A DNA stretch of 38,047 nucleotides, from positions 1 to 38,047 of the forward strand of contig QHSP01000102.1 in assembly GCA_003220495.1 (NCBI GenBank). Reading direction: 5' to 3'. Under the pieces are notes generated by a model. That model had not been told where the DNA came from and made no database searches. It saw only the letters and a program-made list of their open reading frames with translations. The translations under genes and the position numbers were made by a program. Origin of the DNA: Candidatus Rokuibacteriota bacterium (GTDB taxonomy: Bacteria; Methylomirabilota; Methylomirabilia; Rokubacteriales; CSP1-6). Shown one piece after another: positions 1-38,047 of this stretch (position 1 is its first letter; every line of letters begins with the position of its first letter).

Positions 1-2070
1 ACCGCCCTGCTGATCGGGTGCCTGCTCGTGATCGTGGTGCTCGGCGCGTTTCTCTTCGAGTGGCGGGCCGCGCTGATCAGCGTCGTCGCCATCCCGTTGT
101 CGCTGATCGCCGGCGCCCTCGTACTCTACGTGCGCGGCACAACCATCAACACCATGGTCCTGGCCGGATTCGTGATCGCCGTCGGAGTCGTCGTCGACGA
201 CGCCATCATCGACATCGAGAACATCGTGCGGCGGCTGCGCCAGCATCGCCGGGAGGGGATCGGCAAGTCGACGGCCGCCATCATTCTCGAGGCCTCGCTC
301 GAGGTTCGAAGCGCGATCGTCTACGCGACGCTGATCGTGGCGGTGACGTTGATCCCGGTCTTCCTCATGGAAGGCCTGTCGGGCGCCTTCTTCCAGCCCC
401 TGGCCCTCTCCTACGCACTCGCCGTGCTGGCCTCGATGGTGATCGCCCTGACCGTCACCCCGGCGCTGGCCTTGATGCTTTTGGGCACGGCGGCGATCGA
501 GCGCCGTGAGTCCCCGCTCGTGCGGTGGCTGCAGCGGCGGTACGAGATGCTGCTCGCCCGGATCATTCGCACTCCGCGCCCGGCGTATGTCACCGTCGCC
601 GTCATCGTGCTCGCCGGCGCCGTGGTCTATCCCTGGCTCGGACAGTCCCTGCTCCCGAGCTTCAAGGAGCGAGACTTCCTGATGCACTGGGTGACCACTC
701 CCGGCACCTCGCATCCGGAGATGGTCCGGATCACGCAAAAGGCGTGTCGCGAGCTGATGTCCATTCCCGGAGTCCGCAACTGCGGCGCCCACGTTGGCCG
801 CGCCATCACTGGCGACGAGCCGTACGGCGTCAACTTCACCGAGAACTGGATCAGCATCGACCCCAAGGTGGACTACGACAAGACGCTGGCCAATATTCAG
901 GAGCTCGTCGACGGCTACCCCGGGCTCTATCGCGACGTCCAGACGTATCTCAAGGAACGCATCAAAGAGGTGCTGACAGGAGGCAAACAAGCGATCGTGG
1001 TGCGCACCTACGGCCCTGATCTGGAGGTCCTTCGCCAGACGGCCGCCGAGGTGGAGCACGCCCTGACCGGAATCCCCGGGCTCGTGGACCTGAAGATGGA
1101 GGTTCACCGGCCCGTACCTCAGGTGGAAGTGAAGGTGGACCTCGCCGCCGCCCATCACTTCGGGCTCAAGCCCGGCGACATCCGTCGGGCGGCGGCGACC
1201 CTCGTGTCCGGCATCGAGGTCACCGACATCCACCGGGACGGCAAGGTGTACGACGTGTGGGTGTGGAGCAAGCCCAAGGCGCGCGAAAGCGTGACCAGCG
1301 TCAAGGAGCTCTTGATCGACACGCCGAAAGACTTTGTTCACGTGCGCCTGGACGAGGTCGCCGACGTGAGCGTCAAGCCGACGCCCGACAGCATCGAGCA
1401 CGAAGGCCTCTCGCGCCGGCACGACGTGGGCGCCAACGTGCGCGGCCGAGACCTCGGCTCCGTCGTCGCCGACGTCCAGCGTCGGCTCAAGGACGTCAAG
1501 TTCCCGCTGGGATACCGCGCCGAGGTGCTCGGTGAGTACGCTGAGCGGCAGGCCGCTCAAAGGCGCTTACTGACTTTTTCGGTCGCGGCGGTGATCGGGG
1601 TCTTCTTCCTCCTGCTGACGTCCTTCCGGAGCTGGCGGCTGGCCATGCTCTCCTTCTTGACCCTGCCCTCGGCCCTGGTGGGCGGAGTGCTGGCGGTGTA
1701 CCTCGCCGACGGCGTCATCTCGCTCGGCTCGCTCGTCGGGTTCTTCACGATCCTGGGTATCGCCGCCCGCAACGGAATCATGATGATCAACCATTTCCAG
1801 CATCTCGAGCGACACGAGGGCGAGACGTTCGGCCCTGGGCTCATCGTCCGGGGCGCCCGTGAACGGCTGTCGCCGATTCTCATGACCACCTTGGCTTGCG
1901 GTCTGGCGATCGTTCCCCTGGTGATCGCCGGCAATATCCCCGGGAACGAGATCGAGCACCCGCTGGCTATCGTCGTCCTCGGAGGGTTGGTCACGTCGAC
2001 GTTGCTGAACCTGTTCGTCGTGCCCTCCCTGTACTTGCGTTTCGGGAGGTCGCAGCCGCGACCGGCCTAG
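1..2070 (+). CDS. RND efflux permease (CusA/CzcA-like), 5'-truncated by window edge
   Basis: The reading frame is open from base 1, so the N-terminus lies outside the window; 689 residues of a roughly 1000-residue family are visible. RND permeases export metals or drugs across the cell envelope by proton antiport, working as inner-membrane trimers with a periplasmic adaptor and an outer-membrane channel. Seen here: a hydrophobic helix block containing VGVVVDDAIIDIENIVRR, the acidic TM4-type region typical of heavy-metal RND pumps, then a large periplasmic domain starting near LPSFKERDF, then a second helix block (FSVAAVIGVFFLLLTSF onward) ending in LFVVPSLYLRFG. No adaptor gene follows, so it presumably lies upstream. 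Substrate cannot be read; CusA/CzcA-type is the closest resemblance. The next gene is 57 bases downstream. Confidence 0.9.
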   Translation, partial: TALLIGCLLVIVVLGAFLFEWRAALISVVAIPLSLIAGALVLYVRGTTINTMVLAGFVIAVGVVVDDAIIDIENIVRRLRQHRREGIGKSTAAIILEASLEVRSAIVYATLIVAVTLIPVFLMEGLSGAFFQPLALSYALAVLASMVIALTVTPALALMLLGTAAIERRESPLVRWLQRRYEMLLARIIRTPRPAYVTVAVIVLAGAVVYPWLGQSLLPSFKERDFLMHWVTTPGTSHPEMVRITQKACRELMSIPGVRNCGAHVGRAITGDEPYGVNFTENWISIDPKVDYDKTLANIQELVDGYPGLYRDVQTYLKERIKEVLTGGKQAIVVRTYGPDLEVLRQTAAEVEHALTGIPGLVDLKMEVHRPVPQVEVKVDLAAAHHFGLKPGDIRRAAATLVSGIEVTDIHRDGKVYDVWVWSKPKARESVTSVKELLIDTPKDFVHVRLDEVADVSVKPTPDSIEHEGLSRRHDVGANVRGRDLGSVVADVQRRLKDVKFPLGYRAEVLGEYAERQAAQRRLLTFSVAAVIGVFFLLLTSFRSWRLAMLSFLTLPSALVGGVLAVYLADGVISLGSLVGFFTILGIAARNGIMMINHFQHLERHEGETFGPGLIVRGARERLSPILMTTLACGLAIVPLVIAGNIPGNEIEHPLAIVVLGGLVTSTLLNLFVVPSLYLRFGRSQPRPA

Positions 2071-2127
2071 CCGCGCTGGAGACGTGGCGATTGAACTTTC
2101 TATCATCCACACAGAGAGTGATGAGAC

Positions 2128-3051
2128 ATGATGACAGCGAAATGCAGCAGACTTCGTCATAGGGCGTTCGGCATCGCGACGATCTTCGTGTCGATCCTGC
2201 TCGCAGCAAGTTGCCTCGTGCTGCCCGGCGGCGTCGCGGTCGCCCAGAAGTCCGATGCTCCCGAAAAGGAGTTCGAGGACTTCGATCGCACCCAGTTCGA
2301 GCGTTCGACTGCTATCGACAACCCGTGGTTCCCGCTGAAGGTGGGAATGCGGTGGGTGCACAGAGGGTCGACCACCGAGAGGGGCAAGCGCGTCGCCCAT
2401 CGTCTGGTCACCGTCGTCACCGATTTGACCAAGGTCATCGACGGCGTGCGCACGGTCGTGCTCTGGGTCGAGGACTACAAAGAAGGCAAGCTGGACGAGG
2501 CAGAGCTCGCGTTCTTCGCCCAGGACAAGGACGGCAACGTCTGGGGTTTCGGAGAGTACCCCGAGGAATACTTCAACGGAAGGATGATCAGGGCCCCAGC
2601 CTGGATCCACGGATTGAACGACTCGAGAGCGGGAATCATGATGCCAGCGGCGCCGCGGCTCGACACGCCCAGTTACTCCCAGGGCTGGGCCCCCTCGGTC
2701 CAGTGGACCGACCGGGGGAAGGTGGACCAGATGGGCCAGAAGACCTGTGTCCCGCTTCGCTGCTACGACGACGTTCTGATCGTGGCCGAGACCAGCAAGG
2801 CGGAGCCGAACGCCGAGCAGCTCAAGTACTACGCGCGCGGTATCGGCAAGGTTCGAGTCGGCTGGAGGGGTGAAGGAGAAAAGCTCCAGGAAGTCCTCGA
2901 GCTGACCGAGCTCTCGCAGCTCGGCCCGGAGGCCCTGGCCGGGGCTCGCGCGGCGGCGCTGAAACTGGAGAAGAGCGCCTATAGCGTGAGCAAGGACGTG
3001 TATGGCGCCACAACGCCATCGGAGCACCTGCCTAGCGCTCAAACTCGATGA
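2128..3051 (+). CDS. Secreted protein of unknown function, paralogue of the lipoprotein at 8474
   Basis: A 307-residue protein with an N-terminal signal peptide ending near GGVAVAQ (about residues 27-40). The mature part carries NPWFPLKVGMRWVHRG, then DKDGNVWGFGEYPEEY, GLNDSRAGIMMP and, near the end, KYYARGIGKVRVG. The same landmarks in the same order (NPYFVLEPGYTLVLEG, FYFGEDVDMYKDG, GVNGSKFGLMMPG, KYYAPGIGMVSDG) occur in the lipoprotein at 8474-9175, so the two are homologues. I know this as a widespread family of uncharacterised extracytoplasmic beta-rich proteins; no activity is established. Two adjacent ATGs (2128, 2131) are possible starts, behind a purine-rich AGAGAG. Its stop overlaps the start of the next gene by four bases (ATGA), which indicates translational coupling. 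Confidence 0.8.
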   Translation: MMTAKCSRLRHRAFGIATIFVSILLAASCLVLPGGVAVAQKSDAPEKEFEDFDRTQFERSTAIDNPWFPLKVGMRWVHRGSTTERGKRVAHRLVTVVTDLTKVIDGVRTVVLWVEDYKEGKLDEAELAFFAQDKDGNVWGFGEYPEEYFNGRMIRAPAWIHGLNDSRAGIMMPAAPRLDTPSYSQGWAPSVQWTDRGKVDQMGQKTCVPLRCYDDVLIVAETSKAEPNAEQLKYYARGIGKVRVGWRGEGEKLQEVLELTELSQLGPEALAGARAAALKLEKSAYSVSKDVYGATTPSEHLPSAQTR

Positions 3052-3881
3052 CGTTGGCGTTCGCGTCCCTGATGTTCGCGGTAATGGTGGTCGGACTTGC
3101 CGCTACCGCCGACAGTCAGGACAAAGCGCCGGCGCCGGTCGTGGAGGGTCAGGACCAGAAGCCCGCGAGCCCGGACAAGGCGCCGACGGAGGCGGTTGTG
3201 GAGGGTCAGGACCAGAAGCCCGCGACCCCACTCGACAGCCAGGCGAACACCGCGGTTCTGCCCGAGAGCCAGGAGAGGGCGCCAGCCCCGAAGCCGGAGA
3301 GCCCGGACAAGGCGCCGGCCCCGGGAGAGGATCAGAAGTCGGTCGTCGCAACCGAGATCGTTGTTTACGCATCCGATCTACCGGAGCGTGCGCTGTTCGA
3401 GTTCGAGTTCTGGCCGAGCCGGCAATCCCCGGGGGGCAAGATGGTCGGAACCATCCAGACCGGGGACAAGCTGAACCCGCCTCCCGAGGAGGACCCTCAC
3501 GTGACCTTCAAGGTGAAGGTTCAGGGGGGCATGCCCTACCGCTGCTGGATCCGTATGATGGTGGGAGAGCCGCTGGGGATCTCGCAAGCCAACCGGCTCT
3601 ATGTGCAGATCTCGCACGCGGTCGACAAGGCCGACAAGGAGGTTTTCAGGCCTAACACCGCGAGCTACCTGACCGTCCAGGGGCCGCTTCGGCGAGGCTG
3701 GAAATGGGTCGCCTGCGACGTGGACCCCAAGTCGACCGATTCCCTGATCTATTTCCGCGACAGCCGGGAAGTCACCGTCAAGGTCCAGGCCGGGATGGAG
3801 GGCGTCGCGTTCGACCAGTTCGTGCTGAGCCCCGCCCAGTTCCTCGAGAAGGCTCCGGCGGATTCCATTGTCAAGAAGTAG
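3048..3881 (+). CDS. Secreted protein with a Pro/Lys/Gln-rich repeat linker and a beta-rich C-terminal domain
   Basis: 277 residues. Residues 1-23 form a signal peptide (FASLMFAVMVVGLAATADS). Residues 25-100 are a low-complexity linker with in-frame repeats of EGQDQKPA and SPDKAP. From about residue 100 there is a compact domain (ATEIVVYASDLPE ... GMPYRCWIRMMVG ... EGVAFDQFVLSPAQF). Its final VAFDQFVLSP pattern resembles the end of malectin/CBM6-like carbohydrate-binding beta-sandwiches, although that is inference from pattern only. The ATG overlaps the TGA of the preceding secreted protein, so the two are coupled and may act together in the envelope. No catalytic residues are recognisable. 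The 174-base gap that follows contains a poorly formed inverted repeat around a T-run at 3895-3925. Confidence 0.75.
   Translation: MTLAFASLMFAVMVVGLAATADSQDKAPAPVVEGQDQKPASPDKAPTEAVVEGQDQKPATPLDSQANTAVLPESQERAPAPKPESPDKAPAPGEDQKSVVATEIVVYASDLPERALFEFEFWPSRQSPGGKMVGTIQTGDKLNPPPEEDPHVTFKVKVQGGMPYRCWIRMMVGEPLGISQANRLYVQISHAVDKADKEVFRPNTASYLTVQGPLRRGWKWVACDVDPKSTDSLIYFRDSREVTVKVQAGMEGVAFDQFVLSPAQFLEKAPADSIVKK
3141..3225 (+). repeat. 28-bp direct repeat inside the secreted-protein gene
   Basis: The unit beginning GTGGAGGGTCAGGACCAGAA occurs at 3141-3168 and again, identical, at 3198-3225. The 57-base spacing (19 codons) keeps the reading frame. A related GCCCGGACAAGGCGCCG block occurs at about 3168 and again at about 3301. 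The repeats encode the EGQDQKPA/SPDKAP linker, a typical site for slippage-driven length variation. Confidence 0.85.
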
Positions 3882-4055
3882 GCATTCGGCGCCCCGCGAT
3901 TTTTTCTTGCGGTCGCGAAAAAGCAGTCCACCTATAGTTGATGGTAGTCCCTGTAAGTCCCTTGTTGCGCGTATCGGGATTTGCTGCTTGTGATTCCCGG
4001 TTGACGAAATGCCCGCGATTGTCGCGGCGGCGACGTTTGGTCAGGAGCGACTCAT

Positions 4056-5339
4056 TTGAGTGACTGGCGATTGGGGCGAAGCTTCGCTGTCGCATTCGCG
4101 CTCTGTGTCCTGCTCTCGGGCTCGGGGGCCCACGCGCAGCAGGCGGACCCCGCCGAGCTGGACGCGCTCAAGAAGATGATCGAGGAGGTCCTCGCACAAA
4201 ACGAAGCGCTCAGAAAGCGCGTCCGCGACCTGGAAGAAGCCATGAAAGAGCGCGCACCGGGGCCCGCGGGAGCCCCTCCGGCGGTGGTGGGAACGACGCC
4301 CAAGGTCCCGGAGCAGCCCGTGATCCCTGAAGTCGCCAGTGAGCCGATCAAGACCGCCAGGGAAAAGATCCAGCTCGGAGGCGCCCTCGAGGTCGAGGCC
4401 GGGACGCGCAAGGAGTTCAATCGCGTACGGTCGAGTGATATCGCGCTGACCACGGCGGAGTTCGACTTCGAGGCTGACGTCGTCGATTGGGCCAAGGCCG
4501 AGCTCTCACTTCAGTGGGACTCCGCCGCCGACAAGATTACCGTGAACGAGGGGCTGATCACCATCGCCAAGCCCAGCGTCGTTCCCGTCTATCTGAAGAC
4601 GGGCCGCGGCGTGGTGCCCTTCGGCACCTCGACGGGGACCTCGGTGGCGGCGAGGTTCGAAGAGTCCCTGACGATCACCGGGCCCCTGACCATCGAAGCG
4701 TTCGAGGCCAAGGAGGATTATGCCCAGCTCGGCGTCAGGAGCCACGGGTTCAACGGGGGGATCTACCTCTTCAACGGCACGACCGACAACCGGAAGCGGG
4801 GCAAACACCTCGAACATTGGGGGGCGACCGTTGGCTACGGCATGAAGACCGACCTCGTGTCATTCGACGTCGGGGTCGACTGGATGGACTCGATCTTCGA
4901 TACCGACGGCTTGACCGCGGCGTTCCCGGAGCTACAGACGCGTCCCAAACGCGCGTACACGCCCGGGTTCTCGGCGCACGGCCGGTTCGGCATCTTCGGG
5001 TTTTCGCTCATCGCAGAATACGACGGGGCTACGCAGCAAGTTCACTTCACGCGATCTCGGCGCGATGTGAAGACGATGCCCGAGGCGTGGCAGGTCGAGC
5101 TCGGCTACATGACGAAGGTCTTCGGGGTCAGGCCGTTTGCCGCGTTCAACTACTCGGCGACCGCAGGGATGTTCGGAGGATTTCCGGAGAGAAGACTGCT
5201 CGGCACCGTCGGCACCTTTGTGACCGACAACATCCGAGTCGCCCTGGAATACAACAACGAGCAGGACTACCCCCGGATTCAAGGTGGCACGGGCCGAGAG
5301 GCCGAGGCCTGGACGCTTCGGTTGACGTACGAGTGGTGA
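4056..5339 (+). CDS. LbtU-family outer-membrane porin
   Basis: 427 residues. The chosen start is TTG at 4056, preceded by AGGAG at a normal distance; there is no in-frame ATG before the signal peptide. Order of parts: signal peptide to about residue 27 (ends GAHAQQ), a short coiled coil (about 31-66, DALKKMIEEVLAQNEALRKR), a proline-rich spacer, then a beta-barrel to the C-terminus ending in RLTYEW, an aromatic-terminated last strand as recognised by the BAM machinery. Features matching the LbtU siderophore-porin family include LGGALEVEAG near the barrel start, the alternating FDFEADVVDWAKAELSLQW strand pair, VYLKTGRGVVPFG and GGIYLFNGTTD. LbtU in Legionella takes up legiobactin; whether this protein carries siderophores is unknown. 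It is convergent with the lipoprotein gene, with a gap of only 12 bases. Confidence 0.85.
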   Translation: MSDWRLGRSFAVAFALCVLLSGSGAHAQQADPAELDALKKMIEEVLAQNEALRKRVRDLEEAMKERAPGPAGAPPAVVGTTPKVPEQPVIPEVASEPIKTAREKIQLGGALEVEAGTRKEFNRVRSSDIALTTAEFDFEADVVDWAKAELSLQWDSAADKITVNEGLITIAKPSVVPVYLKTGRGVVPFGTSTGTSVAARFEESLTITGPLTIEAFEAKEDYAQLGVRSHGFNGGIYLFNGTTDNRKRGKHLEHWGATVGYGMKTDLVSFDVGVDWMDSIFDTDGLTAAFPELQTRPKRAYTPGFSAHGRFGIFGFSLIAEYDGATQQVHFTRSRRDVKTMPEAWQVELGYMTKVFGVRPFAAFNYSATAGMFGGFPERRLLGTVGTFVTDNIRVALEYNNEQDYPRIQGGTGREAEAWTLRLTYEW

Positions 5340-5351
5340 TGCGAGAGCTCG

Positions 5352-5603
5352 CTAGTCTCTGAGCCCGACCCAGGATCCCCCCTCGATCCGGCGATAGCCC
5401 CGAGCGAACATGCAGCTGCGATAGACCCGCGTGTTGACCGGGGCGGCGACGAAGACGCCCCGCTGCGCCTCTTGCCCGCACTCGTGACTGTCTCGGTTGA
5501 AGTCCTCGACGGTGGCGCCCGGCTTGGCCCAGCGCATCTCGGTGCAGCCTGCAACGCCGAGGGCCGCCAGTACGGCGAGCATCACATAGCCACTCGACCT
5601 CAT
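5352..5603 (-). CDS. Small lipoprotein of unknown function
   Basis: 83 residues with a type II signal peptide: MRSSGYVMLAVLAALGVAGC, lipobox VAGC, Cys20 being the lipidation site. The mature part (TEMRWAKPGATVEDFNRDSH ... CGQEAQRGV ... RVYRSCMFARGYR) has two further cysteines. It matches a common type of short proteobacterial lipoprotein in which a 'KPGAT...F..D...C' segment is followed by 'C....GY'. Function is not known. A strong GAGGAGG ribosome-binding site stands 6 bases before the ATG at 5603. It sits downstream of the sensor-kinase operon on the same strand, 40 bases after the kinase stop, so it may be co-transcribed with it. Confidence 0.75.
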   Translation of the reverse strand: MRSSGYVMLAVLAALGVAGCTEMRWAKPGATVEDFNRDSHECGQEAQRGVFVAAPVNTRVYRSCMFARGYRRIEGGSWVGLRD

Positions 5604-5643
5604 CGTGGCCTCCTCTACATGCCGTCGCCGGAGTCAAGCCGAC

Positions 5644-6996
5644 CTAGCCGGCCGGCAGGATGAGCTCCGCCCGCAATCCGCCGAGCGTGGAGCTCCCGAG
5701 CTTGATGGAACCGTTGTAGAGAGTTGCCAGATCTCGCACGATCGCGAGCCCCAGCCCGGTCCCCGGCACGTTGTCGTCGAATCGCGCTCCCGGAACGAGC
5801 GCATGGCCCTGCTGCTCGTGTGCCAAGCCGGGCCCGTCGTCCTCGATCGTGATCGTCAAGAGGCCGTCATCGTGGCGGCTCGTCGCCGCGATGCGACCCC
5901 TGGCCCATTTGCAGGCATTCTCCATCAGGTTGCCGAGCATCTCCTCGAGATCTTGCTGCTCGCCGCGGAACACGTGATCGGCCGGGATCTCGATGGCAAA
6001 CTGCAGCTCACGGTCGACGTAGAGGCGCGCCAGCGTGCGATGAATCGCCGCAACGGATGGCGCGACCGGCACGCGCGCGCCCGGCACGTCGAAGGCGGCG
6101 GCGGCGCGCGTCCTCGCCAGATGGTAGTCGATCTGCTGCCGCATCGTGGCGATCTGGCCTCGCATCGCCGCGGAAAGCTGGGAGGCGCCGTCGGCGGCCA
6201 GCCGATCGACCTCATTGGCCAGGATGCTCAGCGGCGTCTTCAGGCCGTGCGCGAGATTGCCGGCCTGGGTACGGCCTCGCGCGACGACCTCTTCGTTGCG
6301 TTGGAGCAGGGCATTGAGATCCTCGACGAGCGGCTGGGTCTCCGTCGGGAACGAACCCTCGAGGCGCTTGATTCGCCCTTCGCGGATCGCCGCGACGCCG
6401 GCGCGCAGACGGTGGAGCGGCTTGAGCCCGACCTGCACCTGGATCGCGACGGCCGCGACCAGCGCGACAGCCAGAACGCCGAGCGAGATGGCGAGAGTTC
6501 GCGTGAACGCCGCGGCCGCGGCAGTCAGCTCGGTCTCGTCCGTGGCCGCGACCACCCGATAGGCGCCCGGAGCGTCGGCGAGCGTCACCGTCCGATCCAG
6601 CGCAATCAGCTGCTGCCCCTCAGGGCCGGTGATTCGGTGACGGTGGACCTTTCCGTCGGGCGACGTTTCGGTGGGCAGGCGGAGGGCGACGTCCCACAAC
6701 GACCGCGAGCGGAAGATCGGCCCTTCCGCTCCGTCGACCTGCCAGTAGAACCCGGAATACGGCTTGCGCAATCGCGGATCGCTCGGCTGATGCGTGAGGA
6801 TGAGGCTGCCCGCCCCGGGACGCTCCAGCGCGGCGGCGATCTGCTCGAGCTGCGTCGCTAGCTCCGCTTCGAGCCGGCGCTCTACGTGGCCGCGGAACAG
6901 GGCCGCGAGGAGCGTGCCAGCCACCGCCAGGGCGAGAACGATCCAGATGGCCGCGCCGACGAGCAGCCGCAGACGGAGAGAATTGACGGCGATCAC
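5644..6996 (-). CDS. Two-component sensor histidine kinase (PhoQ/QseC-like)
   Basis: 450 residues. A TM helix at about 9-34, a periplasmic sensing domain (about 35-160), a second TM at about 166-188, a HAMP-like linker, then the kinase core. H-box NLAHGLKTPL with phospho-acceptor His250; N-box NLMENACKWA (Asn360); G1 box EDDGPGL; G2 box GTGLGLAIVRD near the C-terminus. It autophosphorylates and passes phosphate to the adjacent OmpR-type regulator. The start is GTG at 6996, overlapping the regulator stop by four bases (GTGA), so translation is coupled. The periplasmic domain gives no signal identity. The PepSY protein encoded first in this operon and the efflux and envelope genes nearby suggest an envelope or cation signal, which is inference. 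Confidence 0.93.
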   Translation of the reverse strand: MIAVNSLRLRLLVGAAIWIVLALAVAGTLLAALFRGHVERRLEAELATQLEQIAAALERPGAGSLILTHQPSDPRLRKPYSGFYWQVDGAEGPIFRSRSLWDVALRLPTETSPDGKVHRHRITGPEGQQLIALDRTVTLADAPGAYRVVAATDETELTAAAAAFTRTLAISLGVLAVALVAAVAIQVQVGLKPLHRLRAGVAAIREGRIKRLEGSFPTETQPLVEDLNALLQRNEEVVARGRTQAGNLAHGLKTPLSILANEVDRLAADGASQLSAAMRGQIATMRQQIDYHLARTRAAAAFDVPGARVPVAPSVAAIHRTLARLYVDRELQFAIEIPADHVFRGEQQDLEEMLGNLMENACKWARGRIAATSRHDDGLLTITIEDDGPGLAHEQQGHALVPGARFDDNVPGTGLGLAIVRDLATLYNGSIKLGSSTLGGLRAELILPAG

Positions 6997-7655
6997 CCAG
7001 GCTCTTCCAACCGGTAGCCGAGGCCGCGGATCGTCTTGATGACGTTGACCCCGAGCTTGCGCCGAAGCCGCGCGACGAAGACCTCGATGGTGTTGGAGTC
7101 ACGATCGAAGTCCTGGGCGTAGATGTGCTCGATGAGCTCGGTCCGGGCAACGACCTGACCCTTACGGTGCATCAGGTAGCGGAGCACTCGGTATTCGTGG
7201 GCGGAGAGATCGACCGGAGCACCATGCACCGTCACCTTGCCAGAGCGGGTGTCGAGCATGACTCCCGCGCACGCGAGCTCGGTGGTGGCGTGCCCGTGAG
7301 CGCGGCGGATCAGGGCCCGGAGCCGGGCGAGGAGCTCTTCGGTCTGAAACGGCTTGGCGAGGTAGTCGTCGGCACCGGCATCGATGCCCTGGACCTTCTC
7401 CGGCCAGCTTCCGCGCGCCGTCAGGATCAAGACCGGCACGGTTCGCCCGGCGGCGCGCCACCGCTTGAGCACGGTGATCCCGTCCATACGCGGCAGGCCC
7501 AGATCGAGCACGACCGCGTCGTAGGGCTCGGTGTCGCCGAGAAAATGTCCCTCCTCGCCGTCCCCGGCGCAATCGACAGCATCGCCGGCGCGTGAAAGCG
7601 TGTCCGCCAGCTGCCGGCTGAGCAGCGGGTCGTCCTCGACGATCAGGATCCGCAT
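6993..7655 (-). CDS. OmpR/PhoP-family response regulator
   Basis: 220 residues. Receiver domain (1-115): acidic pocket Glu7-Asp8-Asp9, phospho-acceptor Asp51 in VVLDLGLP, Thr79, Lys101 in LAKPF. Winged-helix DNA-binding domain (about 125-220): DLSAHEYRVLRYL, then SNTIEVFVARLRRKLG and TIRGLGYRLE, the classic trans_reg_C ending. The ATG at 7655 begins MRILIVEDDP. The open frame continues far upstream but lies there over the PepSY gene, so the longer start is rejected. Start and stop overlaps with both neighbours (ATGA upstream, GTGA downstream) make PepSY-regulator-kinase one coupled operon. Its likely target boxes are in front of the PepSY gene at 8021-8036. Confidence 0.94.
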   Translation of the reverse strand: MRILIVEDDPLLSRQLADTLSRAGDAVDCAGDGEEGHFLGDTEPYDAVVLDLGLPRMDGITVLKRWRAAGRTVPVLILTARGSWPEKVQGIDAGADDYLAKPFQTEELLARLRALIRRAHGHATTELACAGVMLDTRSGKVTVHGAPVDLSAHEYRVLRYLMHRKGQVVARTELIEHIYAQDFDRDSNTIEVFVARLRRKLGVNVIKTIRGLGYRLEEPG

Positions 7656-7996
7656 CAGTCGGGTCGCTGCCGCCGAGCGGCATCGACCCCGCGGCCCTTC
7701 GCACGAATCAGCTTTGCGTCGCGGGCATCGTACTCGAGCTTCAGAATTGCGCCGCTTGGTGCCAGGAGCTTGACCTTGTAGATAAAGCGGCCGGCGTCGT
7801 CGTCGTCGAGTTCGATCTCGACGGGAGATCCGGCGAACTCGGCCTCGACCCGATCGAGGATCGTCCGGAGCGACGCAATCGCGCCCGCGTCGCGGGCCGC
7901 CTTGGCACGGGCGTGATCGTCGTCGGCCCCGGCCGCCACCACGAGTGCGAGCAGGAGGGCCGGGATGACGAGACCCCAATCACGAGGATAGGCCAT
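7655..7996 (-). CDS. Secreted PepSY-domain protein, first gene of the two-component operon
   Basis: 113 residues from the ATG at 7996: signal peptide (LVIPALLLALVVAAGADDD), then one PepSY-type domain. The latter half reads VEIELDDDDAGRFIYKVKLL and LKLEYDARDAKLI, matching the 'E.e....G...yev.v...G....v..D' PepSY pattern. PepSY proteins are periplasmic and often precede phosphorelay genes; proposed roles are protease inhibition or signal sensing. A GTG at 8047 could extend it by 17 residues, but that would place the promoter and regulator box inside the gene, so 7996 is preferred. A TATCAT -10-like element ends 5 bases before this ATG, implying an almost leaderless transcript. It overlaps the regulator start by four bases. 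Confidence 0.8.
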   Translation of the reverse strand: MAYPRDWGLVIPALLLALVVAAGADDDHARAKAARDAGAIASLRTILDRVEAEFAGSPVEIELDDDDAGRFIYKVKLLAPSGAILKLEYDARDAKLIRAKGRGVDAARRQRPD

Positions 7997-8001
7997 GGCC
8001 G

Positions 8002-8036
8002 ATGATACAGCAGTACTCCCTGAACGGAAGATGAAC
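8002..8036 (-). promoter_or_regulatory. Promoter of the PepSY-regulator-kinase operon with a GTTCA direct repeat
   Basis: Read on the minus strand: GTTCA (8036-8032), six bases, GTTCA (8025-8021), then TATCAT (8007-8002) five bases before the ATG. The two GTTCA boxes are spaced 11 bp start to start, the helical repeat that OmpR-family dimers recognise. The downstream box falls where the -35 element would sit, as in class II activation. The natural reading is autoregulation by the adjacent response regulator. Confidence 0.5.
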
Positions 8037-8041
8037 GGCGA

Positions 8042-8075
8042 CCTCACGGCGTGTTCAGGCTCGGGCTGCTAACGT
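8042..8075 (+). promoter_or_regulatory. Divergent promoter with a second regulator box
   Basis: On the plus strand, CCTCA (8042-8046) and GTTCA (8053-8057) again stand 11 bp apart. They are followed after about 11 bases by TAACGT (8070-8075), a weak -10. GTTCAGG and a GCTG just before the -10 are shared with the minus-strand promoter, so both sides of this gap look built on the same plan and would be co-controlled by the adjacent two-component system. Confidence 0.38.
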
Positions 8076-8103
8076 CGCCTGCAGAAGTTCAAGGAGGGAC
8101 GCC

Positions 8104-8487
8104 ATGCGATCCACGCTCCGGCCCACCGCGCAAGGAAAGGGGACAGCCAGCCCGTCATCGATTCGCACCGAGCGCAGAGCTCGCCCGCCTGGCTCGGCCC
8201 TCCCGCCACACCTCGAGGAGGACGTCCGGCTCGTGGGGGCATTGGCCGAGCTCTTCGCCGCCGCCGCGGCTGAGCGCCTCGCGGGCGAGGAGACCTCGGG
8301 GAACTCCGGGGGACCAACCCTTCTCCTCATTGCACTCGCCACCGGCGCCGCGCTGTCCGCGCCTCTGCTCGGGCCGCGGCCGGCAGCGCGACGGCCCAGC
8401 CGGCCAGCGAGAAGTCGCCCCCGAACGTCGTCGGCGCCTGCAGCTCACGACACCAACGAAGGAGAGACTCCTCATGCGCATGCGTAA
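8104..8487 (+). CDS. Hypothetical short protein downstream of the regulated promoter
   Basis: A 127-codon ORF whose ATG follows AAGGAGGG (8091-8098) at 5 bases, the strongest ribosome-binding site in this area, which is the main reason to list it. The product has no recognised domain. Its middle (EEDVRLVGALAELFAAAAAE) could be an amphipathic helix and is followed by a hydrophobic stretch (TLLLIALATGAALSAPLL); both ends are Arg/Pro/Ser-rich. Its last 14 bases overlap the start of the lipoprotein gene at 8474, which would couple the two. It may equally be a decayed gene or a leader ORF. Confidence 0.35.
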   Translation: MRSTLRPTAQGKGTASPSSIRTERRARPPGSALPPHLEEDVRLVGALAELFAAAAAERLAGEETSGNSGGPTLLLIALATGAALSAPLLGPRPAARRPSRPARSRPRTSSAPAAHDTNEGETPHAHA

Positions 8488-9175
8488 GGTTCTGTGGCTC
8501 GCGCTGCCCTTGATCGTCATCGCTGTGGTTGCCGCCGGGGTGTTGGGGGCGTGCGTCAAGTCCGGCGATTGGACGTCGGCCTTCATGCTGGAGCCGGACG
8601 AACTGGTCTCGACCGGGCGCAACCCCTACTTCGTCTTGGAACCGGGATATACGCTCGTTCTCGAGGGGGAAGGCGCCCAGCTGACCATCACCGTGCTGAA
8701 CGAGACGAAGAAAGTCGACGGCGTGGTGACGCGCGTGGTCGAGGAGCGCGAAACCAAGGGCGGCAAGCTGACGGAGGTCGCTCGGAACTATTTCGCGATC
8801 AGCAAGCGGACCAACGACGTCTTCTATTTCGGCGAAGACGTCGACATGTACAAGGACGGCAAGGTCGTCAACCATGAGGGGTCGTGGCTCTCCGGCGTCA
8901 ACGGCAGCAAGTTCGGGCTGATGATGCCGGGGCGGGCGCTGATCCAGTCCAGATATTACCAGGAGGTCGCCCCGAATATCGCGATGGACCGCGCCACGAT
9001 CGTCAGCGTGACCGAGACGGTCAAGACCCCGGCCGGCGTGTTCGCGAACTGTCTGAAGGTGGAGGAGACGAGTCCCCTCAGCCGCTTCAGCACCGAGTAC
9101 AAGTACTACGCGCCCGGCATCGGGATGGTGAGCGACGGGACGATGAAATTGGTGAAGGTCGTGAAAGGGCGGTGA
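8474..9175 (+). CDS. Lipoprotein of unknown function, paralogue of the secreted protein at 2128
   Basis: 233 residues from ATG 8474, with AAGGAGA eight bases upstream; the open frame extends further 5' but without coding character. N-terminus MRMRKVLWLALPLIVIAVVA, then a plausible lipobox LGAC (Cys27). The mature part follows the same plan as the protein at 2128: NPYFVLEPGYTLVLEG, KTKKVDGV-type strand, FYFGEDVDMYKDG, GSWLSGVNGSKFGLMMPG, and near the C-terminus TPAGVFANCLKVEE and KYYAPGIGMVSDG. This family is predicted to be an all-beta extracytoplasmic domain and has no known activity. It lies between the regulated promoter and the PAP2 gene, ten bases before the latter, so the three plus-strand genes probably form an envelope-related operon. 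Confidence 0.82.
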   Translation: MRMRKVLWLALPLIVIAVVAAGVLGACVKSGDWTSAFMLEPDELVSTGRNPYFVLEPGYTLVLEGEGAQLTITVLNETKKVDGVVTRVVEERETKGGKLTEVARNYFAISKRTNDVFYFGEDVDMYKDGKVVNHEGSWLSGVNGSKFGLMMPGRALIQSRYYQEVAPNIAMDRATIVSVTETVKTPAGVFANCLKVEETSPLSRFSTEYKYYAPGIGMVSDGTMKLVKVVKGR

Positions 9176-9185
9176 CGACTGGCTC

Positions 9186-9803
9186 GTGAACCGATCGGGC
9201 GTCGCGCGCTGGCGCCTGGTGTGCTTGATCTCGCTGGGTGTCTTCCTCGGTCTCGGTCTGGCGGTCTACGCGACAGGCGCCTTGCCCGGCGACATGTTTC
9301 TCCTCCGAGAGCTCGCGGCGTGGGACGGTGGTCTCACGAGCGAGCTCGCGCGCTCGGTGAACCATGCGGGCAGGGCGCAGGTGCTGGTCCCGGCAACGAT
9401 TCTGCTGTTCTGGCTGTCGCCGGCGGCGCGGCGCCGCTGGTGGCTCTGGTGCGCCGTCCTCAGCGGCGCCCCGCTGCTTCAGAACGTTCTCAAATTCTTC
9501 GTGGGCCGGCCCCGCCCGAACGGGTTGTCCTTCGGCTTTCCCAGCGGGGACGTCACGGCCGCGACGGCTTTCGCGCTTGTGCTGATCTACCTCGCGAGTC
9601 GCGAGCGGCTCGGCCGTGGTCCGCGATTGGCCATCGCGGCGCTCGCCGCGTGCTTGATGCTCGCGGTCGGCTGGGCCCGCATCATCCGCTACGCTCATTG
9701 GCCCTCAGACGTGCTTGGTGGTTTCCTCCTGGGCACGTGCTGCGCCGCAGCTGCGGCCTGGTGGGAAACCTCAAGATCGGAGGTGTTGGCGCCCGAACGA
9801 TGA
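9186..9803 (+). CDS. PAP2-superfamily membrane phosphatase-like protein with altered motif C2
   Basis: 205 residues, GTG start, five to six membrane segments. PAP2 enzymes remove phosphate from lipid phosphates such as phosphatidate or undecaprenyl pyrophosphate on the outer face of the membrane. Motif C1 is present (Lys103, then six residues, Arg110-Pro111, in KFFVGRPRP). Motif C3 is present with correct spacing (Arg165, His171, Asp175 in RIIRYAHWPSD), the usual Ser before Arg being Ala. Motif C2, normally PSGH, reads PSGD (residues 119-122), so the histidine that protonates the leaving group is missing. It may be inactive or altered. It ends the plus-strand set controlled from the divergent promoter. 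Confidence 0.85.
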   Translation: MNRSGVARWRLVCLISLGVFLGLGLAVYATGALPGDMFLLRELAAWDGGLTSELARSVNHAGRAQVLVPATILLFWLSPAARRRWWLWCAVLSGAPLLQNVLKFFVGRPRPNGLSFGFPSGDVTAATAFALVLIYLASRERLGRGPRLAIAALAACLMLAVGWARIIRYAHWPSDVLGGFLLGTCCAAAAAWWETSRSEVLAPER

Positions 9804-9873
9804 TCGCGCGGCCCATGTAGAATAGCCGCGAACGATGTTAGGCTGCGCCTTGCGGTTCGCCCGTCCCCACGAT

Positions 9874-9960
9874 GCGCGAGTGGCGAAACTGGCAGACGCG
9901 CTGGACTTAGGATCCAGTGGGCGAAAGCCCTTGGGGGTTCGACTCCCCCCTCGCGCACCA
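9874..9960 (+). tRNA. tRNA-Leu (anticodon TAG)
   Basis: 87 bases with encoded CCA. The acceptor stem GCGCGAG (9874-9880) pairs with CTCGCGC (9950-9956), followed by ACCA. The anticodon stem-loop is CTGGA-CTTAGGA-TCCAG, giving anticodon TAG, which reads CUA/CUG Leu codons. A long variable arm (class II, GGGCGAAAGCCC) and the T arm GGGGGTTCGACTCCCCC are present. The DNA after it is noticeably A/T-richer and leads into a truncated gene. Confidence 0.96.
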
Positions 9961-10045
9961 GCAGCACATTTCACCACTTACCACTCATTTTGAATACTCG
10001 CTCAGGCACCTTGGCGAACTGGTTGTGCGGGAAAATGGCCGATTG

Positions 10046-10402
10046 TGCGGGTCGCCGCAGGACGGTTACCTCGTTCTCGACAGGGCGAAATTCCGCGCCT
10101 CGTTCGCAGCCGACGTCGACCAAGAGACGGCGGCCTTCATGGCCGACTCCCAGGTCCCGTGGGGATTGAGCGCTCTCAGCGGAGCGATCAGCGAACCGGC
10201 GTGGAGGACCAAGCCGAGCTGGTACCTGGTGGTCACCGAGGACCAGATGATCCCCGTGGCCGCCCAGCGTGCGATGGCAAAGCGGGCGAAGTCCACGATT
10301 GTCGAAGTCAAGGGCAGCCACGCGATCTATGTCTCGCAGCCCGGAGCGGTTGCCGCGTTGATCGAACAAGCTGCCAAAAGCGTGAAGGTCGCTGGCGCCT
10401 AA
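10046..10402 (+). pseudogene. C-terminal remnant of an alpha/beta-hydrolase
   Basis: The frame encodes about 118 residues resembling the second half of esterase-like alpha/beta-hydrolases (EstA/methylesterase type). Landmarks are QDGYLVLDRAKF, ADVDQETAAFMADSQVPWG, EPAWRTKPSWYLVVTEDQMI, then the catalytic-His region VEVKGSHAIYVSQP. In these enzymes the Asp of the triad sits in the TEDQMI loop and the His in GSHA, and both are present. The nucleophile-elbow Ser (GxSxG) and the whole N-terminal half are absent. The open frame runs back into the tRNA, with no credible start. It is therefore a 5'-deleted gene, truncated about 85 bases after the tRNA-Leu gene. Confidence 0.7.
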
Positions 10403-10467
10403 CCAAGATCTGCAAGCTTACCAACAGCCGCCGACGCTGAGGAGGCACGTACCGTGCCCAGTCGGGC

Positions 10468-10935
10468 CTAGTCCAGCTCCATGATGACCGCCGGGATAGC
10501 GGTTTGATTCCGCTGCACTGCCGAGCGCGCAACGACGTGGAAGCCGAAGCATTGATAGAAGGTTTCTGCGTTCAACGTCGATTCCAGACGGATCGGACCC
10601 GCGTGGCCATTCCGCGCCATTACAAGCGCGCGATCCATGATAGTGGCGCCGACACCGCGATGGGTTGCCGCTGGATCCACGTAGACCGCGATGATTTGGC
10701 CGGGAACCGCCTCCCCGAACCCAACGATCCGTCCCCCGTCCTCGACGACGAAGAGGTCCCCTCGCCCAATCGGCGCGAGATACCCTCGAGGCGTACGCTC
10801 AGACAGCCAGCCGTCGATAACCTCGGGCGCATAGTGACCGCCGCACAGTGTCCTAACCGAGATCGTGTGGAGCTCATGAAGGCGGGGCGCATCAGCGAAA
10901 CTGGCCGGGCGAATTGTGAGGCTTGGGCTGCGCAT
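10468..10935 (-). CDS. GNAT-family N-acetyltransferase
   Basis: 155 residues from ATG 10935 (MRSPSLTIRPASFADAPRLH, a typical GNAT N-terminus; longer upstream starts in this frame would read through the divergent gene). Motif A, which binds the acetyl-CoA pyrophosphate, is IIAVYVDPAATHRGVGATIM with the Q/R-x-x-G-x-G/A signature as HRGVGA. Motif B follows as RLESTLNAETFYQCFGFHVV. The substrate cannot be deduced. The C-terminal ALVMARNGHAG and AVIMELD are as in small stand-alone acetyltransferases of the YitI/ElaA kind. It is divergent from the gene at 10973 with 37 bases between starts. Confidence 0.82.
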   Translation of the reverse strand: MRSPSLTIRPASFADAPRLHELHTISVRTLCGGHYAPEVIDGWLSERTPRGYLAPIGRGDLFVVEDGGRIVGFGEAVPGQIIAVYVDPAATHRGVGATIMDRALVMARNGHAGPIRLESTLNAETFYQCFGFHVVARSAVQRNQTAIPAVIMELD

Positions 10936-10972
10936 GGAGCATATGGTACGGGAAGACTTGTCTGGAGGATGA

Positions 10973-11332
10973 ATGGCTCGGATGATCAGCATCCACGAAT
11001 ATGATCTGAGACCCGGTAGCGGTGCAGGGCGATTCGAGGAAGCGATCCGGGCTGCCGAGGCGCGCGGCCTGTTCGAGTTGCCAGGTCTCACGGCCCATCA
11101 TTTCGTAAAGGGCGTGAAGGGCGCGAGGAATGACGCCTACGCGGCCGTGTGGGTCTATGAAAGCCGTGAGGCGTGGGAACGGCTGTGGGGCACTCTAGAG
11201 CGCCCGCTTGAGCGCACGCAGTATCCGGAGAAATGGCGGGTTTGGGAGGAGGAGCTGCTGGCCCCGATCCTGCGCGGCCATCCGGACGCAATCACGTTCA
11301 CAGCGTACGAGGAACTACGCTCGGGTGCCTAG
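10973..11332 (+). CDS. Small ABM/NIPSNAP-like protein
   Basis: 119 residues. The fold suggested by MISIHEYDLRPGSGAGRFEE, FVKGVKGARNDAYAAVWVYE and EAWERLWGTL is the dimeric alpha/beta ferredoxin-like barrel of antibiotic-biosynthesis-monooxygenase and NIPSNAP proteins: N-terminal strand, helix, then a VWVYES strand. No catalytic residue is identifiable, and many members are of unknown function. GGAGG (10964-10968) precedes ATG 10973 by four bases; the second ATG at 10982 has better spacing and starts the conserved MISIHEY, so it may be the true start. It heads three tightly packed plus-strand genes. Confidence 0.7.
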   Translation: MARMISIHEYDLRPGSGAGRFEEAIRAAEARGLFELPGLTAHHFVKGVKGARNDAYAAVWVYESREAWERLWGTLERPLERTQYPEKWRVWEEELLAPILRGHPDAITFTAYEELRSGA

Positions 11333-11633
11333 ACGCCCCGAGAAGAAGCGCCAGAAGTCCAAGCCTGTCCAGCCTCCCCTACCCGGGATGCCACCGCCGT
11401 CGCCACCTGGAACAGTTCGTGTCTTTCCGGTACAGCTCCAGATCGGCGACCGACTCTCCGATACAACTGGCGAGTGGGAGGTCGTTGGGAGGCCCCAGAC
11501 AACTGCTGGAGGGAAGAACGCTCACGTTCGCGTCCAACGCGTAGACAAACCCGGAGTGACGGAGACGCGGCTGTGGGGATCTTACGAGAAGGTCACTGTG
11601 ATACGGCGGGCGACCGCTGAGGAGGGCAAGTAA
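11325..11633 (+). CDS. Small basic beta-rich protein present in three copies in this window
   Basis: 102 residues from GTG 11325, overlapping the end of the preceding gene by eight bases, with GAGGA upstream. The first 25 residues are Lys/Arg/Pro-rich (RRPEKKRQKSKP). The rest looks like a small beta-barrel: VQLQIGDRLSDTTGEWEVVG, TTAGGKNAHVRVQRVDKPGV, RLWGSYEKVTVIRR. No cysteines. The function is unknown to me. A strongly similar in-frame 3' portion occurs at 16259-16411, and a shorter, more diverged one at 13525-13600. This is the only copy with a start, an N-terminal region and a ribosome-binding site. Confidence 0.65.
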   Translation: MPRRPEKKRQKSKPVQPPLPGMPPPSPPGTVRVFPVQLQIGDRLSDTTGEWEVVGRPQTTAGGKNAHVRVQRVDKPGVTETRLWGSYEKVTVIRRATAEEGK

Positions 11634-11635
11634 AC

Positions 11636-11797
11636 ATGGAAGGTCTAGTTCAGATCCAGGTGGTCGTGCAAGGGAACGTGGCGGTTGGTCTGATGGGTCT
11701 GGATACGCAGGGGCGGATCTGGTACGGCGAACTCTCAGCAGCAAAGTCACCTGCGCGCTACTCCATCAAGTGGACGACGATCGAGGAGCGTCCGTAG
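11636..11797 (+). CDS. 53-residue protein of unknown function
   Basis: A short gene two bases after the previous stop. AGGAGGG (from 11619) stands about ten bases before ATG 11636. The product begins MEGLVQIQVVVQGNVAVGLM and continues with GLDTQGRIWYGELS and IKWTTIEERP. 'GLD..GRIWYG' resembles a single blade-like repeat of beta-propeller or YD-type proteins. With no signal peptide it would stay in the cytoplasm. Support comes from the ribosome-binding site, the tight spacing and a protein-like sequence. Confidence 0.5.
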   Translation: MEGLVQIQVVVQGNVAVGLMGLDTQGRIWYGELSAAKSPARYSIKWTTIEERP

Positions 11798-11831
11798 CCC
11801 GACTCTCCGCTGGGGCGTCTGGGGTCGGCCT

Positions 11832-13427
11832 TTACTTGCCGCCACCTTCCTTCAGCTTCTGAAAGACTTCATCCATATTGAAGGTGGCCGCCTTCTGGCG
11901 TTGCGGATACTCCTTGAACGTCGTGAGGAACTGGCCCACGTAAGCCTGCGCGGGCACCAACGCGAAAACGTGATCGATGAGCCAGTCGTAGTAGGTGTTC
12001 GAGGTGATGTCCGCCCGTTCGTATGGGTCCGTCCGAAGATTGAAAATCTTGGGGACGCGCAAGGAGACGAACGGCTCCGCCCAGATGCGAAGTGTTCCCG
12101 GAACCCGCTGCTCCATGAAGACGAACTTCCAGTTGTCGTACCGCAAACCGGTCAGTTGCTGGTCGTCGTTGATGTAGAGGAACGACTCTCGGGGACTCTT
12201 GTCGGCTTGCCCAGTAAGGTACGGGACAAGGTTGTCACCGTCCAGGTGGACCTTGTAGGTCATGGCTCCAACCCTGTAGCCCTTGAGTAATTTGTCTTTC
12301 ACTTGCGTGTCGCCGCCGATGGCCAGCAGGGTCGGCAGCCAGTCGAGGTGAGCCACCATCTCGGTGGAGATCTGGCCCGGTTTGATCTTGCCCGGCCAGC
12401 GGACGATGGTCGGGACTCGGTAGGCGCCTTCCCAGTTCGAGTTCTTCTCGTTGCGGAACGGCGTCATCCCGGCGTCCGGCCAACTGTTCATGTGCGGGCC
12501 GTTGTCCGTGCCGTACATGACGAAGGTATTGTCCGCGATGCGCAGGTCGTCCAGCGCTTTGAGGACCTGACCGACGTTCTTGTCGTGATCGATCATCGAG
12601 TCGTGGTACGGGCTCTGCCAGCGTCCCGACTGGCCGACGCTCTGCGGCTTGGTGTGGGTCCGGAAGTGCATATGGGTGAAGTTCACCCAGACGAAGAAAG
12701 GCTTGTTCGCTCTCTGTTGTCGCTGGATGAAGTCCACGGCCCGGTTCGCGATGTCATCGTCGATCGTCTCCATCCGCTTTCTGGTCAGAGGGCCGGTGTC
12801 CTTGCACACCTGCTTGCCGACCTTCCCGAAGCGCGGATCGGCAGTCGCGTCGTCGGTGTTCCACGCCTTGCAGTCCATCACGCCGCGCGGCCCGAATTTG
12901 GCGCGGAAGCCCGGCTCTTTCGGGTAGTCCGGTAGCTCCGGCTCCTCCTCGGCATTCAGGTGATAGAGATTGCCGTAAAACTCGTCAAAGCCGTGCACGG
13001 TCGGCAGGAACTCGTTGCGATCACCCAGATGGTTCTTACCGAACTGGCCGGTTGCATAGCCGAGCGGCTTGAGCAGTTCGGCGATCGTGGGATCCTCCTT
13101 CTGCAAGCCCAGCGGGGAGCCCGGTAGGCCGACCTTGGTCATGCCGGTTCGCAAGCCGGATTGGCCGGTAATGAACGACGACCGACCGGCAGTGCAACTC
13201 TGCTCGGCATAGGAGTCGGTAAACATCATGCCTTCTCGGGCGACGCGATCGATGTTGGGCGTCTTGTAGCCCATCACGCCATGCGAATAGGCGCTGATGT
13301 TGGACTGGCCGACGTCATCGCCCCAGATGATGACGATGTTCGGCTTCGCCGCCTGGGCGGTTGCGTCGCCAGGCGCGGCCATATACATCGTCAGCAGCAA
13401 CATCAGCAACAAGACGACGCTCTTCAT
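11832..13427 (-). CDS. Exported arylsulfatase (type I sulfatase family)
   Basis: 531 residues from ATG 13427, with AATGGAGG five bases upstream; upstream ATGs in the same frame (e.g. 13439) are less likely. Signal peptide MKSVVLLLMLLLTMYMAA to about residue 25. Then the alkaline-phosphatase-superfamily sulfatase domain: metal-binding PNIVIIWGDDVGQ, formylglycine site CTAGRSSFITGQ (Cys converted to formylglycine; C-x-A-x-R form), GKNHLG, and the second metal site YGTDNGPH. It hydrolyses sulfate esters, probably in the periplasm. CxAxR rather than CxPxR bears on which maturase modifies it; no maturase gene is in the window. It converges on the 53-residue gene with a 34-base gap. It has the usual length for this family and appears intact. 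Confidence 0.93.
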   Translation of the reverse strand: MKSVVLLLMLLLTMYMAAPGDATAQAAKPNIVIIWGDDVGQSNISAYSHGVMGYKTPNIDRVAREGMMFTDSYAEQSCTAGRSSFITGQSGLRTGMTKVGLPGSPLGLQKEDPTIAELLKPLGYATGQFGKNHLGDRNEFLPTVHGFDEFYGNLYHLNAEEEPELPDYPKEPGFRAKFGPRGVMDCKAWNTDDATADPRFGKVGKQVCKDTGPLTRKRMETIDDDIANRAVDFIQRQQRANKPFFVWVNFTHMHFRTHTKPQSVGQSGRWQSPYHDSMIDHDKNVGQVLKALDDLRIADNTFVMYGTDNGPHMNSWPDAGMTPFRNEKNSNWEGAYRVPTIVRWPGKIKPGQISTEMVAHLDWLPTLLAIGGDTQVKDKLLKGYRVGAMTYKVHLDGDNLVPYLTGQADKSPRESFLYINDDQQLTGLRYDNWKFVFMEQRVPGTLRIWAEPFVSLRVPKIFNLRTDPYERADITSNTYYDWLIDHVFALVPAQAYVGQFLTTFKEYPQRQKAATFNMDEVFQKLKEGGGK

Positions 13428-13524
13428 CTGGGCCTCCATTGGTGACATGGGACGGGTGTGTCCGAGATACGTATGCCTAGGGCCGCGCATCCGCCATCGG
13501 ACTTTAGTCCCACGCTTGACCCGC

Positions 13525-13600
13525 CCGATCGTCGCCAGCAGGCCATACACGACGGCCGGCGGGAAGATCGCCAACGTCCGCGTCTGGAAGATCGGTCGGC
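13525..13600 (+). pseudogene. Relic of the small beta-rich protein family
   Basis: In the plus frame at 13531 the sequence reads VASRPYTTAGGKIANVRVWK. It aligns without gaps to VVGRPQTTAGGKNAHVRVQR of the intact gene at 11325-11633. No start, ribosome-binding site or remainder of the gene is present. It occupies most of what is recognisable in the 281-base gap between the sulfatase and the proline-rich protein. Confidence 0.5.
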
Positions 13601-13708
13601 CGACGCCCGCTCAACATCTCCGAGCTCAGGGTCAAACGCCACAGAGCCTTGCTCGTTCGGTTGACACGCGGGTTCGGCGCGAGGTCTACTTCCGCAGGGG
13701 GTGAAACC

Positions 13709-14155
13709 GTGAGAAAGCTCGTCGCGGTCTCCCTGCTAGCGATTGCGCTCCCTCTCATTCAGGCTTCGGCAGGCCACGCAACGGGCCCCGGAGGCCACGG
13801 ATTTCCCGGGCCCCCCGGATTTCCGAGGCCTCCCGGATTTCCCAGGCCTCCCGTATTTCGTGGGCATCCTGGATTTCCCAGGCCCCCCGTATTTCCAGGC
13901 CCCAACAGATTCCACGGCCACTTCCGTGGACACGGCGCCATCGTGGTTGGCCCTACATTCTGGTGGGGTCCGTGGTGGTATTACCCGCCGCCTTACTACT
14001 ATTCTCCTGAGGTAGTCGTGCAGCCGTCACCGGTCATCGGGGAGGAGCAACAGGCCCAGTCGTATTGGTACTACTGTCCGAGCGCCAGAGCGTACTATCC
14101 GACGGCGCCAACGTGCCCCGAGACGTGGATCAAAGTCCCGCCGCGAGCACAGTAA
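13709..14155 (+). CDS. Secreted protein with GFPxPP collagen-like repeats and a YYC/CP C-terminal motif
   Basis: 148 residues from GTG 13709, behind an AGGGGG ribosome-binding site; the open frame extends 60 bases further upstream without support. Signal peptide to about residue 27 (VSLLAIALPLIQASAGHATG). Residues 30-70 are tandem GFPGPP / GFPRPP / VFRGHP units; next is FHGHFRGHGAIVV, then a Trp/Tyr-rich stretch (WWGPWWYYPPPYYY). The C-terminus (SYWYYCPSARAYYPTAPTCP followed by ETWIKVPP) matches a recurrent ending of proteobacterial proline-rich envelope proteins: YYC-x(n)-YYP-x(n)-CP-x-x-W. The two cysteines probably form a disulfide. The repeats at the DNA level (GGATTTCCCAGGCCTCCCG-like, 13799-13890) could slip. 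Function unknown. Confidence 0.75.
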   Translation: MRKLVAVSLLAIALPLIQASAGHATGPGGHGFPGPPGFPRPPGFPRPPVFRGHPGFPRPPVFPGPNRFHGHFRGHGAIVVGPTFWWGPWWYYPPPYYYSPEVVVQPSPVIGEEQQAQSYWYYCPSARAYYPTAPTCPETWIKVPPRAQ

Positions 14156-14343
14156 ATACACGCGCCGCTCTTCTGGATGCCGAGCTGGATCTGCTCCGAC
14201 TCGCGTCGCTGAACTGACCTCCAGACTGAACGCACCGCGAGCGCCGAGAGGGACTCGACGCGCGCGAAATGCGCCACAGCGGCCACTACTCGCCCGGTCG
14301 TGCCCTCAGGTTCGTCGGCCCTGCATGCTTGGCGGGCGCGCGC

Positions 14344-15039
14344 TCAGATGCTGCCCGGGGCAATATCCGACGGGAAGCAATGCGGGTGCTTGAAGCCCGT
14401 CGGCGGCTGGTTAGGCGCCAAGTAATCTATGTTGTCTGTTCCATTGAAGCCGACTCCCGCGGGAATGCCGTCCAACCCCGCGTTCCGGCGCATGCGGTAT
14501 GCGATGACGTGATCGGCGCAGGCGCTGTCGCCGCTGAGCCCGAGGCCACCAATGACCTCACCCCTCGAGTACAGAGCCACACCGCCCCCGAACGTGATGA
14601 TGCCGCCCGGCACCCTGCCAATGCCGGTCCCTAGCGGTAGAAAATTTGGATTGAATGGATTGGAGTTGTTCAGGCCGTAGAGGGAGCCTCCCGGCTGCGT
14701 GGCGGAATACAGGTTGGCCGTGGAAAGCGCCAGGCCGTCGTTACTAAAATCATTTGCGGTACTGGCTTTCGCGATCGCGATGGCCCGACTCCCTGGCCAG
14801 GCATCACCAATCACGATCAGCGAGCAGAGCCGACCTTGCCGGTCTACGACTGCGGACCACATCCGATTCGGATGGAAAATACCGCCGTTGTTCAATTGCA
14901 CGACGACAGCGAGCTGACTTTGCACGCCGGCGACAACTTTGGACGACAGGCTGCATCCCGGCTCATCCTCGTCGGCGAACGCCAAGTAAGAAGAAGCCAC
15001 GACTGCGCTCAGTGCAACAATAAGTAGTGTCTTCAGCAT
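14344..15039 (-). CDS. Exported GlcG/HbpS-like heme-binding family protein
   Basis: 231 residues from ATG 15039, six bases after GGGAGGGG; the longer frame upstream covers a different transcription unit. Signal peptide MLKTLLIVALSAVVASSYLAF. The mature part has the GlcG/HbpS (DUF336) layout: SAVVDRQGRLCSLIVIGDAW, RAIAIAKASTANDF, VPGGIITFGGGVALY, GEVIGGLGLSGDSACADHVI. HbpS-type members bind heme or cobalamin and can sense redox state; many are uncharacterised. It carries an insertion between the second and third elements (YSATQPGGSLYGLNNSNPFN, about residues 110-135), characteristic of the longer exported subgroup. The C-terminal HPHCFPSDIAPG is an extension. Convergent with the proline-rich gene; the 188 bases between them show no clear terminator. 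Confidence 0.8.
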   Translation of the reverse strand: MLKTLLIVALSAVVASSYLAFADEDEPGCSLSSKVVAGVQSQLAVVVQLNNGGIFHPNRMWSAVVDRQGRLCSLIVIGDAWPGSRAIAIAKASTANDFSNDGLALSTANLYSATQPGGSLYGLNNSNPFNPNFLPLGTGIGRVPGGIITFGGGVALYSRGEVIGGLGLSGDSACADHVIAYRMRRNAGLDGIPAGVGFNGTDNIDYLAPNQPPTGFKHPHCFPSDIAPGSI

Positions 15040-15221
15040 CTGAGGCCCCTCCCTCTTTCGGTGATACCTCTCTCTTCTCGTGGATGGGATGCTCGCCGGA
15101 TGAGCGGGCGAAGTACGTCTGCGTCCATGCGCGGGCACTATCGGGGTAAGGTGCGGTTTTGGTCTGTCAGGTAATTCCCCGCAGAACGAAGGGGCTTTAC
15201 CTTCAACCAGATCTCCTCCGC

Positions 15222-15256
15222 TAGAGTCGCGCCAGCCATCCCGACCGAGGTGCCCC
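15222..15256 (+). repeat. Shared ABC_sub_bind promoter/leader, copy 1
   Basis: TAGAGT (-10-like, 15222-15227), then GCCAGCCATC and CCGACCGAGGTGCCCC, ending at the ATG of the deleted ABC pseudogene. Similar blocks stand at 17004-17037 and 18020-18054, and the upstream half recurs before the intact gene at 19415-19439 on the other strand. The 217 bases between the HbpS-like gene and this pseudogene hold nothing else that I recognise. Confidence 0.65.
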
Positions 15257-15822
15257 ATGCGGCTGATCGGGCTCGTCGTTCTCGCTCTCGGTGTGCTTGC
15301 CGCGCCGCTGACGGCTGAGGCGCAGCAAGCGGGGAAGATCTATCAAGTCGGGTCTCAACCCGCAAGTCATCGTGGCCGTTGCCATCGACGGTGGCGCAAG
15401 CGGCACGCGACGCCACGACGACGATTCCGATCGTCATGGCTGGTGTGGGTGATCCGGTCAAGCTTGGATTCATCAAGAGTCTCAACCGTCCGGGCGGCAA
15501 CATGACGGGGCTCGCGAGTCTCCTACCAGAGCTCGAGGCCAAGTCGCTTCAGCTTCTCGCCGAGTTGGTTCCGGGGCTCAACCGCGTCGCGGTTCTGTTG
15601 AATCCGGACAATCCCCTTCATGACGTGAAGGACGCGGAGGCCGCCGCGAAGTTGGTGGGGCTTCAGCTCGTCACGGTCCGGGCGCGGACCCCCGAGGAGT
15701 TCGTCGACATCTATCGGCGGGCGGCAAGCTACGTCGACAAGATCCTTAAGGGTACGGCGAAGGCGCTGAGCCTGACAATTCCACAGACGCTGCTACAACG
15801 GGCCGACCAGGTCCTCGAGTAA
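15257..15822 (+). pseudogene. ABC transporter substrate-binding protein with internal deletions
   Basis: This begins as a normal ABC_sub_bind (TrpX-like) lipoprotein or periplasmic protein: MRLIGLVVLALGVLAAPLTA, then AQQAGKIYQVG. After about residue 33 the frame shifts (+2 to +1 near 15355-15380) and roughly 80-100 residues are missing; it resumes at TTIPIVMAGVGDPVKLGFIK. A second gap joins VRARTPEEFVD directly to IYRRAASYVDKILKG. A third removes the 'KPADLP..QPTKFELVIN' segment before AKALSLTIPQTLL. It ends normally in RADQVLE. Compare the intact 336-residue homologue on the minus strand at 18404-19414. Three separate deletions in one gene show it cannot make a working binding protein, although the 147-codon 3' frame could still be translated. 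Confidence 0.82.
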
Positions 15823-15890
15823 CGTGCTCGACCAATGTTGTCCTGGGGATTCGTTGGGGATTCGTTGCAGAGAAAACGTTGGTGCTCCGA

Positions 15891-16142
15891 CTACACTCCT
15901 CGCGCGTTCGCGTGTTTCTGGGTGTCCCATATCTGAAAGCAATCGTCGTGGAGCCGAAGCGTTCGCCAGTCATCCGCGCTAATTCGCACCGTCATCCTCT
16001 GGTTCCGCGCAATGGTCGATCCGCAGCCGTCGCAGGGTTTTCCGATTCCATGCCCGTGGCCCAGTTCGATGAGGCGAGTTCGTGGCAGTCGGCCGTCCTC
16101 GATCCGTTGGCGAATCACGTCCCGGAGGAGAGTCGGATCCAT
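15891..16142 (-). CDS. Small CxxC...HxxC protein (copy A)
   Basis: 83 residues from ATG 16142 (MDPTLLRDVIRQRIEDGRLP). The frame stays open 25 codons further upstream, so a longer start at 16217 is possible. A helical N-terminus (LRDVIRQRIEDGRLPRT) is followed by a putative zinc site: CDGCG (about residues 36-40), a beta segment (TVRISADDWRTLRL), then HDDCFQIWD. The C-x2-C-G ... H-x2-C-x3-W arrangement is shared with two other minus-strand genes here (16420, 17286). Three Cys and one His could bind one zinc ion in a treble-clef-like knuckle. The role is unknown; nucleic-acid or protein binding is plausible. Confidence 0.55.
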   Translation of the reverse strand: MDPTLLRDVIRQRIEDGRLPRTRLIELGHGHGIGKPCDGCGSTIARNQRMTVRISADDWRTLRLHDDCFQIWDTQKHANARGV

Positions 16143-16258
16143 GCTATGGAAAAGCTTCGCATAATCGCCATCCCCGATGAAATAGTGTCTTTCCCTACGA
16201 GCGCACAGGGTAATCACCTTATGCGGAAAGGCGCGATCAGCCTCCCTTTGCCGCCGTC

Positions 16259-16411
16259 GTTGGGACGCCCCGGACGACTGCTGGAGGGAAGAACGCTCAT
16301 GCTCGCGTCCAACGGGTAAACAAAACCGGAGTGACGGAGACGCGGCGGTGGGGATCTTACGAGAAAGTCACTGTGATACGACGAGCGACCGCCGAGGATG
16401 GCACGCGATGA
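16259..16411 (+). pseudogene. 5'-truncated copy of the 11325-11633 gene
   Basis: From 16259 the frame reads VGTPRTTAGGKNAHARVQRV, NKTGVTETRRWGSYEKVTVI and RRATAEDGTR, then stops. It aligns end to end with the last 50 residues of the gene at 11325-11633. The DNA is also close, including identical runs such as GGAGTGACGGAGACGCGG and TGGGGATCTTACGAGAA. Upstream of 16259 the similarity stops abruptly and there is no start codon in frame after the stop at 16211. It is a partial duplication about 4.8 kb away in the same orientation. Confidence 0.7.
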
Positions 16412-16419
16412 AGGACTCC

Positions 16420-16833
16420 CTACGTGGTCTCGCTGGCTGTGTCGGACTTGTCGCCCTGACCAATGTTGATGGGCTGCTCCGCGCCGGTGTTCAGTCCCTT
16501 CACGGCCTCTAACCACAACTCGTGACATCGCGGATGGAGATGGATTTCGCGCCGGTTCGCTCGCACGGGATCAGAGGGGTAGACCGGGTGAGCATCAAGA
16601 GTTCTTACGCCGCACGCGGCGCATAGGCAGCGAGAGCGCTTACAGTGCTGCACTGCTGGAATCGCCATCGTCCCGCCGACTATGTCAGGGAAGCGCAAGC
16701 GGATCTGCGCTTTGATGTGAGTGCAAACGGCGCACAGTCGTTCTGTCTTAAGCTCAGCAATCTCGTGGCAGACGCGGCAGACCTGTCTGATCTTTCGTCT
16801 GTTGAGGAAACTCAGACTAACCGTGGGCACCAT
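16420..16833 (-). CDS. Small cysteine-rich protein with two putative zinc sites (copy B)
   Basis: 137 residues; ATG 16833 is preceded by AGAGGG. The N-terminal half has CRVCHE and CAVCTH (CxxC twice, spaced as in a four-Cys zinc ribbon), followed by KAQIRLRFPDIVGG. The second half has CLCAACGVRTLDAHPVYPS and IHLHPRCHELWLEAV, the same C-x2-C-G ... H-x2-C-x3-W element found in copies A and C. The C-terminal 25 residues (GAEQPINIGQGDKSDTASET) look disordered. Codon bias and base composition are less G/C-rich than in the flanking housekeeping genes, suggesting transfer. Function unknown. Confidence 0.55.
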   Translation of the reverse strand: MVPTVSLSFLNRRKIRQVCRVCHEIAELKTERLCAVCTHIKAQIRLRFPDIVGGTMAIPAVQHCKRSRCLCAACGVRTLDAHPVYPSDPVRANRREIHLHPRCHELWLEAVKGLNTGAEQPINIGQGDKSDTASETT

Positions 16834-17003
16834 GGTCCCTCTTTCTGTAGGCCATTTGAGAATGCCTTGGACCCGTTCTGGGTGAACCGTTACGGCAACC
16901 GCAGTGCCACGACACTGACGGCATAGGGATCAAGGAGTTAATCGAAATCGTAGAGCGCCAGATCGGCAGGTTCATGACAGGTTGGCCGTCCTAGCAGGTC
17001 GGC

Positions 17004-17037
17004 TAGACTGCCGCCAGCATCCTCGACCGAGGTGCCC
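17004..17037 (+). repeat. Shared ABC_sub_bind promoter/leader, copy 2
   Basis: TAGACT (17004-17009) with TTGGCC 16 bases upstream (16982-16987) makes a fair -35/-10 pair. GCCAGCATCCTCGACCGAGG and TGCCC follow, directly before the ATG of the signal-peptide fragment at 17038. Confidence 0.65.
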
Positions 17038-17124
17038 ATGCGGCGGATCGAGCTCGCGGTCGTTCTGGCCCTCGGCATGGTGCTTGCGCCGATGACGGTC
17101 GGCGCGGAGCCCGCGGAGAAAATC
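17038..17124 (+). pseudogene. Signal-peptide fragment of an ABC substrate-binding protein
   Basis: ATG then MRRIELAVVLALGMVLAPMT and VGAEPAEKI: the N-terminal 29 residues of an ABC_sub_bind protein, equivalent to MRLIGLVVLALGVLAAPLTA...AGKI at 15257. It breaks off at the position where the minus-strand GIY-YIG gene begins to be recognisable. Only the promoter, leader and export signal are kept. Confidence 0.72.
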
Positions 17125-17285
17125 CACCGGACCAATTGCGCGCGGATGCTCTCGGCCTCGCCGATGTAGACCCAGGTGGTCTTGGACGAGAGCACGTACA
17201 CGCCCGATCGCTCCGGCGCATTTGCAACGACGGATGTCTGATTGAGCGGATAGCTGATCCGGTTGTTCCACGGCACCCGTGTCTC

Positions 17286-17579
17286 CTACGCTTCGTTGGC
17301 AATGGCGCGTTCGCGCTCCCAGGCCATACAGCACGGAGGGTGGAGATGGTAACTGTCTATTCCAGCCGTGGCCCCGCTCCGTTTGAACTGGACCTCTCGC
17401 GCCATCTGATCGTGCCTCAACGGTTTGGCACAGACCGGGCAGGTTGCTCCAGTGCCAGGTCCGCCCAATGTGCGGTCGGCCGCACGCGCTGGCAGTCTCC
17501 CGCTCTTGATCGCTTCTCTGGCCTTTTCGCGCAGGACAGAACCGATCGGATGCGAGTTCGTCATTCGGCCACCGCTCAT
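17286..17579 (-). CDS. Small CxxC...HxxC protein (copy C)
   Basis: 97 residues. ATG 17579 overlaps the stop of the upstream frame (ATGA); a second ATG five codons in begins MTNSHPIG. N-terminal helix VLREKAREAIKSGRLPARA, a pattern like copy A (helix then GRLP). Then CPVCAKPLRHDQM, VQFKRSGATAGIDSY, HLHPPCCMAWERER. The C-x2-C ... H-x2-C-x3-W spacing matches copies A and B. Copies A and C share the whole plan (basic helix, GRLP, zinc site), so they are paralogues. Function unknown; one zinc ion is likely. Confidence 0.6.
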   Translation of the reverse strand: MSGGRMTNSHPIGSVLREKAREAIKSGRLPARAADRTLGGPGTGATCPVCAKPLRHDQMAREVQFKRSGATAGIDSYHLHPPCCMAWERERAIANEA

Positions 17580-17827
17580 TTCTGCAAATCGGCGGAATCG
17601 TCGTCAATCGGGTGTTTCCTGTAGTCGTTACCGATCGCCGCGCGGCAGGCCCCGATCAGAATCGCATTGGCGGCCTCGCGGTTTCTCGTAGCTACATCGC
17701 CGAGCGCGAGTGAGACGGCCAGCGAACGGGAGCTCCACCACGCCCACGGCAGACGTGCGGTCGTTGGCTTCAGCCCGGAGGGGTCATTCGGGGTGGGGGA
17801 ATCATTTCTTTCGGCGTAAAAGCGCAC
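17576..17827 (-). CDS. Hypothetical protein or second half of a frameshifted gene
   Basis: 83 codons from GTG 17827; the TGA overlaps the start of copy C. The frame reads VRFYAERNDSPTPND, then LAVSLALGDVATRNREAANA and ILIGACRAAIGNDYR. The frame stays open upstream of the GTG as RGTISPLDGFTAVRFY, which would continue naturally from the neighbouring frame at 17802-18059 after a one-base shift near 17875-17890. I therefore suspect one gene split by a frameshift, but a separate small protein cannot be excluded. Confidence 0.35.
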   Translation of the reverse strand: MRFYAERNDSPTPNDPSGLKPTTARLPWAWWSSRSLAVSLALGDVATRNREAANAILIGACRAAIGNDYRKHPIDDDSADLQK

Positions 17828-18059
17828 GGCCGTGAAGCCGTCGAGGGGCGAGATCGTGCCTCGGCGAATCCGCCGCCGCCGACCGTCGCTGACCGACCCG
17901 ACGCTCCAGAATTACCTTCACGCTCGATCTACCAGCGAACGCGCGCTCGAGAGTCGCGAGCAACGTGCCGTTTCGACGCACGATGAGGAGCAATTCGAAT
18001 GCGTCTCCCGGCGTTCGGCGAGACTCCCGCCGGCCATCCTCAACCGAGGTGCCCAGCAA
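17802..18059 (-). pseudogene. Receiver-like small protein, N-terminus lost and probably frameshifted
   Basis: The recognisable part is FELLLIVRRNGTLLATLERA and FAGRSSVKVILERRVGQRRS: a beta-alpha-beta start followed by the 'V.VI.ERR.G.RR' motif. I have seen this pattern in short proteins of soil bacteria that resemble the first strands of receiver domains. Codons before FELLL (MLGTSVEDGRRESRRT) are the reverse strand of the ABC leader copy at 18020-18054, so the natural N-terminus was replaced; a TTG at 17993 could be its own start. The tail (LAPRRLHGRALLRRKK) looks out of frame, continuing better in the frame of 17576-17827. Confidence 0.4.
18020..18054 (+). repeat. Shared ABC_sub_bind promoter/leader, copy 3 (orphan)
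   Basis: GAGACT (18020-18025) then GCCGGCCATCCTCAACCGAG and GTGCCC: the same block as copies 1 and 2, but no ATGCGG follows. The next bases belong to the 3' end of the minus-strand open frame at 18062-18403. Confidence 0.6.
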
Positions 18060-18061
18060 CG

Positions 18062-18403
18062 TCAGCGGGGTAGCGTTGCGGCGGCGGAAAAGCGCGCCAG
18101 GAGATCGGCAAGCTCCGCACTTGCGGGAAGGTGTCCAGGAGTGAGCGGAGCACCGCGCGCCTGCGCGTCTTGAGACCGGCGGAGCTCGTTCGCGGCGATG
18201 CCGACGGCGTCGCTCTCGCTGAGCCCCTGCGCCCGCACCAGTATCTCGACGGCTTTGGCGTTGGCGTCCAGCTCACGCTGCTGTTGGGCGCGATTCCATT
18301 CGGCCTGTGAAACGGCTTGCGGAATTCCTTGCCGGTAGAACCCGCCGATGTTGAGGTTCAGGCGGACTGGATCAAGATTCTCACGGATGGGAGATCTCCG
18401 GCT
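18062..18403 (-). pseudogene. Start-less coding segment in frame after the ABC gene stop codon
   Basis: Directly after the TGA of the ABC substrate-binding gene the same minus-strand frame stays open for 113 codons to a TGA at 18062-18064. It has no ATG, GTG or TTG before the clearly protein-like part. That part reads DPVRLNLNIGGFYRQGIPQA, then VSQAEWNRAQQQRELDANAK, AVEILVRAQGLSESDAVGIA and ending ELADLLARFSAAATLPR, with strong G/C third-position bias. I do not recognise the family; the second half looks like a helical domain. Most likely it is the 3' end of a deleted gene; stop-codon read-through or a CTG start (CTG AAC CTC near 18360) are alternatives. Confidence 0.45.
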
Positions 18404-19414
18404 TCACTCGATCACCCGATCCGCCAGCAGCAGGATCGATTTGGGGATCGTCACGCCGAGCGCCTTGGCCGTCCTGAGATTGCAGACCAGCTCGAACGTC
18501 GTCGGCTGGCCGATCGGCAGGTCGGCCGGCTTCGCGCCTTTCAGGATGCGGTCCACGTGGGTCGCGGCCTGCCGGTAAAGGTCCTCTGGTTTGGGACCGT
18601 AGCCGATCAGCGCGCCGAGCGTGGCCCACCGGCCGGCGTCGACGATCGTCGGCAGCCGATTCTTCACGGCGAGGTCGATGAGCTGCGGTGCGAGCTCTGC
18701 GATGGCCGGGTCGTCCCAGATCAGGATCGCCCCGTCGCGCTCCTTTCGCATCTCGGCGAACGCGGCGGGAAGCTCGTCGACGTCGTTGAAGTGGACGTAG
18801 TGGAGTCTGAGACCGAGCTTCTGGGCGGCGGCGTCGGTCGTCGTCTGGTAGACCGCGAGAATTCCCGCGTGCCACAGAAATCGTCGGAGCACGGCGACGC
18901 GCGACAGGGTCGGATTGAGCTCGCGGAGCATCTGAAGGCGCTTGCCCATGATCTCCGGGGCGTAGCTCTGCATCCCCGTGATGTTGCCGCCGGGATGGGT
19001 CAGGCTCGGGACGATGCCGGACGCGACTAGATCTCCGGCCGACAGGGTGACGATCGGAACGGTCCGGGTCACCTGCTGGATCGCCGCGGCTCTGGCCCCA
19101 CCCGCCACCACGATGACGTCGACCTTCGTGCGGACGAAGTCCTCGGCCGCCTGCTGAAGGCTGCCCCGACTCGACACCAGCCGGCGCTCGAACACGAAGT
19201 TCTTGCCTTCGATCCAGCCGAGAGTTCGCAGCGCTTGTACGAAGGCGCTCCAGTGCCTCAGCTCGATCTGCTCAGGCTGGTCGAAGTCCACGGACGTGAC
19301 GTGGCCGACGTGATAGACCTTGCCCGCCGGCTGCGCGTGCGCCGCGAAAGACGCCAGCAGGAGGCTCGGCGCGAGCATCGCCAGGACGATCAGCCGCATG
19401 AGTCGCTCGCTCAT
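18404..19414 (-). CDS. ABC transporter substrate-binding protein (ABC_sub_bind / TrpX-like)
   Basis: 336 residues, full length for the family. Signal peptide about 6-28 (LIVLAMLAPSLLLASFAAHA, cleavage before QPAGKVYHVG). The two-lobed binding domain shows GWIEGKNFVFERR, KVDVIVVAGGARAAA, HPGGNITGM and LGLRLHYVHFND, ending GYGPKPEDLYRQAATHVDRI, LKGAKPADLPIGQPTTFELV, AKALGVTIPKSILL, ADRVIE. Related TrpX/TrpY proteins bind aromatic amino acids, but this large family is mostly uncharacterised. There is no permease or ATPase gene nearby, so it is an orphan component. The sixth codon ATG (19399) matches where the paralogues at 15257 and 17038 begin and may be the real start. It shares its upstream TAGACT leader with the decayed copies. 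Confidence 0.9.
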   Translation of the reverse strand: MSERLMRLIVLAMLAPSLLLASFAAHAQPAGKVYHVGHVTSVDFDQPEQIELRHWSAFVQALRTLGWIEGKNFVFERRLVSSRGSLQQAAEDFVRTKVDVIVVAGGARAAAIQQVTRTVPIVTLSAGDLVASGIVPSLTHPGGNITGMQSYAPEIMGKRLQMLRELNPTLSRVAVLRRFLWHAGILAVYQTTTDAAAQKLGLRLHYVHFNDVDELPAAFAEMRKERDGAILIWDDPAIAELAPQLIDLAVKNRLPTIVDAGRWATLGALIGYGPKPEDLYRQAATHVDRILKGAKPADLPIGQPTTFELVCNLRTAKALGVTIPKSILLLADRVIE

Positions 19415-19439
19415 GGAGGGTCTGCTGGCGGGGAGTCTA
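19415..19439 (-). promoter_or_regulatory. Promoter/leader of the intact ABC substrate-binding gene
   Basis: On the minus strand TAGACT (19439-19434) is followed by CCCCGCCAGCAGACCCTCC up to the ATG. CTAGACT...CGCCAGCA matches the start of the leader copies at 15222, 17004 and 18020. The ACCGAGGTGCCC half is absent here. Confidence 0.5.
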
Positions 19440-19566
19440 GCAGAGGGCCCGGGGTTCCCAGCGGCGCGACGGCGCGCGCGCCCGGAGCCCGAATGTGTTC
19501 CGGCGTCTGGCGTGGTAACATGCGAGGGCTCGTGACGCGATAGCGCGAAACCACTCTGGAGTGTCG

Positions 19567-20835
19567 ATGAAAGTCGCGGTCGAAGCGATCGAGGGGTGCA
19601 AGCGGCGTCTGGCCGTCGAGGCGCCGGTGGACGTCGTGCAGCAGGAATGGGAGCGGGCCTACGGCCGTGTTCAGAAGCAGGCGCGCCTGCCGGGATTCCG
19701 GAAGGGCCACGTGCCGCGCTCGCTCGTCAAGGTCCACTTCTCAGACGACGTGCGCCGCGAGGTCGCCGAGCACCTGATCCCCGACGTCTATCGCCAGGCG
19801 CTCTCCGAGGCGAAGCTCGATCCCGTCAACGAGCCCGATCTCCAGGAGGTCCGGCTCGAGGAGGGCGCGCCCCTCAGCTTCGTCGCCGTCGTCGAGGTCA
19901 AGCCGGCGATCGACCCGACCGACTACAAGGGTGTCGAGGTCGAGCACGCGCCGGTGGCGGTCACCGCCGACGACCTCTCCACCACGCTCGAGCACATGCG
20001 CGAGCAGCAGGCGCAGTTCCACGCGGTCGAGCGTGCGGCGGTCACCGGCGATCTCGTCGTGGTCGACTACACGGTGGCCGTCGACGGCCACGACCCGTCG
20101 AGCCAGAAGGGCTACGAGTTCCTGGTCGGCGCCCGCAACGTGCTGCCCGAGATCGACGACGCGGTGGTCGGCCTGCGCGCGGGCGAGGAACGCCAGGTCA
20201 CCTTGCGCTTCGCCGATGACCACCGTCGCGAGGACTTGCGCGGGCGCGGCGGCAACGCGACCGTCAAGGTCGTCGAGGTCAAGGAGAAGACGCTGCCGGC
20301 GCTCGACGACGACTTCGCGAAGTCGCTCGGCGAGTTCGAGACGCTCGAGGCGCTGCGTACGGAGCTCCAGAAGCAGCTCGAGACGCGGCGCGAGCACGAC
20401 GAGCAGCGCGAGCTCCAGGAAAAGGTCGTCGACGCGGTGATCGCGCGGCACGAGTTCACGGTGCCGGACGCGCTGGTCATGCGCCAGGTGGCCCATCGGA
20501 TCGAGCACGCCCGCGAGTCCGTCCGCCGCCAGGGCATCGACCCGGAGCGGATGCCGTGGGACTACGAGAAGCTGATCGCCGAGCTCCGTCCCGGCGCCGA
20601 GAAGGCCGTGCGGCGCGCGCTCCTGCTGGAGGCCATCGCCGACAAGGAGGCGATCGCGCCGACGGACGCCGACCTCGACGCCGAGGTCGAGAAGCTCGCC
20701 CAAGCCAGTCAGCGGCCCACGCCGGCCCTCCGTCGTATGATGGAGAAAAGCGGCGACCTCGAGGGGCTGCGTCAGGGGATCCGAGACCGCATGACCCTCG
20801 AATTGCTGGTCGCCAACGCGAAAGTCCGAGCCTAA
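19567..20835 (+). CDS. tig: Trigger factor, ribosome-associated chaperone/prolyl isomerase
   Basis: 422 residues from ATG 19567, five bases after TGGAG; a GTG at 19561 would overlap that site. N-terminal ribosome-binding domain with the signature region GFRKGHVPRSLV (residues about 43-55, equivalent to the GFRxGKxP motif that docks on ribosomal protein L23). FKBP-like domain about 150-240 (GDLVVVDYTVAVDG, GYEFLVGARNVLPEIDDAVV, GLRAGEERQVTL). The helical chaperone arms run to the end (LEALRTELQKQLETRRE ... VPDALVMRQVAHRIEH). It binds nascent chains at the tunnel exit. It begins the run tig-clpP-clpX, the common bacterial order. A TAACAT (19516-19521) could be its -10. Confidence 0.97.
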   Translation: MKVAVEAIEGCKRRLAVEAPVDVVQQEWERAYGRVQKQARLPGFRKGHVPRSLVKVHFSDDVRREVAEHLIPDVYRQALSEAKLDPVNEPDLQEVRLEEGAPLSFVAVVEVKPAIDPTDYKGVEVEHAPVAVTADDLSTTLEHMREQQAQFHAVERAAVTGDLVVVDYTVAVDGHDPSSQKGYEFLVGARNVLPEIDDAVVGLRAGEERQVTLRFADDHRREDLRGRGGNATVKVVEVKEKTLPALDDDFAKSLGEFETLEALRTELQKQLETRREHDEQRELQEKVVDAVIARHEFTVPDALVMRQVAHRIEHARESVRRQGIDPERMPWDYEKLIAELRPGAEKAVRRALLLEAIADKEAIAPTDADLDAEVEKLAQASQRPTPALRRMMEKSGDLEGLRQGIRDRMTLELLVANAKVRA

Positions 20836-20925
20836 CGGCTGTGTGCCGCGCCGTTCGAGGCGAGCGAAAGAAACGTGGCAGCCGCAGGACGCAGGGTCGA
20901 GGCCCCGCCGTCTGGAGGTGAGCCG

Positions 20926-21573
20926 ATGAACAGGAGATCTCCGATGGGTCTGGTTCCGATGGTCGTCGAGCAGACGCCGCGCGGTGAGCGCGCGTTCGAC
21001 ATCTTTTCCCGCCTCCTGAAGGAGCGCATCATCTTCTTGCCGACCTTCATCGAGGACGATCTGGCGAACCTGGTGATCGCCCAGATGCTCTATCTGGAGG
21101 CGGACGATCCCGACAAGGACATCAACCTCTACATCAACTCGCCCGGCGGGTCCGTCACCGCGGGGATGGCCATCTACGACACGATGCAGTACGTGAAGCC
21201 CGCGATCTCCACGATCTGTATGGGTCAGGCCGCGTCGATGGGCGCGCTGCTCTTGTGCGCCGGCGCCAGGGGCAGGCGGTTCGCGCTGCCGCACGCGCGG
21301 ATCATGATTCACCAGCCCCTCGGCGGCGTGCAGGGGCAGGCGACCGACATCGACATCCAGGCCAAGGAGATTCTCCGGATGCGCGAGGAGCTGAACCGCA
21401 TCCTCGTGCACCACACCGGGCAGAGCATGGACAAGATCCAGCGCGACACCGATCGGGACTTTTTCATGACCGCCGAGCAGGCCAAGGACTATAAAATCGT
21501 CGACGAAGTGATCTCCTCGAAGCCGACGACCCGACCGGTGAGCGAAGCCTCCGCGCTCACGCTCCAGAAGTAG
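20926..21573 (+). CDS. clpP: ATP-dependent Clp protease proteolytic subunit
   Basis: 215 residues from ATG 20926, which follows GGAGGTGA. A second ATG at 20944 with its own AGGAG begins [20 protein letters not shown] and could equally be used, giving 209 residues. Catalytic triad: Ser104 in MGQAASMGA, His129 in MIHQPLGG, Asp178 in [26 protein letters not shown] is the substrate-strand region. It forms the tetradecameric peptidase chamber capped by ClpX, encoded seven bases downstream. Internal ATGs aside, length and motifs are entirely typical. Confidence 0.97.
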
Positions 21574-21580
21574 CGAGCGC

Positions 21581-22828
21581 ATGGCCCGGCCGCGCGAAGG
21601 CAACGGAACCCTGCGGTGCTCGTTCTGCGGCAAGAGCCAGAACGACGTCCGCAAGCTGATCGCCGGGCCGACCGTCTACATCTGCGACGAGTGCATCGAG
21701 CTCTGCAACGACATCATCGCGGAGGAGTGGGAAGAGGAGAAGTCGCGCGAGCTCCGCAGCCTCCCGAAGCCCTCCGAGATCAAGACCGTCCTCGATCAGT
21801 ACGTCGTCGGCCAGGAGCGCGCCAAGAAGGTCCTGGCCGTCGCGGTCCACAATCACTACAAGCGCATCGAGTCGGGCAGCGAGGCGGGCGACGTCGAGCT
21901 GCAGAAGTCGAACATCCTGATGATCGGCCCGACCGGCTCGGGCAAGACGTTGCTCGCCCAGACGCTCGCAAAGATGCTCCGGGTGCCGTTCACGATCGCC
22001 GACGCGACGACTCTGACCGAGGCGGGATACGTAGGAGAAGATGTCGAAAACATTATTCTGCGACTCCTGCAGGCGGCTGACTATGACGTGGAACGGGCTG
22101 AGAGAGGCATCGTTTATATAGACGAGATCGATAAGATCGCCCGGAAGTCCGAAAATCCGTCGATCACGCGCGACGTCTCTGGCGAGGGCGTGCAGCAGGC
22201 GCTCCTGAAGATCCTCGAGGGGACCGTCGCCAACGTGCCGCCCCAGGGCGGACGCAAGCACCCGCATCAGGAGTTCATCCAGGTCGATACCTCCAACGTG
22301 CTCTTCCTGTGTGGCGGCGCCTTCGTCGGACTCGACAAGATCATCGAGAGCCGCGTCGGGCGGTCGGGCATGGGCTTCGGCGCCGAGATCAAGAGCCGCG
22401 ACGAGCGTCGGATCGGCGATCTCCTGGCGATGATCCAGCCGGAGGACCTCTTGAAGTACGGCCTGATCCCCGAGTTCGTGGGCCGGCTGCCGGTGATCGC
22501 GACCCTGCACGACCTCGACGATCAGGCGCTGGTGCGCATCCTGCGCGAGCCGAAGAACGCGATCATCAAGCAGTACCAGAAATATTTCGACCTCGAGAAG
22601 GTGCGGCTCAAGTTCACCGACGACGCGGTGGCGGCGATCGCCCGCGAGGCGCTCAAGCGCGGCACCGGGGCGCGCGGGCTGCGCGCGATCCTGGAAGAGG
22701 TCATGCTCGAGATCATGTATGACCTGCCCTCCATCCAGGGCCTGAAGGAATGCATCATCACCCGCGAGGTGATCCTGAACCGCGAAAGGCCGATGCTGGT
22801 CTCCGAAGCGAAAGAACAGACGGCCTGA
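21581..22828 (+). CDS. clpX: ATP-dependent Clp protease ATP-binding subunit ClpX
   Basis: 415 residues. N-terminal C4 zinc-binding domain: Cys13, Cys16, Cys35, Cys38 ([10 protein letters not shown] ... ICDECIELC). AAA+ domain with Walker A GPTGSGKT (about 115-122), Walker B VYIDEIDK (about 178-185), the [16 protein letters not shown]-type sensor region (here [16 protein letters not shown]), pore/RKH-type elements, and the C-terminal IGF-loop region for ClpP docking. It unfolds tagged substrates and feeds ClpP. The stretch 22020-22165 uses many A/T-ending codons, unlike the rest of the gene (see findings). Its stop overlaps the likely start of rsmI. Confidence 0.97.
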
Positions 22829-23499
22829 GCGGCATCCTCTTTGTAGTCGCGACTCCGATCGGCAATCTCGAGGACATCACCCTGCGCGCGCTCCGCGTCC
22901 TGCGCGAGGTCGACCTGGTCGCCTGCGAGGACACGCGGCGGACGCGAGCCCTCCTGACGCACTTCGACATCCACAAGCCGACCGTGAGCTACTACGAGCA
23001 GAACAAGCTCGCGCGGGGTCCGCAGCTCCTGCGCGACCTGGCCGCCGGGCGCTCGATCGCGCTCGTGACCGACGCGGGTACCCCGGGAATCTCCGACCCG
23101 GGCATCCTCCTGGTTCGCGAGGCCCGGGCCCAGGGCGTCGCGATCGTCCCCGTCCCGGGCGCCTGCGCGATCGTCACGGCGCTCTCGGCGTCGGGGCTCC
23201 CGGCGGACGGGTTCGTGTTCGACGGGTTCTTGCCGGTCAAGCCCGGCAAGCGGCTCAACCGTCTCAAGGCGCTGCGGGAGATGGGCACCACGGTCGTCCT
23301 CTACGAGTCGCCTCATCGGATCGTGGCCGCCGTGACCGCGATCGGCGAGGTCTTCGGCGAGGTCGAGCTGGTGCTCGCCCGCGAGCTCACCAAGCAGTAC
23401 GAGGAGATCGTGGCCGCGACGCCGGCGGTGCACCTGGGGCGGCTGGCTGCCGCCACGCCGCGCGGCGAGTTCACCCTGCTGATCCCGGCCGGCGGCTGA
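22825..23499 (+). CDS. rsmI: 16S rRNA (cytidine1402-2'-O)-methyltransferase, probable CTG start
   Basis: The family opens with '[16 protein letters not shown]', seen here as [20 protein letters not shown], immediately after a CTG (22825) that overlaps the clpX stop as CTGA. The only conventional start in frame is ATG 22750, which would add 25 residues ([15 protein letters not shown]...) lying over the end of clpX and with no family resemblance, so CTG is preferred. SAM-binding tetrapyrrole-methylase fold: [73 protein letters not shown]. It methylates C1402 in the ribosomal decoding centre. 224 residues, at the short end of the family; the usual C-terminal helices are reduced. Confidence 0.92.
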
Positions 23500-23525
23500 C
23501 GGAATGTCGCCGGCGCGGGGGCGTG

Positions 23526-23531
23526 TATACT
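23526..23531 (+). promoter_or_regulatory. -10-like TATACT before thiD
   Basis: TATACT ends ten bases before the thiD ATG, in the only non-coding gap (42 bases) of the housekeeping run. No ribosome-binding site lies between it and the ATG, so a near-leaderless thiD transcript is possible. Confidence 0.35.
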
Positions 23532-23541
23532 TCGGACGTCT

Positions 23542-24330
23542 ATGGGCGTACCCAAAGCGCTGACGATCGCCGGCTCGGATTCCGGCGGCGGCGCGGGCAT
23601 TCAGGCGGATCTCAAGACCTTCTCGGCATTCCGCGTGTTCGGGATGAGCGTGATCACCGCCGTGACCGCTCAGAACTCACTCGGCGTCCAGGGTGTCTTC
23701 AACCTGCCGCCCGAGTTCGTGGGCCGCCAGATCGATTCCGTGCTCTCGGACTTCGGCGCCGACGCGATCAAGATCGGCATGCTCGCGACGGCGCCCATCA
23801 TCGCCGTCGTCGCGGAGCGGCTGCGCGCGCACGCGCCTGAGAAGGTCGTGCTCGATCCGGTGATGATCGCCAAGTCGGGCGACGCGCTCCTGCAGCCCGA
23901 GGCGCGGACGGCGCTGGTCAAGGAGCTCTTGCCGCTCGCCTCCGTGGTCACCCCGAACCTCCACGAAGCGGAGGCGCTGGCGGGGATGCCGGTGGCGACC
24001 GAGCGCGACATGGAAGAGGCCGCCCGGCGAATCCTGGCGCTCGGCCCTCGCACCGTGCTGGTGAAGGGCGGGCACCTCCGGGATTCGGCCACCGACATCC
24101 TCTGGAATGGGCGCGACTTCGCCCGTTTCCCGGCGCCGCGCCTGCCCTCGAACTCGACCCACGGGACGGGCTGCACGCTCTCGTCGGCGATCGCGGCGGG
24201 CCTGGCCCGCGGCCACGCGCTGAAGGACGCGGTCAGCGAGGCGAAGGCGTACGTGACCGCGGCGATCCGTGAGGGCTTCCAGGCCGGCGGCGGCGTGGGC
24301 GCGCTCCGGCACTTCGTCACGAGCTGGTAG
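23542..24330 (+). CDS. thiD: Hydroxymethylpyrimidine / phosphomethylpyrimidine kinase
   Basis: 262 residues, ribokinase fold. N-terminus MGVPKALTIAGSDSGGGAGI (pyrimidine-binding), then IQADLKTFSAFRVFGMSVIT and AVTAQNSLGVQGV, AIKIGMLATA, VLDPVMIAKSGDALL, TPNLHEAEALAG, VLVKGGHL. The anion-hole/catalytic motif is STHGTGCTLSSAIAAGLARG, with the base in GTGC. ThiD phosphorylates HMP and HMP-P in thiamine synthesis or salvage. No other thi genes are nearby, which is common in bacteria with scattered thi loci. Only the ThiD domain is present, with no ThiE or ThiN fusion. tatC follows after two bases. Confidence 0.96.
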   Translation: MGVPKALTIAGSDSGGGAGIQADLKTFSAFRVFGMSVITAVTAQNSLGVQGVFNLPPEFVGRQIDSVLSDFGADAIKIGMLATAPIIAVVAERLRAHAPEKVVLDPVMIAKSGDALLQPEARTALVKELLPLASVVTPNLHEAEALAGMPVATERDMEEAARRILALGPRTVLVKGGHLRDSATDILWNGRDFARFPAPRLPSNSTHGTGCTLSSAIAAGLARGHALKDAVSEAKAYVTAAIREGFQAGGGVGALRHFVTSW

Positions 24331-24332
24331 GC

Positions 24333-25094
24333 ATGGTGCGATCCGTCGAAGACGCGAAGATGTCCTTCATGGAGCACCTGGGCGAGCTGCGCACCCGGAT
24401 CGTCCGGGCGCTCATCGCCCTCTTGGTCGGGACGGTGATCGTGCTGCCGTTCAGCCAGTACATCGTCGATTGGCTGGCCCGGCCGGTGACCAAGCTCAAC
24501 TACACGCTGGTCTTCACGGCGCCGGCCGAGGCGTTCTGGGTGCAGATGAAGGTCGGGCTCATCGTGGGGATCTTCCTCATGGCGCCCGCGATCCTCTGGC
24601 AGGTCTGGGCCTTCATCGCGCCGGGGCTTCACGCTCAGGAGAAGAAGTACGCGCTGCCCTTCGTGATCATCGGCTCGCTGCTCTTCATCGGCGGCGGCGC
24701 CTTCTCGCTGTTCGTGGTGACGCCGTACGCGATCCAGTTCCTGCTGAGCTATGCGCGTCCGGGGCTCCAGCCGATGATCACGCTGCAGAACCACGTCGAC
24801 TTCCTGCTGAAGTTCACGCTGGCCTTTGGCGCCGTCTTCGAGCTGCCGCTAGCCCTCACGATCCTGGCGCGTGTGGGCGTCGTCAACTCCAAGATGCTCG
24901 CGCGCAATCGGAAGTACGCGATCCTCGGCGCCTTCATCGCCGGCGCGGTGCTGACGCCCACGCCCGACGCGTTCAACCAGACCCTGATGGCCGGCCCGCT
25001 GATCCTCCTCTACGAAGTCGGGATCATCTGCGCGCGCATCTTCGGGCGGAAGCCCGCGACCGCGCCCGAACCCGCGCCCGTCGAATCGGCCTAG
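24333..25094 (+). CDS. tatC: Sec-independent protein translocase TatC
   Basis: 253 residues, six membrane helices. The N-terminal signature SFMEHLGELRTRIVRALIAL includes the Glu and Arg that contact the twin-arginine signal. Then TAPAEAFWVQMKVGLIVGIF (first periplasmic loop and TM2), PAILWQVWAFIAPGLHAQEK, FSLFVVTPYAIQFL and FGAVFELPLALTILARVGVV, ending after LLYEVGIICARIFGRK with an Ala/Pro/Glu tail. TatC recognises folded proteins with twin-arginine signals and recruits TatA. No tatA/B gene is in the window. It abuts the helicase gene (TAG-ATG). Confidence 0.96.
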   Translation: MVRSVEDAKMSFMEHLGELRTRIVRALIALLVGTVIVLPFSQYIVDWLARPVTKLNYTLVFTAPAEAFWVQMKVGLIVGIFLMAPAILWQVWAFIAPGLHAQEKKYALPFVIIGSLLFIGGGAFSLFVVTPYAIQFLLSYARPGLQPMITLQNHVDFLLKFTLAFGAVFELPLALTILARVGVVNSKMLARNRKYAILGAFIAGAVLTPTPDAFNQTLMAGPLILLYEVGIICARIFGRKPATAPEPAPVESA

Positions 25095-26525
25095 ATGGAT
25101 TTCCTCTCCCTCGACCTTCCCGAGCCCGTCCTGCAGGGAATTCGCGAGGCGGGCTTCGTGACCGCCACGCCGATCCAGGAAGCGGCCCTGCCGCTGGCGC
25201 TCCGCGGCAAGGACGTGGCCGGCCAGTCGCAAACCGGGACCGGCAAGACTGCCGCGTTCCTCATCGCCGCGTTCACGAAGATGCTGCGCACGCCGGCGCC
25301 GTCGGCGCCCCCGGGCGCGGGCGCGCCGCGCATGCTTGTCATCGCGCCCACGCGCGAGCTGGTCGTGCAGATCGAGTCGGACGCGCGGCAGCTTGGACGG
25401 TTCACGCCGTTCCGGACCCTGGCGGTCTACGGCGGCATCGACTACAACAAGCAGCGCGAGACGCTCGCGGCGGGCTGCGATCTCCTCGTCGGCACGCCGG
25501 GCCGGCTGATCGACTACCTGAAGCAGCACGTGTGGACCCCGCGCCGGGTCGAGATCCTGGTCATCGACGAGGCCGACCGGATGTTCGACATGGGGTTCAT
25601 CGCCGACCTGCGCTTCATTCTCCGTCGGCTGCCGCCGCCGGAGCGGCGCCAGTCGTATCTCTTCTCCGCGACGCTCTCGTTCCGGGTGCTCGAGCTCACC
25701 TGGGAGTTCATGAACAACCCCTCGCAGATCACGATCATGCCGCAGCAGAAGACGGCCGAGCGCGTCGAGCAGTCATTGTTCCACGTCGGTCGCGAGGAGA
25801 AGTTTCCGCTGCTGCTGGGCCTCCTGCGGCGCGAGGGCGGCGATCGTATCCTGATCTTCTCGAACACGCGCGAGGAAGCGCGGCGCCTCGAGGACCGGCT
25901 GACGCGCAACGCCTGGGAGACGCGCGCGCTGACCGGCGACGTCGACCAGAAGCGGCGGCTCAAGATCCTCAACGACTTCAAGGAAGGCCGGCTGCCCATC
26001 CTGGTGGCGACGGACGTCGCCTCGCGCGGGCTGCACATCGAGGCGGTGAGCCACGTCGTCAACTGGGATTTGCCGCAGGACGCCGAGGACTACGTGCACC
26101 GCATCGGCCGCACGGCGCGCGCCGGGGCGGGCGGCAAAGCGATCAGCCTCGTCGACGAGTCGAGCGCCCTGGCCCTCGAGGCGATCGAGAAGTTCATCGG
26201 ACAGAAGATCGCGGTCGAGTGGGCCGACGACGACCTCTTCCTGCAGGAGATCAAGCCGACGGCGGACGAACGCCGACGCTATGCCGAGGAACGCCGCGCG
26301 CGCCTCGCGGCCCGCGACCGTTTCGGCGACCGCGACCGCGGCCGCCGCGGAGGGGGCGGACGTCCGCACGGTCGACCGCAGAGCGAGCCGCCACACGCGG
26401 CCCGGCCTCCTGCGCCCTCGCCTCCGCCGCCGCCGTCGGGTGATGGCGCCGGCCAGCGCCGTCGTCACCGGCGCGGGCGCCGAGGCGGCGGACCGCGCCC
26501 GGAAGGATCGCCGCCCCCGGCCTAG
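25095..26525 (+). CDS. DEAD-box ATP-dependent RNA helicase (RhlB/RhlE-like)
   Basis: 476 residues starting on the base after the tatC stop. Motifs in order: Q motif TATPIQEAALP, I SQTGTGKT, Ia APTRELV, Ib GTPGRLID, II DEAD (VIDEADRMFDMGF), III SAT, IV ILIFSNTREEA, V VATDVASRGLHI, VI HRIGRTARAG. The C-terminal 100 residues are an Arg/Gly/Pro-rich tail (RGRRGGGGRPHGRP, then PPAPSPPPPPSGDGAG), probably disordered and RNA-binding. DEAD-box proteins unwind short RNA duplexes in ribosome assembly or mRNA decay; WEFMNNPSQITI and the VEWADDDLFLQEIK region resemble RhlB/RhlE. It ends the plus-strand run and converges on the SIS gene with a 42-base gap. Confidence 0.95.
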   Translation: MDFLSLDLPEPVLQGIREAGFVTATPIQEAALPLALRGKDVAGQSQTGTGKTAAFLIAAFTKMLRTPAPSAPPGAGAPRMLVIAPTRELVVQIESDARQLGRFTPFRTLAVYGGIDYNKQRETLAAGCDLLVGTPGRLIDYLKQHVWTPRRVEILVIDEADRMFDMGFIADLRFILRRLPPPERRQSYLFSATLSFRVLELTWEFMNNPSQITIMPQQKTAERVEQSLFHVGREEKFPLLLGLLRREGGDRILIFSNTREEARRLEDRLTRNAWETRALTGDVDQKRRLKILNDFKEGRLPILVATDVASRGLHIEAVSHVVNWDLPQDAEDYVHRIGRTARAGAGGKAISLVDESSALALEAIEKFIGQKIAVEWADDDLFLQEIKPTADERRRYAEERRARLAARDRFGDRDRGRRGGGGRPHGRPQSEPPHAARPPAPSPPPPPSGDGAGQRRRHRRGRRGGGPRPEGSPPPA

Positions 26526-26567
26526 TCGGGCTGACGGCGCCGCTCACCCATCGGCCGCCAGGCTGAG

Positions 26568-27650
26568 CTAGAGCGACAGCGCAGAGCGGCCGCGACCGTA
26601 CGCGGGATCGTCGCTGCGCGTCAGGTCCGGGTTCACGCCGCGGTGAACGGCGGCGTGGTAGATGAAGAGCTGGAGCGGCACGATCGTGAGGATCGGCGAG
26701 AGCAGCTCGTCGATCTCGGGCAGCGCGATCGTCTCCGACGCGAGCGCGGCGATCTCGCGGTCGTCCTCGGGCGCGAGCGCGACCACCGGCGTCCCGATTT
26801 CCTTGGCGACCTTCGCCGCCGCCACACATCGCTCGTGAGACGGTCCGGGCGGCGCGATCAGGAACACGACGTCCTCGCGCTCGAGCGCCGCCCACGCGCC
26901 GTGCAGGAACTGCTCGCAGTTGAAGCCGACCGCCTGCGCGTGGCCGGCTTCGCTCATCTTCAGCGCCGCCTCCCACGCCGTCGCCGTGTTCGGCCCGCCG
27001 CCCACGAACCAGTAGCAACGGCGATCGCCGTAGCGCGCGGCCAGGTCCTCCCACGACTCCTGCCCGAGGAGGAAGGCGAGCATGTCGGGAATGCCATCGA
27101 TGGCTCGGCCGACGTCAGCCTTGCCGCCGGCAGCGGCGGCGAGCTTCGCGAGAATCGCCAGCGCCGCGGTGTAGCTCACCGTGTGGGCCCCCGAGCTTTC
27201 CTGGTCTACGGTGCGGAGCGTCCAGTCCGCTTCCGCCGGGGCCTCCGGGCCCTTGCCGGTGATCACGACGCCCGAGCCGCCGCTCGCCTTCACGCGCGCG
27301 AGCGCCTCGCGCGAGTAGCGCCGGGTCCCGCCGTGGCTCAGCACGATGGCGCCGACGCCCTCGAGTGATTCTGGCCAGTAGCTCGCGAGCTCGAAGGCGT
27401 GGAAGGCCCGCGCCTTGAGACCGAGCCCGCCTAGACGCGCGAGGAGCAGCTCGCCCACGAGCGCCGCGTGCCACGAGGTGCCCACACCGGTGACGAGCAC
27501 GTGGTCGAGCCCGCGCAGCCGCAGCGCCGCCGCCTCGATCGCATCGCCCTGCCCGCGGGCGACGAGCCTGAGCGCGCCGGGCTGGGCGTAGATCGCGTCG
27601 TGCATGTGGTACGGGTGGCCGGTGCGCGGCGCCGGCTGGCTCTCGGTCAC
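26568..27650 (-). CDS. Double-SIS-domain sugar isomerase/deaminase-like protein (GlmS C-terminal type)
   Basis: 360 residues from GTG 27650, with GGAGAG six bases upstream. Two SIS domains. SIS1 about 45-160: VLVTGVGTSWHAALVGELLL, IVLSHGGTRRYSREALARVK and ESSGAHTVSYTAALAIL. SIS2 about 200-345: CYWFVGGGPNTATAWEAALK, EAGHAQAVGFNCEQFLHGAW, VFLIAPPGPSHERC, VVALAPEDDREI. This is the isomerase half of glucosamine-6-phosphate synthase or AgaS/FrlB-type enzymes, without the glutaminase domain. E-x-F-L-H-G matches the GlmS 'E..HG' active-site segment. Substrate unknown; an amino- or phospho-sugar is likely. Last gene of the MFS-[2Fe-2S]-ECH-SIS operon, 13 bases after the hydratase stop. Confidence 0.88.
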   Translation of the reverse strand: MTESQPAPRTGHPYHMHDAIYAQPGALRLVARGQGDAIEAAALRLRGLDHVLVTGVGTSWHAALVGELLLARLGGLGLKARAFHAFELASYWPESLEGVGAIVLSHGGTRRYSREALARVKASGGSGVVITGKGPEAPAEADWTLRTVDQESSGAHTVSYTAALAILAKLAAAAGGKADVGRAIDGIPDMLAFLLGQESWEDLAARYGDRRCYWFVGGGPNTATAWEAALKMSEAGHAQAVGFNCEQFLHGAWAALEREDVVFLIAPPGPSHERCVAAAKVAKEIGTPVVALAPEDDREIAALASETIALPEIDELLSPILTIVPLQLFIYHAAVHRGVNPDLTRSDDPAYGRGRSALSL

Positions 27651-27663
27651 GGGGCGCTCTCCG

Positions 27664-28461
27664 CTATTTCGCCGAGGGGAAGGCGGGCGTCCGCTTCTCG
27701 CGAATCGCCTTGACGCCCTCGCGCACGTCCGGATACGAGAACGACAGCATCTCGAGCGCGAGCGACTGGTCGAAGATCGGACCGGCCTGACGCAGCCAGT
27801 TGTTGAGCGCACGCTTGGTCCATCGGATCGAGATCTGACTGCCGCGCGCGAGCCGGTCGGCGACGTCGAGCGCCTTGGGCATCACCTGATCGGGCGGCGC
27901 GCACATGGTCACCAGCCCGATCCGCTCGGCCTCGCGCCCGTCGATGAAGTCGGCCGTGAGCAGATAGTATTTCGCCTTCGCCATTCCGCAGAGCAACGGC
28001 CAGAGAATCGCCGCGTGATCGCCCGCGGCGACGCCGAGTCGCGTGTGGCCGTCGGTGAAGCGCGCCGTCTCCGAGATGATGGACACGTCGGCCATGAGCG
28101 CGACGACGAGCCCGGCTCCCACCGCGACGCCGTTGATCGCCGAGACCACCGGCTTGTCCAGATTGATCATGTTGTAGACGAGGTCGGACGCCTCGCGCAT
28201 CGTCCGCGTGAGCGCATCGGGATTGCCCGCCATGTCCTCGACCAGCGAGAGGTCACCGCCCGCCGAGAACGCCTTCCCGGCGCCCGTGACGACAACCACG
28301 CGCGTCTTCGGGTCTCCGTCCACCACGGGCCAGATCTGGGTGAACTCCCAGTGCAGGCGCGCGTTGGCCGCGTTCAGCACCTCCGGCCGGTTGATGGTGA
28401 CGAGGAGCACCCCGTTCGGCTTGGACTCGAACGTGAGGTGACGGAAGTCGGAGTAGTCCAT
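27664..28461 (-). CDS. Enoyl-CoA hydratase/isomerase family protein (A)
   Basis: 265 residues from ATG 28461 behind GAGGAG. Crotonase fold: TINRPEVLNAANARLHWEFT, VVVTGAGKAFSAGGDLSLVE (first oxyanion-hole segment), KPVVSAINGVAVGAGLVVAL (second), DVSIISETARFTDGHTRLGV and a C-terminal helix region with TKRALNNWLRQ. Crotonases hydrate or isomerise acyl-CoA esters. Of the two catalytic Glu positions of true hydratases, the first is occupied by Asp/His (TDGHTRLG), so the reaction is uncertain. The upstream gene encodes a [2Fe-2S] protein, the downstream one a double-SIS protein. Confidence 0.92.
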   Translation of the reverse strand: MDYSDFRHLTFESKPNGVLLVTINRPEVLNAANARLHWEFTQIWPVVDGDPKTRVVVVTGAGKAFSAGGDLSLVEDMAGNPDALTRTMREASDLVYNMINLDKPVVSAINGVAVGAGLVVALMADVSIISETARFTDGHTRLGVAAGDHAAILWPLLCGMAKAKYYLLTADFIDGREAERIGLVTMCAPPDQVMPKALDVADRLARGSQISIRWTKRALNNWLRQAGPIFDQSLALEMLSFSYPDVREGVKAIREKRTPAFPSAK

Positions 28462-28472
28462 GATGACGCTCC

Positions 28473-28832
28473 TCAGGCGAGCTCCGGACCGACGCCGCCG
28501 CCGGTCCACGAGAACGAATGCGCGGTCAGCGCCTCGGACATCGGCGCACCGGGCGCCTCGACGACGGTGCGGACGTACGCGAGCAGCCCTTCGAGCTGCT
28601 CGAGCGAGTTGATCCGCCGAAACCACAGCGGCCGGCCGTGGAGATATAGAAAGACCACGTTCGCCTCGCTGCACGGTCCGAGACACTCGGAGAACGCGAA
28701 GCGCACCTTTCCCTGGAGTCCGGCCGCGTCGAACACGCGGCGTGTCGCCGGTCTGGCGATGCGGGCGGCGCCGTTGTTGGTGTGGCCGCAGCAGCACCCG
28801 AAGCAGGCGAACATCAGTCCAGCATCAGCCAT
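28473..28832 (-). CDS. (2Fe-2S) ferredoxin-domain protein
   Basis: 119 residues. Thioredoxin-like [2Fe-2S] arrangement: an N-terminal cysteine cluster (CFGCCCGHT, residues 10-18), then RFAFSECLGPCSEANVVFLY with the second cysteine pair (CLGPC), followed by GRPLWFRRINS. The same layout occurs in small ferredoxins encoded near cobalt/cobalamin chelatase genes and in NuoE-like domains. Here no chelatase is adjacent. It probably passes electrons to or from a partner, or acts in metal handling. The start ATG 28832 lies eight bases inside the MFS gene; the hydratase follows 11 bases after the stop. Confidence 0.82.
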   Translation of the reverse strand: MADAGLMFACFGCCCGHTNNGAARIARPATRRVFDAAGLQGKVRFAFSECLGPCSEANVVFLYLHGRPLWFRRINSLEQLEGLLAYVRTVVEAPGAPMSEALTAHSFSWTGGGVGPELA

Positions 28833-30048
28833 GGACTGCCATGGTACCCGAGCTTCGGGCGCGCGCGAGCAGGAGTAGCGCCGTGACCGCCAGCGCCGCC
28901 GTCGAGAGCGCGGGCAGGAGCCCGGCGAGGCGCATGCCGAGGACGCCGGAGAGGAACGGGCCGAGGAAGATCCCGCCGTCCACGCAGACGCGATAGAGCC
29001 CGGTGCGCCACGCGATGCGCTCGGGCTCGGTGTCCCGCCGCAGCAGGGTCAGCGGCAGCATCCACCCCGACATCGAGAGGCCGAAGAGCGCGCAGCCGGC
29101 GGCGACCACGGGCAGCCCGCCGAAGCCGATCATGGCGTTCGCCGCCGCCATCAGCAGCAAGATGCCGGGCAGCACACGCCCCGCGCCCTGGCGGTCGGCG
29201 AGAATTCCGGTCGGGATCAGGGCCGCGATGTCGAAGATCTGCTGGACCATGAAGAGCCGCGCGACACCGGCGCGCTCGAGCCCGAACTCGCGGCTGCCGC
29301 GCAGCGGCACCACGAACTGCTCCATGGTCGAATAGGTGAGGGCCACGAGCCCGCCGGCCGCGAAGACGAGCACCACCAGCGACGGATCGCGAGCCGGGCG
29401 GGCTCGCGGATTCGCCGGCGCCGTGCTCGTCGCCTCGCGCGCGTACAGCGCCGGCGCCGTCGCGCGGTGTTGCGCCGGAAGCGCGGACAGGAGCCTGGGC
29501 GCCACGCCGACGGCGATGAGCTGCGGAGCGCACGCGACCAGGAACGCGGTGTTCCAGGTCAGATGCGACGGCAAGGTGCCGATGAGGGCGGCGCCGCCGA
29601 GCATCCCGATCATCGCCGAGAGCTCGTAGGCGGCGAGCGCCGACGCGAGATTCTTTCCCGCCTGGAAGCGAAGGATCGCCGTCAATCCGGCGACCATGCT
29701 GAGCGCCTGTCCGACTCCCATGAGCAGCCGGCCGAACACGATGATGGCAAAGCCGCCGCCCGCCGTGACGCAGAGACCGCCGGTCAGCAGCACCAGGGGA
29801 CCGATCCACAGCGCCCGGCGGAGGTTGCGGGTCAGGAACAACCCGAGAGGAATGTCGGCGACCATTCGCGCGAACCCGAAGGCGCCCGCCACGATCCCCA
29901 GCTGCCAGTCGGCGAGGGCCGCGCTTCGCGCGATGTCGGGCAGAACCGCGGGGAAGGCGCCGCTCGAAACGATGTTGGAGAAGGTCGTGAGGCAGAGCAG
30001 AGCGGTCAGGGACGTCACGAGGCCTTTTATGGTAAACCATTGCCCCAT
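28825..30048 (-). CDS. MFS transporter
   Basis: 407 residues, twelve hydrophobic helices. MFS landmarks: PAVLPDIARSAALADWQLGI, then FGFARMVADIPLGLFLTRNL (motif A region between TM2 and TM3), GRLLMGVGQALSMVAG (TM4/5) and LADRQGAGRVLPG in the second half (A-like motif between TM8 and TM9), ending in LLLLARARSSG. Substrate unknown. ATG 30048 shares its CATG with the divergent hydratase start. A GTG at 30018 preceded by AAAAGG would shorten it by ten residues and leave a normal promoter gap, so that start may be the real one. First gene of a four-gene operon. Confidence 0.88.
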   Translation of the reverse strand: MGQWFTIKGLVTSLTALLCLTTFSNIVSSGAFPAVLPDIARSAALADWQLGIVAGAFGFARMVADIPLGLFLTRNLRRALWIGPLVLLTGGLCVTAGGGFAIIVFGRLLMGVGQALSMVAGLTAILRFQAGKNLASALAAYELSAMIGMLGGAALIGTLPSHLTWNTAFLVACAPQLIAVGVAPRLLSALPAQHRATAPALYAREATSTAPANPRARPARDPSLVVLVFAAGGLVALTYSTMEQFVVPLRGSREFGLERAGVARLFMVQQIFDIAALIPTGILADRQGAGRVLPGILLLMAAANAMIGFGGLPVVAAGCALFGLSMSGWMLPLTLLRRDTEPERIAWRTGLYRVCVDGGIFLGPFLSGVLGMRLAGLLPALSTAALAVTALLLLARARSSGTMAVHG

Positions 30049-30802
30049 GACCGAGGCCACGATCCGGCTGGACGTGCAGGGCGAAGTCGCCCGCATGACG
30101 TTCGACCGGCCGCACGTGCTGAACGCGGGCAACTCGCGCTTCGCGACGGAGCTCGGCGAAGCCGTCGCGACGATCGACGCCCGGCGCGACGTGCGCGTGG
30201 TCGTGATGACCGGTGCCGGCCGGGCGTTCCAGACCGGCGTCGATCTGAAGGCGCTCGCGGTCGGCGAGCTGACGCAGCCCGATCTGATCCGCTGGGAAGA
30301 CGCGATGACCGCGATCGAGCGCATGGACAAGCTCGTCGTCGCCGCGATCAACGGGCACTGCATCGGCGGCGGGCTCCAGCTCGCGCTGGTGTGCGATTAC
30401 CGGCTGGCGGTCGAGGACGCGCTCCTCAGCCTGCCGGCCGTCAAGGAATGCCTGATCCCGTCGATGGCGCTCTACCGCCTGCCGCGGCTGATCGGCCTGG
30501 GTCGCGCGAAAGAGCTCATCCTGCTCGGCGAGCCGATCACGGCGCGCGAGGGTGAGCGCATCGGCCTCGTGAATCGCGCGGTGCCGCCGGCCGATTTTCC
30601 GAAAGCGCTCGACGAGATCGTCGAGAAATTCCTGGCGCTGCCGCCGGTGAGCGTGACCGCCAGCAAGCGCCTGAGCACGTCCGCCTTCGACCTCGACTTC
30701 GAGACGTTCCGCCGGGAGATGAACACGGCCCTGGCCGGGTGCTTCGCGTCCGACGAGCACCAACGCGCGATGGCCAATATCCGATCCAAGAAACGGAGCT
30801 GA
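30047..30802 (+). CDS. Enoyl-CoA hydratase/isomerase family protein (B)
   Basis: 251 residues from ATG 30047. Crotonase landmarks: MTFDRPHVLNAGNSRFATEL, VVMTGAGRAFQTGVDLKALA (oxyanion hole 1), LVVAAINGHCIGGGLQLALV (oxyanion hole 2), LSLPAVKECLIPSMALYRLP, where Glu replaces one active-site position, and GEPITAREGERIGLVNRAV. Some substrates of this superfamily are acyl-CoA from fatty or aromatic acids. No ribosome-binding site is visible before the ATG, which may indicate a leaderless message; a poor TATGGT lies at 30028-30033. It is followed two bases later by a 2-hydroxyacid dehydrogenase, making a two-gene operon. Confidence 0.92.
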   Translation: MTEATIRLDVQGEVARMTFDRPHVLNAGNSRFATELGEAVATIDARRDVRVVVMTGAGRAFQTGVDLKALAVGELTQPDLIRWEDAMTAIERMDKLVVAAINGHCIGGGLQLALVCDYRLAVEDALLSLPAVKECLIPSMALYRLPRLIGLGRAKELILLGEPITAREGERIGLVNRAVPPADFPKALDEIVEKFLALPPVSVTASKRLSTSAFDLDFETFRREMNTALAGCFASDEHQRAMANIRSKKRS

Positions 30803-30804
30803 CG

Positions 30805-31767
30805 ATGAAGATCCTCTACACGCCGCTGATGATCGTGCCGTCCGTCTCGCCCGCGCAGCGCGCCGCCATCCTCGAGGCCGGCGGCCCGGGCTCCACCTTC
30901 GTCGAGGCCAAGGACGCCGCGACGCAACGGCGCGAGATCGTGGACGCCGACGCGCTCTTCGGCCGCGTGTCGCCGGAGATCTTCCCGCTGGGCAAGCGCC
31001 TGCGCTACTACCAGTCGATCGGCGCGGGCGTGGACTCGATCCTCACGCAGGAGCTGGTCGAGAGCGACGTGCCGCTGGCGAGCGAGAAGGGCGGCGTCGG
31101 CATCCATCTGGCCGAGCACGCGTTCGCGCTCCTGCTGGCGCTCACCCGCGGCCTGCACACCGCGATCCGTCAGCCCGACTATTCCTTGCGCGAGCCTATT
31201 CGCCTGCGGCAGCTCGAGCTCTACGACCTGACGATGGGCATCGTCGGCTTCGGCGGCACGGGCCGCGAGGTCGCCAAGCGGGCGCTCGGCTTCGGCATGC
31301 GTGTGCTGGGCGTGGACATCGAGGACGTGGCTCCAGAGCCCGGCGTCGAGGCGATCTGGAAGCCCGATCGGCTCGGCGATCTGCTCGGGGCCTCGGACGC
31401 CGTGGTGATCTGCCTGCCGCTCACCAAGGCGACCCATCACCTCTTCACGCGCGACCTCTTCCGCAAGATGAAGAAGACCGGCTATCTCATCAACGTCACG
31501 CGCGGCGCGATCGTCTACGGCGACGATCTGCTCAAGGCGCTCGACGAAGAGACGATCGGCGGCGCCGGCCTCGACGTCACCGACCCGGAGCCGCTGCCGG
31601 CCAATCACAAGCTCTGGACGCATCCGCGCGCGATCGTGACCCCGCACACCGCGGGCGGCTCGCCGCGCCGCGCCCAGCGTGTCATCGACACGTTCTGCGA
31701 GAACCTGCGCCGGATGCGCGCGGGTAAGCCGCTCATCGCGCTGATCGACAAGCGCAAAGGGTACTAG
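30805..31767 (+). CDS. D-isomer-specific 2-hydroxyacid dehydrogenase
   Basis: 320 residues, GGAG before ATG 30805. The N-terminal catalytic lobe includes LRYYQSIGAGVDSILTQEL; then HLAEHAFALLLALTRGL. NAD-binding Rossmann motif GIVGFGGTGREVAKRA (GxGxxG) with acidic VLGVDIED after the second strand, which favours NAD over NADP. Catalytic Arg in INVTRGAIVYG, Glu in TDPEPLPANH, His in VTPHTAGGSP. The family reduces 2-oxoacids to D-2-hydroxyacids or the reverse; the exact substrate is unknown. Its pairing with a crotonase suggests a catabolic route for an acyl-CoA or hydroxyacid, which is inference. Confidence 0.94.
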   Translation: MKILYTPLMIVPSVSPAQRAAILEAGGPGSTFVEAKDAATQRREIVDADALFGRVSPEIFPLGKRLRYYQSIGAGVDSILTQELVESDVPLASEKGGVGIHLAEHAFALLLALTRGLHTAIRQPDYSLREPIRLRQLELYDLTMGIVGFGGTGREVAKRALGFGMRVLGVDIEDVAPEPGVEAIWKPDRLGDLLGASDAVVICLPLTKATHHLFTRDLFRKMKKTGYLINVTRGAIVYGDDLLKALDEETIGGAGLDVTDPEPLPANHKLWTHPRAIVTPHTAGGSPRRAQRVIDTFCENLRRMRAGKPLIALIDKRKGY

Positions 31768-31963
31768 CCCGTCCAGCTCGTGAACGTCGGCCGCGTGAGG
31801 CGGGCGGAGCCGTGCCCTGCGCCACCCGCCCGGCTCCCGTGGCTGACACTCCGGAATAGTTCGCGGGCTAGATTGGCCTAGGGTAGAACGCGGATGCTTT
31901 CTAGGACCTTGCTGCTCTCCGCGGCGCTGCGGGCGGTTGATCGGCGGTGCGACGCTTCGGCGG

Positions 31964-31982
31964 CCGACGCGCCGTTCGTCGG
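31964..31982. terminator. Possible hairpin between convergent units
   Basis: CCGACG (31964-31969) and CGTCGG (31977-31982) form a 6-bp stem with a 7-base loop, in the 238-base gap between the convergent dehydrogenase and EamA-GNAT genes. No T-run follows on either strand. I see nothing else in this gap. Confidence 0.25.
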
Positions 31983-32005
31983 TACCGACCGGAGAGTCTG
32001 GCGCC

Positions 32006-33364
32006 TCACACCGGCCGTTCGAAGCCGTACTCGCGAGTCTGATTGAGATCGTCCGGCAGGATTCGCTCGCCGGTCCGCTGAAAGCCCATCCGCTCGTAGA
32101 GCCGATGCGCCTGCTCGAAGCGAGTGTCCGACCAGAGGATCAGGCGCGGAATATTCTGCGTCCGGCACCACTCGAGCACCGCCTCCACGAGAGCGCGGCC
32201 GGTGCCGCGTCCTCGCAGGCGGCTGTCCAGGTAGAGCCGATGCAGCTCCGCGCTGCCGCCGTCGAGACGCGCCACCCCGACCGAGCCGACGACCACGTTG
32301 TCTTCACGCACGACGAAGAAGGCGCCGCGCGGCGCCGCGTAGTGCTGGTCGAAGCGTAAGAGGTCGGGGACCTCGACCTCCGGCACGTAGACGAAGCCGT
32401 ACTCCAGGTACACCCGGCCGATGAGCTCGATGACGCCGGGCGCGTCCGCGCGTCCCGCCGGCCTGACCGCCAACGCGGTCCCCCGCGGGCGAGCGCGCTG
32501 GTCGATCGTCATGCGATCCCACGGCAGCACAATCACGGCGATCCCGATCAGCACGAGCGCCATCCCGGCGAGTCGGAGCGGGCCGAACCGCTCACCGAAC
32601 ACGAGAGCGGAGGAGTAGCCGCCGACGACCGGCACCAGCAGGGCGAACGGCGTCACCGTCGCCGCCGGATAGTGACGCAGGAGCCGGCCCCAGATCGCAT
32701 AGGCGAAGATGGTCGCGACGACCCCGAGATAGAGCGTGGCCGCGATCGCCAGCCCTGACGCGCTCGCGATGGCCCGCGGGAAGCCCATCGGGCCGTCGAG
32801 CACCAGCGAGAGCGCGAGCGCCGGCAGCGGCGGCACGAGACTGAGCCACACGATGAGATCGAGCATCGCCACCTCGCCGATCCGCTTCAGCAGGACGTTG
32901 CCGATGCCCCAGCTGATCGCGGAGCCCATCGCGAGGCAGAAGCCGACGACGGTCAGGTCGTGACCGATCGTGAGAACGATCAGGACCAGGCCCGCGAAGG
33001 CGACCGCCACGCCCGAGATCTGGCGCGCGGTGGGCCGCTCGCGCAAGGCCATCACCGCGAACACGATCGTGAAGAGCGCCTGGGTCTGGACGAGCAGCGA
33101 GGCCAGGCCGGGCGGCAGACCGTTGGCGATGGCGAAGAACTGAAGGAGGAACTGGCCGGCGAAGAGTGTCGCTCCGATCGCGATCAGCGGCGGCCACGTG
33201 AGCGCCGGACGCGGCAGGACCAGAGCAGGGACGGCAGCGATCAGGAACCGCAGCGCGGTCAGCTCAGGCGGCGAGAAGCTCTCCAGCCCGACCTTCGTGG
33301 CGACGAACGCCAGACCCCAGATAAGGACGACCAGCAGCGCGAGCGCGACGTGGGAGACGCTCAG
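32006..33364 (-). CDS. EamA/DMT transporter fused to a GNAT acetyltransferase, probable CTG start
   Basis: One open frame of 452 residues. Residues about 5-285 form two EamA units (ten helices): LALLVVLIWGLAFVATKVGL, LTALRFLIAAVPALVLP, QFFAIANGLPPGLASLL, QISGVAVAFAGLVLIVLTIG, VTPFALLVPVVGGYSSALVF, LRLAGMALVLIGIAVIVLPW. A linker (RMTIDQRARPRG) leads into a complete GNAT domain, about 300-452: LAVRPAGRADAPGVIELIGR, LHRLYLDSRLRGRGTGRALV (acetyl-CoA loop RGRGTGRA), LYERMGFQRTG. EamA proteins export small metabolites such as amino acids. The frame has no ATG/GTG/TTG before the first helix; CTG 33364, followed by SVSHVALALL, fits the family start. The first ATG in frame (33064) would cut away about three helices. 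13 bases separate it from the upstream gene of the iron-sulfur operon. Confidence 0.85.
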   Translation of the reverse strand: MSVSHVALALLVVLIWGLAFVATKVGLESFSPPELTALRFLIAAVPALVLPRPALTWPPLIAIGATLFAGQFLLQFFAIANGLPPGLASLLVQTQALFTIVFAVMALRERPTARQISGVAVAFAGLVLIVLTIGHDLTVVGFCLAMGSAISWGIGNVLLKRIGEVAMLDLIVWLSLVPPLPALALSLVLDGPMGFPRAIASASGLAIAATLYLGVVATIFAYAIWGRLLRHYPAATVTPFALLVPVVGGYSSALVFGERFGPLRLAGMALVLIGIAVIVLPWDRMTIDQRARPRGTALAVRPAGRADAPGVIELIGRVYLEYGFVYVPEVEVPDLLRFDQHYAAPRGAFFVVREDNVVVGSVGVARLDGGSAELHRLYLDSRLRGRGTGRALVEAVLEWCRTQNIPRLILWSDTRFEQAHRLYERMGFQRTGERILPDDLNQTREYGFERPV

Positions 33365-33377
33365 AGCGCGGCCGGTC

Positions 33378-33605
33378 CTAGCTCAGGATGGCGCGGCGGT
33401 AGTGGCTGGGATAGACGATGCCGGCGCGGGCGGGCAGCGCCGCCAGATCCTGAGCGATCTGCCAGCCGAGCGTCTTGAGCGCGTCGACGTCGGAGCGCTC
33501 GCGTTGGGCGAGCACGGTCCAGGCCGCCGCCTCGTCGGGCGCCGCGACGATCACGGGGCCGATGAAGTCGTGGTCGGTGATGCGCTCGAAGAAGTAGAGC
33601 GTCAC
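33378..33605 (-). CDS. 75-residue protein in the iron-sulfur operon
   Basis: GTG 33605 overlaps the stop of the upstream gene (GTGA). The protein VTLYFFERITDHDFIGPVIV AAPDEAAAW... carries a repeated small-domain feel: a strand (TLYFFERI), then GPVIVAAPDEAAAWTVLA, then a helix (DALKTLGWQIAQDLAAL) and a C-terminal GIVYPSHYRRAILS. No cysteines and no signal peptide. I do not recognise the family. 'AAPDEAAAW..LA' resembles the small YCII-like or ferredoxin-like folds that sense or process small molecules, but this is speculative. The position between an HTH-like gene and the transporter fusion, with overlaps and tight spacing, supports its reality. Confidence 0.65.
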   Translation of the reverse strand: MTLYFFERITDHDFIGPVIVAAPDEAAAWTVLAQRERSDVDALKTLGWQIAQDLAALPARAGIVYPSHYRRAILS

Positions 33606-33883
33606 TCCGGCTTGAGATCGGGCCGCTTGAGGGCGAGCGCCGACCACTCGAGGGTCGCCTTGCGCTTGAACTCGATCGCCTTCTCCCACTCGTCGAGCGA
33701 ATAGCAGTCGCGCTCGGCGACGCAGCGGATCTCGGTCACCGTGCGCTCGTCGAGGCCCAGCCGCTCGGCGATCTGCTTGTCGGAGAGACCGGGCTGGTCG
33801 ATCTTCTGGAACGAGTTGCAGAGCTTCAGCACCTCGTCCTTGTAGCGCTTGTAGACCTCGGGATCGAGCTTGAAAACCGCCAT
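33602..33883 (-). CDS. 93-residue protein with a helix-turn-helix-like segment
   Basis: ATG 33883 begins MAVFKLDPEVYKRYKDEVLK. Residues 33-57 (LSDKQIAERLGLDERTVTEI) have the spacing of a helix-turn-helix: small residue and Gly at the turn, recognition helix DERTVTEIRCVAE. The C-terminal half (SLDEWEKAIEFKRKATLEW) is helical and basic. It could be the local regulator, or a small subunit that works with the iron-sulfur proteins. A Cys in the recognition helix (IRCVAE) and another at DCYS are noteworthy if it senses redox state. The upstream iron-sulfur gene stops two bases before its ATG. Confidence 0.65.
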   Translation of the reverse strand: MAVFKLDPEVYKRYKDEVLKLCNSFQKIDQPGLSDKQIAERLGLDERTVTEIRCVAERDCYSLDEWEKAIEFKRKATLEWSALALKRPDLKPE

Positions 33884-33885
33884 AT

Positions 33886-34743
33886 CTATCTCATCTCCCT
33901 GAGCCCGTGGGCGGCGGGGCACACGCGCATGCACTCGAAGCACTGCGCGATGTTCGTCGACGAATAGGTGATGGCCCAGAGGCTGCGCGTGAAGAAGTCG
34001 CCGTAGAGGAGCATCTTGCGCTTGTCACGGTCGGGCTCGTTCAGCGTTTCTTCGAGCACCTTCTGGAACCCGCCGACCCAATGCGTGTGCACGCGCGTAT
34101 TGCAGCGCGCAGCATCGTAGAAGGTTCGCACGGCCCGGCCGTTCTCGAGCTTGCCCGAGAGGCATCCGCCGTTCGAGCCGGGGCAGGTTGCCAGGCACGG
34201 CGTGGTGCGCTCGCGATCCCACATCTCCCGGCAGGCCGGCGCCGGGCAGGCGGGGCTCGTCTCGACGCTGTCGGCGTCGAAGGGCGCGGTCGTGATCACC
34301 GCGCTCCAGTACATGAAGCCGTGCTCGCGGTTCAGCACCGGCCCGGCGAGCGATTTCGAGCCGAGGCCGGCGAGCTGCGCGGCCAGCATCAGCGAGAGAA
34401 AGGGCGTGTCGCCGCTCGCGGTGCCCGGCGGAACGTAGAGCGCGTAATAGCCGAACTCGCTCTCGATGTACTGGGCGAGCCGGCGGCCGACTCCCTGGAT
34501 GCGCTCGGTCGTGCCCATCGTCTGCATGACCCACGGCGAGGTAGCCGCCCAGTCGCCCTCACGCGGCTGGGCCCCGCCGACCACGACGACCGATCGGGCG
34601 CCCGGCAGGAGATCGCCCGGGCGGTGCTTCTCCGGCGCGTGCGCGTCGAACGCCACGGCGTCGGCGACGCCGCAGACCGTCGCGCCCCCTTTGAGCGCGA
34701 TCGACTTCAGCTTCGCGGTGGAGCCGGCAGGGAGCTCGGCCAC
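33886..34743 (-). CDS. QueG/reductive-dehalogenase-like iron-sulfur protein (copy 2)
   Basis: 285 residues from GTG 34743, whose G is the last base of the upstream TAG. Same plan as copy 1 and as QueG-type (COG1600) proteins. N-terminal GGATVCGVADAVAF and LLPGARSVVVVGG; central LAAQLAGLGSKSLAGPVLNR, EHGFMYWSAVITTAPFDADS (the QueG 'AGLG..G...L...P.YG......V.TD.P' core). Cysteines: CPAPAC, then TTPCLATCPGSNGGCLSGKL with a later AARC, and the C-terminal CFECMRVCP. These suggest two [4Fe-4S] clusters. QueG enzymes need cobalamin and reduce epoxyqueuosine in tRNA; this protein is shorter and differs in many core positions, so the substrate is open. Confidence 0.82.
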   Translation of the reverse strand: MAELPAGSTAKLKSIALKGGATVCGVADAVAFDAHAPEKHRPGDLLPGARSVVVVGGAQPREGDWAATSPWVMQTMGTTERIQGVGRRLAQYIESEFGYYALYVPPGTASGDTPFLSLMLAAQLAGLGSKSLAGPVLNREHGFMYWSAVITTAPFDADSVETSPACPAPACREMWDRERTTPCLATCPGSNGGCLSGKLENGRAVRTFYDAARCNTRVHTHWVGGFQKVLEETLNEPDRDKRKMLLYGDFFTRSLWAITYSSTNIAQCFECMRVCPAAHGLREMR

Positions 34744-35576
34744 TATTGAAGCTTCCGATATTTGCGCCCGACGGGACAGACGCGCATGCACTCGAAGCAC
34801 TGGGCGATCGAGTCGCGGAAGAAGCCGAGCGACTGGATGCTCTTCGTGAAGAAGTCGCTGTAGATCATCGTGCGACGGCGCTCGGGATCGTCCTCGTTCA
34901 CGATCTGCAGAAGCCCTTTCTGGAACGAGCCGATGCCGTACGTCTGCGCCCGGGAGTGGCACTTCTCGCGGTCGTAGGTCGAGGTCTGGATGCGCCCGTC
35001 CTGCACAGTTCCGCCCAGGCACGCCGGGCACACGCGCAGGCACGGCGTCGTCCCGATGCGCTTGTACATCGCCGCGCAGCCCGGATGCGGGCACGCGGGC
35101 TCCGTCAGCGGCTGATCGGGCTCGAGCGGCAGGGTCGTGATCAGCGCCGCGTAGTAGAGCAGGCCGTACTCGGGGTTCAGGATGATGTGCGCCGCGAGCG
35201 AGCGCGTGCCGAGCCCGGCGAGCTCGGCGGCGTGCATCATCGACATCGGCGGCTCGTGGCCGTGGACGGGTAGCGAAGGCGCCTGGATCGCGTGATGGGA
35301 CAGGGTGCCCTCGATGAAGTCGCACATCGCGTGCACGGCCACGTTCTCGCGCAGGTCGTAGCCGGTGATCTCCATCACGCGGTGATCGGGGCAGCGCCAC
35401 GCCCCGGCGGTCGGCCCGTCGCCGCCGGCGACGACCACGCTTCGGGCGCCGGGGAGGATGTCCTCGGGGCGATAGCCTTGCGGCACCTTCTCTCGGAACG
35501 CTTCGACCGCCGCGATGCCGACCACGCGCGCGCCGGCCTCGAGACCGACGGCTTTCAACTGCTCCTCGCGTGTCAT
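34743..35576 (-). CDS. QueG/reductive-dehalogenase-like iron-sulfur protein (copy 1)
   Basis: 277 residues from ATG 35576 (MTREEQLKAVGLEAGARVVG). N-terminal VVGIAAVEAFREKVPQGYRP and ILPGARSVVVAGGDGP; central HAAELAGLGTRSLAAHIILN, PEYGLLYYAALITTLPLEPD. Cysteine pattern: CPHPGC, TTPCLRVCPACLGG, then YDREKC about 20 residues on, and CFECMRVCPVG near the end, i.e. binding for two [4Fe-4S] clusters in the same order as copy 2. Conserved GSFQKGLLQIVNEDDPERRR and SDFFTKSIQSL also have counterparts in copy 2 (GGFQKVLEETLNEPDRDKRK, GDFFTRSLWAI), so this is a tandem duplication. No twin-arginine signal, so both are cytoplasmic, unlike respiratory reductive dehalogenases. It begins a five-gene overlapping operon. 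Confidence 0.83.
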   Translation of the reverse strand: MTREEQLKAVGLEAGARVVGIAAVEAFREKVPQGYRPEDILPGARSVVVAGGDGPTAGAWRCPDHRVMEITGYDLRENVAVHAMCDFIEGTLSHHAIQAPSLPVHGHEPPMSMMHAAELAGLGTRSLAAHIILNPEYGLLYYAALITTLPLEPDQPLTEPACPHPGCAAMYKRIGTTPCLRVCPACLGGTVQDGRIQTSTYDREKCHSRAQTYGIGSFQKGLLQIVNEDDPERRRTMIYSDFFTKSIQSLGFFRDSIAQCFECMRVCPVGRKYRKLQ

Positions 35577-35692
35577 GACGGCCCCAGGATAATCCCCTCC
35601 GGTTCGATGAGGGGTGAATAGTTCCAACAGGTTGGGGCGCTCACCACTCCTCATGATGTACGCCTTTATCGATATCTGCGCGGCTCTGGTGA

Positions 35693-35836
35693 ATGACGGC
35701 AAGACTGGGAACCGCGCTCTACACGCACTACTACGGGAAGGAATTTCCCGAGCGCTTCCACGACATCATGGACTCGCGGCGGTGGACGCCTGGAGAGCGG
35801 ATCGTCTTCGAGCCCTACACCAAGGAGGTGTTCGGA
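35693..35836 (+). pseudogene. N-terminal gene fragment of unknown family
   Basis: ATG 35693 reads MTARLGTALYTHYYGKEFPE, then RFHDIMDSRRWTPGERIVFE and PYTKEVFG. The composition and the amphipathic, aromatic-rich pattern look like real protein. After Gly48 the frame runs into the reverse strand of the MetE-like remnant and becomes Arg/Pro-rich nonsense. I do not recognise the family. Two decayed genes thus meet head to head near 35836. Confidence 0.4.
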
Positions 35837-35837
35837 T

Positions 35838-36107
35838 GGCGGGCACGAAGGCCTCGGCGACCGCGACGCCCCCAAGCGCGGCCTTCAGGGTGGCGAGGTC
35901 CTTCTCCAGCAACGCCTGACCCTTGTAGGTGATGGGGCCCTGGAGATGGCGGAGCACCTCGGTCACCGCCTCGGCGGCCCGCACCGCGAGCTCGGCCTCG
36001 TCGATGGCCTGGCCGCCCAGGCGGGCTCGGAGGAGAGCCCGTATGCTCTCCGGGCGGGGGATGCTGCCGACGTGGCTGGTGAGGATGCGCTCGGCGCTGG
36101 TCTTCAT
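35838..36107 (-). pseudogene. MetE-like (cobalamin-independent methionine synthase family) gene with internal and 3' deletions
   Basis: ATG 36107 starts MKTSAERILTSHVGSIPRPE, the canonical opening of the short MetE-like family (TSHVGSxPRP). About residue 50 the sequence jumps from EAVTEVLRHLQ to GPITYKGQALLEKDLATLKA and ALGGVAVAEAFVPAI, which belongs roughly 100 residues further on in full-length proteins of about 370 residues. It then ends at the junction with the plus-strand fragment near 35837. The zinc-binding His/Cys half is gone. Family members transfer methyl or alkyl groups to thiols. The remnant keeps its frame across the internal deletion. Confidence 0.7.
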
Positions 36108-36190
36108 CGCAACGCCGCCGGCATGGGGGCGCCAGCCCCGGGGAGGATATCAGGCTAGCTCGCGCGCAACGGCCTCGTCGCCAAACCTGT

Positions 36191-36220
36191 GCTGACGGTG
36201 ACGACGCTGACGGTGACGAC
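36191..36220 (+). repeat. Two tandem 15-bp units
   Basis: GCTGACGGTGACGAC occurs twice head to tail at 36191-36205 and 36206-36220. It lies in the 357-base stretch 36108-36464, in which I see no other feature or gene apart from the ribosome-binding site of the next gene. Confidence 0.8.
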
Positions 36221-36464
36221 ACAGTGACACCGCCTGAGGCCGGACCGCGCGCCAAAGGTCGGCGCCTCAAGGAACGTCCGATCGCGCGCGCTTCGGATAT
36301 CAACAGGTTCAGCGATACCCCTTTGCTGGTGTTCCCAGCGGTACGCGTCTTGCTCTTTCCCTCGGTCCATCGAGACGCCGTCGCGGGCCGTTTCGGGGCG
36401 AAAGTGCTCCGGCCGATCGGCGGCGCGGTCATCAACGTCCAGGCAGTGCAGAAAGGAGCGCAGT

Positions 36465-37124
36465 ATGAGGGATCTTGCTATTGCGCGATCACTCGCCTTT
36501 GTCATGGTCATGGCCATCGCCCTGATGCCGATCCAAGCAGCAGTCGCGCAGGAGGACCGCGAGTCGGTCAGGGAGGGCCGCGGGTCGCAGTCGGCCGCCC
36601 TCGTCCTTCCCCTGAGCGGGAACGTCACCTCCGGCGGTACAGGAACATTTCGGGGCACGCTCAGCGTGCAGCGCTTTGCCAGAAAGGCGAACCAGATCGT
36701 GGCCGTGGGGCTGATCACAGGTACGCTCGCCCCGGCCGGGGGCCCCGTGGGCACACTCGTGTATCGTCATCTTGTCGAGATACCGGTCACGTTGACCCAG
36801 GCCGTCGCGGGCGTGGCCCCGTCGGGGGCGGTGAGACCGGTTCGCTACGAAGCAGGAATGCCGCGTATCATTCTCGCCCAGGCAACGTGCGGGGTCTTGA
36901 ATCTTGAGCTCGGCGCCATCACCATCAACGCCCTCGGGCTGACCATCACGACGAATCCCATCGTCCTCGATATCTCCGGTGACACGGCGGGGCCCCTGGG
37001 TAACGTGGTCTGTCAGATCCTCACCCTCCTCGGCACCGTCGGAAACGTGATCGGTCTCGTGGTGAATCTGCTCAATACGCTCCTCGGCTTGCTTGGGGGT
37101 TTGACGGGCGGCCTGGCAATCTAA
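36465..37124 (+). CDS. Secreted protein with a hydrophobic LGAxxxNALGL-type C-terminus
   Basis: 219 residues. AAAGGAG precedes ATG 36465. Signal peptide to about residue 29 (LAFVMVMAIALMPIQAAVAQ). The middle looks beta-rich: VLPLSGNVTSGGTGTFRGTL, SVQRFARKANQIVAVGLITG, where the G-x-F-x-G-x-L pattern is a recurrent module in soil-bacterial secreted proteins. The C-terminal third (CGVLNLELGAITINALGLTI, TTNPIVLDISGDTAGPLGNV, VCQILTLLGTVGNVIGLVVN) is very hydrophobic, with a Cys pair (CGVL ... NVVCQIL) likely to form a disulfide, and ends in LLGLLGGLTGGLAI. The family is widespread and uncharacterised as far as I know. A strong hairpin follows 29 bases after the stop, so this is probably a single-gene unit. 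Confidence 0.75.
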   Translation: MRDLAIARSLAFVMVMAIALMPIQAAVAQEDRESVREGRGSQSAALVLPLSGNVTSGGTGTFRGTLSVQRFARKANQIVAVGLITGTLAPAGGPVGTLVYRHLVEIPVTLTQAVAGVAPSGAVRPVRYEAGMPRIILAQATCGVLNLELGAITINALGLTITTNPIVLDISGDTAGPLGNVVCQILTLLGTVGNVIGLVVNLLNTLLGLLGGLTGGLAI

Positions 37125-37152
37125 GGAGTTTCAGCAGACGGTGCGCAACGAA

Positions 37153-37187
37153 GCATGAGCGCCGCAGGTTCGCTGCGGCGCTCATGC
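37153..37187 (+). terminator. Strong hairpin after the secreted-protein gene
   Basis: GCATGAGCGCCGCA (37153-37166) and TGCGGCGCTCATGC (37174-37187) form a perfect 14-bp stem closed by the 7-base loop GGTTCGC. There is no T-run, so it would work as an mRNA 3'-end stabiliser or a non-canonical terminator. Confidence 0.6.
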
Positions 37188-37289
37188 CCGCTTCTCCCTA
37201 CAGCGCCGCGTGAGCCGAAAGCGCCGCTTTCTCGACCTTTATGTCGCTTAGCCTCTACTCGAGTATAGAGGCCTAAATTTTCCCTCCGG

Positions 37290-37295
37290 TATAAT
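37290..37295 (+). promoter_or_regulatory. Consensus -10 TATAAT before the acyl-CoA synthetase gene
   Basis: A perfect TATAAT ends nine bases before ATG 37305. The usual 6-7 base distance to the start point would begin the transcript about three bases before the ATG, and no ribosome-binding site is present, so a leaderless mRNA is predicted. No good -35 is visible 16-18 bases upstream. Confidence 0.5.
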
Positions 37296-37304
37296 CCGCC
37301 CGGC

Positions 37305-38047
37305 ATGAATTTCGAGGCGTTGTGCGCGAGCACTCTGCCGGGCTTGCTCGTCGAGCGCGCGCGGGCACGACCCGAGCGGGTCGCGTTCCGCGCGAAGGAG
37401 CTCGGCATCTGGCGCGAGACCACGTGGCGCGAGCTCGCCGCGCGGGTCGCCGCGCTCGCGTGCGGGCTCGCGCGCGAGTACCGGATCGCGCCGGGCGAGA
37501 CGGTGGCCATCATCGGCAACCCGTGCCCGGAGTGGACCATCGCGGATCTGGCGACGCAGGCGCTCGGCGCGATCACCTACGGCATCTATCCGACGAGCGC
37601 GCCGGGCGAGGTGCGTCATCTGCTCCAGCACGGCGGCGCCTCGCTGATCGTCGCCGAAGATCAGGAGCACCTCGACAAGACGCTCGAGGTGCTCGACGAG
37701 TGTCCGGATGTTCGCGCCGTGCTGGTGATCGACACGCGCGCGCTCTTCATGTACCGCCACCCGCGCGTGCGGCCTCTCGCCGAGGTCGAAGAGCGCGGCC
37801 GTGAGGCGCTCGCCGGCGAGCCCGATGTACTCGACCGGCTGGCGCGCGCCCTGTCGCCCAACGCCCCCGCGACGATCATCTATACATCCGGGACCACGGG
37901 GCACCCGAAGGGGGCGGTCTACCGTCATGGGCCGCACCTGGCCGCGTGCGCCAACATCGTCGCGCACTACCCGATTCTGGAGTCCCGAGAGCATCGCGCC
38001 GTCGCGATGCTCCCGCTTTGTCACGCGATGGGCCGCAACCTGGCTAT
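37305..38047 (+). CDS. AMP-forming long-chain acyl-CoA synthetase, 3'-truncated by window edge
   Basis: 247 residues seen of about 600. MNFEALCASTLPGLLVERAR is followed by WRETTWRELAARVAALACGL, GETVAIIGNPCPEWTIADLA and QALGAITYGIYPTSAPGEVR, all typical of FadD15/FAA1-type ANL enzymes. The P-loop-like A3 motif is TIIYTSGTTGHPKGAVYRH (about 189-207), and PLCHAMGRN begins the next conserved block. The enzyme adenylates a fatty acid and transfers it to CoA. The first half contains the acyl-binding and AMP-binding elements; the C-terminal lid is beyond the window. Chain-length preference cannot be read. Confidence 0.93.
   Translation, partial: MNFEALCASTLPGLLVERARARPERVAFRAKELGIWRETTWRELAARVAALACGLAREYRIAPGETVAIIGNPCPEWTIADLATQALGAITYGIYPTSAPGEVRHLLQHGGASLIVAEDQEHLDKTLEVLDECPDVRAVLVIDTRALFMYRHPRVRPLAEVEERGREALAGEPDVLDRLARALSPNAPATIIYTSGTTGHPKGAVYRHGPHLAACANIVAHYPILESREHRAVAMLPLCHAMGRNLA

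Follow-up and report, generated by a model that had tools for sequence, protein, structure and literature searches.

Two groups of class III B12 enzymes have been described, QueG and the reductive dehalogenases (PMC4646009). No cobalamin sequence motif exists for the class, and the authors of the QueG structure noted that more families may exist but that a sequence motif with which to find them is lacking (PMC4646009). Here, we describe a candidate for such a family, represented by two adjacent genes, F1 and F2, within a 38,047-nucleotide stretch of DNA from a Candidatus Rokuibacteriota bacterium (hereafter, the window).

A sequence-only reading of the window had proposed a five-gene minus-strand operon, and all five genes are indeed present, from position 35576 down to 32006. 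F1 (34743–35576, 277 aa, ATG start at 35576) overlaps F2 (33886–34743, 285 aa, GTG start) by one base. A gap of two bases separates F2 from S1 (33602–33883, 93 aa, ATG start), which in turn overlaps S2 (33378–33605, 75 aa, GTG start) by four bases. F1 and F2 are paralogues with one ordered set of cysteines, as that reading had recognized, and are 43% identical. The fifth gene (32006–33364) encodes a fusion in which an EamA transporter (1e-30) and a GNAT acetyltransferase (4e-19) do share one frame. This frame is open from 33382 and contains no ATG, GTG or TTG before residue ~100. Since the fusion relatives examined have a CTG at the position corresponding to 33364, a CTG start is likely; the arrangement suggests initiation either at this codon or by coupling to S2. 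Thus, the claim that no gap in the operon exceeds 13 bases holds for the other junctions, and for the S2-fusion junction only if the CTG is the start. Leaving aside the window's own genome, 8 of 58 related genomes contain F1, F2, S1, and S2 jointly (in two of the eight, the cluster is divided over contig ends), with F1 82–96% identical. Because these four genes recur jointly, the cluster is not a chance assembly.

The last two genes of the operon are more restricted. S2 is confined to Rokubacteria within the genomes searched, and the EamA-GNAT fusion adjoins the operon in the window's genus only, the EamA and GNAT relatives in the rest of the family being encoded as separate genes. One genome of the same genus (G008), in which F1, F2, and S1 were not found, still has the fusion at 77% identity and, directly upstream of it, a remnant of S2. 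Since S2 and the fusion are not conserved alongside the core, a five-gene functional unit was ruled out. The operon therefore comprises two core enzymes (F1 and F2), one core partner (S1), and two local additions. The idea that a product of the pathway is acetylated and exported is not supported, given that the fusion adjoins the operon in one genus only, persists in G008, where F1, F2, and S1 were not found, and has EamA and GNAT relatives encoded separately elsewhere in the family.

The distribution of the core was assessed with a motif-based scan of named genomes, which identified at least 79 loci in six phyla (Rokubacteria, Acidobacteriota, Tectomicrobia, Planctomycetota, Pseudomonadota, and Actinomycetota). 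Among the matches listed, F1 is followed by F2 in 44 loci, and S1 also follows in 43 of these, two of which have the order interrupted by a contig end. The sole F1-F2 locus without S1 among these matches is from a planctomycete (L087). The expectation that the five genes stay together is thus borne out for F1-F2-S1 in 43 of the 44 loci listed, and fails for S2 and the fusion, which are specific to a lineage. A further 35 loci among the matches listed carry a lone F gene that has diverged, F3 (about 36% identity), and in every one of the 35 a protein with an S1-like domain follows. In 26 cases this protein exceeds 400 aa and continues into an acyl-CoA synthetase-like region, which in the L127 protein matches AMP-binding at E 1e-82; another seven S1 domains stand alone, and two are cut short. 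At L136, the usual motifs in the synthetase-like region of the fused protein (8891–10309) look degenerate, and an intact synthetase gene lies immediately upstream of F3. In a search for plasmid-borne relatives in named organisms, F1 and F3 gave no match, and RdhA-like and A2 queries (A2 is a QueG-like protein described below) gave distant RdhA/QueG matches only. No description of the F family or of this gene association was found in the open-access literature, in agreement with the sequence-only reading, which knew of no described system with this composition.

When F1, F2, and F3 are aligned with QueG and the RdhA-like proteins from the window's genome, the eight cysteines that hold the clusters in QueG and RdhA recur in all three types, apart from three single-row departures that all fall in F2 rows; in the window, F2 retains the complete set. 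Relative to QueG and the RdhA-like proteins, the F family has extra residues within the first motif, between cysteines 2 and 3. A ninth cysteine (C186) occurs in all 123 F rows and has no counterpart in QueG, RdhA or A2/B2. Family models do not place these proteins. Neither F1 nor F2 has a Pfam match above cut-off, and their NCBIfam matches are sub-threshold: both score well below the cut-off of the QueG model (TIGR00276; 19.4 and 18.1 bits against 200), and against the reductive dehalogenase model (TIGR02486) F1 reaches 24.5 bits, with a cut-off of 160, and F2 has no match. In a phylogenetic tree that carries long-branch warnings, F1, F2, and F3 cluster together with support and are separate from QueG and RdhA. 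A separate QueG is encoded elsewhere in the window's genome, which also has CobS. An ordinary QueG or RdhA identity was ruled out by the curated cut-offs, the tree, and the separate QueG.

The predicted structure of F1 (mean pLDDT 89) resembles QueG over residues 1–276 (Z 17.3, 204 residues, 3.2 Å), and whole-chain matches are also obtained to the dehalogenases PceA (Z 15.8) and NpRdhA (Z 15.4). The next matches, MMACHC (Z 9.7) and CblD, are both B12 proteins, and FMN nitroreductases rank below them (Z about 6). The conserved cysteines together with this QueG-like fold support two cluster sites in F1. Thus, the earlier assignment to the QueG/RdhA type stands in silico for the two cluster sites and the B12-type fold, and does not extend to the curated QueG and dehalogenase cut-offs, which F1 fails to reach. 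A class III cobalamin enzyme, as judged from predicted fold and cysteines, is the best reading of F1 and F2, one or the other of which would bind cobalamin.

Alternatively, F1 and F2 could bind clusters and serve as redox partners or activases of an RdhA-like, Rieske or luciferase-like enzyme. The tyrosine of RdhA and QueG that lies over the corrin (QueG Tyr101, PceA Tyr246) is Y in 41 of 45 F1 rows, and most F2 and F3 rows have T, in a region of poor alignment. The absence of this residue from F2 and F3 would fit a carrier; since the RdhA rows are not well aligned there, the tyrosine is only a hint. Enzymes of the three kinds are also found at some loci. However, many F1-F2-S1 and F3-S1 loci lack all of them, and the B12-type fold is retained at full length, which makes a role solely in electron transfer improbable.

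A gene often found beside the core encodes an acyl-CoA synthetase, the partner that matters and one that the sequence-only reading had missed. After dereplication of the loci at 80% into 25 groups, synthetase genes occur at 0.41 per kb within the first flanking kb and at 0 to 0.02 per kb past 2 kb, compared with a background of 0.006 per kb in the window's genome (35 AMP-binding genes in 5.98 Mb). A synthetase lies within 2.5 kb in 20 of the 25 groups. In six genomes of the same genus, it is divergent from F1 and 40–41 bp away, and at four loci (L099, L100, L104, and L108) it overlaps F1. In the window itself, the synthetase gene (37305–38047, plus strand, AMP-binding, truncated by the window edge) is parted from F1 by ~1.7 kb (35577–37304) that are missing in the genus's other genomes. 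No synthetase was seen nearby at the acidobacterial loci or at L087. At several acidobacterial loci, L081 (10070–11104) among them, a luciferase-like monooxygenase gene follows F1-F2-S1 in place of the synthetase. In gammaproteobacterial loci (for example, L098, 10858–14621), F1-F2-S1 is followed by genes for an acyl-CoA synthetase and for the alpha subunit of a Rieske oxygenase.

Other neighbors are themselves RdhA-like or QueG-like. RdhA-like genes lie close to six F loci (L104, L108, L118, L127, L129, and L140), and the one protein tested, from L127, scores 186 bits, above the curated RDH cut-off of 160. At four loci (L120, L121, L122, and L124), relatives of a second tandem QueG-like pair, A2/B2, are encoded in the same operon as F3, S1, and a PaaK-like ligase. 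In the window's genome, the A2/B2 pair (L064, 9045–10981) lies beside another Liv-type ABC cassette, with a bifunctional salicylyl-CoA 5-hydroxylase-like gene nearby. Taken together, the RdhA-like, PaaK-like, and salicylyl-CoA 5-hydroxylase neighbors point to metabolism of acid CoA thioesters, perhaps of aryl acids. The window's genome also encodes two more RdhA-like proteins (L153 and L154; 430 and 458 aa), both under the QueG cut-off.

A third kind of neighbor, resembling the MetE core, raises the question of methyl transfer. In such a scheme, a methoxylated or methylthio acid would donate a methyl group to cobalamin in F1 or F2, from which it would pass to the nearby MetE-like methyltransferase, with the clusters keeping the cobalt reduced. 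At L078, a MetE-core-like gene does lie 1 bp upstream of F1; others are found at L126, downstream of F3-S1-synthetase, and in the window's genus, within the divergent ABC cassette. However, MetE-like genes are labelled near just 9 of the 79 loci listed and belong to differing subfamilies, and the window's own copy (35766–36107, minus strand, inside the ~1.7-kb extra stretch) is a broken fragment. To our knowledge, no class III enzyme transfers methyl groups. We therefore regard methyl transfer as unlikely and continue to favor a reductase.

S1 is the constant small partner of the F genes. Its model consists of four helices (pLDDT 85), and its matches are HTH-like but weak, both in Pfam (below cut-off; HTH_23, E 2.6e-4) and in structure (sigma region 4 and DeoR, Z up to 6.6). 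Profile comparison relates S1 to the N-terminal domain of the F3-linked synthetases (hhalign probability 96.8%, E 2.7e-10) and to the stand-alone S1-like version at F3 loci (96.9%). Across 80 genomes of one order, nine F-family genes were found in five genomes; the same five genomes contain nine S1 domains, each directly downstream of an F gene, and no S1 was found away from F genes. One of the five genomes supplied a row to both query models, and the pairing elsewhere is independent of that. The model of S1 would fit either a docking role or binding to DNA. If S1 were a transcription regulator of the operon, a role compatible with F1 and F2 being reductases, then its fusion to the synthetase would be BirA-like, joining a ligase to a DNA-binding domain. 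The predicted helices and the weak HTH_23, sigma region 4, and DeoR matches are what such a protein might show; the strict one-to-one pairing with F genes and the position always downstream are unusual for a regulator, and Foldseek returned no match for S1 with E below 0.001. Regulation is thus a possible role of S1, although in our judgment not a probable one.

These observations can be combined into a pathway for the catabolism of CoA-activated acids. A carboxylic acid would enter the cell, through a Liv-type ABC transporter in several lineages, and would be activated by the acyl-CoA synthetase. F1 and F2 would form a cytoplasmic, probably heteromeric, class III reductase dependent on cobalamin and [4Fe-4S] clusters. 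Two clusters would relay electrons to a base-off cobalamin located in F1 or F2, and this cobalamin would reductively cleave a C-X bond (X being halogen or oxygen) of the acyl-CoA or the acid. S1 may be a dedicated adaptor coupling reductase to synthetase, welded to the latter at F3-type loci, or else a local regulator. We put the chances of this combination of reductase, synthetase, and S1 in either role at about even. More tentatively, the F proteins may add a third family to class III, one of cobalamin/[4Fe-4S] reductases that act on CoA-activated acids, are heteromeric in many phyla, and are coupled to the activating ligase by an HTH-like adaptor that is sometimes fused to it. If so, a reductive step would be added to the acid catabolism of uncultured soil and marine bacteria, and the family could have a bearing on compounds that are recalcitrant or halogenated. 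The long motif-1 insertion, the ninth cysteine, and the dedicated partner with its ligase fusions provide a handle with which to search for further members.

Among known systems, QueG (TIGR00276; PDB 5d08 and 5d6s) has the domain order predicted for F1 and F2, a B12-type N-domain and then a ferredoxin domain with two clusters and eight cluster cysteines; its tyrosine may have a counterpart in F1, in the poorly aligned region noted above. F1 and F2 differ from it in the cysteine 2–3 insertion and the ninth invariant cysteine, and in lacking the C-terminal HEAT-repeat domain, F1 stopping just past the cluster domain. MMACHC/CblC, a B12-processing protein, resembles F1 in its cobalamin-binding, nitroreductase-like fold, but it has no ferredoxin domain and is a weaker match than QueG or RdhA. 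The A2/B2 pair of the window's genome (C120) is likewise a set of tandem QueG-like paralogues adjoining a Liv-type ABC cassette, but it has a shorter cluster motif, does not have the ninth cysteine, and falls in a separate clade. Finally, the reductive dehalogenases (TIGR02486; respiratory and catabolic, with PceA, NpRdhA, and BhbA) have the core fold and cluster cysteines of F1 and F2, whereas F1 and F2 are without the N-terminal extension, form a separate clade, and are paired with S1 and acyl-CoA synthetases. In catabolic RdhAs, a vestigial second copy of the core mimics a dimer (PMC10463259), and the F1/F2 pair could be analogous to this duplication.
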